Positions 1 through 64,000 of a DNA stretch of 64,000 bases are shown here, in pieces; the first letter of the stretch is position 1, and each line of letters starts with the position of its first letter. Under the pieces are notes generated by a model. That model worked only from the letters and a program-made list of their open reading frames with translations. It did no database searches and was not told where the DNA came from. A program made the position numbers and the translations under genes. Source of the stretch: Sneathiella glossodoripedis JCM 23214 (GTDB lineage Bacteria; Pseudomonadota; Alphaproteobacteria; Sneathiellales; Sneathiellaceae); NCBI RefSeq assembly GCF_000616095.1, contig NZ_BAMS01000001.1:62001-126000 (forward strand), given 5' to 3'.

Positions 1-1011
<1,011 letters not shown>

Positions 1012-1062
1012 TTTAATGCTCCCTAAAGGGTCACTTAATTCTTCCAAAAACCGGTTGAAGTG

Positions 1063-1941
1063 CTAAAGCGCTTCAGCACCGGAGATAATCTCAATCAATT
1101 CGCTTGTAATCGCAGCCTGACGCTCACGGTTATATTGCAAGGTCAGCTTGTCAATCATCTCACCTGCATTTCGTGTTGCGTTGTCCATAGCTGACATACG
1201 TGCACCCTGCTCAGATGCAGAATTTTCCAGCAATGCTTTATAGACCTGAACCGAAATATTCCGAGGAAGCAAATCAGCGAGGATTTCTTCTTCTTCTGGT
1301 TCGTAATCGTAGTCGACTTCATTTTCCGCATCTTCATCGGAAGCTTCGGGAATTGATGCCGGGATCAATTGCTGTTCTGTCACTTCCTGTGTCAGCACTG
1401 ATACAAACTTTGCATAGAAAATGGAACACACATCGAATTCATCATTTTCAAACATCGCAAGCGCGCGCTGTGCAATAGGTTGTGCATCACCAAACCCTAT
1501 TCGCTTGGATCCTGACAAATCAACAAAATCAATGATCAGTTTGCTGTATTTCCGTTTCAGTGCATCGCGGCCCTTCTTGCCAACACAAAGAATTTTGACA
1601 TCCTTTCCTGCGGCAATCAGTTTTTCAGCCCGTTGAGCAGCAGCCTTGGCGATGGAGCTATTAAAGCCACCACATAGACCACGTTCGCCAGTGGCAACGA
1701 TTAACAAATGACGTTGATCGGACCCTTTACCTTGCAAAAGGCGAGGTCCCTCGCGACCTTCGAGGCCACTTGCGAGAGACACCATCATCGCTTCCATACG
1801 CTCCGCATATGGGCGGGCGGCGTTAGCCGCTTCTTCAGCGTGACGCAGTTTCGCAGCCGCCACCATTTTCATGGCTTTGGTGATCTTCTGCGTCGAAGTA
1901 ACGCTGGTGATCCGATTTTTGAGTTCTTTAAGGTTCGCCAT
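1063..1941 (-). CDS. atpG: ATP synthase F1 gamma subunit
   Basis: Central rotor shaft of F1, coupling proton flow through Fo to the beta-subunit catalytic sites. The 292-residue product has the conserved N-terminal helix ([20 protein letters not shown], residues 8-27) and the matching C-terminal helix ([13 protein letters not shown]), which pair as the coiled-coil shaft. An acidic insertion around residues 195-215 ([18 protein letters not shown]) precedes the LLPRNI segment; acidic inserts here occur in alphaproteobacterial gamma subunits. The ATG at 1941 follows a GGGGG ribosome site. It lies 29 bases after atpA and 51 bases before atpD, consistent with one operon. Confidence 0.97.
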
Positions 1942-1970
1942 TTGAGGCTACCCCCTTTTCAGCTCAAAGG

Positions 1971-3500
1971 TTACGCAAAAGTAGTAGTGAAGCTATCCAG
2001 AATGCTATGCAGCTTCTCTTCTGTCTCCGCGGAAAGCGCTGCTTCCTCACGAATTGTATCCAGAAGATCCTGATGCTTGGCATGCATTTCAGTCAGCAGC
2101 TGTTTCTCATAACTGCCGATTTGGCCAACTTCAATACGGTCCAAATATCCCTTAACACCAGAGAAGATCACAACAACTTGCTCTTCCATGGTCAAAGGTG
2201 AGTATTGTGGCTGCTTGAGCAGCTCAGTCAAACGAGCACCACGCGCCAGAAGTTTCTGGGTTGAAGCATCAAGATCAGAGCCAAACTGAGCGAACGCCGC
2301 CATCTCACGGTACTGCGCCAATTCCAGCTTAATCGTACCAGCAACCTGTTTCATCGCCTTGGTTTGAGCTGATGAGCCCACACGAGACACAGACAAACCA
2401 ACGTTAATCGCAGGACGAATACCCTGATAGAACAGTTCCGTTTCAAGGAAGATCTGGCCATCCGTAATCGAAATTACGTTTGTTGGAATATATGCAGACA
2501 CGTCACCGGCTTGCGTTTCAATAACAGGCAGCGCGGTCATTGATCCCAATCCGTTGTCTTCGTTCAACTTCGCTGAACGTTCCAAAAGACGTGAATGAAG
2601 ATAGAAAACGTCACCTGGATACGCTTCACGCCCTGGCGGACGACGCAGAAGAAGTGACATCTGACGATAGGCTACCGCCTGCTTGGACAGATCATCATAA
2701 ATAATCAGAGAATGCATTCCGTTATCACGGAAGTATTCAGCCATCGCACAACCAGTAAACGGTGCAAGATACTGAAGAGGAGCCGGGTCAGAAGCTGTCG
2801 CAGCAACCACAATGGAATACTCCATCGCGCCATTTTCTTCCAGGGTCTTCACAACCTGTGCAACAGTAGAGCGTTTCTGACCAATCACAACATATACACA
2901 GTAAAGCTTTTTGCTTTCATCGTCTGTGTCATTAACTGATTTCTGGTTCAGGATCGCATCAACAGCAACAGCTGTTTTACCTGTCTGACGGTCACCAATA
3001 ATCAATTCACGCTGTCCACGGCCGATCGGAACCAGACTGTCAACTGACTTCAAGCCAGTCATCATAGGTTCATGAACTGATTTACGAGGCATAATGCCCG
3101 GAGCCTTAACATCTACACGGCGAGCTTCGCCGCCTTCGATCGGGCCTTTTCCGTCGATAGGATTACCAAGACCGTCAACAACGCGACCCAAAAGACCTTT
3201 ACCGACCTTTGTTTCAACGATGGCGCCAGTACGTTTAACCGTATCACCTTCTTTAATGTCCCGGTCAGAACCGAAAATCACGGCACCAACGTTGTCTTCT
3301 TCCAGGTTCAGGGCAAGACCCTTAATACCACCTGGAAATTCGACCATTTCACCAGCCTGAATTTTGTCCAGACCATAGATACGTGCAACACCGTCACCAA
3401 CGGACAGCACCTGACCAACTTCTGAAACTTCAGCCTGCGTGTCGAAACCCGCGATCTGTTGTTTTAGAATTTCGGAAATTTCTGCGGCGCGGATGTCCAT
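1971..3500 (-). CDS. atpA: ATP synthase F1 alpha subunit
   Basis: Non-catalytic nucleotide-binding subunit of F1. The product is 509 residues, the usual length, with the P-loop GDRQTGKT at 169-176 and the conserved [10 protein letters not shown] segment near 372. I chose the ATG at 3500 over the GTG one codon upstream: it overlaps the atpH stop codon as TGATG, the usual translational-coupling arrangement, and gives the family N-terminus MDIRAAEIS. No defect is seen. It is the second gene of the visible atp operon. Confidence 0.98.
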
Positions 3501-4060
3501 CACCCAACCCCTTTCATGGCAAACTTAAGATTTTGAAGCTTGGTTCGAATAGAACTATCGACCATGCGCGAACCGACTTTAACCACCAAACCACCGATAA
3601 TGTCTGTATCGACATCTGCCTCGATAGCTACGTCACTACCGATTGCAGCCTTCAACTCTTTTGTAAGAGCCTCCATCTGCTTGGCTGTGAGTTTTTTGGC
3701 AGAAACTACTTTGGCAACCACCTCGCCACGTTGTGCGGCAAGAAGACGGCCATAAGTATCAATCATGTCCGCAAGAGCAAATAGACGCCTGTTCTGCGCT
3801 ACTGTTCCCACGAATCGACGAACCAAATCACTAACCCCGAGCTTCTCAAGAACCGCTAAAATCGCGCGTTCCTGATCATCCCGACTGATAAGTGGACTAC
3901 GGATGAGCCGTGCCAAATCAGCACTCTCTTCCACTGCGGTTTTGATCGTGGCCAGATCAGACGCAACTGCATCGACCTGCTTCGCATCGGAAGCAAGCTC
4001 GAAAAGCGCTGTAGCATAACGGCCAGCGATACCTGAAACTTTTATGTTCTCAGCTGACAA
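3500..4060 (-). CDS. atpH: ATP synthase F1 delta subunit
   Basis: Delta subunit, the peripheral-stalk protein that ties F1 to the Fo b subunits. The product is 186 residues, of normal length, with the N-terminal helical segment [11 protein letters not shown] and the C-terminal family signature [19 protein letters not shown]. The start is a TTG at 4060, preceded by GGGGA about 7 bases upstream; no in-frame ATG fits better. It is the first gene of the F1 operon, and the Fo genes are not in this neighbourhood, as is usual in alphaproteobacteria. A terminator-like hairpin lies just upstream of its ribosome site. Confidence 0.96.
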
Positions 4061-4078
4061 GGAAAGATCCCCAAGCCT

Positions 4079-4103
4079 GAAAAAAACGACGCATAAGGCG
4101 CCG
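4079..4103 (-). promoter_or_regulatory. Terminator-like hairpin in the atp operon leader
   Basis: Read on the minus strand, 4103-4087 gives a 6-bp stem (CGGCGC/GCGUCG, one G-U pair) with a 5-base loop, followed at once by a run of at least six U. This is the form of an intrinsic terminator. It ends 18 bases before the atpH start codon, just before the GGGGA ribosome site, which leaves no room for a promoter between hairpin and gene. It may terminate priA transcripts, act as an attenuator for atp transcripts that start upstream, or protect the mRNA end. The structure is seen; the role is inferred. Confidence 0.5.
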
Positions 4104-4194
4104 AAAGAAAAATTTGGTTAATGCTTACTTGCAAGACTTTTTAAACGTGTCCTGCCAGCAAGGCAACGGGTTATTAGCACAGGGAATTACAGGA

Positions 4195-4237
4195 GGCAAT
4201 ATCCTGTGAGGTAGTTTATTCACCAAAATTCACCAAA
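4195..4237. promoter_or_regulatory. Repeats between priA and the atp operon
   Basis: The 208-bp gap between priA and atpH must hold the atp promoter unless priA supplies transcription. It contains a perfect head-to-tail duplication of the 10-mer ATTCACCAAA (4218-4227 and 4228-4237). Just beside it is a 6-bp inverted repeat, ACAGGA/TCCTGT, with a 7-base spacer. Ten-base spacing places the two repeats on the same face of the helix, as in some operators. No protein can be assigned, and no confident promoter boxes were identified. Confidence 0.35.
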
Positions 4238-4268
4238 TTTTCACGATTGCCACTTTTCCGCCGCTTCT

Positions 4269-6449
4269 TCACATAAAATTATATGGGTCGATATCTATTT
4301 GCAGGCGGATATTTGAAGGAATTTTCACACCTTTCAGCCAAGAGCGGATTAAATTTTGTATGTTCACATCACGCATTGTTTTTACCAAAAACCGCACTCT
4401 GTGCCGTCCGCGGATCATCGCAAGTGGTGCAGGAGCAGGCCCCATAATCATAAAATTTTCACCGCTGGGACTTTTCATTGCTAATTCTCGGGCAAAAATA
4501 TTTAATGATTCGGCCTCTACGCTGGAGAGTATCAACGAACCGAGTCGACCGTATGGAGGCATTCCTGCAAATTCACGCATCTGCATTTCAGATTCTATGA
4601 AAGTCAGGCTGTCTCCCGACTGCATGGCTTCCATTACAGGATGATCTGGCAAATGGGTCTGCAATATAACCTTACCCGGATTTTCTGCGCGCCCGGCACG
4701 TCCTGCTACTTGCGATAACAATTGGAAACTACGCTCGGACGCACGCAAGTCACCACCTGCAAGCCCCAGATCAGCATCCACAATCCCAACAAGCGTCAGG
4801 TTCGGAAAGTGATATCCCTTGGCGACAATCTGTGTACCGATCAATAAGTCAATTTCACCTGCACTCATTGCAGCGACGAACCTTTCCGCTGCACCAGGCC
4901 CGCTCATGGTATCACTCGCTATCATCTGCAAGCGGGCGTCAGGAAACAGCATGGATGCTTCTTCGGTAAGACGCTCTATACCGGGGCCACAGGCCTTAAA
5001 GCTGTCCTTTTCACCGCAATCGGGGCATTGTTCGGGAATATGAGACGAATATCCGCAATGATGACATTGAAGGCGTTTGCTCAAACGATGCTCAACAAGC
5101 CAGGCACTGCAATGAGGGCATTGCAACCGAAAACCGCAAGCATCACAAAGCGTCAGCGGAGCGTAACCTCTCCTATTAATAAACAACATAGCCTGCTGCC
5201 CATTTGCCAAGGTGGTTTCTACAGCTTCCCTCAAGGGGTCCGATATCCAGCGCTGAGCCCCGGGACGATGATCTTTTAAATCAACAACTTCTATATCGGG
5301 CAGGCTGGCTTTTCCAAAGCGTGACGCAAGAACAACATGATCATACTTGCCCGTTCGCGCATTAACGACAGTCTCCAGCGCAGGAGTGGCTGACGCTAAA
5401 ACAACCGGGAACTTACCAATATTTGCCCTGACCACAGCCATATCTCGAGCATTATAGGAAATACCCTCATCCTGCTTAAATGACGCTTCGTGCTCTTCAT
5501 CCACAATGATTAGGCCCAGATATTTAAAGGGTAGAAACAATGCAGATCTGGCACCGACAACCACTTTGGCTCTACCTTCAATCACGGCACGCCAGTTTCG
5601 CCTGCGCTCAGCAGCACCAAGATCTGAATGCCATTCCACCGGTTTCACACCAAATCTTTTTTCAAATCGGCCAAGCCATTGGGAAGAGAGCGCAATTTCA
5701 GGAAGTAAAACCAAAGCCTGCTGATCCTGACGAAGCGCCTGGGCAATCGCTTCGAAATACACTTCGGTTTTCCCTGAACCTGTAACCCCTTCCAACAGCG
5801 TGGCACTAAATCTGCGACACCGCACAGCTTCAGCAAGCTTACCTGCCGCAGCCATTTGATCTTCGGTTAGCTCATACCCGGCTTTGTCAGGATCAGGAAT
5901 CGCAACCGGCGGCTCAGAGGGTAGTTTTAAAGTCTCTAGCGCCCCCACATCTGCCAGCCCTTTGATCACTGAAGAACTGACTCCTGTAATATCAGCAATT
6001 TCCGAACTGGAATGTGCCAATCCATCTTGCATAAACTCCAACACTCGTTTTCGGGCCGCAGTTAGCCTAATGTCAGTAGCACTCCCAGTCCGGTATCCCT
6101 TTTTTGGTTTTTTGGGTAATAGGGCATCTGGAACACTCATACACATCCGAAGAACTCGTCCGCTCCCCTGCAATGTATAATTTGCAACCCATTCCACAAA
6201 TTCCCGTGATTCTCGACAAAGCGGAGCGCAAGGAAGTATTTCTTTAATATCTTTAAGTTTTTCGGGTGGAAAATTGAGCTTCGGCTCAAGAGACCAGATC
6301 ACTCCATTTACATCTCTAGGCCCGAGGGGAACGCGCACAAATACCCCCTCTTCAGCGAGCATACCATGCGGAACACTATAGTCATAGACAGCCGCCTTGC
6401 TCATAGGCAGCATAACCCGGACTATCCGCTTGTCGAAATCTTCGTGCAT
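4269..6449 (-). CDS. priA: Primosomal protein N', replication restart helicase PriA
   Basis: Superfamily 2 DNA helicase that reloads the replisome at stalled forks. The 726-residue product has an N-terminal 3'-end-binding domain, the Walker A motif GVTGSGKT (221-228), the Walker B box DEEH (317-320), the SATPALET motif (353-360) and eight zinc-binding cysteines in four CxxC pairs (435/438, 444/447, 462/465, 475/478). The C-terminal helicase and PriA domains are complete. The start at 6449 has only a weak ribosome site but gives the normal N-terminus. It sits directly upstream of the atp genes and diverges from fsa, a common alphaproteobacterial arrangement. Confidence 0.96.
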   Translation of the reverse strand: MHEDFDKRIVRVMLPMSKAAVYDYSVPHGMLAEEGVFVRVPLGPRDVNGVIWSLEPKLNFPPEKLKDIKEILPCAPLCRESREFVEWVANYTLQGSGRVLRMCMSVPDALLPKKPKKGYRTGSATDIRLTAARKRVLEFMQDGLAHSSSEIADITGVSSSVIKGLADVGALETLKLPSEPPVAIPDPDKAGYELTEDQMAAAGKLAEAVRCRRFSATLLEGVTGSGKTEVYFEAIAQALRQDQQALVLLPEIALSSQWLGRFEKRFGVKPVEWHSDLGAAERRRNWRAVIEGRAKVVVGARSALFLPFKYLGLIIVDEEHEASFKQDEGISYNARDMAVVRANIGKFPVVLASATPALETVVNARTGKYDHVVLASRFGKASLPDIEVVDLKDHRPGAQRWISDPLREAVETTLANGQQAMLFINRRGYAPLTLCDACGFRLQCPHCSAWLVEHRLSKRLQCHHCGYSSHIPEQCPDCGEKDSFKACGPGIERLTEEASMLFPDARLQMIASDTMSGPGAAERFVAAMSAGEIDLLIGTQIVAKGYHFPNLTLVGIVDADLGLAGGDLRASERSFQLLSQVAGRAGRAENPGKVILQTHLPDHPVMEAMQSGDSLTFIESEMQMREFAGMPPYGRLGSLILSSVEAESLNIFARELAMKSPSGENFMIMGPAPAPLAMIRGRHRVRFLVKTMRDVNIQNLIRSWLKGVKIPSNIRLQIDIDPYNFM

Positions 6450-6641
6450 TATTCTTTAATTTGGGTCTGTGCTGGTATATTGAAGGGCAATGATTGGAAT
6501 TTTACTCTAACACACCTTATTCTGGTTCGTCGTTGTGCCAAACTTTTTTAAGGTGGAACAGGGTAAATTGAAAATGTTTCACATGGGCAGCGGAGTTGTC
6601 ACAGTGAGGCACACACTCACAAATAACAGAGATTTAGACAC
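6450..6641. promoter_or_regulatory. Divergent promoter region for priA and the fsa-DUF484-xerC genes
   Basis: A 192-bp noncoding gap between divergently transcribed genes, so it should hold promoters in both directions. I could not identify convincing -35/-10 pairs by eye, and I see no coding potential. Confidence 0.4.
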
Positions 6642-7298
6642 ATGAAATTTTTTGTCGATACCGCAGACACAGAAGAAATTCGTGAACTTGCTGATACTGG
6701 ACTACTTGATGGTGTTACAACTAATCCGTCGCTGATTGCCAAAACAGGGCGTGATTTTCTGGAAGTTGTAAAAGAAATTTGCACGATTGTTGAAGGCCCT
6801 GTCAGTGCCGAGGTTGCAGCAACCGACTACGACACCATGATAGAGGAAGGAAAAAAACTCGCTGGCCTTGCAGAAAATGTAGCCGTGAAAGTTCCCCTCA
6901 CTATGGCTGGCCTAAAGACCTGTTCCCAATTGAGCAAGGCGGGCACGAAAGTAAACGTAACGTTATGCTTTTCTGCAGCGCAGGCAATTCTTGCTGCGAA
7001 AGCTGGTGCTACCTATATCTCTCCCTTTGTTGGACGTCTCGATGATATTGGTCAGGACGGAATGACGCTGATCAGCGATATTGTACAGATTTATGCAAAT
7101 TATCCGGCCCTTAACACCGAAGTGCTTGTCGCTTCAATTCGCAACCCGATGCATATTGTGCAGGCAGGGCTAATGGGGGCTGATGTGTGCACAATTCCTC
7201 CGCAGGTTCTCAAACAATTGGTAGCTCACCCGTTGACCGACAAAGGACTGGATGCTTTTGTTGCTGATTGGAAAAAAACTGGACAGAGCATTCTTTGA
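6642..7298 (+). CDS. fsa: Fructose-6-phosphate aldolase / small transaldolase family
   Basis: Class I (Schiff-base) aldolase of the small transaldolase family, acting on C3 and C6/C7 sugar phosphates in the cytoplasm. At 218 residues it has the family's short form, a single TIM barrel. The N-terminal MKFFVDTAD and the GVTTNPSL segment (24-31) are typical, and the Schiff-base lysine is K83 in AVKVPLT. Sequence alone does not separate true transaldolase from fructose-6-phosphate aldolase activity in this family; the pentose phosphate role is the more usual one when no other transaldolase is present. It starts a plus-strand run with the DUF484 gene and xerC. Confidence 0.9.
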
Positions 7299-7340
7299 CG
7301 CGCAGAATCATCTCACATCCAAAAATCGAAGGATAATGCT

Positions 7341-8066
7341 TTGGCCAAAGATTCTAGCAAAAAACGGAAAAACACAGCATCCGTAGACATGCTGGACACG
7401 GATATCGTTCGTGAATGGCTTTCTGCAAATCCTGACTTTTTTGACGTCAATAGCGACTTGATTGCTGAATTAATCGGGTCGAACCGGCATACAGAGAACG
7501 GTGTGGTGAACATGCAGTCTTTCCTTGTTGAAAGACTGCAAAAACAGGTGGCTGCGCTGAAAGAAATACAGGCAGGTCTCCTGTCGGCTGCACGAGCAAA
7601 TCTGCAAACCCAGCAAATGGTGCACAAATCTGTTCAGGCAATATTGTCAGCAACGAGTGTCTCGCATTTCGTCCACATTCTGACCCAGGATCTTCCCGAG
7701 TATCTGGATGTGGATGTGGTCACTTTATGTGTTGAGGATGGTTCAATCCCTTTACCCGCCATGACAGGGCTGCAGCGTCTGAAGAGCGGAAATATAAACA
7801 AAGCTAACTGGGCCGCGAACGATATACTTATGCGCCCCTCAGCGCCCAAATCCAAAGCCGTATTTGGGCCTGCCAAGGATCTGGTTGCCTCTGACGCCCT
7901 AATTCGACTGCATGTTCCGTTATTGAATGCGCCAGCAATGCTGGCAATTGGCAGCCGTGAAATTGGTCATTTTCATAATGATCAAGGTACAGAGCTTCTC
8001 TCATTTCTGGCAAATTGTGTTCAATCATTGTTGCAGATGTGGCTTGAACAGCAGAGCATTTCCTGA
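7341..8066 (+). CDS. DUF484 family protein
   Basis: Member of the DUF484 family (GAF-like fold), often encoded just before xerC and of unproven function. The product is 241 residues. It shows the early family segment VREWLSANPDFF (residues 18-29), followed by a predicted coiled coil around VERLQKQVAALKEIQAG and a GAF-like C-terminal part. The start is a TTG at 7341, with GGA about 8 bases upstream. Its TGA ends two bases before the xerC ATG, so the two are probably co-translated. A role linked to XerC is suggested by synteny only. Confidence 0.85.
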   Translation: MAKDSSKKRKNTASVDMLDTDIVREWLSANPDFFDVNSDLIAELIGSNRHTENGVVNMQSFLVERLQKQVAALKEIQAGLLSAARANLQTQQMVHKSVQAILSATSVSHFVHILTQDLPEYLDVDVVTLCVEDGSIPLPAMTGLQRLKSGNINKANWAANDILMRPSAPKSKAVFGPAKDLVASDALIRLHVPLLNAPAMLAIGSREIGHFHNDQGTELLSFLANCVQSLLQMWLEQQSIS

Positions 8067-8067
8067 A

Positions 8068-8979
8068 ATGGCCATATCGCAATCAGTAAGCGTTGCTGTA
8101 AAAAATTGGAAAAACTGGCTTCAACATGAAAAAAGAGTGAGTCCGCACACCTTTGAAGCTTATGTGCGTGACGTTGATAACTTCCTTCACTTTGTCTCTT
8201 TACATGCCGGAGAGACAGTTTCGATTTCGACACTGGAAAACCTGAAGGCTGCCGATTTTCGCGCATATTTGGCAGATAGAAAGTTCGAAGGGCTTAGTGC
8301 GACGTCCTTGGCGCGGCTACTCTCTTCTATCCGAAGCTTGTTCGGAAAACTCGAAAAAGACAAGATCCTGCATAATCCGACACTCAAAACGATACGATCA
8401 CCCAAAAAACCCCAGAGGTTACCCAGACCTCTTTCAGAACCAGATAGCAAAGCACTGATTTCAGCCCTTGATCAAGAACAAGACTGGGTTGCTGCCAGAG
8501 ATATGGCTGTAGTCACACTCCTCTATGGGGCGGGCCTAAGGATATCTGAAGTACTTTCTCTGAACATGGCTGACATTCCCGAAGGAGACACGCTGAAAGT
8601 TATTGGAAAAGGCAATAAGGAAAGACTGGTTCCTATTTTGCCGGTAATTCGGCAATCCATAGCATGCTATCTCGCGAGTTGTCCGTTTCCGCTAACGGGT
8701 GATGACCCGCTCTTTGTGGGAAAACAAGGGCGTCGTTTGAACGCTCGCTCAATTCAGCTCACTTTGCAACGTCTTCGTCGCGCACTCGGTTTACCAGAAA
8801 CCGCGACTCCCCACGCACTAAGGCACAGCTTCGCCACTCATCTTCTTCAGTCAGGTGGGGATTTAAGAACCATTCAGGAATTGCTTGGTCATGTGTCCTT
8901 GTCCACAACGCAGCGATACACGGATCTGGACACTGAAAAGCTGTTAAATGTCTACCGTGAGGCGCACCCAAAATCCTGA
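8068..8979 (+). CDS. xerC: Tyrosine recombinase XerC
   Basis: Site-specific recombinase that, with XerD, resolves chromosome dimers at dif. The product is 303 residues from the ATG at 8068, directly after the DUF484 stop; a longer reading frame upstream overlaps DUF484 and is not used. The N-terminal SAM-like core-binding domain covers roughly residues 5-95. The catalytic residues of the tyrosine recombinases are all present: R158 (GAGLRISE), the K182 region, H249 and R252 (HALRHSFATH), H275 (LGHVSLS) and the nucleophile Y284. It is therefore a complete enzyme and, by synteny, the housekeeping Xer rather than a mobile-element integrase. Confidence 0.95.
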   Translation: MAISQSVSVAVKNWKNWLQHEKRVSPHTFEAYVRDVDNFLHFVSLHAGETVSISTLENLKAADFRAYLADRKFEGLSATSLARLLSSIRSLFGKLEKDKILHNPTLKTIRSPKKPQRLPRPLSEPDSKALISALDQEQDWVAARDMAVVTLLYGAGLRISEVLSLNMADIPEGDTLKVIGKGNKERLVPILPVIRQSIACYLASCPFPLTGDDPLFVGKQGRRLNARSIQLTLQRLRRALGLPETATPHALRHSFATHLLQSGGDLRTIQELLGHVSLSTTQRYTDLDTEKLLNVYREAHPKS

Positions 8980-10164
8980 TTAGCGGGCTATTTTAAAAGC
9001 AATTGGCGTCAGAATCGCAATTGAGGCCATTGAAAGATAGGTAAAACCCCACGCCATCGCATCGCTTCGCCCACCTGCAAGATCCAAAACGATCCCGGCA
9101 ATTACAGGCCCTGCCATTGCACCGCCAAATCCAACAAAGCTGTGTACAGCCATAGTCGAGCCTTTTAGTTTCTCAGGTGCAGAGGTTACGGCGCCTGATG
9201 TGATACTGGAAGAATCGGCGGTAACAAAAAATCCATACATGATTGCCAGTATTGCGACGATCCAAAAGGGAGCTCCGATCGAGAAACCCATCAGAATCGC
9301 CAATACGAAAGCAATCGCCATAATCACAAGAATTGAAGGTCTCCGCCCAAATTTCAACGAAAATTCATTGCCCAGCACACTTGCTGGAAGACCCATAAAA
9401 ATAACCACAGAAGATACAAGACTGACGCTTAACCATTCAGGTGGAGCTGATTGAGTCGCCGCAAATGTGAGAAATGCAACAACAAACGACCGCATTGCCA
9501 TCAATTCCCAGGAATGGCAAAAATATGCGGTCACATATCCCATGGTTACCCTGTTTTTCAGCACTGGCATAAAATTGAAGATATGCTTCCATGGCCGTGG
9601 GTGTAATACAGGAAGTGGTCGATTTAGAAGCAAAACAAGTATGAGTGCTAGCGGAGGTCCACTCGCTGCAACGACAAGGGCACTCTGCGGATCAAAGTAA
9701 TCATTTACCAGCCCCACGATCAAAAATGAAAACGCGGACCCGGTTGAAAAACAGGCTGTATAGAACGCTATCGCTCGTGCTTGTGATAAAGCAGGGATAC
9801 GATCATTCAGCATTTTCAACCCGGGCATATAGGCACACGCCAAGGCGGCACCTGACAAAAACCGCCATGGAAGTGCCGTCGCGAAATCATGACTTAAAAA
9901 TGCAAATCCCGCCGCGCCGGCTATCGCCACAACGTGCCCCACAAGTACAACACTGCGTGCATCTATGCGATCAGTGACTGCAGAAGCCAACAAGCCAAAT
10001 ATCGTAAAGCCCAAAAAGTACGCACCATTTATCCAGCCTGCTTGCGTACCGCTCAAATTCCACGCCTCAAAAAAATGAGGCATGAGGGCCGGGAAAGCAG
10101 CAAAAGAAGTCATCGCCAATATCTCGGCGATACAGGAGAATGTAATCAGACGTACAGGGATCAT
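8980..10164 (-). CDS. MFS transporter, substrate unknown
   Basis: Inner-membrane major facilitator of 394 residues with about twelve hydrophobic segments. It has a cytoplasmic-loop motif after helix 2 (SAVTDRIDARSVVLVG, the position of the MFS signature) and a second half that repeats the fold. Its stop directly abuts the xerC stop in a convergent arrangement. Its start is 11 bases after the end of the upstream glutathione S-transferase-like gene, so the two are probably co-transcribed. Substrate and direction of transport cannot be read from the sequence. Confidence 0.85.
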   Translation of the reverse strand: MIPVRLITFSCIAEILAMTSFAAFPALMPHFFEAWNLSGTQAGWINGAYFLGFTIFGLLASAVTDRIDARSVVLVGHVVAIAGAAGFAFLSHDFATALPWRFLSGAALACAYMPGLKMLNDRIPALSQARAIAFYTACFSTGSAFSFLIVGLVNDYFDPQSALVVAASGPPLALILVLLLNRPLPVLHPRPWKHIFNFMPVLKNRVTMGYVTAYFCHSWELMAMRSFVVAFLTFAATQSAPPEWLSVSLVSSVVIFMGLPASVLGNEFSLKFGRRPSILVIMAIAFVLAILMGFSIGAPFWIVAILAIMYGFFVTADSSSITSGAVTSAPEKLKGSTMAVHSFVGFGGAMAGPVIAGIVLDLAGGRSDAMAWGFTYLSMASIAILTPIAFKIAR

Positions 10165-10175
10165 GCTATCGGGAA

Positions 10176-10784
10176 TTACCCCTCAGGCGGAACAGTGTCT
10201 CTCATTGATGGACGCTGTGCAAATTCCTCATACCATTGGGCCAGTTTTTGACGCCCGCTCCTCCAATTATCCTCGGCAAATCTGAAATCCAGATACCCAA
10301 GCCCACACCCAACTGCAATTGTTCCAATGTCAACTTTACCTGAGAAAGAGTCCACCATAGCTTCAAGCGCATAAAGAGAATTTTCAACAGCCAAACCAAG
10401 ACGGGCATTCCAACTCGGTGATCGTTCACCTTCTGGCAGCATCGTTTCACCCCAACGGCGGGAAAAGGCAGCGTCAGTCATTCCGTTTGCCAAAGCATGT
10501 AATGTCATCACTTTGGCTTTTTCGTTCACATCAGACGGAAACAGTGTTGGCTTACCCTCTTTTCCATCCAGATATTCTGCGATAACGATTGAATCAAAAA
10601 GAACTTCCCCATTTGCCAACTCCAAACTAGGGATTTTACCCAGCGGATTTCTCGGGTTTATCCCCTTAAACACATCACTTAAATCGGGTTGTGTAAATTC
10701 GATTTGGTCCCGAAGGCCCTTTTCAATGGCTGTAACGACAACTTTTCGGGCAAAGGGAGAGGTCGGGCTATAACAGAGTTTCAT
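10176..10784 (-). CDS. Glutathione S-transferase family protein
   Basis: Cytoplasmic GST-fold protein of 202 residues. The N-terminal thioredoxin-like domain begins MKLCYSPTSPFARKV, with the Ser/Pro-rich active-site turn of bacterial GSTs, and includes the cis-Pro element GKIPSLEL and the glutathione-contacting FDSIVIAEYL. The C-terminal part is the all-helical domain. The physiological substrate is unknown. It is followed closely by the MFS gene and is separated from lpdA by a terminator. Confidence 0.88.
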   Translation of the reverse strand: MKLCYSPTSPFARKVVVTAIEKGLRDQIEFTQPDLSDVFKGINPRNPLGKIPSLELANGEVLFDSIVIAEYLDGKEGKPTLFPSDVNEKAKVMTLHALANGMTDAAFSRRWGETMLPEGERSPSWNARLGLAVENSLYALEAMVDSFSGKVDIGTIAVGCGLGYLDFRFAEDNWRSGRQKLAQWYEEFAQRPSMRDTVPPEG

Positions 10785-10815
10785 AAGACACCTGCTTGTG
10801 AGGTTTGGAAGGCAA

Positions 10816-10842
10816 AAAAGAAAGGGCTGGAAAATCCAGCCC
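10816..10842 (-). terminator. Intrinsic terminator after lpdA
   Basis: A perfect 8-bp stem GGGCTGGA/TCCAGCCC (10824-10831 and 10835-10842) with a 3-base loop. On the minus strand it is followed by TTTCTTTTTT, so it terminates the sucC-to-lpdA transcript before the GST gene. Confidence 0.85.
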
Positions 10843-10871
10843 CTATATTTTTTAGATTTTGGAAGTCCAGG

Positions 10872-12275
10872 TCAAGAATTAATGGTTCGACCTGCAACAG
10901 CCAATGCTGCCTCTTTCACAGCTTCATTCAAAGTTGGATGTGCATGGCATGTACGAGCAATATCTTCAGATGATGCCCCGAACTCCATTGCCAATACGCA
11001 TTCATGAATCACTGTTCCAGCATCTGGTCCCACAATATGAACACCCAAGACTTTATCTGTCTTTTTGTCAGCGAGGATTTTAGCAAATCCGTCTGTTGAT
11101 CCAACAGCGCGGGCACGACTGTTGGCCATAAACGGAACCTTGCCGACGTTATATTCAACACCTTCTTCCTTAAGCTGCTCTTCTGTCTTGCCCACAGTTG
11201 CAACCTCTGGCCATGTATAAATCACACCGGGTATTGTATTGTAATCGATATGAGGTTTTTGCCCGGCCATTTTCTCGACACAGACTACCGCTTCATCCTC
11301 GGCCTTATGCGCCAGCATTGGCCCCGCGATCACATCACCGATCGCATATACGCCATCAACATTTGACTTGAAATTCTCGTCTACAACAATACGGCCAGCG
11401 TTATCCTGTTCAACCCCAAGGTCTTCCAGTCCCAGTCCTTCAGTATAGGGGCGTCGGCCGATGGCAACCAATACGATATCGGCTTTTAAAGTCTCTTCCT
11501 CACCGCCTTTAGCAGGTTCCATGGTAAGTGTAACTGCAGATTTAGCTTTCTTTGCACCCGTTACCTTGGTCCCAAGCTTGAAAGTAATTCCCTGCTTTTT
11601 AAGGATACGCTGTGTATTCTTCGCAACTTCATTGTCTGTTCCGGGCAGAATACGGTCCAGAAACTCAACCACTGTGACTTCAGCGCCCAAACGCCGCCAT
11701 ACAGTGCCAAGCTCAAGACCGATTACACCGGCACCGATAACAATCATTTTCTTTGGAACCTTTTTCAATTCCAGCGCGCCTGTTGAGGAGACAATCTGTT
11801 TTTCGTCAATATCAACATTTGGCAGAGGCATTACATCAGAGCCAGTTGCAATCAGTATCTTAGCACCCTTGATTGTCTTATTGTCCTCGCCCGTGATTTC
11901 AACGCGGCCGCCACCTTGCAGCTCACCTGAACCTTTAAAGTAAGTTACTTTGTTCTTTTTGAACAAAAACTCGATACCCTGAGTCAATCCGTCAACTGCT
12001 GTATCCTTCTGGCCCATCATTTTAGCCAGATCCAGCTTGACCGAACCAACCTCGATGCCACGATCCGCGAAATCATGCTGAGCTTCTTCAAACAGCTCAG
12101 AGGATTTCAAAAGTGCTTTTGAGGGAATACACCCAACATTCAGACAGGTTCCACCAAGCGCGCCGCGTTTTTCAACGCAGGCCGTCTTCATACCAAGCTG
12201 AGCCGCACGAATAGCCGCCGTATATCCACCGGGGCCACCCCCGACAACAATCAAGTCAAATGTATCAGTACTCAT
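10872..12275 (-). CDS. lpdA: Dihydrolipoyl dehydrogenase (E3)
   Basis: FAD-dependent E3 component that reoxidises dihydrolipoyl groups with NAD+. The product is 467 residues. It has the N-terminal FAD motif [11 protein letters not shown] (10-20), the redox disulfide C44/C49 in [15 protein letters not shown], a second NAD-binding GxGxxG segment ([11 protein letters not shown]), and the catalytic C-terminal dyad H446/E451 (HPTLNEA). It is the last gene of the run sucC-sucD-sucA-odhB-lpdA, so it most likely serves the 2-oxoglutarate dehydrogenase complex, although E3 can be shared with other complexes. Confidence 0.97.
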
Positions 12276-12308
12276 AAAGTCCCCCTTCAGGGAAGCGTAT
12301 TCAATAAA

Positions 12309-13607
12309 TTAAACTTCCAGCAACAGACGCTGCGGATCTTCCAAGGCCTCTTTCACCCGGACAAGGAATGTCACTGCTTCTTTGCCGTCAATTATGCGAT
12401 GATCGTATGAAAGCGCCAGATACATCATAGGCCGGATCTTGATTACTCCATCAACCACCATCGGACGTTCCTGAATCTTATGCATTCCCAAGACCGCTGA
12501 TTGTGGCGCATTCAGGATCGGGGATGACATGAGAGAGCCGTAAACACCACCATTTGAGATCGTGAATGTACCGCCCTGCATATCTTCCATGGTGAGTTTG
12601 CCATCACGGGCTTTCCGGCCCAATTCTGCGATACCTTTTTCGATACCGGCAAAACTCAACTCATCAGCGTCACGCAACACCGGAACGACCAAACCATTTG
12701 GCGTACCAACGGCGACACCAATATGATAATAATTTTTATAGACTATATGGTCGCCTTCGATTTCAGCGTTCACGGCAGGTAGTTCTTGTAATGCTGCGAC
12801 ACAGGCTTTTGTGAAAAACGACATGAAGCCAAGGCGGGCACCATGTTTTTTCTCAAACCTGTCTTTATATTCGGCCCTTAGAGCCAACATATTGGTGAGG
12901 TCAACCTCGTTATAGGTTGTCAGCATGGCAGCAGTATTTTGAGCGTCTTTCAAACGCTGAGCGATGCTTTTACGCAGGCGAGTCATTTTAACCCGTTCCT
13001 CACGCTCTGCTTCAGGGCGCGGTCCTGCCGCCGGCGCTGATGTCTCAGACGCAGCAGGTGCTGCAGGAGTTGGCGATGCTGTTGGAGCCGGTGATTTGCC
13101 ACCATTATCCAATGCTTCCAATACATCTCCTTTGGTTATCCGACCGTCTTTGCCAGTACCGCGAATATTGCCAACATCCAGATTGTTCTCATCTATCAAT
13201 TTCTGCGCTGCAGGAAGTACTTCTGCAGGTCCATTATTTGATGGAGCCGCTGCTGGTGCAGTTGCCGCTGGCGCTTCTTTTGCTGGAGCTGGTGTCGGAG
13301 CAGCTTCCGCCTTGGGGGCTTCTTTCTTAGGTTCCTCTTTTTTGGCAGGCGCCGATGTATTTCCATCAGCACCAGCCGTGATGTGACCTAAAAGTGCACC
13401 CACCTCAACATCTTCACCCTCTGCAACGATAATCTCCTCTAGTCGACCAGATTCCGTTGCATTGACTTCAAGCGTCACTTTGTCTGTTTCCAGTTCCAGA
13501 AGCGGTTCATCCTTGGTCACGGAATCGCCAGCTTTTTTAAACCATGTACCGACAGTAGCTTCGGTGACGGACTCGCCAAGTACAGGCACTCGAATTTCGA
13601 CAGTCAT
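12309..13607 (-). CDS. odhB: Dihydrolipoyl succinyltransferase (E2 of 2-oxoglutarate dehydrogenase)
   Basis: E2 core of the 2-oxoglutarate dehydrogenase complex, transferring succinyl groups from lipoate to CoA. The 432-residue product has one lipoyl domain with the lipoylated lysine K43 (ETDKVTLEV), a flexible Ala/Pro/Lys-rich linker (about 80-115), an E3/E1-binding domain (about 130-170, with the segment DGRITKGDV), a second Ala/Pro linker, and the catalytic domain ending in [13 protein letters not shown] with H403 and D407. The linker runs explain the alanine-rich phantom reading frames on the other strand. It starts 11 bases after sucA. Confidence 0.97.
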
Positions 13608-13618
13608 AATACTTCTTC

Positions 13619-16510
13619 CTATTCGGATTTGATGCCTAGGGCATCATCAATTAATGCAGCTTGCTGAATATTGTGTTTCTTCAGAAGACCTGTCGCCGTG
13701 GATGCTGAGGCTGCACGGCCAGCATAACGTGCACGCTTCACCTTTTTCATTCCCACTTTGGCAAATGTTTCTTCAAGATAAGGTTCAATAAAGGACCATG
13801 CCCCCATGTTCTTAGGCTCTTCCTGACACCAAACAATATCATCCACATGAGTGAAATTCTTCAGCTCTTCAAGAAGTGCTTCTTCAGGGTAAGGATATAA
13901 CTGTTCCAGCCTGAGGAAGTAGGTTTCCTTCTGTTTCAACTCATCACGACGGGCTTTCAGGTCATAATAAACCTTACCCGAACATAAGATTATCCGCTTC
14001 ACATCCTTAGGTTTGCACAACACTTCATTATCATAGAGCACGCGATGGAATGTTGATCCTGGCCCCATATCCTCTAGCGTCGATACCGCTTCCTTGTGCC
14101 GAAGTAGTGACTTAGGTGTCATTACAACAAGAGGCTTACGGAATTTGCGGTGAATTTGCCGCCTCAGAACATGGAAATAGTTCGCTGGCGTCGTGCAATT
14201 CACAACCTGCCAGTTATCTTCGGCACTTGATTGAAGATATCTTTCAAGACGTGCAGATGAATGCTCTGGACCTTGCCCTTCATATCCATGCGGCAACAAC
14301 ATAACCAAGCCACTCATCCGAAGCCATTTTGACTCGCCGCTCGAAATAAACTGGTCAATGATTACCTGCGCACCATTGGCAAAGTCACCAAACTGAGCTT
14401 CCCAAAGAACCAATGCATTTGGTTCCGCCAGTGAATACCCATACTCATAGCCAAGAACCGCCGCTTCAGACAGCATACTGTCAATGACTTCGTAATGTGC
14501 CTGATCTTCAGACAGATTATTTAGTGGCAGATAACGTTCTTCAGTCATTTGATCTACAATGACTGAATGACGCTGTGAAAATGTACCACGGCCACAATCC
14601 TGACCTGATAATCGCACAGGGTACTTTTCTTTCAATAGAGATCCGAATGCAAGAGCTTCGGCTGTCGCCCAGTCGATGCCCTTACCCGTTTCGATCATCT
14701 TTTTCTTGTTCTTCAGAACCCGCTGCAAGGTCCGGTGGACATTGTGCGTTTCTGGTACGTAACAAAGCCGTTCCCCGATCGCCCGCAACTCTTCAATATC
14801 AACTGCGGTTGATCCCCGGCGAGCGCCCTGATCGGCTCGACCGAGTCCTTGCCAACGCCCTTCAAACCAGTCTGCTTTATTTGGCTTGAAACTATTTGCT
14901 GTTTCAAACTGCTTTTCAAGATAATCCCTGAACTCTTTAATAAAGCCTTCAACCTGCTCTTCCGTTACAACACCTTCCTCGATCAACTTTTTCGCATAAA
15001 TCTGCATAGTTGTCGGGTGTTGCGCAATTGTGCGATACATCAAAGGCTGCGTGAATGCAGGTTCATCGCCTTCATTATGACCATGTCTGCGATAGCAGAA
15101 CATGTCAATTACAACATCAATCTGGAATTTTTGACGGAATTCGGTGGCAATCTTAGCCACATGGCAAACGGCTTCCGGATCATCACCATTGACATGGAAG
15201 ATCGGCGCCTGAACCATCTTACCCACATCCGAAGGATAAGGGCTGGAGCGCGAATATTTAGGGCTGGTCGTAAAGCCAATCTGGTTATTGACCACAAAAT
15301 GTATCGTACCAGAAGTCCGATAGCCTTTTAGTTCAGACAACCCAAAACACTCAGCAACAATCCCTTGCCCGGCAAAAGCAGCATCACCATGCAACAACAG
15401 TGGCATCACCTGGCCGCCGACGTCTGATCCGATTTGAGCCTGCTTAGCCCGTGCTTTACCCAGTACGACCGGGTTCACAGCTTCCAAATGCGATGGATTA
15501 GCTGTCAAAGACAAATGAACGCTATTTCCATCGAATTCACGATCAGAAGAAGTTCCCAAATGATATTTCACGTCACCGGATCCTTCGACATCTTCAGGGT
15601 TAGCAGGATTACCCTGAAACTCTGAAAAAACGGCCCTGAACGGTTTTGCCATGACGTTGGTCAATACATTCAGGCGGCCACGGTGAGGCATGCCCAGCAC
15701 AATTTCCTTTACGCCAAGCTGACCACCGCGCTTGATAATTCCTTCCAGAGCCGGAATCATCGCTTCACCGCCATCAAGTCCGAAACGTTTTGTGCCGGTG
15801 TATTTGACATTCAGGAAATGCTCAAAACCTTCGGTTTCGATCAGCTTTCGAAGGATAGCAATTTTACCTTCGTCAGTGAACGTGACTTCCTTATGGCGAC
15901 CTTCAATCCGTTCCTGTATCCAAGCCTTCTGATCAGGCTCCTGAATATGCATAAACTCAACGCCAATGCTGCCGCAATAGGTGCGTTGAACAATATCCAG
16001 AATTTCACGGATCGTTGCTGTTTCAAGGCCAAGAACATTATCCAGAAAGATTTCACGATCCCAGTCATCTTCTTCGAAACCATATGATCGTGGGTCAAGT
16101 TCTGGATGCTCTTGCGGAATTTCAAGTCCAAGCGGATCCAATTTGGCTTTTAGATGTCCCCGAACCCTGTAAGATCGAATGAGCATCAAAGCGCGGATTG
16201 TATCAACCGCAGCAGCGCGCACATCTTGTTGTGGCAAACCGCCTGTTTCCGCTTTTTCTATTGATCTATATGCAGCATCACCAAGGATTTCATACTCATC
16301 CTCAGGAACTGTACCGTTAGCAGGCGCCCAAGGGGCTCCTTTGCTTTCGTTTACAATAGTATCGGCATCATCGCCTAATGTCTGAAAATATTGCTGCCAG
16401 CTTACATCAACTGAGGATGGGTCATTCTGATAGCGGAGATAGAGTTCTTCAATAAAACTGGCATTGGTGCCAGTTAGAAAGGAAGAGGAGTTGTCCAATT
16501 GCTGAGCCAT
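13619..16510 (-). CDS. sucA: 2-oxoglutarate dehydrogenase E1 component
   Basis: Thiamine-diphosphate-dependent E1 that decarboxylates 2-oxoglutarate and succinylates E2 lipoate. The product is 963 residues. The N-terminal E2-binding segment includes [15 protein letters not shown]; the body has [10 protein letters not shown], the ThDP-binding region GDAAFAGQG and the [19 protein letters not shown] block, then the C-terminal transketolase-like domain ([33 protein letters not shown]). The ATG at 16510 has no ribosome site at normal spacing; a strong hairpin lies immediately upstream, described separately. It is downstream of sucCD in the same direction. Confidence 0.98.
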
Positions 16511-16522
16511 TTTTTGGTCATT

Positions 16523-16543
16523 GGGCGGGTGATTAGCCCGCCC
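16523..16543 (-). promoter_or_regulatory. Strong hairpin in the sucA translation-initiation region
   Basis: A perfect 7-bp all-GC inverted repeat, GGGCGGG/CCCGCCC with a 7-base loop, lies 12 bases upstream of the sucA ATG. In the mRNA the only ribosome-site-like sequence (AAGGGG) lies at the 5' foot of this stem. Folding would bring AAGG to about 12 bases from the start codon, whereas unfolded it is about 30 bases away. No U run follows, so it is not a standard terminator. A role in setting sucA translation relative to sucCD is inferred. Confidence 0.5.
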
Positions 16544-16587
16544 CCTTAAGTAATAAACTAGTTCTGATAGAAGTTAGTAGTACAAGA

Positions 16588-17463
16588 CTACCCTTTCAAA
16601 ACTCTTACCAAAGTAGAACCAAGTGCAGATGGACTGTCAGAGACAGTAATACCTGCACTTCGCATTGCTTCCATTTTATCGTCGGCACCACCTTTACCGC
16701 CAGAGATGATTGCACCAGCATGTCCCATACGGCGCCCCGGAGGAGCAGTAACACCTGCAATAAAGCCAACAACAGGCTTCTTGATCTTGGACTGCTTCAG
16801 AAATTCTGCAGCTTCTTCTTCCGCAGAGCCCCCGATTTCACCGATCATGATGATAGATTCTGTTTCATCATCATGCAGGAACATGTCCAGACAATCGATA
16901 AAGTTCGTACCATTTACCGGATCACCACCGATACCGATGCAGGTAGACTGGCCAAGTCCAGCGGCAGTAGTCTGTGCCACGGCTTCATATGTAAGCGTAC
17001 CCGAACGAGATACAATACCAACATTGCCACGACGATGGATATGTCCAGGCATAATGCCAATTTTGCATTCATCAGGTGTAATCACACCTGGGCAGTTTGG
17101 ACCGATTAGACGCGTTCCACTATCCTTTAGCGCGCGTTTTACACGCACCATATCCAGAACCGGGATGCCTTCTGTAATACAGACAACAAGCTCAACGCCT
17201 GCATCGACAGCTTCCAAAATTGCGTCACCAGCAAATGGCGGTGGCACATAGATCACAGACGCATTTGCACCAGTTGCATGAACAGCTTCATCGACTGTAT
17301 TGAAAATTGGCAAATCCAGATGTGTTTCCCCACCTTTTCCGGGAGTGACGCCACCAACCATTTTCGTACCATAGGCAATTGCCTGCTCTGAATGGAAGGT
17401 CCCTTGAGAGCCTGTGAAACCCTGACAAATGACCTTTGTGTCTTTATTGACGAGTACGGCCAT
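16588..17463 (-). CDS. sucD: Succinyl-CoA synthetase alpha subunit
   Basis: Alpha subunit of succinyl-CoA synthetase, carrying the CoA site and the phosphohistidine. The product is 291 residues, with the CoA-binding Rossmann segment ([16 protein letters not shown], residues 15-30), PNCPGVITP in the middle and the active-site histidine in [13 protein letters not shown] near the C-terminus. Its start codon overlaps the sucC stop (TAATG), so the two subunits are probably made in equal amounts by translational coupling. Confidence 0.97.
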
Positions 17464-18632
17464 TACGCTGCCTCCTTCACTGCTTTTACAATTTTTTCTG
17501 CTGCATCGCCCAAATCATCAGCAGACAGAATTGGCAATCCTGACTCTGCAAGTATTTTCTTGCCAAGATCCACGTTGGTACCTTCAAGGCGCACAACGAG
17601 TGGAACGCTTAACGCAACTTCTTTCGCTGCAGCGACCACACCCTCAGCAATCACATCACAACGCATGATGCCGCCAAAGATATTAACGAGGATACCTTCA
17701 ACATTTTTGTCTTTCAGGATGATCTTGAAAGCTTCTGTAACTTTTTCCTTGGTTGCCCCACCGCCCACATCGAGGAAGTTTGCAGGGTCTCCACCATTCA
17801 GCTTGATAATATCCATAGTCGCCATTGCGAGACCCGCACCGTTCACCATGCAACCGATATTGCCATCGAGCTTGATGTAATTGAGGTCATATTGAGCGGC
17901 TTCCAACTCGGAAGGATCTTCCTCATCTGGATCACGCAGCTCCGCAATTTCTTTCTGACGGAACAGGGCGTTATCATCAAAATTCATTTTCGCATCCAGA
18001 GCGATGATATCCCCAGAGCCCGTCACCACAAGTGGATTGATTTCAACAAGGCTGGCATCAGTATCGACAATGGATTTGTACAGCGCCATTATGAATTTTA
18101 CAGCCGCACTAACCTGCTTACCTTCAAGGCCAAGCGCAAAAGCTATTTTACGTGCATGGAAAGCGCTAATTCCTGTAGCCGGGTCAATACTGACCATGTG
18201 GATTTTCTCAGGAGTTTTTTCAGCAACTTCCTCAATCTCCATGCCGCCTTCAGTTGACGCCATAAAAGTCACGCAATCTTTGGCGCGATCAATAATAGCA
18301 CCCAGATACAGTTCGCGCGAGATGTCGCATCCGTCTTCAACATAGACGCGTTTCACTTCCTTGCCTTCTGGTCCGGTTTGATGAGTGACCAGTTGCATGC
18401 CAATCATGGATTTTGCAGTTTCCACAACTTCCTCAATTGACTTCACAACCTTGACACCACCGCCAAGCCCACGCCCACCGGCATGGATCTGCGCCTTGAC
18501 CACCCATACCGGGCCACCAAGTTCCTGTGCGACTGTCTTTGCTTCTTCTGCAGTATAAGCGACACCGCCCTTGGGGACAGTAACGCCGTATTTTCCGAGT
18601 AGGCCCTTGGCCTGATATTCATGGATATTCAT
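17463..18632 (-). CDS. sucC: Succinyl-CoA synthetase beta subunit (ADP-forming type)
   Basis: Beta subunit of succinyl-CoA synthetase, which makes ATP or GTP from succinyl-CoA in the TCA cycle. The product is 389 residues, with an N-terminal ATP-grasp domain starting [17 protein letters not shown], the [15 protein letters not shown] nucleotide-binding segment (residues 47-61), and a C-terminal flavodoxin-like domain ([28 protein letters not shown]). It is the first gene of the sucC-to-lpdA run. A terminator separates it from mdh upstream, so a promoter probably lies in the short gap at 18633-18706. Confidence 0.97.
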
Positions 18633-18707
18633 AATATTCCGCTATTCGCAAGTTGGGATCAGCTAATTGCTGGTCGGATTTATGAGTTCAATTCAAACTA
18701 TAACACC

Positions 18708-18741
18708 CAAAAAAAGGGGCACAACCGCTAAGTTATGCCCC
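18708..18741 (-). terminator. Intrinsic terminator after mdh
   Basis: On the minus strand a 10-bp stem GGGGCAUAAC/GUUGUGCCCC (one U-G pair, 6-base loop) is followed by seven U. It ends the mdh transcript and separates it from sucC, implying that mdh and the suc genes are at least partly transcribed as separate units. Confidence 0.85.
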
Positions 18742-18749
18742 TTATTCTG

Positions 18750-20020
<1,271 letters not shown>

Positions 20021-20599
20021 ATGGCAGCAAAACGTAAACGAATCATTAGGAAATTTGCCATTTGTGGTGTTGTCTGCGTAACAGTAACTGGCTGTGCGGA
20101 AACAATCATTGCCGGCATGACCATAATGGATCTGTTTACAGCGGGATCCCTGACCTCTACCTTCCTTACAGGTAAGGGACTGGGAGAACATGCGATGGAT
20201 GCCGTGACAGGGCAGGATTGCCGTATTCTTGAAGGTGTTTTCAGAAGTGACCGCGCCATTTGCGAGCCTGAGGGTTCTGTTGCAACTAAGGATGACTTTA
20301 AAGGAATTGTCGCACTCCTTGACACTCCAGCCGGTTCAGATATCCAATTGGCGGAGCTACCCCTTGATTCATCACGTTTTCCCGAAATTGACGCAACCGT
20401 GACCAAAAATGCCCCTGAACTTCTTAAAACGTTAAACAAAAACAATGTTGTAAGTATTGCCGGCCACGACCTCATCGCTGACAACCGCCACATGCACCTA
20501 ATCAAGGCAACCAAAGACTACACAAAACCCACCACAATGGTCACGCCAGTTGGAAAACAGGAATTACGGGATCGTTTAACCTCTACAGGGCTCTTTTGA
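20021..20599 (+). CDS. Unknown lipoprotein
   Basis: I do not recognise the family. The 192-residue product has a basic N-terminus (MAAKRKRIIRK), a short hydrophobic stretch and the lipobox VTGC with the cysteine at residue 25, so it is probably processed by signal peptidase II and anchored in a membrane. A second hydrophobic segment follows (IIAGMTIMDLFTAG). The remainder is soluble with no obvious repeats or catalytic motif. It is upstream of zapE in the same direction with a 55-base gap, so the two may be co-transcribed. Confidence 0.7.
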   Translation: MAAKRKRIIRKFAICGVVCVTVTGCAETIIAGMTIMDLFTAGSLTSTFLTGKGLGEHAMDAVTGQDCRILEGVFRSDRAICEPEGSVATKDDFKGIVALLDTPAGSDIQLAELPLDSSRFPEIDATVTKNAPELLKTLNKNNVVSIAGHDLIADNRHMHLIKATKDYTKPTTMVTPVGKQELRDRLTSTGLF

Positions 20600-20654
20600 G
20601 CGCAGGTACTGTTAGCACTTTACTTATTTTCAATTCCTTGGCAAAACGCCAGCT

Positions 20655-21782
20655 ATGACTTCATCAGGACCTCTGGACGCTTATCGCGCCCTTCGACGAG
20701 ACAACAAGATACAACATGACCCAATTCAGGAACTTGCAGTTGAAAAACTGCAAACCCTGCATCGGCGCTTGATGTCATATAATCCGCAAACCAGCGCGCA
20801 CTGGACAGATATTTTTCGCTTGGGCGCTCGTAAGCCACGTGTTGAGCCGCCACAAGGGATTTACATGTATGGTGATGTTGGGCGCGGGAAATCCATGCTA
20901 ATGGATCTTTTTTTTGAAAGTGCACCGGTTGAACGCAAAAGACGAGTGCATTTTCACGCCTTTATGCTCGAAGTACATGCCTTTATTCATGCATGGCGGC
21001 AGGATAAGGCCAAAAAAGGCGATGACCCACTGGTTCCCCTTGCCGAAAAAATTGCAAATGATGCCTGGCTCTTGTGTTTTGACGAATTTCAAGTGACTGA
21101 TGTTGCGGATGCAATGCTGCTCGGACGACTGTTTGAATTGCTCTTCGAACATGGAGTAGTCGTCATTGCTACATCAAACCGAATTCCTGAGGATCTCTAC
21201 AAGGATGGCCTTAACAGAGAATTGTTCCTTCCATTTATCGAATTAATCAAAGAACAGCTCGATATTCTTCATCTATCGGGTGGAACAGATTACCGCCTAG
21301 ACCGCTTGTCAAAAAGTAATGTTTATTTCTCGCCGCTGAGCGAAGAAGCTGACAAACATATGGATGACACCTTTTCTTTGCTTACGGAAGGAAGCAGCCC
21401 GAAACAGAAAACCCTGTCCCATCAAGGCCGTAAACTTGAAGTACACACTTATGCGCGCGGTGTCGCGCGGTTCTCATTCGAAGAATTATGCGCCCGACCA
21501 CTTGGTGCGTCAGATTATCTATTACTCACGGACGAGTTTCATTCCCTCCTTCTTGATCACGTTCCCGCTCTGGGCCCACATAATCGCAACGAAGCCAAAC
21601 GCTTTGTTACCCTCGTTGATGTACTATATGAGGCAGGCGCAAATCTGATACTCTCCGCGGAGGTAGAAGCTGACAAGCTGTATCAGCAAGGAGACGGACA
21701 TTTCGAATTTGCAAGAACCGTGTCACGGCTCATGGAAATGCGCTCCGAAGAATATCTCAAAGGGCACATTGCGAAACCCTAA
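20655..21782 (+). CDS. zapE: Cell division ATPase ZapE (AFG1 family)
   Basis: AAA-like P-loop ATPase of the AFG1/ZapE family, linked to Z-ring function in bacteria and to inner-membrane protein turnover in mitochondria. The product is 375 residues, with Walker A GDVGRGKS (73-80), the Walker B box CFDEF (141-145) and the sensor-like ATSNRIPEDLYKDG. The C-terminal half contains the family's LLLTDEFHSLLLDHVP-like block. Its stop overlaps the end of the convergent PaiB-like gene by four bases. Confidence 0.93.
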   Translation: MTSSGPLDAYRALRRDNKIQHDPIQELAVEKLQTLHRRLMSYNPQTSAHWTDIFRLGARKPRVEPPQGIYMYGDVGRGKSMLMDLFFESAPVERKRRVHFHAFMLEVHAFIHAWRQDKAKKGDDPLVPLAEKIANDAWLLCFDEFQVTDVADAMLLGRLFELLFEHGVVVIATSNRIPEDLYKDGLNRELFLPFIELIKEQLDILHLSGGTDYRLDRLSKSNVYFSPLSEEADKHMDDTFSLLTEGSSPKQKTLSHQGRKLEVHTYARGVARFSFEELCARPLGASDYLLLTDEFHSLLLDHVPALGPHNRNEAKRFVTLVDVLYEAGANLILSAEVEADKLYQQGDGHFEFARTVSRLMEMRSEEYLKGHIAKP

Positions 21783-22390
21783 TCATCAATGATATCTGCC
21801 TGCCAAGTTGCAAGTTCGCTGTGTTTAAGAGCTTGCGCGAGTGCAATCTTATCCTCAGCAGTCTTATTTTGACCCAATTTCACCTTCGCTTGTAAATTCT
21901 CTACAGGGATTTCGAAAGCTACAATTGCTTTTGCCATTGCCTCTAACCTTTTCCCGTCAAACTCTTCAACACGCCATGGCCTTTCTCTACCGGCCTCATT
22001 TTCATCGCTCAGGCGCTTCAAGACTGAAAGGACACTTTCGGGATCCTGATAAATCATGACAGTTCCATAGGCGTGGACCGCAACATAATTCCAGGTCGGC
22101 ACATTAGCGTCACTCTTATAGTAACTCGGGGAGACATAGTCATGCGGCCCATTAAAGACGACCAGAGATTTTCTGTTTTCTGTGAATAAACGGCCATGAG
22201 GATTGGCACGCGCAATATGACCATATAACGTGCCAAACTCTCCTTGGGTCGCGTCATATGACATAGGTAGATGCGTTGCTTGAGGCAGACCCGTTTCATC
22301 ACTGGTAATAAGCTGCGCAAAACTTGCATTGGGCAGGATTGCGAGCAAAGTCTCAACCGGCGATGCTTTAAATGGCTTTGGTATATACAT
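21779..22390 (-). CDS. FMN-binding negative transcriptional regulator, PaiB family
   Basis: Member of the PaiB-like split-barrel flavin-binding family, about 203 residues. It begins MYIPKPF, the family start, followed by the split-barrel core (ATHLPMSYD, LYGHIARANPH, VVFNGPHDYVSPSYY, PTWNYVAVHAYG). I chose the ATG at 22390, which has an AAGAGG ribosome site, over one five codons upstream. The Bacillus relative represses sporulation and protease genes; here a flavin- or pyridoxine-related redox role is just as possible. It is convergent with zapE. Confidence 0.85.
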   Translation of the reverse strand: MYIPKPFKASPVETLLAILPNASFAQLITSDETGLPQATHLPMSYDATQGEFGTLYGHIARANPHGRLFTENRKSLVVFNGPHDYVSPSYYKSDANVPTWNYVAVHAYGTVMIYQDPESVLSVLKRLSDENEAGRERPWRVEEFDGKRLEAMAKAIVAFEIPVENLQAKVKLGQNKTAEDKIALAQALKHSELATWQADIIDD

Positions 22391-22476
22391 ATGTGTCCTC
22401 TTCATTAGAGGTTCTGTTTACGACTTTATTGGCTCCTTAAAAGGCCCAATCTACAAGAAAATATAGAGCCAATTAA

Positions 22477-23217
22477 TCAGATCAATCCTTTCCAATAATA
22501 AACCGTAAGCCCGACATATTCCTTAAGAGCATGTTTCCAGTAATAAAATCCGTCAAATCCTGGAACTAAATCGGCTGACCCCAGGGAACTGTCATTAATT
22601 CCAACAATTACCATCCGCACATCCACACCTTGCTTGACTAACGCAGCTCGTGTCCGAAAAGCATGTATGCCTGAAACGAACACAACAACCTTGTTCAGCT
22701 GCTCTGACTTCAACAACCTGCTGATGTTGGCAGCATGCTCAGCTGTTCCTCCTGCGCCAAAAGACAATAGTAAGCGTGTTTCAAGTTCCAATTTACTCAC
22801 AAGAAATGGCAACTCACTAGCGCCATCCTGATCCGATCCGGATATCAGCAGCGGCACTTTCAATTGCTCAACCAGCTTTTGGGCGCGCATCACTCTGGTA
22901 AAAGAAGTTATAGACGGAAGCACTTCTTTAGTTGTGGGGTCCTGATGTCCGCCAGCCGCGATAACTGCAATTGCATCCACTTCCCCGGCTATTAGTTGCG
23001 ACTGAGCGACTTCCAAGCGAACGCCAATATCGATGGGGCGCAGTACCATCTTACCTATGATGGGAAAACTCATAAAAATAAGCAGCAACAAGGTTAAACG
23101 CAGATACCATCGACGCCCGGTAAACCAGGCAATGAGGACAGTCATCGGAAGCACAATTAACAACACACCTCCAAGAGACATCCCGTCCATTAATTGCGCC
23201 AGCATATAACCCTGCAT
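22477..23217 (-). CDS. YdcF-like DUF218 membrane protein
   Basis: DUF218 (ElyC/SanA/YdcF) family protein of 246 residues. Two N-terminal hydrophobic segments are followed by the DUF218 domain: DAIAVIAAGGHQ near the start, PLLISGSD in the middle and EHAANISRLL with VFVSGIHAFRTRAA later, the usual acidic and histidine pockets. Some relatives affect cell-envelope precursor metabolism. I chose the ATG at 23217, which has a run of eight G just upstream as its ribosome site. It begins only 53 bases after the upstream copy of a duplicated terminator. Confidence 0.82.
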   Translation of the reverse strand: MQGYMLAQLMDGMSLGGVLLIVLPMTVLIAWFTGRRWYLRLTLLLLIFMSFPIIGKMVLRPIDIGVRLEVAQSQLIAGEVDAIAVIAAGGHQDPTTKEVLPSITSFTRVMRAQKLVEQLKVPLLISGSDQDGASELPFLVSKLELETRLLLSFGAGGTAEHAANISRLLKSEQLNKVVVFVSGIHAFRTRAALVKQGVDVRMVIVGINDSSLGSADLVPGFDGFYYWKHALKEYVGLTVYYWKGLI

Positions 23218-23270
23218 TTCCCCCCCCTTTTGGCTAGTTTGACTAATCAACAAATTGCTTTCAAGCCAAT

Positions 23271-23294
23271 AAAAAAGGCCGCCCGAAGGCAGCC
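23271..23294 (-). repeat. Terminator repeat, copy A
   Basis: 24-bp direct repeat identical to 23972-23995. On the minus strand it forms a 7-bp stem (one U-G pair) capped by a UUCG tetraloop and followed by six U, a textbook intrinsic terminator. On the plus strand this copy is also followed by TTTT, so it may work both ways. It lies upstream of the DUF218 gene, where no minus-strand gene ends, which makes it look like a duplicate. Confidence 0.85.
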
Positions 23295-23409
23295 TTTTGA
23301 TTACATGACGTAAAAATTAATTGAATTTGCTTCTTCAAAAATTCTCACATTTAGTGTTACATTTAAGACATTTCGTAAGCACAACTTAACATTCAGTCAA
23401 TAAATTATA

Positions 23410-24000
23410 ATGCCCTCTGGAAATATAAATTACCACAAAACAGATTCACACGAAACGATCTCAATACCAACAAGAAAACACACCATTAATTCCATAGTTA
23501 TTATTTTATTTTCTATCACTTTGATAGGAACTATTGGAATGTTTCTTAATATAAGCCTGAACGCAACAAATAATGTAAAGAATGTAGTAGGTTTGATTTA
23601 CTATATTTTCGTTTGCCTGACCCTTTTTTTAGCGATTCTTTACCCGTTTTACTTGTTATTTTTAACATTTCGACCAAAGCGTCAGGAAATTTTAAAGCTG
23701 CTCCCTGATCAACTACAGATACATACCGGAACTTATCCTATCCGATACACAAAAAGTATCTCCAACTTCTATCGTCAACTTAAAAACAACAGACAAAGAA
23801 TATTCAAAATCAACAGTAAAGATGCTTTAAAAACACGATTGATTAGAGACGATGATCTCAATTTTCTACAAATTCTTCACAACAATAAGTATGTAGATGT
23901 CGCCGCGGGCGCAACCGACCAAGTACGAGAACAGCTTTTTCATCATATTCTCGACTATTATGAAAAAGAACAAAAAAGGCCGCCCGAAGGCAGCCCCTAA
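23410..24000 (+). CDS. Unknown two-helix membrane protein, AT-rich
   Basis: I do not recognise the family. The 196-residue product has two strongly hydrophobic segments, about residues 28-50 (SIVIILFSITLIG...) and 62-88 (VVGLIYYIFVCLTLFLAIL...), then a basic, Asn/Lys-rich soluble domain of about 105 residues. It is visibly more AT-rich than its neighbours and uses many AAA, ATA and AAT codons, which suggests a different origin. Its last codons (RPPEGSP) and stop are read through the terminator copy that serves sdhB on the other strand. No ribosome site is clear before the ATG at 23410. Because it fills the space between two terminator copies, it may be an inserted unit; it could also be a chance reading frame, although the clean membrane topology argues for a real gene. 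Confidence 0.6.
   Translation: MPSGNINYHKTDSHETISIPTRKHTINSIVIILFSITLIGTIGMFLNISLNATNNVKNVVGLIYYIFVCLTLFLAILYPFYLLFLTFRPKRQEILKLLPDQLQIHTGTYPIRYTKSISNFYRQLKNNRQRIFKINSKDALKTRLIRDDDLNFLQILHNNKYVDVAAGATDQVREQLFHHILDYYEKEQKRPPEGSP
23972..23995 (-). terminator. sdh operon terminator, repeat copy B
   Basis: Identical 24-bp copy of the repeat at 23271-23294. On the minus strand it forms a UUCG-capped 7-bp stem followed by six U, starting 26 bases after the sdhB stop. It is therefore the natural terminator of the sdhCDAB transcript. It overlaps the last codons of the plus-strand unknown gene. Confidence 0.9.
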
Positions 24001-24020
24001 ATTGCTTATAACGGTCGTCG

Positions 24021-24803
24021 TTATCCGCGACGTTCGACCATCATTTTTTTGATCTCTGCAATTGCCTTGGCTGGGTTCAAGCCTTTGGGGCAAGTGTTTG
24101 CGCAGTTCATGATTGTATGACAGCGATATAGACGGAACGGGTCTTCGAGGTTATCCAAGCGCTCCCCAGTGAATTCATCGCGGCTATCTGCAAGCCAGCG
24201 ATAGGCTTGTAGTAAGATAGCTGGACCCAGAAAACGGTCTGAGTTCCACCAGTAGCTTGGGCAGGATGTAGAACAACATGCGCACAGAATACATTCATAC
24301 AAACCATCCAGTTTTTCACGATCCTCCTTAGATTGGAGGCGTTCGCGGTCTGGCGGCGGCGGGGTTTGTGTCTGCATCCAAGGCTTAATTGAAGCATATT
24401 GCGCATAAAAGTTCGTCAGATCCGGCACAAGGTCCTTCACCACGGGTTGATGCGGCAGTGGATAAATATTGATGTCGCCATCGACCTCATCCATACCTTT
24501 AGTGCATGCCAACGTATTGGTACCGTTGATATTCATGGCGCATGATCCACAAATACCTTCCCGGCAGGACCTGCGAAATGTCAATCCCGGGTCAATCTCA
24601 TTCTTGATCTTGATCAACCCGTCCAGGATCATGGGACCACAGTCATCCAGATCCACATAATACGTATCGATGCGCGGGTTTTCAGCGTCATCCGGTGACC
24701 AGCGATATACATTAAATGTCTTTGTATTGGTCGCCCCTTCCGGTTTTGGATGGGTCTTGCCGGTGCCTACTCTCGAATTTTTGGGTAATGCCAGTTCTAC
24801 CAT
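24021..24803 (-). CDS. sdhB: Succinate dehydrogenase iron-sulfur subunit
   Basis: Iron-sulfur subunit of complex II, passing electrons from SdhA to ubiquinone. The product is 260 residues. The 2Fe-2S ligands are C80, C85, C88 and C100 ([13 protein letters not shown] and the later TLAC). The C-terminal ferredoxin domain has [12 protein letters not shown] (171-181) and [11 protein letters not shown] for the 4Fe-4S and 3Fe-4S clusters. It is last in the order sdhC-sdhD-sdhA-sdhB and is followed by its terminator. Confidence 0.98.
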
Positions 24804-24821
24804 TTCTAACTTCCCTAACTC

Positions 24822-26615
24822 TTAGTAAACCCGGGCTTTGGGTTTAATGTAATCGATTTCATCTGTGAGCGTATAAGTATGAACCGGACGATAATCTATC
24901 CGTACACCTTCCGCATCACTGTGAAAAGTGAGTGTGTGCTTCATCCAGTTTTCATCATCCCGATCAGGGAAGTCTTCACGCGCATGAGCACCACGGCTTT
25001 CCTTGCGGTTTTCAGCCGCTGTCATGGAAACAACCGCCTGACGGATCAAATTGTCGAGCTCAAGGGTCTCAACCAAATCGGAGTTCCAAACAAGTGAGCG
25101 GTCAGTTGTCTTGATGTCAGACATCTGCTTTTCAACTTCACCAATTTTCTCAACGCCTTCTTTAAGGGTTTCACCCGTACGAAACACCGCACAGTCATCT
25201 TGCATAACCCGTTGCATCTTGTCTCTAATCTGGGCAGTTGATTGTCCACCATTTGCATGCCGGAAGCCGTCCAGACGAGCCAATGCTGCATCACACGCAT
25301 CCGCAGCAAGCGGCGCATGTGCTTGACCGGTCTTAATAATGTCTTTAGCCCGCAGTGCTGCTGCACGTCCAAACACAACCAAGTCGATCAACGAGTTTGA
25401 TCCAAGGCGGTTAGCCCCGTGAACCGACACACAAGCAGCTTCACCCACAGCCATCAGGCCTGGGACGATTGCATCCGGATTGTCGCCTTTAAGATCAACA
25501 ACCTCCCCATGATAGTTGGTTGGGATACCGCCCATGTTGTAGTGAACTGTCGGAATAACCGGAATTGGCTCCTTATTCACATCAACGCCTGCGAAAATTC
25601 GAGCGCTCTCGGAAATACCTGGAAGGCGTTCTTCAATCATTGCCTGATCAAGATGATCAAGATGCAGATAAATATGATCTTTCCGACTACCAACACCACG
25701 ACCTTCACGAATTTCCATGGTCATGGAACGGCTTACAACATCACGGCTGGCCAAATCTTTGGCGCTTGGCGCATAACGTTCCATGAAACGCTCACCTTCG
25801 CCATTTACCAGATAACCACCTTCACCTCGAACGCCTTCAGTAATCAGACATCCAGCGCCATAAATTCCAGTAGGATGGAATTGAGTAAACTCCATGTCCT
25901 GAAGGGGCAAGCCTGCACGCAGAACCATACCACCCCCGTCACCTGTACAGGTATGGGCAGATGTACATGAGAAATATGCGCGCCCGAATCCGCCGGTTGC
26001 CAATACAACCATATGTGAGCGGAACAAATGCAATGTACCATCTTCCAGACACAGACAAAGGACACCCTTACAGGCACCGTCTTTATCCATAATCAGGTCA
26101 AGCGCGAAATATTCAATATAGAAATCAGTGTCATACTTTAGCGACTGACTATAAAGTGTGTGCAACATGGCATGGCCGGTCCGATCAGCCGCAGCACAGG
26201 TGCGCTGCGCGGCTGGGCCTTCGCCAAATTGCGTGGTCATTCCACCAAAAGCGCGCTGATAAATCTTGCCCTCTTCAGTCCGGGAAAACGGCATACCGAA
26301 CTGCTCCAGCTCCAAAACTGCTTTAGGAGCTTCACGGCACATATATTCAATTGCATCCTGATCACCCAGCCAGTCAGATCCCTTGACTGTGTCATACATA
26401 TGCCATTGCCAGTTATCTTCACCCATATTGCCGAGAGATGCAGAAATACCACCCTGCGCAGCAACCGTGTGAGAGCGTGTCGGGAAAACTTTAGTGACTG
26501 CGGCTGTTTTCAATCCAGCCTGCGCCATTCCCATCGTTGCGCGGAGGCCTGCGCCGCCGGCGCCAACAACCACCACGTCATATTCGTGTTCAATAATTGG
26601 ATAAGCTTCAGACAT
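24822..26615 (-). CDS. sdhA: Succinate dehydrogenase flavoprotein subunit
   Basis: Catalytic FAD subunit of complex II, oxidising succinate to fumarate. The product is 597 residues, with the FAD-binding [14 protein letters not shown] (16-29), the covalent-FAD histidine H49 ([10 protein letters not shown]), the capping-domain substrate segment ([13 protein letters not shown]), the [11 protein letters not shown] loop, and [17 protein letters not shown] near the C-terminal FAD region. The ATG at 26615 is 6 bases after the sdhD stop. It matches the standard proteobacterial form. Confidence 0.98.
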
Positions 26616-26621
26616 TTTACT

Positions 26622-27002
26622 CTACCCCCCGAGGGCCAGCTTGATTACGGCCAGCGCTGAGGCAAGACCAACAACAGCACAGAAAAAAGTGTTCAGCAAA
26701 AGAACGACAATTTTTGTACTCTCAGTGTGAATATAATCTTCGATTACAACCTGCAAACCGAGTTTGAGGTGGTAAAAAGTCACACCTATCAACAGCAGGA
26801 GAATGACAGATGTAAATGGAAGACCAAGTATATATCGGACGCGTTCATAATCAGCGCCCACCAATGCAATCACATACGCAAGCGCAATTACAAACAACGG
26901 CACCAGAGCTACAGCAGTGACTTTTTGATGCCACCAATGCGTAGTGCCCTCTTTCGCTGAGCCTAGGCCGCGCACATTCTTAAGCGGAGTTCTCATTCCC
27001 AT
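26622..27002 (-). CDS. sdhD: Succinate dehydrogenase membrane anchor subunit
   Basis: Membrane anchor of complex II, 126 residues with three hydrophobic helices. The N-terminal LKNVRGLGSAKEGTTHWWHQKVTAV is the family's pre-helix segment, and helix 2 is followed by FYHLKLGLQVVIEDYIH, where the heme- and quinone-side histidine lies. It starts two bases after the sdhC stop, so the pair is probably coupled. Confidence 0.92.
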   Translation of the reverse strand: MGMRTPLKNVRGLGSAKEGTTHWWHQKVTAVALVPLFVIALAYVIALVGADYERVRYILGLPFTSVILLLLIGVTFYHLKLGLQVVIEDYIHTESTKIVVLLLNTFFCAVVGLASALAVIKLALGG

Positions 27003-27004
27003 GA

Positions 27005-27394
27005 TCAGCCTCCAATTCCATAAGCAACTACCCAGGTCAGCAAGGTCAGCACAACTGATGCAATGATTGCAGCCATGCCGGTCTTGCGCATTGTTGGCAG
27101 TTCAAATCCTTTACCAGCATCCCAAAACAGATGGCGAATTCCATTGCACAGATGATAGAAAAGTGCCCAGGTAAAGCCAAACATCACAAGGCGGCCGAAC
27201 CAGGACGCCAAAAACTGGCTGACCACTTCATAAGCTTCGGGGCCCGTTGCAGCGGCAATTAGCCACCACGCTAACAGAAGGGTACCAACACCAAGCGCAA
27301 CACCAGTGATGCGGTGGGTGATGGATGTTACCATCGTGATCTGCGGCTTGTATATCTGCAGATGCGGCGATAACGGTCGTTCTATATTCGCCAT
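27005..27394 (-). CDS. sdhC: Succinate dehydrogenase cytochrome b556 subunit
   Basis: Cytochrome b subunit of complex II, 129 residues with three hydrophobic helices. It has the family's RPLSPHLQIYKPQ N-terminus, SITHRITGVALG before helix 1 and the heme-ligand segment ALFYHLCNGIRHLFWD around residue 85. It is first of the sdhCDAB genes; the 111-bp gap to mch upstream is AT-rich and probably carries the sdh promoter. Confidence 0.94.
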   Translation of the reverse strand: MANIERPLSPHLQIYKPQITMVTSITHRITGVALGVGTLLLAWWLIAAATGPEAYEVVSQFLASWFGRLVMFGFTWALFYHLCNGIRHLFWDAGKGFELPTMRKTGMAAIIASVVLTLLTWVVAYGIGG

Positions 27395-27505
27395 GGATAT
27401 CTCTCTAGCTAAGCTATCAATGAGTTACTTGATCTTTTATTTTTTGCACGGATTGTAGAAACAGAAAAGCTTTAGTCAACACAACCTTTACAATTTGCAT
27501 GCCTT

Positions 27506-28576
27506 TTATACCGTAACTGAAGATTTTGGCAATATCACCCAGTAATCCAAATCAAGAACAACATCTGAATTTCGGGACCCGTCTTCTGCTTTATCTGGAA
27601 AATCAGCACAAGATCTGTTCTTGACCGCCAGTGTACGTAATCTAAGCGCACCCAGATCAGTATGCTCTGGCAAATCCGATTTATCCAGTACCTCACTCCA
27701 GGCATAAATTGTATCACCGGCAAAGGTCGGTGCCGTATGTGACCCTGCATTGATAGCGGCGACAAAAATCGCATTTGCCAACCCATTGAAGGAAAGCGCA
27801 CGTGCCAATGAAATAATGTGCCCCCCATAAATGAGCCTTTTGCCCATTCTGTCATCTTTCATCATATGCTGATTAAAATGAACTTTCGCTGTATTCTGAT
27901 AAAGACGAGTTGCAATCATATGTTCGGCCTCTTCAATCGTCATGCCATCGACATGGTCAATTTTTTCACCGATTTCATAGTCATCATAAACGTAAGGGGA
28001 ACCAGCTAGAACAGTATCATACTGGGCAAGGTTTAAATCAGGTGGCAAAACAAACTGATCTGGTTCAACAACATCAGGCAGTTGCGGGATAACAGTTTCT
28101 GGTGCAGGCGCGTCAATATTATTTTTTCGCACCATAACCCAACGTACGTAATCAAGAACCACCTCACCCATCTGATTGACACCAGTTGAGCGCACGTAAA
28201 CGACGCCTGTTTTACCATTGGAATTTTCTTTAAGACCAATCACCTCTGAAGTGGTCTGCACACTGTCTCCGGGATACACAGGTGCAATAAATTTGACATC
28301 TGCATAACCCAGATTAGCAACCGCGTTTAGTGAAATATCCGGAACAGTTTTGCCAAACACAATATGAAATACCAGCAGATCATCGACCGGAGCAGCCTGC
28401 AAACCACAATCTATTGCAAAGCTATCTGCGGATTGCAGTGCAAAGCGGCTCCCGTAAAGCGCAGTGTAGAGCGAAACATCCCCCTCAGTAATTGTTCTAG
28501 GCGTCGCATGATTGAGCACCTGACCCAACTTGAAATCTTCAAAATAATTCCCGGGATTGGTTTTTGATTTGGACAT
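27506..28576 (-). CDS. mch: Mesaconyl-CoA hydratase (2-methylfumaryl-CoA hydratase)
   Basis: Double MaoC-type hotdog enzyme that interconverts mesaconyl-CoA and beta-methylmalyl-CoA in the ethylmalonyl-CoA pathway for acetyl-CoA assimilation. The 356-residue product follows the Rhodobacter-type Mch closely from end to end: NPGNYFEDFKLGQ at the start, TEGDVSLYTALYGSRFAL, FHIVFGKTVPDISLNA, DYEIGEKIDHVDGMTIEEAEH at the start of the second hotdog, and YGGHIISLARALSFNGLANA. A malyl-CoA lyase-family gene lies 11 bases upstream in the same direction, and sdhC follows. Confidence 0.92.
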   Translation of the reverse strand: MSKSKTNPGNYFEDFKLGQVLNHATPRTITEGDVSLYTALYGSRFALQSADSFAIDCGLQAAPVDDLLVFHIVFGKTVPDISLNAVANLGYADVKFIAPVYPGDSVQTTSEVIGLKENSNGKTGVVYVRSTGVNQMGEVVLDYVRWVMVRKNNIDAPAPETVIPQLPDVVEPDQFVLPPDLNLAQYDTVLAGSPYVYDDYEIGEKIDHVDGMTIEEAEHMIATRLYQNTAKVHFNQHMMKDDRMGKRLIYGGHIISLARALSFNGLANAIFVAAINAGSHTAPTFAGDTIYAWSEVLDKSDLPEHTDLGALRLRTLAVKNRSCADFPDKAEDGSRNSDVVLDLDYWVILPKSSVTV

Positions 28577-28587
28577 TCTAGTTCTCC

Positions 28588-29463
28588 TCAGGCCTGCATC
28601 TGGGCGATAGCTTCAGCCATGGCAACTTTCGCTCTGGCGATTTCCACGTGTAGATTTTCTACAAGCTTGCCATCAACAAGCACTACACCTTTGCCCTCTT
28701 TTTCGGCCTCTTCAAACGCCTCAATTACACGCCGCGAATAGGTTACCTCCTGTTCAGAAGGTGCAAAAACCTCGTTGCTTGCGTCAAGTTGTTTGGGGTG
28801 AATGAGAGTTTTTCCGTCGAAGCCAAGCTCCAATCCTTGAACACAGGAGGCCCTAAACCCTTCCTCATCTGCTAAATCAAGATAAACGCCATCCAGAACC
28901 GTCAACCCGTAGGCGCGACCCGCAAGAAGGCAAATCCCCAAAGATGTGATAACAGGAAGGCGCATCGAAGTATGCTGCGCCTGCAGGTCTTTAACCAAAT
29001 CCGATGTTCCCATCACAAAACAGTCTATTCGATCAGATGCCCCCGCAATTTCCTCTGCCCTTAAAATACCAAGTGGCGTCTCCATCATGCACCAAATGCT
29101 CGTCCTATCAGGTGCACCTGCATCCGCCATAAGCTTTTCCATTTCATGGATTTGTGCGGTACTTTCTACTTTAGGAAGAAGGATTGCATCCGGGCCCGCT
29201 TTGGAAGCTGCGATAATATCATCACGCCCCCATTCTGTATCCAATCCATTAACTCGAATGATAATTTCCCGCTTGCCATAATCACCACTTGCTGCGTTGG
29301 CACACACGATTTCACGGGCTTCCTTTTTGGATGCGGGTGCCACAGCATCTTCCAAATCCAAAATCAGCCCATCAGCTGACAAGCCTTTTGCTTTCTCCTG
29401 AGCACGAGCATTTGAACCGGGCATGTAAAGAACTGAACGGCGAGGACGTAGGGATTTCGGCAT
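28588..29463 (-). CDS. HpcH/HpaI-family malyl-CoA thioesterase or lyase (Mcl type)
   Basis: CitE-like TIM-barrel enzyme of 291 residues, with SVLYMPGSNARAQEKAKGL at the N-terminus, the metal-site segment LILDLEDAVAP and the IWCMMETPLGILRAEEI block. In the ethylmalonyl-CoA pathway two relatives act: Mcl1 (beta-methylmalyl/malyl-CoA lyase) and Mcl2 ((3S)-malyl-CoA thioesterase). Length and N-terminus look closer to Mcl2 than to the longer Mcl1, but I cannot settle this without alignment. It is 11 bases upstream of mch, so the two are almost certainly one transcription unit. Confidence 0.85.
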   Translation of the reverse strand: MPKSLRPRRSVLYMPGSNARAQEKAKGLSADGLILDLEDAVAPASKKEAREIVCANAASGDYGKREIIIRVNGLDTEWGRDDIIAASKAGPDAILLPKVESTAQIHEMEKLMADAGAPDRTSIWCMMETPLGILRAEEIAGASDRIDCFVMGTSDLVKDLQAQHTSMRLPVITSLGICLLAGRAYGLTVLDGVYLDLADEEGFRASCVQGLELGFDGKTLIHPKQLDASNEVFAPSEQEVTYSRRVIEAFEEAEKEGKGVVLVDGKLVENLHVEIARAKVAMAEAIAQMQA

Positions 29464-29637
29464 AGAAACTCTCCAGTATGATGCATAATCTTTATTGTTT
29501 TTGAACGCATCATACCGGAAAATTGCTGCAACGCAACATAGTTACGAGAAAATGCCGTCTTTAGTAATTTTTGCCAACCAAAAATTCTTTCTTTTGCCTT
29601 TTACCTGACAAATAAGTTTACTGTTTAAATGAGCCCC

Positions 29638-29666
29638 AAAAAAAAGCCGCCCCAATTGGAGCGGCT
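29638..29666 (-). terminator. Intrinsic terminator after asd
   Basis: Stem AGCCGC/GCGGCT (29645-29650, 29661-29666), extended inside by CC/GG pairs around AATT. On the minus strand it is followed by a run of seven to eight U. It ends the leu-asd transcript and isolates it from the mcl-mch genes. Confidence 0.85.
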
Positions 29667-29691
29667 CTTATTAGAAACTATCGAACTTAAC

Positions 29692-30729
29692 TTATGCGGC
29701 TTTTTTCAGATACTCACGCCCGACAAGCTCTGCGATTTGAACTGTATTGAGCGCCGCCCCTTTACGCAAATTATCGGATACACACCACAAATTAATCGCA
29801 TTATCCGCGGTGTGATCATCTCTGATCCGGGAAATGAAAGTCGCATAGTCACCTACACATTCAACAGGCGTCACGTAACCATTTTCATCGGGGTTATCGA
29901 CCACCATGATACCAGGTGCCTCGCGCAAAATATCCCGCGCTTCATCAGCACCAAGTTCATTTTCAAATTCAATGTTAACACTTTCCGCATGCCCTACGAA
30001 TACCGGTACGCGGACGCAAGTCGCGCTCAGCTTGATGGAACTGTCGACGATTTTCTTCGTCTCCACCATCATTTTCCACTCTTCCTTCGTGTACCGATCA
30101 TCCATGAACACATCGATATGCGGAATCACATTGAAGGCAATCTGCTTGGTGAAATTTGCAGGTGTCGGTTCATCGTGAACAAACATTCCCTTAGTCTGAT
30201 TAAACAGCTCATCCATAGCTTCATTGCCTGCGCCAGATACCGATTGGTAAGTTGACACAACGACCCGTTTGATTTTGGCGCGGTCATGCAAAGGTTTTAA
30301 CGCTACAACCAATTGAGCCGTCGAACAATTGGGATTGGCAATGATGTTTTTCTTGGTATATCCAGCCGCAGCCTGAGGATTAACCTCTGGCACAATCAGC
30401 GGAACATCCGGGTCCATCCGATAATGCGAAGAATTATCTATCACGATACAGCCCTGAGATGCCGCAACTGGTGCATATTTTTCTGATATGGATCCACCAG
30501 CCGAAAAAAGCGCGAAGTCGTAACCTGTGAAGTCAAAACCATCCAGGTTTTCCACCGTCAGGGTCTTGTCGCCGAATGAAACCTGTTTACCCGTTGAACG
30601 TTTTGATGCAAGCGCCGTTACCTTGGCAACCGGGAATTGACGTTCGTGGAGAATATTCAGCATTTCACGGCCTACATTACCTGTAGCGCCGACAACAGCA
30701 ACATTGTATCCCATGATATTAACTTTCAT
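29692..30729 (-). CDS. asd: Aspartate-semialdehyde dehydrogenase
   Basis: NADPH-dependent enzyme that makes aspartate semialdehyde for lysine, threonine, methionine and diaminopimelate synthesis. The product is 345 residues, with the nucleotide motif VVGATGNVGRE (12-22), the catalytic C135 in ANPNCSTAQL and the substrate-binding SGAGNEAMDEL. The ATG at 30729 has GGA six bases upstream; an internal ATG five codons later (MGYNVAVV) matches the usual family start and is the alternative. It follows leuB with a 73-base gap. Confidence 0.95.
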   Translation of the reverse strand: MKVNIMGYNVAVVGATGNVGREMLNILHERQFPVAKVTALASKRSTGKQVSFGDKTLTVENLDGFDFTGYDFALFSAGGSISEKYAPVAASQGCIVIDNSSHYRMDPDVPLIVPEVNPQAAAGYTKKNIIANPNCSTAQLVVALKPLHDRAKIKRVVVSTYQSVSGAGNEAMDELFNQTKGMFVHDEPTPANFTKQIAFNVIPHIDVFMDDRYTKEEWKMMVETKKIVDSSIKLSATCVRVPVFVGHAESVNIEFENELGADEARDILREAPGIMVVDNPDENGYVTPVECVGDYATFISRIRDDHTADNAINLWCVSDNLRKGAALNTVQIAELVGREYLKKAA

Positions 30730-30802
30730 TCACTTTCCGCCCTGGCGGTAAGATCACCGCCCCAGGCATTTTCTAGTTTTAAGATGCGAACTGTACGTAG
30801 TG

Positions 30803-31915
30803 TCAGTTACTGATTTTATCAAGTTCGCGTAAAATGGCATCGCCCATTTCTGTGGTTGACACCATTGTCATGCCCTCGGACATGATATCGCCGGTCCGTA
30901 TACCGCTCGCCAGAACATTCTGAACAGCAGTTTCGACCAGATCCGCTTCTCCGCCCATATCGAAGCTATAACGCAACGCCATAGCATAGGACAGAATGGT
31001 TGCAATAGGATTAGCTTTGTTTTCACCCGCAATATCAGGCGCTGAACCATGCACTGGCTCATATAATGCCTTGCGACGACCAAATTCATCCACGTCACCC
31101 AAAGATGCAGATGGCAACATACCCAGTGAGCCTGTCAGCATAGCCGCACAATCTGAGAGAATATCGCCGAACAGGTTATCTGTTACGATCACATCAAACT
31201 GCTTTGGCTCACGTACAAGCTGCATGGCAGCATTGTCTGCATACATGTGGCTAAGCTCAACATCCGGAAATTCTGCTTCGTGTATCTTTATGACTTCCTC
31301 ACGCCACAATACGCCGCTTTCCATAACGTTTGCTTTTTCACTGGAGACAACGCGACCATTTCGTTTCTGCGCAAGTTCGAATGCAACGCGTGCAACCCGG
31401 TGAATTTCTGGTGTTGTATAAACCTGAGTATTCACACCTTTGCGAACACCGTTACCCAGATCTTCGATGCCACGTGGCTCACCGAAATAAACACCGCCGG
31501 TCAATTCACGAACGATCATAATATCCAGACCGGATACCAGTTCAGGCTTCAAACTGGAGGCATCTACCAGCGCATCAAAGCAAATGGCAGGCCGTAAATT
31601 TGCGTATAACTGCAAATCTTTGCGTAAACGTAATAGACCACGTTCAGGCTTAATGGAAAAATCAAGATTATCCCATTTGGGCCCGCCTACAGCACCAAGC
31701 AGAACAGCGTCTACTTTTTGGGCCTTTTCCACAACTGCGTCTGTAATTGGAACACCGTGTGCATCAATAGAAGATCCGCCCACCAGATCTTCATCCACAT
31801 CAAATTTCACAGCCCGGTTGTCTTCCATCCAGTCGACAATCCGGCGCACTTCAGTCATTGCTTCCGGGCCAATACCGTCTCCGGGCAAAATCAGGAGTGA
31901 CTTATTAGACGCCAT
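30803..31915 (-). CDS. leuB: 3-isopropylmalate dehydrogenase
   Basis: NAD-dependent oxidative decarboxylase of leucine synthesis. The product is 370 residues, with [17 protein letters not shown] at the N-terminus, the loop [10 protein letters not shown], the substrate arginines in [13 protein letters not shown]-like sequence near residue 90, the tyrosine segment [13 protein letters not shown] (139-151) and the C-terminal [10 protein letters not shown] and HGSAPDIAG motifs. It is transcribed after leuC and leuD. Confidence 0.97.
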
Positions 31916-31969
31916 ATCAGTGTTCCTATCCTGTAGTGTATCGGAGCATATGCTCTCTTGTTACTTTTG

Positions 31970-32581
31970 TTATACGTGCAACCAGGGTTGCGAAAGTTTT
32001 TGCTTATCTTCGAAGCTGTCAACTTTACCTGCTTTTTGCAATGTCAGACCAACTTCATCCAGCCCGTTCAACAGGCAATGCTTACGGAACGGATCAATTT
32101 CAAACTTGATCGTTCCGCCGTCTGGGCCTTTGATTTCCTGAGCGGGAAGATCAACGGTCATCGTTGCGTTGGATCCCCGCTCCGCATCGTCAAGCAGCTT
32201 ATCCAACTCTTCCTGACTAACCTTTATTGGTAAAATGCCGTTCTTAAAACAGTTGTTATAAAAGATATCGGCAAAAGAAGTCGAAATTACGCAGCGAATG
32301 CCAAAATCAGCCAAAGCCCAAGGCGCATGCTCACGACTTGACCCACAGCCAAAATTATCTCCTGCCACAAGAATTTGGGCAGACCTGTAAGCGGCTTTAT
32401 TAAGAACAAAATCCTCGATCTCACTGCCGTCATTGTTATAGCGCATTTCAGCAAACAAATTCTTGCCAAGGCCCGCACGTTGAATGGTTTTCAGATACTG
32501 TTTCGGAATAATCATGTCAGTATCAATATTAACAAGTGGCATAGGTGCTGCGACACCGGAAAGTGTTGTGAATTTTTCCAT
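31970..32581 (-). CDS. leuD: 3-isopropylmalate dehydratase small subunit
   Basis: Small (swivelling-domain) subunit of isopropylmalate isomerase. The product is 203 residues, with [18 protein letters not shown] (14-31), the [17 protein letters not shown] core (residues 73-89) and [16 protein letters not shown]. It starts 12 bases after leuC, so both subunits come from one transcript. Confidence 0.97.
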
Positions 32582-32593
32582 TTTCTGTTCCCC

Positions 32594-34000
32594 TTAGTCC
32601 AGCGTCCGAACATCAGTCAAGTGACCGGTGATTGCCGCCGCTGCTGCCATTGCAGGGCTCACCAAATGGGTGCGACCACCCCGGCCTTGGCGACCTTCAA
32701 AATTCCGGTTTGAAGTAGATGCACAACGATCACCTTCATCAAGACGGTCAGCGTTCATCGCCAAGCACATTGAACAACCGGGCTCCCGCCATTCAAATCC
32801 AGCTTCGGTGAAAATCTTATCCAGGCCTTCTTCTTCTGCCTGGATTTTCACCAAACCTGAGCCTGGAACGATTATCGCATTTACGCTGTCTTTAACTTTA
32901 CGCCCTTTGACCACCTCAGCGACGGCCCGCAAATCTTCAATCCGGCCATTTGTACACGAGCCAACGAAAACGTGGTCGACTTCAATATCGGTCAATTTCA
33001 TGCCTGCCGTAAGGCCCATATACTTGAGCGCCCGTTCTGCTGCGGCCTGTTTTCCCGCATCCGCAAAATCTGAAGGTGCCGGAACAGTAGCACTGATCGG
33101 CAGCGCATCTTCAGGGCTGGTTCCCCAAGTGACATATGGCGTAATTTCTGACGCATCCATCACCACTTCTTTGTCAAATGAAGCACCCTCATCGGTTACA
33201 AGCGTTTTCCAATAGGCAACTGCCTGCTCATATGCACCGGCTTTTGGTGCGTATGGGCGGCCTTTAATATACTCAAAAGTCGTTTCATCAGGAGCGATGA
33301 GACCAGCACGCGCACCTGCCTCGATCGTCAGGTTGCACAAGGTCATGCGCCCTTCCATTGACAGCGAACGAACGGCTTCACCTGCATATTCAATCACGCA
33401 ACCGGTACCACCTGCAGTTCCGATTTTACCAATGATGGCCAATGCCAAATCTTTTGCTGTCACGCCCACTGGTAATTTGCCGTTTACCAAAACCCGCATA
33501 TTTTTGGCTTTGGATTGAATGAGCGTCTGTGTAGCCAAAACATGTTCAACTTCGGAAGTTCCAATACCATGGGCAAGTGCACCAAAGGCACCGTGAGTAG
33601 ATGTATGGCTGTCACCGCAAACAATTGTCATCCCCGGTAACGTTAGCCCCTGCTCAGGGCCGATAATGTGCACAATCCCGCGACGATCATCGGTCATGGA
33701 AAAATAGTTTACACCGAATTCCTTCACGTTCGCTTCAAGGGTTTCAACCTGAAGTTTGCTTTCCGGATCGACGATACCCAGATGTAAATCTTTTGTTGGG
33801 ACATTATGATCAGCAACGGCAAATGTCGCATCGGGACGGCGAACCTTTCTGCCAGCAACTCGCAGGCCCTCGAAAGCCTGTGGGCTGGTGACTTCGTGAA
33901 CAAGGTGACGATCAATATAAAGCAGGCATCCGCCATCTTCCTGAACATCAACCAGGTGACTGTCCCAAATTTTGTCATACAGGGTTTTCGGTGCACCCAT
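32594..34000 (-). CDS. leuC: 3-isopropylmalate dehydratase large subunit
   Basis: Large 4Fe-4S subunit of isopropylmalate isomerase, converting 2- to 3-isopropylmalate. The product is 468 residues from the ATG at 34000, which has an AGAGAGG ribosome site; an ATG eleven codons upstream lacks one. The product carries the aconitase-fold signatures [20 protein letters not shown] and [14 protein letters not shown], and the cluster ligands in [10 protein letters not shown]. It follows rplS across a hairpin. Confidence 0.97.
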
Positions 34001-34046
34001 TTTCGTGTCCCTCTCTGAGCAGGTATTAGTCATTATTATGCGTTGT

Positions 34047-34069
34047 CCGGCGCGGAGAATCCGCGCCGG
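34047..34069. terminator. Perfect hairpin between rplS and leuC
   Basis: A perfect 10-bp inverted repeat, CCGGCGCGGA/TCCGCGCCGG, with a 3-base loop. It lies between the rplS stop and the leuC start. No U run follows on the minus strand (the next bases are ACAACGC), so it is not a standard intrinsic terminator in the direction of the genes; on the plus strand ATTATTTT follows. It may partly terminate, or protect the 3' end of the ribosomal-protein message. Confidence 0.5.
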
Positions 34070-34103
34070 ATTATTTTACCCCATCACTGGATCAGGGGGA
34101 AAT

Positions 34104-34490
34104 TTATTTAGCAGCTGCTTTCGTGCCGCGATCTTCACGACGCTCGCGAATACGAGCTTTCTTACCGCGCAGTTCACGCAGATAGTAAAGCTTGGAGCGG
34201 CGAACAATACCCTGGCGAACGACTTCAATTTTGTCGATACGTGGTGAATAAAGTGGGAAAACACGTTCCACACCCTCACCGTATGAAATTTTACGAACCG
34301 TAAAGTTCGCGTTAATGCCACCAGAGTTGCGCGCAATACAAACGCCTTCAAACACCTGAATACGCTCACGTGTTCCTTCAACAACTTTCACGTGAACTTT
34401 CAGTGTATCACCAGCACGGAAGTCCGGTACACCACGCTCAGCTGTCAGCTTTTCAATCTGCTCTTGCTCTAGCTTTTGAATTGTATTCAT
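34104..34490 (-). CDS. rplS: 50S ribosomal protein L19
   Basis: L19 sits at the 30S-50S interface. The product is 128 residues from the ATG at 34490 ([15 protein letters not shown], the family start) with AAGGTG upstream; an ATG five codons earlier overlaps the trmD stop and is less likely. It contains the [21 protein letters not shown]-like block and the [20 protein letters not shown] segment. A short Lys/Arg-rich C-terminal tail is normal for the class. Confidence 0.96.
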
Positions 34491-34501
34491 AGCTTTCACC
34501 T

Positions 34502-35248
34502 TCATTTCAGTTTTTCATCTGACCAACGGGCCCAAAGGTCCGCTCGCCGTTGTTTCGTCAATTCTTCGGAGCAGTGTTGCCGCCACTCCTTGATCCTTTC
34601 ATGATGCCCGGAGAGTAAAACCTCCGGGACTTCACGACCTTCCCAGATCGCAGGCCGGGTATAATGAGGATATTCCAACAACCCGGTCTCAAAACTTTCT
34701 TCTTCAAGTGACGACTGATTCCCGGTCACACCAGGTAACAATCGAACCACAGCATCCAACAGTGCCAATGCTGCAACCTCGCCGCCCGAAAGAATGAAAT
34801 CCCCTAGAGAGACTTCTTCCACATCTCGAGCATCAAGCACTCGCTGATCAATTCCTTCAAACCTGCCACACACCAGAATAACCCCTGGCCCCTGTGCCAC
34901 TTCCCGAACAAATTGCTGGTCCAAGACCCGCCCTCGGGGGCTGAAATACATCAATCGCTTCTCTTCGCCAGATGCGACCCTCGCCGCATCAATTGCATTT
35001 CCCAATACATCAGGTCGCATGACCATGCCGGCTCCGCCACCAAAAGGGCTGTCATCAACAGTGTGATGCCTGCCAACTGAATAATCCCGAATATTGGTTA
35101 CCTGCAATTCCCAGGCCCCATTTTCCAGCCCCCTACCAGCCAATGAATGGCCAAGTGGACCTGGAAACATATCCGGATAGAGGGTCAAAACATGCGCGCT
35201 CCAGCTGGAACTGCCTTCTTGAGCCTCATTTTCAGCTTCACGCGTCAT
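34502..35248 (-). CDS. trmD: tRNA (guanine37-N1)-methyltransferase
   Basis: SPOUT-family methyltransferase that makes m1G37 in tRNA and prevents frameshifting. The product is 248 residues, with [16 protein letters not shown] near the N-terminus, the [17 protein letters not shown] segment (65-81), and the trefoil-knot SAM site around [11 protein letters not shown] and [11 protein letters not shown]. The start overlaps the rimM stop as TGATG. It lies between rimM and rplS in the standard rpsP-rimM-trmD-rplS order. Confidence 0.97.
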
Positions 35249-35828
35249 CAGTGATCCGCGCTCATTTGCGATTCATCTTCAGACTTTTCCGTACTTTCCC
35301 GCTTGGGAACTTCAAAAAAATCTTCAGGCAAATCGATGACAATATGCCCTTGGGTCATATCAACCGTGGGAACCATTTCTTTTGTAAAAGGAACCAGAAC
35401 ACTCGCTTTCTGCCCCTTTCCCTCCGGAACGATTTCCACAATATCTCCGCCTCCATAATCATGCAGACGCAGAATTTTTCCGTATCGGGTTCCGTCTTCA
35501 AATATCACATCCAATCCAACCAGATCAGCGTGATAGAATTCGTCTTCATCCTCAAGCTCGGGTAGCTTCTCACGTTTTACATAAAGCTCCTGCCCTTTCA
35601 GGCTTCTGCCTTATTCCGATCCGAAACACCCTTAATCCGAATAACCGGCATATGTTTCGAAAAGCCCACCAACTTCACATCAAATTTTTGATGTCCGTCC
35701 TTGCTTTCCAACTGACCGTAGGCTGCAATGTCTTCAGGGTTTTCCGTGAAAGTTTTTACTTTCATCTCCCCTCTAACACCTTTCGGCCCGGCAATCACAC
35801 CGAGCAGCAACCGATCCGCATCAGCCAT
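35248..35828 (-). CDS. rimM: 16S rRNA processing protein RimM, with an apparent 1-base frameshift
   Basis: Ribosome-maturation factor for the 30S head, acting with S19. The first frame gives the N-terminal RimM domain from the ATG at 35828 ([21 protein letters not shown]) to RNKAEA, then hits a TGA. A second frame takes over at once ([20 protein letters not shown], then HADLVGL) and carries the PRC-barrel domain ([20 protein letters not shown]) to the stop at 35248. Adding one C at 35601-35602 (GCC CTG for GCC TG) joins AEA to LKGQELYV, exactly the family linker sequence. The total would be about 194 codons, normal for RimM with a short acidic tail. I read the break as a likely sequence error. 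Confidence 0.92.
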
Positions 35829-35839
35829 ACCGGTCAACC

Positions 35840-36247
35840 TTAAGCTTCAGCGGCTTCCTCTGCAGGGGCTTCAGCCTCTGCAGCAGCGGCTGCGGCAGCT
35901 TCAGCAGCTTCCTGAGCAGCCATTTCAGCTTCTTTCAGACGTTCCTGAGCTTTAGCTTTTGGCTTCGCTTTAATTGGATTATTGCGAACCACTTTCTCAC
36001 CGATGCCTGCATCTGCCATAAACTTGGCTACACGATCGGTTGGTTGAGCACCCTGGCTAACCCAATGTTTGATACGATCTTCGTTGATCTTCACACGCTC
36101 TTCGCTGCCTTTTTCAAGCATTGGATTGTATGTACCAACAATTTCAATATACCGACCATCACGAGGGCTACGAGCGTCTGCAACTACGATACGGTAGAAG
36201 GGACGCTTCTTAGCACCCTGACGGGTAAGGCGGATTTTCAATGCCAT
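35840..36247 (-). CDS. rpsP: 30S ribosomal protein S16 with an Ala/Glu-rich tail
   Basis: S16, an assembly protein of the 30S body. The first about 85 residues are the standard S16 domain ([20 protein letters not shown], then [11 protein letters not shown] and the IGTYNP-like VGTYNPM). After a Lys-rich bridge, the last about 35 residues are almost only Ala and Glu, giving 135 residues compared with about 80-90 in gammaproteobacteria. Longer tails occur in alphaproteobacteria. It lies between ffh and rimM. Confidence 0.96.
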
Positions 36248-36285
36248 AGCTTAACTTCTTTCTCTTCAGTCAAAAACTGTATTAC

Positions 36286-37647
36286 CTAAAATTTCATTCC
36301 CGGTGGCAAAAGCCCTTGCAACCCGCCGCGCATAACGCCCTTGTTGCCGAGCTTCTTCACCTTTTTCATCATTGACGCCATCTGTTTGTGCTGCTTGAGC
36401 AACCGATTAACGTCCTGAACGGACATTCCAGCACCAGCCGCAATGCGTCTCTTGCGGGATGCCGCGATAATTTGAGGATTCCTACGCTCCTTGGGGGTCA
36501 TGGATTCCACAATTGCGATCTGTCTTTTAAGCAACTTGTCATCAAGATTTACACCTTCAAGCTGCTTCTTCATCTTGCCAACACCAGGCAACATTCCAAC
36601 AAGGCTGCCCATACCGCCCATTTTCAGCATCTGACGGAGTTGGCCTGCAAGGTCATCAAGATCGAACGTGCCTTTTTGCATCTTCAGGGCGAGCTTTTCA
36701 GCTTCATCCTTTTCGATCATTTCTGACGCTTTTTCAACAAGAGAGACAACGTCCCCCATGCCAAGAATTCTGTTGGCTATCCGGTCTGGATGAAACGCCT
36801 CAAGCGCATCCATTTTCTCACCCGTGCCCAGCAGCTTGATCGGACAACCAGTGACCTCACGCATGGAAAGCGCAGCACCACCGCGACCATCACCATCAAT
36901 ACGGGTCATCACGATACCCGTGACATCTACCCGCTCCCTGAACTGCTCGGCCACATTGACGGCATCTTGACCAGTCAAGCTATCAACCACCAGCAATGTT
37001 TCTGTTGGTGCGGCCACTTGATGAACGGCTTTCATTTCCGCCATCAACTGCTCATCCACATGTAGACGGCCAGCCGTATCAAGCATGACCACATCGAAGC
37101 CTTGCAACTTCGCCGACTGAAGAGCACGATTGGCAATTTCAACCGGTTGCTGGCCAGCAACGATAGGCAGGGTCGTAACCCCAGTCTGCTCGCCTAATAC
37201 CTTCAACTGCTCCTGAGCTGCAGGACGGCGCACGTCCAGTGACGCCATCATCACTTTCTTGCCATGCTTTTCCGTCAAAAATTTGGCAATTTTAGCAGTC
37301 GATGTTGTCTTACCTGAGCCTTGCAGTCCCACCATCATGAAAACAACAGGTGGCACTGCTAGAAGGTTAAGCTCTTGTGATTCGGAGCCAAGTGTTTCAA
37401 CAAGCTGGTCATGAACCACCTTGATAACCATTTGCCCGGGATTAATGGACTTCAGAACTTCGGTTCCGACAGCCTTGGCCTTCGCTTTTTTAATAAAGCT
37501 TTTAACGACGGGCAGCGCGACATCCGCTTCCAGCAAGGCAACGCGCACCTCTCGCATCACCTCACTGACATCCGCTTCTGTCAGAGCGCCACGCTTGGTC
37601 AATTTACCAAGTACGTCGCCTAGTCTGCCTGTCAAATTTTCGAACAT
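36286..37647 (-). CDS. ffh: Signal recognition particle protein Ffh
   Basis: GTPase subunit of the SRP, which binds signal sequences and 4.5S RNA and delivers ribosomes to FtsY. The 453-residue product has an N-domain, the G-domain with P-loop GLQGSGKT (107-114), DTAGR, the TRIDGDGRGGAAL segment, and a methionine-rich M-domain (GGMGSLVGMLPGVGKMKKQ, GAGMSVQDVNRLLKQHKQM). It heads the minus-strand run towards rpsP, diverging from dapF. Confidence 0.97.
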   Translation of the reverse strand: MFENLTGRLGDVLGKLTKRGALTEADVSEVMREVRVALLEADVALPVVKSFIKKAKAKAVGTEVLKSINPGQMVIKVVHDQLVETLGSESQELNLLAVPPVVFMMVGLQGSGKTTSTAKIAKFLTEKHGKKVMMASLDVRRPAAQEQLKVLGEQTGVTTLPIVAGQQPVEIANRALQSAKLQGFDVVMLDTAGRLHVDEQLMAEMKAVHQVAAPTETLLVVDSLTGQDAVNVAEQFRERVDVTGIVMTRIDGDGRGGAALSMREVTGCPIKLLGTGEKMDALEAFHPDRIANRILGMGDVVSLVEKASEMIEKDEAEKLALKMQKGTFDLDDLAGQLRQMLKMGGMGSLVGMLPGVGKMKKQLEGVNLDDKLLKRQIAIVESMTPKERRNPQIIAASRKRRIAAGAGMSVQDVNRLLKQHKQMASMMKKVKKLGNKGVMRGGLQGLLPPGMKF

Positions 37648-37907
37648 TCTGGTATAAACCCGTTCAAATCAGCCAATTGCTATTAAATCTCTATTCACGA
37701 TAAATCACCAGAATCGGTACAACGCAAAAAGCGCCAGTGCGCGAAACTCGCGGACTGACGGGTACCTGAATGCGGCACAAATGATATGGCTCATTTAACG
37801 TGAGTGCGGTGAAATAGCCATAGCTGACCTCAAGAGTCAAGCCTTTACACGCAAAAAAGCTAAACAAACGCTGGACCTAAACGCCCTAAACGCCTATATC
37901 GCGCGGT
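37648..37907. promoter_or_regulatory. Divergent promoter region between ffh and dapF
   Basis: A 260-bp noncoding gap between two outward-facing gene runs (ffh-rpsP-... and dapF-mtaB-ftsY-...). Promoters for both must lie here. A GC-rich patch with short inverted repeats around 37730-37765 is visible. I found no confident promoter boxes, RNA gene or coding sequence. Confidence 0.4.
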
Positions 37908-38744
37908 ATGGAAACGGTATCTTTTAAAAAAATGCACGGGCTTGGAAACGACTTCGTCATCATTGACGGTCGCGGTCACCCACCCAAACTATCCTCCGGA
38001 CAATTACGAGCCATCGGGGACAGGCATCGCGGTGTTGGCTATGATCAATTGATTGTGCTGGAAAATTCTGCAACGGCTGACGTGTTTATGCGGATCTTCA
38101 ACTCGGATGGAACCGAGGCTGAGGCCTGCGGCAATGCGACGCGTTGTGTTGCGCATCTAATGATGACAGAAAAGCAAAAAGATATTGTTGTTGTTGAAAC
38201 AGTTGCAGGCCATTTAAAAGGTAAAAAAATTTCTGGCGGAAATATAGTAGTTGATATGGGTGTGCCAAATCTCGACTGGCAAGCCATCCCACTCGCAACC
38301 AAACAGGATACAGATAAGGTTGAAATTTCTGCTGGTCCCCTCAGTTATCCTGTGGCGGTCAATATGGGCAACCCACATCTGGTCTTTTTTGTTGAAAACG
38401 CGGATGAGATCGAACTTGAAAAATGGGGACCTGTCCTTGAGAACGATTCACTACTTCCGGCCAAGGCTAACATCAGCGTCGCAAGCCCCATGGAAAATGG
38501 AGAGTTTCGCCTTCGCGTCTGGGAACGCGGTGTTGGCATAACGCTCGCCTGCGGTTCAGCCGCCTGTGCGACAATTGTAGCTGCATGTCGCAGAGGCCTT
38601 AGCGATGGAAAAGCACGTTTACATTTAAATGGAGGTCCGCTTGATATGGAATATCTTGAAAGCGGAAACGTGCTAATGGGCGGTCCGGTTGCGTATTCCT
38701 TTGAAGGTGTATTGGACCTCAGCTTACTGGAAGGCTCCCACTAA
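37908..38744 (+). CDS. dapF: Diaminopimelate epimerase
   Basis: Cofactor-independent epimerase that makes meso-diaminopimelate for lysine and peptidoglycan. The product is 278 residues, with the two-cysteine active site: C74 in EACGNATRC and the second cysteine in LACGSAACA near residue 220. HGLGNDFVIIDG at the N-terminus and NMGNPHLVFF in the middle are family motifs. It is the first gene of a tightly packed run; its TAA overlaps the mtaB ATG by one base. Confidence 0.97.
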   Translation: METVSFKKMHGLGNDFVIIDGRGHPPKLSSGQLRAIGDRHRGVGYDQLIVLENSATADVFMRIFNSDGTEAEACGNATRCVAHLMMTEKQKDIVVVETVAGHLKGKKISGGNIVVDMGVPNLDWQAIPLATKQDTDKVEISAGPLSYPVAVNMGNPHLVFFVENADEIELEKWGPVLENDSLLPAKANISVASPMENGEFRLRVWERGVGITLACGSAACATIVAACRRGLSDGKARLHLNGGPLDMEYLESGNVLMGGPVAYSFEGVLDLSLLEGSH

Positions 38745-40021
38745 TGAGTAGCCCGAAAGCCAATACTGGCCCGGAAGTCATTACCTTCGGCTGCAGGCTC
38801 AATACATACGAATCTGAAGTTATGCGGGGTCACGCCACAGCGGCGGGCCTCGATAACGCGGTTATCATCAACACTTGCGCTGTAACAAGCGAAGCTGAAC
38901 GACAGGCCCGTCAGGCAATTCGAAAAGCCCGCCGTGACAAACCAGACGCAAAAATTATCGTTACGGGATGTGCTGCCCAAACAAACCCGGATCAATTCCA
39001 ATACATGGATGAAGTTGATCAAATTCTGGGTAACCTGGAAAAGCTCGAAGCAACTTCTTTCGGCCTTGAAGCAAGTGAGAGAGTACAGGTCAACGACATC
39101 ATGTCCGCCACCGAAACCGCCAGTCACCTTCTGGAAGGATTCGAAGGCCGTGCTCGCGCGTTTTTACAGATTCAGAATGGCTGCAATCACAGATGCACGT
39201 TCTGCATTATTCCTTATGGTCGAGGCAATAGTCGTTCCGTACCGATAGGAGCTATTGCGGAGCAGGCGAAATCCCTCTGTGCTAATGGTTATCAGGAATT
39301 TGTTCTGACCGGCGTCGATATCACCGCCTACGGAGAAGATTTACCCGGAACACCAACATTAGGTCAAATGTGTCGCCGACTTCTGGCCGCAGTACCCGAA
39401 ATTAAAAGGCTCCGACTGTCTTCTTTGGATCCCGTAGAAATCGATGATGACTTGTGGCACCTTATTGAACACGAAAAGCGCTTAATGCCTCACCTTCACA
39501 TCAGTCTTCAGGCTGGTGACGATATGGTGCTTAAACGAATGAAACGCAGACATCTGAGGCAGGATGTATATGACTTTGTCGCAAGGGCAAGATCTCTTCG
39601 CCCAGATGTCGTATTTGGTGCAGACATCATTGCCGGCTTTCCAACAGAAACAGACGAGATGGCTGAAAATAGCAGACTTCTGCTGGAGGAGTGTGACATT
39701 ACTTATGCGCATGTGTTTCCCTACTCAGAGCGACCTGGGACGCCGGCATCGAAAATGCCTCAGGTAGCAGGAAACATTAGAAAAAAACGCGCTGCCAATT
39801 TACGAGCTGTTGGGGACGCCAACCTGAAAAGACATTTGCACTCACTAATTGGTAAAAGACTCTCCGTACTCGCCGAAAACGAAACCACGGGTCGAACTGA
39901 AACCTACGCACCGGTAAGCTTTGATTTTACCGCGGAACCCGGTAGGATTATCGATGTATTGATTACAGGCAGCGATGGCAAAAAGCTGCAGGGCAGTTTT
40001 AAGGAAACTTCCATTTCATGA
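38744..40021 (+). CDS. mtaB: tRNA t6A37 methylthiotransferase MtaB
   Basis: Radical-SAM enzyme that turns t6A37 into ms2t6A37 in tRNA. The 425-residue product has the N-terminal MTTase cluster cysteines C17, C45 and C76, the radical-SAM motif CNHRCTFC (C147, C151, C154) and a C-terminal TRAM-like region. The dapF-mtaB-ftsY order is common in alphaproteobacteria. Its stop overlaps the ftsY start by four bases. Confidence 0.94.
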   Translation: MSSPKANTGPEVITFGCRLNTYESEVMRGHATAAGLDNAVIINTCAVTSEAERQARQAIRKARRDKPDAKIIVTGCAAQTNPDQFQYMDEVDQILGNLEKLEATSFGLEASERVQVNDIMSATETASHLLEGFEGRARAFLQIQNGCNHRCTFCIIPYGRGNSRSVPIGAIAEQAKSLCANGYQEFVLTGVDITAYGEDLPGTPTLGQMCRRLLAAVPEIKRLRLSSLDPVEIDDDLWHLIEHEKRLMPHLHISLQAGDDMVLKRMKRRHLRQDVYDFVARARSLRPDVVFGADIIAGFPTETDEMAENSRLLLEECDITYAHVFPYSERPGTPASKMPQVAGNIRKKRAANLRAVGDANLKRHLHSLIGKRLSVLAENETTGRTETYAPVSFDFTAEPGRIIDVLITGSDGKKLQGSFKETSIS

Positions 40022-40965
40022 GTGAAACAGGGCAGACAGAAAAAAAGGGTTGGTTTCGAAAACTAACCGATGGACTGAAGCGGTCATCCAACAAAATTTC
40101 CAGTGGTATTTCGGATATTTTCACGAAACGCAAGCTCGATGACGATGTTGTTGAAGAGCTTGAAGAACTGCTAATTACTTCAGACTTAGGAGTTACAACA
40201 GCCGCACGTATAACAGCCAACATTGCAAAAACACGATATGACAAGGAAATAGCCCCAGAGGAAATTCGAGAAGCCCTTGCCGCAGAAATTACAGAAATCT
40301 TAACCCCTGTTGCACGGCCGTTTGAACTTGATAGTGACAAGAAACCTCATGTCGTGCTGGTCATTGGTGTCAACGGATCCGGTAAGACAACGACGATTGG
40401 TAAATTTGCCAAACAATATACCGCAATGGGTAAAAAAGTTGTTCTTGCCGCCGGCGACACATTCCGCGCGGCAGCGGTGGAGCAACTCGGCATCTGGGGA
40501 GAGCGTACGGGCGCAAGTGTTGTTACAACCAAAGTTGGCGGTGATGCCGCAGGATTAGCCTACACAGCATATGAAAAAGCTGTAGCTGACTATGCAGACC
40601 TGCTGCTAATTGACACGGCAGGGAGGCTGCAAAACAAGACAGACCTGATGGCTGAGCTCGAAAAAATCATCCGTGTTCTTCGCAAGTTGGATGCGAGCCT
40701 CCCGCATTCATCTATTTTGGTATTGGATGCAACGACAGGCCAAAATGCTTTAAATCAAGCGGAAATTTTCGGCAAAACCTGTGATGTAACCGGTTTGGTC
40801 ATGACCAAACTGGATGGAACTGCACGCGGTGGTGTTCTGGTTGCCATAGCCGATAAGTTCAAACTTCCCGTGCATGCTATTGGCGTAGGTGAAGGTGTCG
40901 ATGATCTGCAGCCTTTCGCAGCAGAAGATTTCGCGCGCGCCCTTGCCGGTGTCAATAACCCCTAA
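40018..40965 (+). CDS. ftsY: SRP receptor GTPase FtsY
   Basis: Membrane-associated SRP receptor that forms the GTPase heterodimer with Ffh. The product is 315 residues, with a short N-terminal segment, the N-domain (about 20-100), the G-domain P-loop GVNGSGKT (117-124), DTAGRLQNK, and TKLDGTARGG. The long acidic A-domain of the E. coli protein is missing, as usual in alphaproteobacteria; membrane contact is then mediated by the N-terminal helix. It is in the same run as mtaB. Confidence 0.97.
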   Translation: MSETGQTEKKGWFRKLTDGLKRSSNKISSGISDIFTKRKLDDDVVEELEELLITSDLGVTTAARITANIAKTRYDKEIAPEEIREALAAEITEILTPVARPFELDSDKKPHVVLVIGVNGSGKTTTIGKFAKQYTAMGKKVVLAAGDTFRAAAVEQLGIWGERTGASVVTTKVGGDAAGLAYTAYEKAVADYADLLLIDTAGRLQNKTDLMAELEKIIRVLRKLDASLPHSSILVLDATTGQNALNQAEIFGKTCDVTGLVMTKLDGTARGGVLVAIADKFKLPVHAIGVGEGVDDLQPFAAEDFARALAGVNNP

Positions 40966-40986
40966 TCAATTTCAGGAGTAGTATTT

Positions 40987-41559
40987 ATGTCGACGCGTAA
41001 GATGCCTCAGTCGATCAAAACAGCAACAGAGCTCGGTCCTATCGTAATCTTCTTTGCTGCCTACTATCTCTATGATTTGTATGTCGCAACTGGTGCAATC
41101 ATGGCGACCACATTGGGTTCGCTTATTGTATCCTACGCTTATGAAAAACGAATCCCGGCCATGCCATTGGTGACGGCGGTTGTTGTTACTATTTTCGGGG
41201 GCCTGACCCTATATCTGAATGATGATACTTTCATAAAAATGAAGCCAACGATCATCTATGCGTTATTTGCAGCAGCGTTAGCGGCGGGATTATTACTGGG
41301 CAAGTCATTTGTAAAAACGCTATTTGGTAATTTCTGGGATCTTTCTGACACCGGATGGCATCAATTGACAGTCCGACTGACACTGTTCTTCCTAAGTCTG
41401 GCTGTGGTTAATGAAATCGTCTGGCGTAACTTTTCCACCGACTTTTGGGTAAACGTAAAAGTGTTCGGCTTTACCGGCATAACTTTCGTATTTTTTATGG
41501 CTCAAGTCCCGTTGCTCACCAAGCACAGTACGAAAAGTGAAGACAGCCCAGAGGAATAA
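40987..41559 (+). CDS. yciB: Inner-membrane septation protein (YciB/IspZ)
   Basis: Integral membrane protein of the IspZ/YciB family, connected in E. coli to envelope and division stability. The product is 190 residues with five or six hydrophobic helices. It has the family motifs ELGPIVIFFAAYYL near the N-terminus, SYAYEKRIP, NDDTFIKMKPTI and the WRNFSTDFWVNVKVFG segment. The ATG at 40987 has a good GGAG site, and it lies 21 bases after ftsY. Confidence 0.92.
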   Translation: MSTRKMPQSIKTATELGPIVIFFAAYYLYDLYVATGAIMATTLGSLIVSYAYEKRIPAMPLVTAVVVTIFGGLTLYLNDDTFIKMKPTIIYALFAAALAAGLLLGKSFVKTLFGNFWDLSDTGWHQLTVRLTLFFLSLAVVNEIVWRNFSTDFWVNVKVFGFTGITFVFFMAQVPLLTKHSTKSEDSPEE

Positions 41560-41564
41560 AGCAG

Positions 41565-42403
41565 GTGGCGCTTCCTTATTTTCCGCTTGAAGATGGAAAC
41601 TTCAAACTGTCAATGGGCTTAAAACCAGCGCCGTCAGGAAGCTGGATTAAAGTAGATCACGACTATGAGCAGCAGATAAATATTCGAAGATCATTGCTTC
41701 AAAAGCAACGCTCTGATGTTTTTGCGTCGGTCAAAGACGCTTCGAAGGCGGAACATCGCGTCTGTCAGATGGTGCAAGAAACTTTAAAATTCCAGATGCC
41801 AAATCTGTCAAGCTTCAAGCCACTTGATGATGAAAATGACCTGGTAAAAGCAGCCAGCCTCATTCAGGAAGACCTCGTCATCATGCGTGAAGGTGAAAAC
41901 GGATTTAATCTGATCTCCGCTGTTGTTTGCTTTCCGTCAGCCTGGAACTTAAAAACCAAGGTCGGGGAAAGCATAAGAAATATTCACGCCCCTGTGCCGG
42001 GTGTAAATAAACAAATCGGGCATTCGATTGATCTGTTTTTCAAAAACATGAAACAAGAAAAATTGGTCGAGCGTTTTAACTGGGGATTATATGATCGAGA
42101 GGACCTATTCCAGCCCGATTGGTGGCGCAGCTGCAAACGCCTGCAAAAATCACAAGACAAACAATTGGTTCCGGGATTTTCTTTCGTGTAGAACGGCAAA
42201 CACTCCAACGTATTCAGGATACACAGGACGCATTGTTTACAATCCGTATCTACAACACCCCTCTTCAAGAAGTTGCACAAGATCCAATACGAGCGAGGCT
42301 TTTGTCCCGGCACATTTCAACCATGAGCAATGACTTTAAATCCTATAAATCAATCCTGAAATATGAAGACTTACTTCAAGAGTATTTGTGCAGACACTTT
42401 TAG
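41565..42403 (+). CDS. DUF3445 family protein, with an apparent 1-base frameshift
   Basis: Member of the DUF3445 family, some of which are heme-dependent oxidative N-demethylase subunits. From a GTG at 41565 (GAGGAATAAAGCAG upstream) the first frame gives family sequence through ISAVVCFPSAWNL and RFNWGLYDREDLFQP, then drifts and stops at 42191. A second frame resumes with FFRVERQTLQRI and DALFTIRIYNTPL, which is the conserved C-terminal block, and ends at 42403. One missing C at 42114-42116 (AGCCC for AGCCCC) joins them as LFQPRLVAQL, giving about 280 residues. Its stop overlaps the convergent NUDIX gene. The exact reaction of this homologue is unknown. Confidence 0.78.
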
Positions 42404-42972
42404 TCCAAACTGCGTTTCATGATTTCAAAAGACCTTTGCTTTAGCTCGCCTTCAGCATTCCCAAAAGGTACGAATGACTTTTTATCTTTGATTTGATCGT
42501 AATGGTGCAACGCCCAGTATACTGTTGGAAATGCGAGCTCTTCCCATGGGATTTCAGTCCACTTAAACAACCCGACTTCCAATGATTCCGGGCCCGGAGA
42601 TATTTCTTCGCTAACCAACTCAGCCCGATACATAAGCTGAACCTGACTAATATGAGTAATATTGTAGACACCAAGGAGATCGCGAATCCGAATATTGGCG
42701 TTAGCCTCCTCATAGGCTTCGCGGATTGCACCTTCTTCTGTGGTTTCTTTTTGTTCCATATAGCCGGCAGGCAAGGTCCAAAACTGTTTACGAGGATGAA
42801 TTGCGCGGCGACACAACAAGAACCGATCTTCAAAAGTCACCACCGAACCAACAACTATTTTTGGGTTTACATAATGCACCCAACCACAATCTCTGCAGAC
42901 ATCCCGTTCAACATTATCGCCTTCCGGAATTTCACGCTTAAATCCATAATCTGAAGGGTTCGGGGATGTCAC
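42400..42972 (-). CDS. NUDIX hydrolase
   Basis: NUDIX pyrophosphatase of 190 residues. The Nudix box is GYMEQKETTEEGAIREAYEE, with the conserved REAxEE core; the Gly after it is replaced (EANAN), as in several ADP-ribose/NADH-type enzymes. A partial zinc-ribbon-like CRDCG precedes it (residues 26-30). The C-terminal half has LFKWTEIPWEELAFPTVYWAL. The substrate cannot be read from sequence. It is convergent with the DUF3445 gene. Confidence 0.88.
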   Translation of the reverse strand: MTSPNPSDYGFKREIPEGDNVERDVCRDCGWVHYVNPKIVVGSVVTFEDRFLLCRRAIHPRKQFWTLPAGYMEQKETTEEGAIREAYEEANANIRIRDLLGVYNITHISQVQLMYRAELVSEEISPGPESLEVGLFKWTEIPWEELAFPTVYWALHHYDQIKDKKSFVPFGNAEGELKQRSFEIMKRSLD

Positions 42973-43007
42973 TGGCTGGTCCTGTGTTTTTCAATCCTGA
43001 AATTTGG

Positions 43008-43196
43008 TCAAACGTTTATATCTAGCGTTCTGCCGATACCACTAAAGGTCATGTCAGGGCGCTGGACACCAATCGCAGTGGGCCTATCCGGTTTTTGAAC
43101 TTCCTTGATCTGCCTTGGATTGTTCTGATCACCTTGTGCATAAGTGCCCGCGGACATACTGACGCTATTTGATAAAGTCCCTGAAATTCTGACCAT
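43008..43196 (-). CDS. Small hypothetical protein downstream of ccmI
   Basis: A 62-codon reading frame between ccmI and the NUDIX gene, in the direction of the ccm genes. It starts MVRISGTLSNSVSMSAGTY and ends SGIGRTLDINV. It is Ser/Gly/Pro/Gln-rich, with no hydrophobic segment and no known motif, and looks partly disordered. A GGAG lies three bases before the ATG with GGGGG further up. It could be the last gene of the ccm transcript or a chance frame. Confidence 0.4.
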   Translation of the reverse strand: MVRISGTLSNSVSMSAGTYAQGDQNNPRQIKEVQKPDRPTAIGVQRPDMTFSGIGRTLDINV

Positions 43197-43243
43197 TTAC
43201 TCCAAAACCCCCAATGCAGATTTCTATCCGCTTGTCCAATTTA

Positions 43244-44623
43244 TCAATTTCGTGGGTTCTGGGAAAGGGACTTTATCGCTTCGGTCACATTTGCATGAAG
43301 TGTGCTATCTGTTGGTACCAGCTCCAACATCCTTTGCCAATGCAATTTAGCCTGTTTGGAGTTACCGGCCAATGCCTCACTTACACCAACATACCAATGC
43401 GCCTCCGCTACGCTATCATCAAGAGCAAGAACGCGGCGATAAATTTCAATAGCAGCTGTTGGCGGCTCTTTTGACTGATTGCCTCTGATCAATGACAAGG
43501 CTTGCATAACAAGCGGTTCAACATTTTGTGGCTGTAACCTTGCGGCCTGTTCATATGCACTGGCGGAAAGTTGAAATTTTTGCTGAGTAGCATACGCTTT
43601 TCCTAATCGCATCAACCCATCGAACTCTGGCGTCTCCCGCATACGCTCTGCAAGGCCGGCCACCATATTTTCAATCATTTCCTGACGATCAGCGGCACTC
43701 ATTTCAGCTGCAGCTTCCATTTCCGCACGGGTTGGACCATTCCTCTCAACAGCAGTTGCATTGCTGGCAAGTAAATCCGAAATATCGCGGTCCAGCTCTT
43801 TGGCACTGCGCTCAATTCTCTCACGGAGCAGAGGCATAAATGGCGCATCGGAAGCACTATCCTGATAAAGTTCCATCCACTGTTCTAGTGCAGTTTCTAG
43901 GTTCCCATTCTGCGCTTCATAAACGGCGAGATAATAGCGCGCGCCGGGATGTAACGGATCGATTTGGTACGCCTTCTTGAAATTCTCTAGTGCGACTTCA
44001 CTAACGGTACCACCTGCCAAATAATAAAAGTTTTCCGCGGCACCAACAAATAACTCCGCATCCTTGGGCGCCAGTCTGGTCGCCTGCAGGTAGGTCTTGG
44101 CTGCATCCTCAAATCTTTCCATCCGCGATAAAGTGCGGGCAAGCAATACCCAACCGTCAATATTTTCTGGGTTCTCCTGAAGTTTCTCAGCCAGTCTTTT
44201 GACCAAACTATTCAGATCCTGCCCCGCTAAATCTCTTTTTTCCTGGTCAATATTACGTTCGGCCAGCGGCTTTGACGGTAAATGCGGTGAACCTGTCATA
44301 AAATACAACGAGAAGCTTCCTACAAGCACAACAGATGCAATCGCAATTGCAAGGAGAAATTGAGGTCCACCGCTATAGGACTTCAGACTTCCTGACCGGC
44401 TTGCCTTCAATATCCGTCTTTGAACTTCAAGGCGGACTGGCTCAGCTTCTTCTTCACTCAAGACACCTCTGGAAATATCCGCATCCAGTTCTGCCAACTG
44501 TGATTTATAAACATCCAGTCCTTCTAACTTGTGATTTTCACCCTGGCCGCCTGGCCTAAAGAAGGGCAGCAGCAGGATAGTGAGCGCAATCAAACTAATG
44601 ATAACGAGTACAACCCAAATCAT
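43244..44623 (-). CDS. ccmI: Cytochrome c biogenesis protein CcmI (TPR type)
   Basis: Apocytochrome-chaperone subunit of the System I heme-lyase complex. The 459-residue product has two N-terminal hydrophobic segments (1-23 and about 92-113) around a cytoplasmic loop, then a long periplasmic domain of TPR repeats (e.g. NIDGWVLLARTLSRMERFEDA, AEAHWYVGVSEALAG). Its start overlaps the ccmH stop as ATGA. It is the last clear ccm gene. Confidence 0.92.
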   Translation of the reverse strand: MIWVVLVIISLIALTILLLPFFRPGGQGENHKLEGLDVYKSQLAELDADISRGVLSEEEAEPVRLEVQRRILKASRSGSLKSYSGGPQFLLAIAIASVVLVGSFSLYFMTGSPHLPSKPLAERNIDQEKRDLAGQDLNSLVKRLAEKLQENPENIDGWVLLARTLSRMERFEDAAKTYLQATRLAPKDAELFVGAAENFYYLAGGTVSEVALENFKKAYQIDPLHPGARYYLAVYEAQNGNLETALEQWMELYQDSASDAPFMPLLRERIERSAKELDRDISDLLASNATAVERNGPTRAEMEAAAEMSAADRQEMIENMVAGLAERMRETPEFDGLMRLGKAYATQQKFQLSASAYEQAARLQPQNVEPLVMQALSLIRGNQSKEPPTAAIEIYRRVLALDDSVAEAHWYVGVSEALAGNSKQAKLHWQRMLELVPTDSTLHANVTEAIKSLSQNPRN

Positions 44624-45135
44624 TTTCGCCCCCCATCCTTGCCAGAACCCAACATTTTTTCGAGCTCCGCTTCCTCTTCCGGAGATAAAGGGGCTAGATT
44701 AGCGTTTTCAGCTGTAGGATTTTGCCTGCTACGCAAAAATCTCACGACAAAGACACCCCCAAGAACAAGGGCCACAAAAGGAAAGACCCACAACATAATT
44801 GTTCTCAACCGAAAAGGGGGGTTCAACAAAACCCAGTCACCATAACGCGACACAAGAAATTGACGAACTTCTTCATCGCTGTCGCCAGCGGAAATGCGCT
44901 CTCGCACAATGGATCGGAGATCTTTTGCTAGATCCGCGTTGCTATCCATAATGGACTGGTTTTGGCATACGAGACAGCGAATACCTTCCGCCAGATTTCG
45001 CGCCCGTTCTTCAAGCCTAGGATCATCCAAACGCTCTTCGACAAAGACGGCCTTCGCCTGCATATTCCAGAAAAACACCAGCGCAAATACCAAAGAAATT
45101 TGCCAGGCACCTGCTTTCCATTTAATCCAAGACAT
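44620..45135 (-). CDS. ccmH: Cytochrome c biogenesis protein CcmH (thioredoxin-like)
   Basis: Membrane-anchored thioreductase that keeps apocytochrome CxxCH cysteines reduced for heme attachment. The product is 171 residues from the ATG at 45135, which overlaps the ccmG stop (TGATG); a GTG one codon earlier is ignored. It has a signal/anchor at about 10-29, the redox motif C54-L-V-C57 (RCLVCQNQS), and a C-terminal membrane helix (TIMLWVFPFVALVLGGVFVV). Confidence 0.95.
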   Translation of the reverse strand: MSWIKWKAGAWQISLVFALVFFWNMQAKAVFVEERLDDPRLEERARNLAEGIRCLVCQNQSIMDSNADLAKDLRSIVRERISAGDSDEEVRQFLVSRYGDWVLLNPPFRLRTIMLWVFPFVALVLGGVFVVRFLRSRQNPTAENANLAPLSPEEEAELEKMLGSGKDGGRK

Positions 45136-45668
45136 CACCCTTGCCTCTGTGCCAGCCGGGGTAATATCTTTTCTTTAAGATCCTTGTCCGTAATCGGCCC
45201 TATAATTTTGTCCAGTATTGTACCATCAGGCCCCATAATAAAGGTTTCGGGTACGCCATATACTCCAAAATCAATCCCAACTCTGCCTTTCAAATCCATA
45301 CCGGTTCGTGTGTAGGGGTTACCGTGTTTGGCAAGCCATTCAGCAGCAGCGGTTGGTGTATCCTTATAATTAAGCCCATAAATTTCAACCTGTCCGTTCC
45401 GGCTTAAATCCATAAGAACCGGATGCTCCGCAAGACAGGCGACACACCACGACGCAAAAACATTCAGCAAAGTAATTTTGCCATCTTGCAGGTGAGCGGA
45501 AGAAAGATCATCTCCAAAACCTGGCACCGCTGATAGCGAAAACTCGGGCGCTTTTTTGTCAATTAATTCAGACGGAATCTCTGTCGGGTCTAAATAAAAA
45601 AGGGCATACAGCATCACCAGCGCGATTGCCGTAAATGTCAATATAGGTGCAAGAAACTTTACTTTCAT
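45135..45668 (-). CDS. ccmG: Periplasmic thiol:disulfide oxidoreductase CcmG/DsbE
   Basis: Membrane-tethered thioredoxin of the cytochrome c maturation pathway. The product is 177 residues, with an N-terminal membrane anchor (about 6-26), the redox site WCVAC with C75 and C78 in NVFASWCVACLAEHP, and the cis-Pro region GVYGVPETFI. It starts in a 4-base overlap with ccmF. Confidence 0.95.
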   Translation of the reverse strand: MKVKFLAPILTFTAIALVMLYALFYLDPTEIPSELIDKKAPEFSLSAVPGFGDDLSSAHLQDGKITLLNVFASWCVACLAEHPVLMDLSRNGQVEIYGLNYKDTPTAAAEWLAKHGNPYTRTGMDLKGRVGIDFGVYGVPETFIMGPDGTILDKIIGPITDKDLKEKILPRLAQRQG

Positions 45669-47649
45669 CCGGCCGCTCCAACACCTGCAATGGGTTTTTT
45701 GGCTCCTCTGGCTGCGCCTATTCTAAAGCGCCGATCACTTAAGCTGAATAAGCCACCTATAAACATCACGATAGAGCCACCCCAGATCCAAGATACAAAT
45801 GGCTTGTGATATATACGTGTTGCATAGCCGCCTTGACCATCTTCTTCACCAATCACAACATACAGATCTGCCGACAGCATCGGCCAAATTGCGGCTTCAG
45901 TCGTTTCCATCGGAGGGTTTTGATACACGCGTTGTTCCGGCTGCAATGTCACTATGTCATGACCATTTTTACTTGCCACAAATTTTCCGCGCAGAATATC
46001 GTAATTTGGCCCGACAGCTTTTTCTGCACCCTTAAAGGTAAATTCGTACCCACCAACAGTTGCCGTTTCACCTGTTTTCATCACGTCAAGACGTTCGCTT
46101 TGCCAGGCTTCTGACGCGGTAATACCCAGGATGATCATAGCGACACCCAAATGCGCAATAGACATGCCATAAGCACTACGAGGCAAGTTCTTCGCCCGTC
46201 GCATACTTTCCGAGACAGCCACTTTAAACAGCTTTATGCGCCCGGCCCACTCAATAAATACCGCCGCGGTCAACCAAGCGAAGAGACTCATCCCGACAAA
46301 CGCCAAAATCGGCCCTTCATCAACTAGCCACCAAGTTATTCCCAAAACAAACAACACGAAAATCAAAGCGAATTTCAAGCGAGCAAAAACGCCGTTCAGG
46401 TCTGCGCGTTTCCAAGGTAAAAACGGTCCGACCGCCAACGCAACCACCAACGGGATGGCGAGAGGAAGAAACGTCGCATTAAAAAAGGGCGGTCCAACAG
46501 AAACCTTCGCCCCTGAAAACGCATCAAGGAACAAAGGATATAGCGTACCCAGAAGCACAGTTGCCGCCGCGGTTGATAATAACAGATTGTTCAGAACCAA
46601 CGCCCCTTCACGGCTAATAGGCGCGAACAGTCCTCCCCCCTTCATATGAGGTGCCCTGACTGCGTAAAGGGTTAAGGAACCACCAACGACAACACACAAA
46701 AAGGCAAGAATGAAAACGCCACGGCTGGGTCAGTTGCAAACGCATGTACAGAATTTAGAACGCCGGATCTAACAAGGAAGGTCCCTAGGAGCGAAAAGCT
46801 GAACGCTATAATCGCCAACAAAATAGTCCAATTTTTCAGCGCATCCCTTTTTTCAACAACAATCGCTGAATGCAAGAGTGCAGTTGCGACCAACCAAGGC
46901 ATAAAGGAAGCATTTTCGACCGGATCCCAAAACCACCAACCTCCCCAACCGAGTTCATAGTAGGCCCACCAGGAACCTAAAGCTATCCCGAGCGTTAAAA
47001 ACCCCCATGCCGCCAAAGTCCAGGGACGCACCCAACGAGCCCAGGCCGGATCTACTTTGCCTTCAATCAATGCCGCAATGGCAAATGAAAAAGTAACGGA
47101 AAGCCCAACATAGCCCAGATACAGAAACGGTGGGTGAAATGCCAGACCCGGGTCTTGCAGAAGCGGATTTAACCCCCGCCCCTCAAAAGGTGCGGGATCG
47201 AGCCGCTCAAATGGATTTGAGGTAAACAGTATAAACAACAGGAAACCAAGACCAATCAGACCTTGAATAGATAACACTCTGGACTTCAAGGTAAGTGGAA
47301 GCTGTTGTCCGAATGCCGCCACAGCGAACCCAAACAGCGCTAATATCCAAGCCCATAGCAGCAACGAACCTTCGTGATTTCCCCAAACTCCACTGATTTT
47401 ATAAAGGAGCGGTTTTAACGAATGAGAGTTTTCGGCCACATTCGCAACCGAAAAATCGCTTCCCAGATAGGCAATCGTGAGCGCAACAAAACTGATTGTC
47501 ACGGCAATAAACTGGACAAGCGCCGCGCTGCTGGCAAAGCGCATTTGTATCAAGTTGCCACTACTTGCCCCGACAAGTGGAATACTTCCTTGCAATACTG
47601 ATACAACAAGCGCAAGAAGCAATCCAAACTGACCAATTTCACCGATCAT
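45665..47649 (-). CDS. ccmF: Heme lyase subunit CcmF, with an apparent 1-base frameshift
   Basis: Large membrane protein that attaches heme to apocytochrome c. The first frame from 47649 gives the N-terminal half, including the WWD motif ([19 protein letters not shown]) and ending in VHAFATDPA. It then shifts and stops at 46672. The second frame contains [16 protein letters not shown] and the C-terminal helices and periplasmic loop to 45665. One missing C at 46723-46724 restores [19 protein letters not shown], the expected family stretch, for about 662 residues. Start and stop overlap ccmE and ccmG by four bases each. A sequence error is the likeliest reading, since the rest of the Ccm system is intact. 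Confidence 0.93.
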
Positions 47650-48089
47650 TCATCGCCCGCCTGTTCTTGCCAATGGCCCGCTTCTTTCAAACTTTCAGCG
47701 ACCTCGGGCGGCATATAATTTTCATCATGTTTAGCCAGAACATTACTAGCAACAAAGGTACCGTTCTCATCAAATTGTCCTTCAGCTACGACCCCCTGCC
47801 CCTCACGAAACAAATCTGGGACAAGGCCCCGATACTTCACGGGAATACTCTCAGCCAGATCTGTCACATTAAAGGAAATATCAACACCCTGCTTTACATA
47901 ACTTCCCTCTTCCACCAGTCCACCAAGACGAAATGTTCTTCCGGGCGGCACAGGTTTTTCAACAAGATCAGAAGGACTGTGAAAAAAGACCAGACTATCT
48001 TCAAAAGCGTTCAAGACAAGAGCGGCGGCTAGTCCCAAAATACCAACCGATAATAAGACGACAACCAGTCTGCGGCGTTTACGTGTCAT
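47646..48089 (-). CDS. ccmE: Cytochrome c maturation heme chaperone CcmE
   Basis: Periplasmic heme chaperone that binds heme covalently and hands it to CcmF. The product is 147 residues, with a membrane anchor (about 7-28), an OB-fold body, and the heme-binding pair H121 and Y125 in [13 protein letters not shown]. It overlaps both neighbours by four bases (ATGA). Confidence 0.96.
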
Positions 48090-48280
48090 TCTATTTCCTG
48101 TCGAATATTTCCTCGGCGGCGCGCATCTCGTCTAGCTTCCTCCAGAGGGGCCAGCTCACGCTCTATTTTCTTCAAGTTACGCAAACTGATAACCGTAAGC
48201 GTTACTAGCACCAGCGCCGAGACGCCATAAGACGCCCAGATAAAAACACCATATCCACCCATATGTAGAAAATCGCTCAC
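48086..48280 (-). CDS. ccmD: Heme exporter subunit CcmD
   Basis: Small one-helix membrane protein (64 residues) that helps release holo-CcmE from the CcmABC complex. It has the family N-terminus DFLHMGGYGVFIWASYG, one hydrophobic helix and a charged cytoplasmic tail. Its position between ccmC and ccmE supports the call. Confidence 0.9.
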   Translation of the reverse strand: MSDFLHMGGYGVFIWASYGVSALVLVTLTVISLRNLKKIERELAPLEEARRDARRRGNIRQEIE

Positions 48281-48388
48281 GACCCAAAACCTGCTACCAG
48301 ACCATTATTCAAATCAAACGTTATATAATCGTTCTTCCACTTATTTCAAAGAAACTGCTACGCAATGCGTCACAATGACGCGAAACCA

Positions 48389-49120
48389 CTATTCCTGCAG
48401 CTTGTTCATCTGCAAAAGCCTTAACCGCCGCGCTAGTATTTCCGATTTAACGCGGACAATGAACAGGGACATAAACAAGCTCATATAGGCTGCAGCCATC
48501 ACCAGTAGCGGAATAAGTATGGAGCTGTGTATCTTCGGTCCATCCATTGTGGCAACGCTGGCTGGCTGGTGTAGTGTATTCCACCAATCAACAGAAAACT
48601 TGATTATGGGAATATTGATCACCCCGACCAGTACAAGAATGGCTGCCGCTTTGGCCGCCTTGGAAGGGTCGTCAAAACTTTCCCATATGGCCATATATCC
48701 CAGATACAGGAAAAACAGAATGAGTACACTGGTTAGGCGTGCATCCCACACCCAATATGTACCCCACATCGGTTGCCCCCAAAGGGCGCCAGTTACCAAC
48801 GCAAGGAAAGTAAAGCACGCTCCAATGGGCGCCGCCGCCTTGGCCGAAAGATCAGCTACAGGGTGCTTCCATATCAATCCCACAGCGGATGAAATTGCCA
48901 TCATTGTGTAAATCGAAAGTGCCATCCAAGCAGCTGGCACATGAATAAACATAATTCTTACCGTATCACCTTGCTGATAATCCTCTGGCGATACAAAGAG
49001 CCCAAGATATAAACCTGCGATCAATAAAACGGCCGTGGAGATCGCAACCCACGGGAATATTGCACCCATGATCCGCAGGAAACGTGCGGGATTGGCATAT
49101 CTATGTAGATCAATTGCCAT
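48389..49120 (-). CDS. ccmC: Heme exporter membrane protein CcmC
   Basis: Heme-handling membrane subunit that loads heme onto CcmE. The product is 243 residues with six hydrophobic helices, the tryptophan-rich periplasmic WWD-type motif WGTYWVWDARLTS (about 122-134), and flanking histidines (MFIHVPAAWM, WNTLHQPAS) that serve as heme ligands in the family. It lies 36 bases after ccmB; a 108-base gap separates it from ccmD. Confidence 0.95.
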   Translation of the reverse strand: MAIDLHRYANPARFLRIMGAIFPWVAISTAVLLIAGLYLGLFVSPEDYQQGDTVRIMFIHVPAAWMALSIYTMMAISSAVGLIWKHPVADLSAKAAAPIGACFTFLALVTGALWGQPMWGTYWVWDARLTSVLILFFLYLGYMAIWESFDDPSKAAKAAAILVLVGVINIPIIKFSVDWWNTLHQPASVATMDGPKIHSSILIPLLVMAAAYMSLFMSLFIVRVKSEILARRLRLLQMNKLQE

Positions 49121-49156
49121 GTCCGTTTAACTCTCTCTCATACAAACTCAGGCTTC

Positions 49157-49822
49157 CTATTCCACAGCCAGACGAAGCGCTGCTGCAGACGCAAATGGGC
49201 ATAAAACCAACGCGCCCAATGTCAATCCGCCCAATAGCATCAAATGAGGGCTGATTGCCAACAGGGAAATTGCTGCCTCAACCGCTGCCACACCAAATAT
49301 CAATACGGGAATATACAATGGCAGGATCATTAACGACAAGAGAACACCACCGCGACGCATTGCCACAGTAAGTGCAGCACCGATCGAACCGATTAAACTT
49401 AAAACCGGGGAACCAATTAGAAGCGAAAGCACCAAGACCCAAATCCCATCTGCCACGATATTAAAGGTAATCGCTAGAACTGGAGCGATTAAAATCAGTG
49501 GGAGCACTGAAGAGATCCAATGTGCTGCCACCTTGGCAAGGACCATTAATTCTAACGGCAATGGGCCTTTCATCAGTTGTTCTAGTGTGCCGTCCTCATA
49601 ATCTGCCTGATATAATCGATCTAAAGTCAGCAAGCAGGACAGCAGCGCACCAACCCACAAAACACCAGGGCCAATTCTTGCAAGCACCGCCAACTCCGGC
49701 CCGACACCCAGTGGAAACAACGTCACTGCGATAATGAAAAAAGCAAGTGTCAGCGTGACAGCGCTCCCTTGTCGGTAAGCCAGGCGCAAGTCACGTTTCA
49801 GCAAGGCATAAAATGCGCTCAT
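49157..49822 (-). CDS. ccmB: Heme exporter permease CcmB
   Basis: Six-helix membrane subunit of the CcmAB ABC transporter, 221 residues. It has the family features LLTLDRLYQADYEDGTLEQL and LPLELMVLAKVAAHW, and a Gly-rich ALTVAMRRGGVLLSLMILPLYIPVLIF-like C-terminal part. It starts in a 4-base overlap with ccmA. Confidence 0.93.
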   Translation of the reverse strand: MSAFYALLKRDLRLAYRQGSAVTLTLAFFIIAVTLFPLGVGPELAVLARIGPGVLWVGALLSCLLTLDRLYQADYEDGTLEQLMKGPLPLELMVLAKVAAHWISSVLPLILIAPVLAITFNIVADGIWVLVLSLLIGSPVLSLIGSIGAALTVAMRRGGVLLSLMILPLYIPVLIFGVAAVEAAISLLAISPHLMLLGGLTLGALVLCPFASAAALRLAVE

Positions 49823-50439
49823 GACCCTGCCCCGGTATACTCATCCAGATTCAACAACTGAACATCATCAATTTCCAAATCCTGATGGGTTGCATAGAGC
49901 GCTAGTCCCCCATCTTCCAAATGAGCCCGTAAAAGATCGGTGAAAAGATCAATAAAGTGCACATCAAGCGAACTGATCGGTTCATCGAGAATCCAAATTT
50001 TGGAAGGGCAAGCAATTAACCTGGCCAGATTACTACGCTTTTTTTGCCCCGCTGAAAGTGAGCGAACTGGAAAATCAGCAATTTCTTCTATTTTAAATGC
50101 TTCAATGGCGGCTTCTATATTGTTCGGCCCCCGATATTTAGCCCAAAAAGAAAGATTTTCTCGAGGCGTCATGGACGTTTTCAAAGCATCCAGATGCCCT
50201 ATATATTCGAAACGCTTCAGAAATTCCACCGGTTCATCCAACACATCTTTTTGTTGCCATGAGATCTGACCAGAAGCTGGTTTCAACAGTTGGGCTATTA
50301 TCCGCAACAAACTCGACTTTCCAGTTCCATTGCGTCCCTTAACCCACAATGCCTGACCCGCTTTTACCGTGAAATTTACATCGCTAAAAATAATGCGTTC
50401 CTGACGAACACAGCCCAGATTTTCAACGATTAAGGTCAT
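49819..50439 (-). CDS. ccmA: Heme exporter ATP-binding protein CcmA
   Basis: ABC ATPase driving release of heme-loaded CcmE. The product is 206 residues, with Walker A KGRNGTGKSSLLR, the signature SLSAGQKKRSNLARL and Walker B IWILDEP. It is the first gene of the ccm run, so the promoter probably lies in the short gap at 50440-50461, or transcription starts within the preceding terminator region. Confidence 0.95.
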   Translation of the reverse strand: MTLIVENLGCVRQERIIFSDVNFTVKAGQALWVKGRNGTGKSSLLRIIAQLLKPASGQISWQQKDVLDEPVEFLKRFEYIGHLDALKTSMTPRENLSFWAKYRGPNNIEAAIEAFKIEEIADFPVRSLSAGQKKRSNLARLIACPSKIWILDEPISSLDVHFIDLFTDLLRAHLEDGGLALYATHQDLEIDDVQLLNLDEYTGAGS

Positions 50440-50458
50440 AAGCCCTACTTATTCAAAC

Positions 50459-50496
50459 AAAAAAGGAACAATCACTGACTACAGGATTGTTCCTTT
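50459..50496 (-). terminator. Intrinsic terminator after the PaaK-like gene
   Basis: A perfect 12-bp inverted repeat (50462-50473 and 50485-50496, AAAGGAACAATC/GATTGTTCCTTT) with an 11-base loop, followed on the minus strand by six U. It ends the transporter-ligase transcript before ccmA. Confidence 0.88.
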
Positions 50497-50519
50497 ATTC
50501 GCAATATGATTACGTTAAT

Positions 50520-51767
50520 CTATTCATATGTTCGCTGATCATCGATCACCTTGCCATCATTCACAAGAGAGCCGATTTCAACAAATTTCACATCCCCTTT
50601 TAGCTTGCAGAGATTTTGCAAGGTTGCGGCGACGTCTTTCTCCAACTCCTCAGATCCATTGGCCACCTCGCAGTGGAGCGTCATCTGATCCACATTATCT
50701 TTGCTTGTGACAACCAGCCGGACCTTTTTGATTTCATCATGTCGTTTCTGCACATCCACGACTGAGCCCGGATGAACAAACATCCCTTTGATCTTCGCCG
50801 TTTGGTCGGCACGGCCCATCCAGCCTTTGATGCGTGGCCCGGTGCGCCCACAAGCACTTTCACCGGGAAGAAACGCAGACATGTCACCAGTTCCAAAGCG
50901 GATCAACGGGTAGGTTTTATTAAATGTCGTGACAACAACTTCACCAACCTCACCAGGCGCAACCGGATCTCCTGTACCCGGGCGAACGATCTCAACTATG
51001 ATGCCTTCATCTATGGTCATCCCTTCCATAGCTTCAGTTTCATAAGCAATCAAACCCAGGTCCGCAGTTCCATAGGACTGAATGACGGTTTGCATTCCCA
51101 TATCTTTCAACTGCTGGCGTAACGATGGCGGCAATGCTTCCCCGCCAACACTCGCCACTTTCAGGGATGACATATCAGCGCCTGCTTCACGTCCTTTTTC
51201 AAGAAGGATTTTAAGGAATGATGGCGTTCCGACATAGGCTGTTGGCTTTAGCGTCTCAATGGCCTGCAATTGCATTTCGGTATTACCGATCCCGGCCGGA
51301 AATACCGGGCAACCAACTGCCCTCGCACCACTTTCCATCATATGTCCCGCTGGTGTCATATGATAGGAAAACGTATTATAGACTAGATCACCGGGGCGAA
51401 ATCCGGCTGCCCACATGGCACGTCCCATGCGAAAATAATCATCAACATCCTGAGCTGGTTCAAAAATAGGCCCAGGGGACATAAACAGGTTTGACATCTG
51501 CCCAATTTCCACACCGTTCAATCCACCAAGAGGCGGTGCAGATTTTTGGGTTGCAACCAGATCAGATTTTCGAGTTACCGGCAAACTCGCCAAATCCTCA
51601 AGGCTTTGAATATCTGAAGGACTAACATCTTTCAGCAAATCACCGAAATAAGTTGAATTTTCTTTGGCATGTGCGATTTGCGCCTGAAGCTGTTGCAGCT
51701 GGTCTTCTTGGCGCTGATCAGCTGATCGAGTTTCTAGCTCGTCATAAAATTTACCGGTTCTGGGCAT
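50520..51767 (-). CDS. Phenylacetate-CoA ligase family protein lacking the usual P-loop
   Basis: AMP-binding protein of the PaaK family, 415 residues. The adenylation-domain blocks SYGTADLGLIAYE, VVTTFNKTYPLIRFGTGDMS and the C-terminal MGRADQTAKIKGMFVHPG are present, and the C-terminal ACT-like subdomain looks complete. Where PaaK enzymes have the Ser/Thr/Gly-rich P-loop (type SSGTTGKP), this protein has MSPGPIFEP (residues 96-104), so phosphate binding must differ or activity may be lost. It is the last gene of the liv-type transporter run, 43 bases after livF. The substrate is unknown. Confidence 0.85.
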   Translation of the reverse strand: MPRTGKFYDELETRSADQRQEDQLQQLQAQIAHAKENSTYFGDLLKDVSPSDIQSLEDLASLPVTRKSDLVATQKSAPPLGGLNGVEIGQMSNLFMSPGPIFEPAQDVDDYFRMGRAMWAAGFRPGDLVYNTFSYHMTPAGHMMESGARAVGCPVFPAGIGNTEMQLQAIETLKPTAYVGTPSFLKILLEKGREAGADMSSLKVASVGGEALPPSLRQQLKDMGMQTVIQSYGTADLGLIAYETEAMEGMTIDEGIIVEIVRPGTGDPVAPGEVGEVVVTTFNKTYPLIRFGTGDMSAFLPGESACGRTGPRIKGWMGRADQTAKIKGMFVHPGSVVDVQKRHDEIKKVRLVVTSKDNVDQMTLHCEVANGSEELEKDVAATLQNLCKLKGDVKFVEIGSLVNDGKVIDDQRTYE

Positions 51768-51810
51768 TATTTTTCTCAGATTTATTCAGAAGTATGGAAA
51801 GGAAGCGTTT

Positions 51811-52683
51811 TTAAGCCAACCAACGTTTACGACGACGATAATGCTTCACATCACGGAAACTTTTGCGGCCATCACCACCAAGTCCGAGATAAAATTCTTT
51901 CACATCTTCATTATTGGACAGGTCTTTTGCCGCCCCATCCATCACCACACGGCCATTTTCAAGAATGTAACCATAGTGCGCATATTTCAGCGCAATTGTA
52001 GCATTCTGTTCAGCAACAAGGAAGCTAACACCGGTCTCCTCGTTCAAGCGCTTCACAATCTCGAAAATCTCCTCAACCAACTGAGGAGCCAGCCCCATGG
52101 ACGGCTCATCAAGCAAGATGAGATTTGGCTCAGCCATCAAAGCACGACCAACGGCGACCATTTGCTGTTCACCGCCTGAAATATATCCAGCTAGTGAGGT
52201 ACGGCGTTCCTTAAGGCGCGGGAAGTAATGATATACTTTTTCCAACTCCTTGTTGATCATGGCCTTTCCGCCTTTACGCGTGTAGGCACCTGTCATCAGA
52301 TTTTCTTCAACGGTCAAATGTTCAAAACAATGCCGTCCTTCCATAACCTGAACAACACCTTCAGTTACAAGTTCTGCAGGGGATTTTTCAGTTATGTTAT
52401 TACCACGATATTCGATCGACCCCTTCGTCACCTCCCCACGCTCAGAGCGGAGGAGGTTCGAAATGGCTTTCAAAGAAGTAGTCTTGCCTGCGCCATTGGC
52501 TCCCAAGATGGAAACAATGCTTCCTTCGGGGACCTCCAGCGAGACCCCTTTCAAGACAAGGATAACATGGTCATAAATGACCTCGATATTATTGACCTGA
52601 GAAGGGGATTGCTTGACGCGTTCATTGGCAAGACTTCCTTTGTCAGTTTTACTATCCAGCTTAGCTGCAGCTAGCTGGTTCAA
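51811..52683 (-). CDS. livF: Branched-chain-type ABC transporter ATPase LivF
   Basis: Second ATPase of a HAAT-family (LivFGHMK) importer. The ABC domain starts at about residue 32 with NNIEVIYDHVILVLKGVSLEVPEG, the Walker A is LGANGAGKTT, the signature is YISGGEQQMVAVGRAL and the Walker B ILLDEPSMGLAP. The 290-residue product has about 30 extra N-terminal residues and begins with a TTG at 52683, overlapping livK by 23 bases; the true start may be slightly different. It ends in a Lys/Arg-rich tail. Confidence 0.88.
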   Translation of the reverse strand: MNQLAAAKLDSKTDKGSLANERVKQSPSQVNNIEVIYDHVILVLKGVSLEVPEGSIVSILGANGAGKTTSLKAISNLLRSERGEVTKGSIEYRGNNITEKSPAELVTEGVVQVMEGRHCFEHLTVEENLMTGAYTRKGGKAMINKELEKVYHYFPRLKERRTSLAGYISGGEQQMVAVGRALMAEPNLILLDEPSMGLAPQLVEEIFEIVKRLNEETGVSFLVAEQNATIALKYAHYGYILENGRVVMDGAAKDLSNNEDVKEFYLGLGGDGRKSFRDVKHYRRRKRWLA

Positions 52684-53977
52684 GACCTTTTTCTTTTAGG
52701 TAGTTCTCTGCAGATTCTTTCATTGCAGGGAGTACCAGCTCATTCATCGGTGTAATTTTGTCAGAAACGATATTCCATTTCTTTCCATCCCATTGCTGGA
52801 TCTGGAATTCACCACCACCGATATGGTCTTCACAAGTTGGTGAAATGGAAGGACCCATTCCGGCAACACCCAGCTTTTCAGCCATTGCTGCATCCATCTT
52901 CATATTCTCAAGACCCCAACGCAATTGCTCGGAAGTAATGGCTTTAACACCGTATTTTTCCTGCGCGGTCAAAATACCTGCATGGATAAAGACCTGAGTG
53001 AGGACAGCACGGTTGTATAGCACCTGCCCAACATTTTCTTCACCAGACCCGTTACCTTTGCCATAAACATGAGTCATGATGTCTTTAATGACAGGAAACT
53101 CCTTGCCCGCGGCTGAGAAGGTAGCGCTCTTGTAACCAACAGCGGCATCACCTGCGGGAACGGTATCCTGTTCAGCACCTGACCACCAGTTTCCGATGAA
53201 GTTCTCGGCAGGGAAGCGGATTTTAGCTGCTTCTTTGATAGCAGTAGCGTTCATAGCACCCCAGCCCCACATGACAATATAGTCAGGTTTTGCACGGCGG
53301 ATCTGCAACCAAGTCGCTTTCTGCTCAATACCCGGGAATACGACTGGGTACTGCTTCAACGTGAAACCAAATTTCTCTGACAGAGTTTCCATAATCGGAA
53401 TGGATTCCTTGCCATACGCGATATCCAGATAGACGAGCGCGATAGTTTTATCTTTCAGGTTGTCCAGACCACCGATTTGGTCACCAATATACTTAACGAT
53501 ACCTGTTGCCTGACCCCAGTAGTTGGTCATCAATGGGAAAACCCATGGGAAAGCAGTTCCGATACCCGCGTCAGCACGACCATAACCCATTGTCATCAAT
53601 GGAATTTTATCTGTACGTGTACGATCTGCCAGCGCGTAGGTAACACCAGTAGAATATGGCTGATAAATCAACGCACCGTTGTTTTTGTTTTTGGTCCGCT
53701 CATAGCATTCCACACCACGGTCAGTGTTGTAACCGAACTCGCATTCCTCAACGATCACTTTGGCGCCATTCACACCGCCATCGCGCTCATTAATCATCGC
53801 CCAGTAATCAACCGCCCCATTGGCTGTCGGCACACCACCTGGTGCAAATGGACCTGTACGGTAAACCAGTTTTGGCAGATAAAGTGTATCTTCCGCAAAA
53901 GCTGGCGCTGGTGCAGTAAACGGTGCAGCCAAAACTGCTGCTCCCAAAGCACCGAGTACAAATTTCTTCAAACTCAT
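52661..53977 (-). CDS. livK: Branched-chain-type ABC transporter substrate-binding protein
   Basis: Periplasmic binding protein of 438 residues, larger than classical leucine-binding proteins. It has a clear signal peptide (SLKKFVLGALGAAVLAAPF, then APAPAFAED). The mature domain has the ligand-binding fold with GVPTANGAVDYWAMINERDGG-like and YGRADAGIGTAFPWVFPL segments. In this subfamily the ligands are often aromatic or other carboxylic acids and not leucine; the two neighbouring acyl-CoA-ligase genes suggest the same here. The ligand is unknown. Confidence 0.85.
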   Translation of the reverse strand: MSLKKFVLGALGAAVLAAPFTAPAPAFAEDTLYLPKLVYRTGPFAPGGVPTANGAVDYWAMINERDGGVNGAKVIVEECEFGYNTDRGVECYERTKNKNNGALIYQPYSTGVTYALADRTRTDKIPLMTMGYGRADAGIGTAFPWVFPLMTNYWGQATGIVKYIGDQIGGLDNLKDKTIALVYLDIAYGKESIPIMETLSEKFGFTLKQYPVVFPGIEQKATWLQIRRAKPDYIVMWGWGAMNATAIKEAAKIRFPAENFIGNWWSGAEQDTVPAGDAAVGYKSATFSAAGKEFPVIKDIMTHVYGKGNGSGEENVGQVLYNRAVLTQVFIHAGILTAQEKYGVKAITSEQLRWGLENMKMDAAMAEKLGVAGMGPSISPTCEDHIGGGEFQIQQWDGKKWNIVSDKITPMNELVLPAMKESAENYLKEKGLEPASCS

Positions 53978-54086
53978 ATTTTCCTCCCAGAGTTACCCTT
54001 GTTAATTCACGGAATATTCCGCCAAGAGAGTGAATTCCATTACCACTAAGGCAATACAGATACTCTGACCGCCTTTTGGAAACAGA

Positions 54087-55172
54087 TCAATATGGAAACG
54101 GCCAGGTTCTCAGTTTCTCCTTACCGATGGTCCATAGTCTTGCAAGCCCGTGCGGCTCCACAATCAAGAAAAAGATAATCAGGACACCAAACACCATGAA
54201 TTCCAGGTGAGCAACCATGTCAACGCCAATATTCCAACCAATCATAGGGGGAACGTTATTCAGGAAAATTGGCAAAAGCATGATGAAAGCAGCCCCAATG
54301 AAGGACCCAAGGATACTGCCCATACCGCCAATAATCACCATGAACAGAATGGCGAAAGAACGATTGATGCCAAACGCCTCTGGCTCAACAGTGCCCAAAT
54401 GCACGAAAGCCCAAAGTGCACCGGCTACGCCGCAGAAAAATGAACTCACCGCAAAGGCAGATAACTTTGTCTGAAGGGGTTTAAAGCCGATAATTTCAGC
54501 AGCAATATCCATATCGCGAATAGCCATCCAACCACGTCCGATGTGGCTTCTCACCAGATTCTTGGCTGCCAATGCAAGGATTGCAACAAACGTTAGGGTG
54601 AATAGGTACTTTTCAGCCGCTGTATCAAACTCATACCCCATAATGATGAGCGGAGGTGCTGTAATCACGCCTGAAGGACTGTAGTTTGTAAACCAGCCAA
54701 CTTTAATAAACACCCACTCGATAAAGAACTGAGCCGCCAATGTCGCAACCGCCAGATAAAAGCCCTTAATGCGCAAACTGGGAATACCAAACATAATACC
54801 AACCAGCGCAGCCATGACACCAGACAGTAATATTGTAATGACCAGAGGCATTGTCCCTTCAAAGCCACCGAAAGTGAAGGTGAAGGTAGCAAATTTATAG
54901 GCAGCAAACGCACCAACCGCCATAAACCCGCCTGTACCCAATGAAATCTGCCCGGCATATCCTGTGAGGATATTCAGACCAATTGCAGCAAGAGCAAGGA
55001 TAAGGAACGGCGTCATAATCGCGCCAATGAAATAATCTCCTGTGAACAGGGGAATTCCCACAAAGGCTATTAAAAGAATAATGCCCATGCCGATGCGATC
55101 CTGCAGGATCGGGAATATTGCCTGATCTTCCTTGTAGGAGGACTTGAACTGTCCAGCTTCACGATAAAACAT
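54087..55172 (-). CDS. livM: Branched-chain-type ABC transporter permease LivM
   Basis: Inner-membrane permease of 361 residues with about ten hydrophobic helices. It has the family's LNILTGYAGQISLGTGGFMAVGA block (residues 69-91), PSLRIKGFYLAVATLAAQF and the RSHIGRGWMAIRDMDIAAEIIG cytoplasmic loop that contacts the ATPase. It pairs with livH just upstream. Confidence 0.92.
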   Translation of the reverse strand: MFYREAGQFKSSYKEDQAIFPILQDRIGMGIILLIAFVGIPLFTGDYFIGAIMTPFLILALAAIGLNILTGYAGQISLGTGGFMAVGAFAAYKFATFTFTFGGFEGTMPLVITILLSGVMAALVGIMFGIPSLRIKGFYLAVATLAAQFFIEWVFIKVGWFTNYSPSGVITAPPLIIMGYEFDTAAEKYLFTLTFVAILALAAKNLVRSHIGRGWMAIRDMDIAAEIIGFKPLQTKLSAFAVSSFFCGVAGALWAFVHLGTVEPEAFGINRSFAILFMVIIGGMGSILGSFIGAAFIMLLPIFLNNVPPMIGWNIGVDMVAHLEFMVFGVLIIFFLIVEPHGLARLWTIGKEKLRTWPFPY

Positions 55173-55177
55173 ATGCC

Positions 55178-56071
55178 CTAAACCCTCTCAATAATCTTTT
55201 CGCCGAACAATCCTTGAGGACGGAACAGCAGGAATACCATCGCCAACATATAGGCAAACCAGTTTTCAATCGCGCCGCCGACCAAGTCGCCAACGTAAAT
55301 TTCCGCCAGCTTCTCACCAGCACCAATAATCAGTCCACCAACAATCGCACCGGGAATTGAAGTAAATCCACCCAGCATCAATACAGGCAACGCTTTCAAG
55401 GCAATCAGGCTCAAGCTGAACTGAACCCCGAGTTTGGATCCCCACATGATCCCGGCAACAAGACCCACGAGACCCGCAACAGTCCAGACAACGATCCAGA
55501 TATAACGCAAGGAAATTCCAACGGACATGGCCGCCTGATGATCATCAGCAACAGCACGAAGCGCACGACCGATTTTGGTCTTATTGAAGAAGATAGCCAG
55601 AATGATAACCAGCGCACCTGCCGTCAGACCTGCCACCAGCTCCAATTGATCAATAAAAACGCCGCCGACATCAAATGCCCCATTTGGCAGTCCGATATCG
55701 AGGATTTTAATGTCACTTCCCCAAATTGTCTGGCCAAAACCATCTAGGAAGAACGTCACACCAATAGTGGCCATGAAAAGAATGATCGGCTCCTGATTGA
55801 CCAGCTTACCAAGTACAAACTTCTCAACACACCAGGCGAGGGCGATCATAATACCCACGGTGATAATAAAGGCTATGGTCCAGTGAACGCCGAGCATTTC
55901 CTGCACACCCACAAGGCTGAGGGCCGCAAAAAGCATCATCGCGCCTTGCGCAAAGTTAAAAACGCCAGAGGCCTTGAAGATCAAAACAAAACCCAATGCT
56001 ACCAGCGAATAAAGAGCACCTGTCAGCAATCCACTCAACAGGACCTCAACGAAGAACAAAAAGTCCAGCAT
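55178..56071 (-). CDS. livH: Branched-chain-type ABC transporter permease LivH
   Basis: Inner-membrane permease of 297 residues with about eight helices. It has the N-terminal GLLTGALYSLVALGFVLIFKASGVFNFAQGA-type family signature, and the cytoplasmic coupling loop GRALRAVADDHQAAMSVGI. It ends five bases before livM starts, and starts 21 bases after livG. Confidence 0.92.
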   Translation of the reverse strand: MLDFLFFVEVLLSGLLTGALYSLVALGFVLIFKASGVFNFAQGAMMLFAALSLVGVQEMLGVHWTIAFIITVGIMIALAWCVEKFVLGKLVNQEPIILFMATIGVTFFLDGFGQTIWGSDIKILDIGLPNGAFDVGGVFIDQLELVAGLTAGALVIILAIFFNKTKIGRALRAVADDHQAAMSVGISLRYIWIVVWTVAGLVGLVAGIMWGSKLGVQFSLSLIALKALPVLMLGGFTSIPGAIVGGLIIGAGEKLAEIYVGDLVGGAIENWFAYMLAMVFLLFRPQGLFGEKIIERV

Positions 56072-56092
56072 AATAAAAACTCCTGTCTGGGA

Positions 56093-56884
56093 TTAATGAC
56101 CGCCGCCAAGATAGGCGTCGATAACTTTCTGATTGGATCGAACTTCTTCTGGAAGCCCATCCCCAATTTTCCCGCCATAATCCAGCACCATGACGCGATC
56201 AGAAATATCCATGACCACGCCCATATCGTGCTCGATCAGACAAATTGTGGTTCCAAATTCATCATTCACATCAAGAATGAAACGGCACATGTCTTCCTTT
56301 TCTTCAAGGTTCATGCCCGCCATAGGCTCATCAAGCAACAATAGCTCTGGTTCTGCAGCCAATGCTCTGCCAAGCTCAACACGTTTCTGAAGACCGTAAG
56401 GCAAGCGGCCAACCGGGGTCTTGCGAATTGCTTCAATCTCAAGAAAATCAATTATGTCTTCAACATAACGGCGATGCTCCAGCTCTTCTTTCTGGGCGCT
56501 CCCCCACCACAACATCGAAGAAAACAGGCCTGATTTCATTTTCAGATTACGGCCTGTCATAATGTTGTCGAGCGTGGTCATCCCCCGAAAGAGTGCAACG
56601 TTCTGAAACGTACGGGCAATACCCTGCGCCGCAGCCTCATAGGGCTTCATCTGGGATCGCTTCTGCCCTTTATAGGTAATCGTACCCTGCTGGGGGTGAT
56701 AAAATCCGTTGATGCAATTCAGCATGGATGTCTTACCGGCACCGTTAGGCCCGATAATCGCCCGGATCTCCCCCTTCTTAATGTCAAAGCTTACATCCGA
56801 AATTGCCCGGACTGCACCGAAAGAGAGGCTGATATCCTCAACTTCCAGCAAAACCTCGCCCGGATTTACAGTTTGTTCAGTCAT
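56093..56884 (-). CDS. livG: Branched-chain-type ABC transporter ATPase LivG
   Basis: First ATPase of the importer, 263 residues. It has the Walker A GPNGAGKTSMLN (about 42-53), Walker B ELLLLDEPMAGMN and the C-terminal ICLIEHDMGVVMDISDRVMV. The ABC signature reads LPYGLQKRVELGRAL, with LPYG in place of LSGG, which is usual for LivG-type ATPases. It lies 19 bases after the acyl-CoA ligase gene in the same run. Confidence 0.92.
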   Translation of the reverse strand: MTEQTVNPGEVLLEVEDISLSFGAVRAISDVSFDIKKGEIRAIIGPNGAGKTSMLNCINGFYHPQQGTITYKGQKRSQMKPYEAAAQGIARTFQNVALFRGMTTLDNIMTGRNLKMKSGLFSSMLWWGSAQKEELEHRRYVEDIIDFLEIEAIRKTPVGRLPYGLQKRVELGRALAAEPELLLLDEPMAGMNLEEKEDMCRFILDVNDEFGTTICLIEHDMGVVMDISDRVMVLDYGGKIGDGLPEEVRSNQKVIDAYLGGGH

Positions 56885-56903
56885 TTAAGTGTTACTCCCG
56901 GGT

Positions 56904-58853
56904 TTACGAAGCGGCACGCATTGCCGGATAGGTTGTCGCGTCTGCTATTTTAACTGTTGCTTTAAGTTGACCCTTACGGCCATCTTCAAATGTCATTTCA
57001 GACTGAATATCTGCAACCGACACATCACTAAACAGGGCAGTAATAAGGGGCTCATATCGCTCAGCAATAATGCGTCTGCGAACTTTCCGAGTCCTTGTCA
57101 GCTCACCATCATCCGCATCCAACGCTTTTGGCAGCACCAGAAAACGACTGATTTGAGCGCCCGCCAACTCGCTATCGATGGCAAGATCCTGGTTCACTTG
57201 CTCGACACACTCTTTGATTTGCGCATATACCTCGTCGCGGTTCGCCAGATCCTGATAGGATGCATAGGAAATACCGCGTCGTTCTGCCCAGTTGCCAACA
57301 GCCTCAAGATCGATGTTAATAAATGCTGTTACGGTTTCCTTGTCATTTCCATGACAAACTGCTTCCGAAATAAACGGGAAAAACTTCAGTTTATTTTCAA
57401 TATATTGAGGCGCAAAAAGCGTTCCGTCCCGCAATTTGCCCACATCTTTCGCGCGATCAATGATTTTAAGCTGACCATCATCTGTCATAATACCGGCATC
57501 ACCCGTGTGCACCCAGCCGGTTTCTGTCTTGGTTTCTTTAGTCGCTTCCTCATTCTTGTAATAGCCGACGAAAGCACCGGGGCTTTTGTACAGAACTTCA
57601 CCGGTCGCTTCATCAATCATAATTTCACAACCTGGCGCTGGCGGCCCAACTGTATCAGGGCGAACGTCCTTGTCATTCTGTATGCAGACATACGCGCAAC
57701 TTTCTGTTTGCCCATAAAGCTGCTTTAAGTTCACACCAAGAGAACGATAGAACTTGAACACCTCAGGCCCCATTGGCGCACCCGCAGTATAAGCAACACG
57801 AATTTGGCTAAACCCCAGAGTGTTTTTTAAAGGACCATAAATCAACGCATTACCCAGCGCATATTTAAGCCGATCCATCAGTGGAACTGGTTTACCTTCA
57901 AGGATTTCCACTCCACACTTCTTCGCGACGTCGATGAAATAATGGAAGAGCTTTTGTTTGATTTTGCTGGCATCCTCAATTCGGATCATCATCTGCGTCA
58001 GCATATTTTCAAATATTGCTGGTGGTGCGAAATAATATGTAGGTCCGATTTCACGCAAATCCGTCAAAACTGTTTCAGCATTCTCAGGGCAGTTTACTGA
58101 AAAACCAGCAGTTGCAGCTTGCGAATAAGAGAACAGGTGATCGCCCACCCATGCCATCGGCAGATAGGACAGCACCTTATCTTTTTCGGTCAAATTCTCG
58201 AACTCAACGGACAGGCGCCCGGCCTCCACCATGTTCCGAAAACTCAGCATCACACCTTTTGGGCGACCCGTCGTACCGGATGTGTACAACAGAGTCGCGA
58301 TATCATCAGATACCGCCTTATCACACTCTGCATCGAAAAAATCAGGTGACTTGGCGTCTAAAGCCTGCCCAATTTCCTGCACCTCTGTGTAGGATTTGAT
58401 AAATGGCTGCTTATAATGACGCATGCCTCTCGGCTCTTTATAAATGATATATTTGATCGTTGGGCATTGATCCATGATAGACAGGACCTTGTCCACCTGC
58501 TCCTGATCTTCAACTACAACAACCTTTGCCTCTGCGTGAGCCAACACATACTGGATTTCGTCAGCCACACCATCTTGATAAAGTGGGACCGGCAACGCGC
58601 CAATTGACTGGGTTGCGGAAAACACCCAATAAAGTTGCGGGCGATTTGATCCAATGATCGCAACGGCATCACCACGCGTGACCCCCAACTCGACCAGACC
58701 CAGACCAAATGACCGTGAATTATCATACACATCTTTCCAGCTATAAGTCTGCCAAATGCCAAACTCTTTTTCTCTGTAGGCTGGAACATCCGGACGCTCC
58801 TTAGCATTCCTGCGGATCAGCTTTGGAAACGTATCAAGCGCTGTATTTGTCAT
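56904..58853 (-). CDS. Long-chain acyl-CoA synthetase (AMP-binding)
   Basis: AMP-forming acyl-CoA ligase of 649 residues, the large FadD15/ACSL-like type. It has the P-loop TSGTTGRPKG (191-200), the AYTAGAPMGPEVFKFY segment, LKQLYGQTESCAYV and the hinge region GWVHTGDAGIMTDDGQLKIIDRAKD. It heads the transcription unit ligase-livG-livH-livM-livK-livF-PaaK-like. Together the unit looks like uptake of a carboxylic acid followed by CoA activation; the substrate is not determinable here. Confidence 0.9.
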   Translation of the reverse strand: MTNTALDTFPKLIRRNAKERPDVPAYREKEFGIWQTYSWKDVYDNSRSFGLGLVELGVTRGDAVAIIGSNRPQLYWVFSATQSIGALPVPLYQDGVADEIQYVLAHAEAKVVVVEDQEQVDKVLSIMDQCPTIKYIIYKEPRGMRHYKQPFIKSYTEVQEIGQALDAKSPDFFDAECDKAVSDDIATLLYTSGTTGRPKGVMLSFRNMVEAGRLSVEFENLTEKDKVLSYLPMAWVGDHLFSYSQAATAGFSVNCPENAETVLTDLREIGPTYYFAPPAIFENMLTQMMIRIEDASKIKQKLFHYFIDVAKKCGVEILEGKPVPLMDRLKYALGNALIYGPLKNTLGFSQIRVAYTAGAPMGPEVFKFYRSLGVNLKQLYGQTESCAYVCIQNDKDVRPDTVGPPAPGCEIMIDEATGEVLYKSPGAFVGYYKNEEATKETKTETGWVHTGDAGIMTDDGQLKIIDRAKDVGKLRDGTLFAPQYIENKLKFFPFISEAVCHGNDKETVTAFINIDLEAVGNWAERRGISYASYQDLANRDEVYAQIKECVEQVNQDLAIDSELAGAQISRFLVLPKALDADDGELTRTRKVRRRIIAERYEPLITALFSDVSVADIQSEMTFEDGRKGQLKATVKIADATTYPAMRAAS

Positions 58854-59714
58854 AGGCTCCCTGCATCCTTAACAAACGAGACATCAACCAAAACCGCTGA
58901 CGCCTTAGTAAATATTATTAATTCAGGGAAATGAGCTTTTTATAGCCATACGACACCGGCTGCGCTCCAGACACACTTGTCCTTCACACTGTCACGCTTT
59001 TCTCCCTGTGATGCGGCCTTTTTGACCATCTTATTATTGGGCTTCTTTTTGAGCCGTTATTGATTGCATACCCACTTATCACATTAAAGGTCAAGTGAAA
59101 ACGATTTTTGACTTAAAATTTATGGAAAAAATCAGGAAATACGTAAAATATAATAAATATAAGAAAAAAACAAACATTTGTATTGTAAGTAAAAATTACA
59201 AACAAATTCTCGCAAATGCAATAACAAAGTCAATTTAACTAAAACCAAAATTTCATTTCTTTGTATACTAACTTGTTTTTTATACGAGTATTTTTATATG
59301 TTCTATTTTTTACTTAAAATTACTTTATTTAAAAACAGGAAGAATGATCGGGAGAACGTTTTCATTAATTACTAAAAAATACTACTACAAGGTAACTATC
59401 CAAAAACGCTCTAAAATTTTGCGAAATTTTATTCCCGCCATAACATGCTCCCAATCTGGTCCAATGCATTTAAAGGGGAATTTCCCGCTATCGATAGTTT
59501 AAATTGCTGTTAGCGATTCACATAATTCAAATCACATTATTAAATAAGCTTGATCGAACTCTCTACTTCTGGAAAACAGGACAACACCGCATATATAGTG
59601 AATGCAAGCATTAGAAAAAGACGACAATTGAGACTAATTGAGCGTGAAGTGAGCGTTAAAAAATTGATCTGACCCCATAAGCCTTCATTTCACCCAGACA
59701 CAAGGAGCGATATT
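58854..59714. other. AT-rich noncoding island upstream of acnA
   Basis: An 861-bp gap with no supported gene. The segment from about 59080 to 59440 is strikingly AT-rich compared with all surrounding DNA. It contains an imperfect inverted repeat at 59176-59207 (ATTTGT..TGTAA/TTACA.ACAAAT) and a perfect 8-bp inverted repeat at 59412-59431 (TAAAATTT/AAATTTTA around TGCG). It separates the divergent ligase-liv run and acnA, so promoters of both should lie in it; the AT-rich part may be a site for a nucleoid or regulator protein. No tRNA, no DnaA-box cluster and no convincing coding frame were seen. Confidence 0.6.
59412..59431. promoter_or_regulatory. Perfect 8-bp AT inverted repeat upstream of acnA
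   Basis: TAAAATTT and AAATTTTA flank TGCG with no mismatch, about 284 bp before the acnA start, at the downstream edge of the AT-rich island. It looks like a dimeric regulator site, but the regulator is unknown. Confidence 0.4.
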
Positions 59715-62404
59715 TTGACGACAACCGGCCATGACAGTCTACAAACCCGGCGTTCTCTTGAAGTCGGAGGAAGAACATATGAGTACTACAGCATCCGGGC
59801 CGCCGAAGAAGCTGGCTTGGGGGACATGTCGAGACTGCCATTTTCACTAAAGGTGCTACTTGAAAATCTGCTTCGCCATGAAGATGGACGGTCAGTTACA
59901 ACAGACGACATCAATGCGCTTGCCGGTTGGCTAAAAGCAAAAAAAGCAGACCGGGAAATTACATACCGCCCTGCCCGCGTACTCATGCAGGACTTTACCG
60001 GTGTTCCAGCCGTAGTTGACTTGGCTGCAATGCGCGATGCCATGGTCAAACTGGGTGGAGATCCAAACAAAATCAATCCACTCGCCCAGTGTGATCTGGT
60101 AATTGATCACTCCGTCATGGTAGACAAATTCGGATCTGCCAGCGCGTTTCGCGAAAATGTCGAACTGGAAATGGAACGTAATGAAGAACGATACGCTTTC
60201 CTTCGGTGGGGACAGAAGGCATTTAATAATTTCCGCGTTGTCCCGCCGGGAACCGGTATCTGCCATCAGGTCAACCTTGAATATCTGGCCCAGACTGTTT
60301 GGACTACGAAAGACCAGAACGGCAAGGATATCGCCTACCCCGACACACTAGTCGGCACCGACAGTCACACCACCATGATCAATGGATTAGCGGTTCTGGG
60401 ATGGGGTGTTGGGGGCATTGAAGCAGAAGCGGTTATGCTCGGGCAGCCCATATCCATGCTTATTCCCGAAGTGGTCGGCTTCAGACTGGATGGCAAACTC
60501 AAAGAGGGCACAACAACAACTGATCTGGTACTCACCGTCACTCAGATGCTCCGCGAGCATGGTGTCGTTGGCAAATTTGTTGAGTTTTACGGGCCAGGGC
60601 TCGACCAATTGTCACTTGCAGATCGCGCGACGATTTCAAATATGGCTCCGGAGTACGGGGCTACATGTGGCTTTTTCCCGATTGACCGTGAGACAATAGA
60701 TTTTCTATCCTTTACAGCCCGCAATCCAGAACGCGTTGCTCTGGTTGAAAGTTACGCTAAAGCCCAAGGCATGTGGCGCGATAGTGAAACACCAGACCCT
60801 GAATTCACTTCGACACTATCGCTGGACGTCTCAACAGTGGAACCCAGCCTTGCCGGCCCTAAACGTCCGCAGGATAGAGTGCTCCTCTCCAAGGCTTCCT
60901 CAGAATTCGTCAGCGCACTCCCCTCTCTTGCGGTAGAGACGACGAACTGGACAAACGAGTGCCGGTTAAAGGCGCTGATTATAGCCTAGGAAACGGTGAT
61001 GTTATCATCGCTGCAATTACGTCCTGCACAAATACATCTAACCCCAGCGTGATGCTGGCTGCTGGACTGGTCGCTCGCAACGCACGTGCGCGAGGGCTGA
61101 CCGTAAAACCATGGGTGAAAACTTCTCTGGCTCCAGGTTCAAAAGTTGTGACAGATTACCTTGTGAAAGCGGGACTGCAAGATGATCTTGATGCACTGGG
61201 CTTCAATCTTGTGGGTTATGGTTGCACAACCTGTATAGGCAACTCAGGTCCTGTAGCAGAACCTATTGCAAACGCCATCGCCGAAGGCGAACTTGTTGCC
61301 TGTTCAGTTCTTTCGGGAAATCGCAATTTTGAAGGGCGAGTTAGCCCAAATGCCAAGGCTAATTATCTTGCATCACCCCCTCTTGTTGTTGCCTATGCAA
61401 TAGCAGGCTCCATGAATATCGACATTACAAAAGATCCCATCGCGCAGGATGCAGATGGCAAGGATGTTTATCTAAAGGATATCTGGCCAACTAATCAGGA
61501 AGTCACTGAAACCGTTCGGGCTACAGTCGATAGTCAAATGTTTGCGACCCAGTATGCAAACGTATTTTCAGGTGACGCCGATTGGCAGAATATCAAAACC
61601 GCAGAAGGACAAACTTACGCTTGGAATCCGGCTTCTACATACGTGCAACACCCGCCCTATTTTGAAGGAATGCAAAAAGAGGCTGGCGGGTTTAGCGACA
61701 TTAAAGGAGCGCGAATTCTCGCATTATTGGGCGATTCCGTAACAACAGATCATATTTCACCTGCAGGCGCAATAAAAGCCGACAGCCCTGCTGGTGAATA
61801 TCTGAAAAGTCATCAGGTTGAAGTCAAGGATTTCAATTCTTATGGCTCTCGCCGCGGCAATCATGAGGTTATGATGCGCGGTACATTTGCCAATATTCGA
61901 TTACGCAATGAACTCGCTCCGGGAACAGAAGGTGGAGTTACGCGCCATATGCCGGATGGCAATCAGGTATGGATATTTGATGCCTCGATGAAATACCAAC
62001 GCGAAGGTGTGCCACTTGTTGTCATTGCGGGAAAGGAGTATGGCACTGGCTCGAGCCGCGACTGGGCAGCTAAAGGAACCCGCTTGCTCGGGATAAAAGC
62101 AGTTATTGCCGAAAGCTTTGAACGAATTCACAGGTCCAATCTGGTCGGTATGGGCATACTACCTTTGCAATTTCCAGAGGGTGTGACCCGTAAGACCCTG
62201 AAACTTGATGGGTCAGAAAAAGTGAGCATTACGAGCATAGCGAACGGAATATCACCGCGCATGACTATTCCGTGTTCAATCACACGACAGGATGGAAGCA
62301 TTGAAAACATCAGCCTGCTGTGCCGTATAGATACGGAAGATGAAGTGGAATATTACCGACACGAAGGTATCTTGCAGTATGTCTTGAGAAATCTCTCTGC
62401 TTAA
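59715..62404 (+). CDS. acnA: Aconitate hydratase A, with an apparent 1-base frameshift
   Basis: 4Fe-4S aconitase of the TCA and glyoxylate routes. The start is a TTG at 59715 with AGGAG upstream. The first frame carries domains 1-2 ([45 protein letters not shown]) up to about 60920, then diverges and stops at 60989. The second frame, starting around [15 protein letters not shown], carries [12 protein letters not shown], the cluster ligands in [13 protein letters not shown], the swivel domain with [18 protein letters not shown], and the end at 62404. One base is missing somewhere in 60917-60942. The repaired length, about 896 residues, is normal for AcnA. I read the break as a probable sequence error. 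Confidence 0.95.
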
Positions 62405-62515
62405 AGCTTTAATCAAGCAGGGATCTACGAATAACGCTTGCGAACAAACTGGCGCTCAATACTGATCACTGAAGCTTGAATTGCGTGTGAGCGCAGTGCT
62501 CGGTATTGTTCAGGA

Positions 62516-63235
62516 ATGCAGTCACATCTATTTTCCATATGCTTAGCCACGAGCCTTGTGCTATTTGCCGCAATTGGTCAGGCTCGTGATGCCAGGCAAG
62601 TGGACACAGTCATCGAACTTTATACTTCCCAAGGATGCTCATCTTGCCCCCCCGCTGACCAGCTTATGGGAACACTTACTGAAAACACAAGCGTTCTTGG
62701 ACTTTCGTTCTCCGTTACTTACTGGGATTACATAGGCTGGAAAGATACTTTTGCCGACCCTGAAAACGACTTGCGTCAAACACTATATCGGGATCAAATG
62801 AATGAACGGTACGTTTACACTCCTCAGATGATTGTGGGAGGCATTTCTCATTTTGTTGGTTCCAGTAGTGAGCAACTTGAAACCCATCTGAAAACATTAA
62901 AAGGTCATGCCCGTAAAATTAATTTGAGCTGGCGCTTTATAGATGGCGACATAGAAATCATTCTTCCCCAAACCTCCACTGGGGCGACTCTATGGCAAAT
63001 GGATGTCGATTATCGCAAGAAAGTGGACATAGGCCGCGGAGAGAACTCTGGGCGAAGTGTTACGTACCACAATATTGTTCGCAACATCGATAAACTGGGT
63101 GAGTGGGATGGCTCACCAACTACGTTGAGATTAAAACTCGACGATCTGCAGGCAAAGGGAAGAGATGCCTGCGCGCTCCTTGTTCAGGAACAAAATCATG
63201 GCCCGATCATTGGCGCTTTGATGATTGACCTTTAA
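62516..63235 (+). CDS. DUF1223 family secreted thioredoxin-like protein
   Basis: DUF1223 family protein of 239 residues. A signal peptide (MQSHLFSICLATSLVLFAAIGQA) is followed at once by the family motif ELYTSQGCSSCPPADQL, with C41 and C44 in a CxxC of thioredoxin-like type. TPQMIVGG follows later, like the cis-Pro region of thioredoxin folds. It is probably periplasmic; the family's substrate is not known. It lies 111 bases after acnA. Confidence 0.88.
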   Translation: MQSHLFSICLATSLVLFAAIGQARDARQVDTVIELYTSQGCSSCPPADQLMGTLTENTSVLGLSFSVTYWDYIGWKDTFADPENDLRQTLYRDQMNERYVYTPQMIVGGISHFVGSSSEQLETHLKTLKGHARKINLSWRFIDGDIEIILPQTSTGATLWQMDVDYRKKVDIGRGENSGRSVTYHNIVRNIDKLGEWDGSPTTLRLKLDDLQAKGRDACALLVQEQNHGPIIGALMIDL

Positions 63236-63330
63236 CATCCCTGGAACAGCTTAGGCAAAATTATGGTTGATTGCCTTTTGCGATTACCGCAATCTAGTAT
63301 TTACGCACAAAAGCAAAAAGGAAAAGCGTA

Positions 63331-64000
63331 ATGACTAAAGATGCTGTGCCTCTAAAGCCCGCCGCCACCGTTCTTCTTGTTCGCGATAACATTACCGAAC
63401 TTGACAGGCTCGAGGTTTTTATGGTGGTTCGCCATCACCAAATTGATTTCGCCTCCGGCGCCCTTGTTTTTCCTGGTGGAAAGGTTGACAAAGCTGATCT
63501 TAAAAAAGAACTGGCCGACCACCTGCCTGCTGCACAACCACTAGATGATCCGCTATTGTCATTTAAGATTGCCGCCATCCGCGAAGCTTTTGAAGAATGT
63601 CATGTTCTCCTCGCACGTGACCGCAGTACCGGCCAATTGGTAAGTCCTGAAAAATTGGAGACTCTTACTGAAAAATATCGAAAAGACATGCAGGCAGGAG
63701 ATATTGATATCCTTAAAATGGCTGATGCTGAAGATTTGGAATTAGCGACAGAAATGCTCGCTCATTATTCACATTGGCTCACCCCAACTTTTATGCCCAA
63801 ACGTTTTGACACCCATTTCTTTATCGCTAAAGCTCCCCCGGAACAGTTGGCTGTCCACGATGGCGAAGAATCTGTCGATTCCGTCTGGATCGGCCCGCAT
63901 GCCGCCATGGAAGGGGCAAAAAACGGAAAATACACAGTCATTTTTCCAACACTGATGAATATCGAATATCTGGCAAAATACTCGAGTGCCGACGAAGCAA
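63331..64000 (+). CDS. NUDIX hydrolase, NUDT19-like, 3' partial
   Basis: The gene runs off the right edge, so only about 223 codons are visible, with no stop. The start ATG at 63331 gives MTKDAVPLKPAATVLLVRD; a GGAAAAG ribosome site is close upstream. The Nudix box is split in the NUDT19-like way: ALVFPGGKVDKAD is separated by an insert of about 35 residues from AAIREAFEECHVLL. The later HWLTPTFMPKRFDTHFFIAK segment also fits that group, some of which hydrolyse CoA or acyl-CoA esters. The substrate here is unproven. Confidence 0.85.
   Translation, partial: MTKDAVPLKPAATVLLVRDNITELDRLEVFMVVRHHQIDFASGALVFPGGKVDKADLKKELADHLPAAQPLDDPLLSFKIAAIREAFEECHVLLARDRSTGQLVSPEKLETLTEKYRKDMQAGDIDILKMADAEDLELATEMLAHYSHWLTPTFMPKRFDTHFFIAKAPPEQLAVHDGEESVDSVWIGPHAAMEGAKNGKYTVIFPTLMNIEYLAKYSSADEA

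Follow-up and report, generated by a model that had tools for sequence, protein, structure and literature searches.

An AT-rich gene between two copies of the sdhB terminator at an apparent site of recurrent gene gain in Sneathiella glossodoripedis

How did a single AT-rich gene come to lie between two identical copies of one transcription terminator, directly behind the sdh operon of Sneathiella glossodoripedis JCM 23214? Within the window, the 64,000-nucleotide stretch of DNA that was analyzed here, the 24-mer AAAAAAGGCCGCCCGAAGGCAGCC is present as two exact copies 701 bp apart (Table 1). The initial annotation had drawn attention to this spacing, had treated copy 1 as a terminator that no gene needs, and had proposed that the orphan gene between the copies (gene X) was inserted at a terminator by a mechanism that would be new or passive. 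We compared the locus with those of relatives and weighed several routes by which the present arrangement could have arisen.

The repeat itself was borne out, since it is exact at both positions, occurred zero times in shuffled controls, and is not scattered: a search of the whole genome (3.63 Mb, 12 contigs) found hairpin copies at these two places only, at up to 2 mismatches. With one mismatch it extends to 27 bp (23268-23294 versus 23969-23995). A still longer repeat reaching into the sdhB trailer was suggestive by eye and was dropped after shuffling, because 107 of 400 shuffles reached the same extension and the gain beyond 24-27 bp is therefore not significant. The repeat is inverted-symmetric and sits at the exact ends of the insert. 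On the minus strand both copies are predicted to fold into strong hairpins followed by U (-18.1 kcal/mol for copy 1 and -16.4 kcal/mol for copy 2, z about -3.8), and the U-tracts of both are oriented in the direction of the sdh operon. Copy 1 reads on this strand as a full hairpin with an A-tract, AAAAGGCTGCC-TTCG-GGCGGCC-TTTTTT, whereas copy 2 is missing the A-tract present in nearly all relatives and has AGGGG in place of AAAAGG. The flanks are TTTAGG to the left of copy 2 and ATTGG to the right of copy 1. Rfam matches around the terminators all fell below the gathering scores of their families and were read as hairpin noise. General repeat-pair scans covered a 0.48-Mb sample of the genome, which yielded a single further UUCG terminator, its stem unrelated to this one. 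The same sample held further exact direct repeats of 26-34 bp lying less than 2 kb apart (L088:59-1677 and L085:97-1123), apparently tandem duplications.

Table 1. Features of the interval between sdhB and the DUF218 gene (positions in the window).
Feature	Position	Strand	Basis
DUF218 gene, right flank of the gain site	22477..23217	-	PF02698, E=1.7e-6; adjoins sdhB in ten congeners
Terminator copy 1 (DUF218 side)	23271..23294	-	Exact repeat, fold, match to G019
701-bp unit missing in relatives (X and one terminator copy)	23295..23995, equally 23268-23968		Comparison with 9 empty congeners
Gene X, 196 aa, convergent with sdhB	23410..24000	+	ORF, paralogue, codon-position conservation, low-confidence models
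Terminator copy 2 (sdhB side), ends the sdh operon	23972..23995	-	Exact repeat, fold, alignment with relatives
Tail of X (..KRPPEGSP-stop)	23974..24000	+	Direct reading of sequence and paralogue alignment
sdhB, left flank of the gain site	24021..24803	-	Pfam Fer2_3/Fer4; 91-97% identical in congeners

An AT-rich gene between the repeats, as had been claimed, is confirmed: the insert (23295-23971) has a GC content of 32% versus 47.5% for the window, and the ORF is a real gene because a paralogue elsewhere in the genome conserves codon positions 1 and 2 (47% and 58% identity, with 27% and 29% expected by chance) and leaves position 3 near chance (32%, with 27% expected). The predicted protein begins with two long hydrophobic helices, probably membrane helices, and continues into a small C-terminal alpha/beta domain ending in a helix, in structure models of low confidence (mean pLDDT 53 and 59). 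No curated family in Pfam, NCBIfam, PHROG, or PADLOC matched X at cut-off; membership in AmaP was rejected, its weak match reaching 17.6 bits versus a cut-off of 55. The C-terminal codons of X come from reading the terminator in reverse, and the frame ends past copy 2, at a stop codon in the sdhB trailer. Since this tail is made of terminator and trailer and the tail of the paralogue is unrelated to it, the junction cuts through the 3' end of X. On the plus strand copy 2 is not followed by a U-tract, which leaves X without a dedicated terminator. Elsewhere in the window, positions 58854-59714 are also strongly AT-rich (to 31% GC) and lack a long ORF, between AMP-ligase-like and aconitase-like genes.

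The search for relatives of X returned the one paralogue in the same genome and no homologue among 24 congeners, 96 relatives, and about 380-385 members of the class; plasmids, phages, viral contigs, and genome contigs gave no matches or chance-level ones only. The term "orphan" thus holds for the relatives searched but not within the genome itself, where a diverged copy is found at dusA.

The region 3' of sdhB was readable in 22 congeners, in the order sdhB, terminator, next gene. Nine of these have an empty site, in which sdhB is followed by a single terminator and then by DUF218 or another gene, and DUF218 lies near sdhB in eleven genomes, this one counted. Each lineage without an insert has one terminator, which is the same hairpin in most and an unrelated one in G011. 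Because the site is empty in nine congeners and X is missing from every relative searched, X was inserted; comparison establishes this much, and the route is inferred. The ancestral order is sdhB, one terminator, and DUF218, with X since placed between them and the terminator now found on both sides. These one-terminator sites, together with a 24-mer confined to this locus, support the proposal of insertion at a terminator, and the arrangement that would have spoken against it, a gene in place in all relatives with diverged terminators, was not observed. The description of copy 1 as unneeded, however, is unjustified, as copy 1 stands at the position of the single sdhB-DUF218 terminator of the relatives. 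In G019 that single terminator is the identical 24-mer and matches copy 1 over 32 bp, including the A-tract and ATTG, which shows that identical copies can stem from two sdhB loci. The exact junctions of the 701-bp unit are hidden by the repeat, and naming either copy as the resident one can thus be no more than a leaning.

Sneathiella glossodoripedis is not the only member of the genus with additional DNA here. Extra genes, mostly AT-rich and of four unrelated kinds, lie behind sdhB in 6 of the 22 genomes (this one among them), which is the pattern of varied accessory genes in one core interval that characterizes a hotspot. G005 (L055, 144-850) has a toxin-antitoxin-like pair between the sdhB terminator and DUF218, with matches to PF05973 and PF21716 (Gp49-like; addiction-module antidote), and G017 (L065, 3081-4120) has an AT-rich membrane protein gene and a small ORF, antisense to sdhB, at 35% GC. 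No second terminator was seen in either genome. The G017 protein was considered as an X homologue at the same site and ruled out, as the two have no sequence similarity. A lipoprotein gene lies behind sdhB in G003, G018, and G010, framed by two terminators that differ from each other. In G018, 111 bp of the DNA past the insert can be aligned with what follows sdhB in the empty genome G022, starting from the sdhB stop codon; the insert therefore lies exactly at the stop codon and brought a different terminator to sdhB. At both ends of the G010 insert, the 3' end of sdhB is repeated imperfectly over 15 bp. The extra genes are patchily distributed on the tree, which fits repeated gain and loss, and the interval behind sdhB is by these comparisons a recurrent site of gene gain.

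The paralogue offers a second view of the X family. It lies on contig 10 of the same genome (G000, 281487-282107), is 34% identical to X over almost the full length (E=4e-34), and falls inside a 3.7-kb segment that has a repeat of the dusA 5' end on each side (68 bp, 97% identical, 3,739 bp apart). The ORFs between the repeats encode DUF2628, PrsW, and the X paralogue. An integrase, including the dusA-specific one of such islands, is absent from this segment, and the whole contig gave no integrase-domain match. Prophages and islands are well known to integrate at dusA (PMC4482086), and its arrangement here suggests that the X family travels as island cargo at no fewer than one place. On the evidence of this paralogue, X probably encodes a membrane-anchored protein and forms part of the cargo of islands, and it may have reached sdhB by a similar island route. 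A weaker third copy of the dusA 5' end (75%) lies between the two 68-bp repeats, so that three copies in L072:6601-10407 bound adjacent segments, DUF2628-PrsW and the X paralogue; this looks like tandem island accretion with loss of the integrase. At this locus of island integration, a frameshift splits dusA into two frames (L072:5828-6744; contig 10, 277827-278743), so that the gene is broken or the sequence contains an error. The sister species G006 also has three dusA 5'-end copies (contig 2, 198608-204726; L117, L120, and L121), and islands have probably accumulated at dusA there as well.

Several known systems resemble the sdhB locus in part. Like a site-specific integrative island of the tyrosine-recombinase type, it has att-like direct repeats (24/27 bp) and empty sites with one copy, but X is the only ORF of note in the 701-bp insert and the nine integrase-domain matches of the genome are all elsewhere. 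It shares with dusA-targeting islands (PMC4482086) the direct repeats of the target that bound the insert, and the X paralogue indeed lies between dusA 5'-end repeats; unlike those islands, X itself is at sdhB, an integrase is absent at both places, and the sdhB repeat is a non-coding terminator. An insertion sequence or transposon was rejected, as there is no transposase, the insert ends carry no terminal inverted repeats, and X matches no family at cut-off. As with Tn7 behind glmS (PMC2918618, which cites Gay et al. 1986 for insertion into the glmS terminator), the insert directly follows a conserved gene, falls in or close to the terminator of that gene, and spares it; neither tns genes nor Tn7 ends were seen here, however. 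The repeat at sdhB measures 24-27 bp, whereas the duplication made by Tn7 is 5 bp. One gene flanked by two copies of a palindrome is superficially like an integron cassette, but no integron integrase is near the insert, attC features were not seen, and the hairpin is the one that ends sdhB in relatives, which accounts for the repeat as a terminator typical of the genus. The closest likeness is to integrase-free hotspots (Oliveira et al. 2017, PMC5635113), which also have differing accessory genes in one core interval, one or two genes per insert, and no recombinase; the exact terminator repeat at the boundary sets our locus apart from them.

We therefore favor, at about an even chance of being correct, the reading that X is a recently gained accessory gene at a hotspot, brought in by host recombination with sdhB-type DNA of a relative, with the second terminator as a by-product. 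The incoming DNA would have come from a relative or an island in which X lay behind an sdhB-type terminator, and host recombination would have joined it, with the sdh genes supplying homology at one end and the terminator a short-homology join at the opposite end. Of the two terminators, one would then be the resident and the other would have arrived with X. The pair would be a scar rather than a device serving X, because both copies act in the direction of sdhB and X has no terminator of its own. Differences outside the core, where only copy 1 has the A-tract, are expected if the copies come from two loci. Host recombination would account for the near-identical terminators, their differing flanks, the lack of a recombinase, and repeated gains within a single core-gene interval; the dusA-bounded paralogue, the other genes at the same site, and a terminator with only two copies in the genome are also in its favor. 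Hotspots without recombinases, at which host recombination in the core genes on either side exchanges the genes between them, have been described (PMC5635113). Given these and the recurrent gain site, the proposed "new or passive" mechanism can be narrowed, as a new one is not needed. Several points stand against this reading. No donor was found, and no segment of sdhA-sdhB is clearly closer to another congener, in a comparison that is weak since all known congeners are only ~80% identical there. A target duplication would predict the exact match of 24 bp more directly than two separate terminators would, and G005 and G017 show no second terminator.

A rival route, which we regard as doubtful, would use a trans-acting integrase at the terminator. 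The hairpin would then be an att-like core, the repeats attL and attR, and X the cargo of a minimal element that a tyrosine recombinase integrated and might also excise. The inverted-symmetric repeat at the exact ends of the insert is what such an element would leave, the genome has nine integrase-domain genes, the paralogue lies in a dusA-type integrated segment that is likewise integrase-free, and the sdhB 3' end has been hit repeatedly in the genus, with a repeat of that end in G010. However, there is no integrase within or next to the insert or at dusA, the one integrase near the repeat in the window (7927-8979) looks by its sequence like a XerC/XerD housekeeping protein, no second locus in the genome is bounded by the same terminator, and a designed cargo unit would avoid a junction that cuts the coding frame of X. 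The stronger form of this idea, in which the sdhB terminator is a true att site for tiny integrase-free elements of one membrane gene moved in trans, with the X family as their cargo at sdhB and dusA, seems to us quite improbable.

The junction within the last codons of X would fit an unplanned capture, in which one event both joined X illegitimately beside the terminator and duplicated that terminator, through fill-in of a staggered break or template switching at the hairpin. Such an event would explain identical copies without homology to a donor and gains some favor because hairpins stall replication, but we judge it unlikely: the genome has no Ku protein, which makes classical end joining improbable, 24-27 bp is long for staggered fill-in, and the A-tract of copy 1 would be coincidental. 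It is very unlikely, finally, that the match arose by chance from X's own terminator or that a tandem terminator was kept to control read-through before DUF218. Strong UUCG terminators with a similar stem do occur elsewhere in the genus, yet the sole other one in the genome sample is unrelated, the shuffles gave no chance match, and neither copy terminates X.

The best reading is thus an ordinary insertion of an accessory gene at a hotspot of gene gain, and an element of a clearly new kind is not called for. It provides a clean, small example of a single gene entering the space behind a core operon, leaving the operon intact and a terminator on both sides. As several unrelated genes have arrived at one spot in one genus, the locus could serve to ask whether passive gene gain is guided by terminators. 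Should this terminator prove to be an att site, it would point to minimal elements mobilized in trans, of a kind overlooked by present island searches, which are keyed to integrases.
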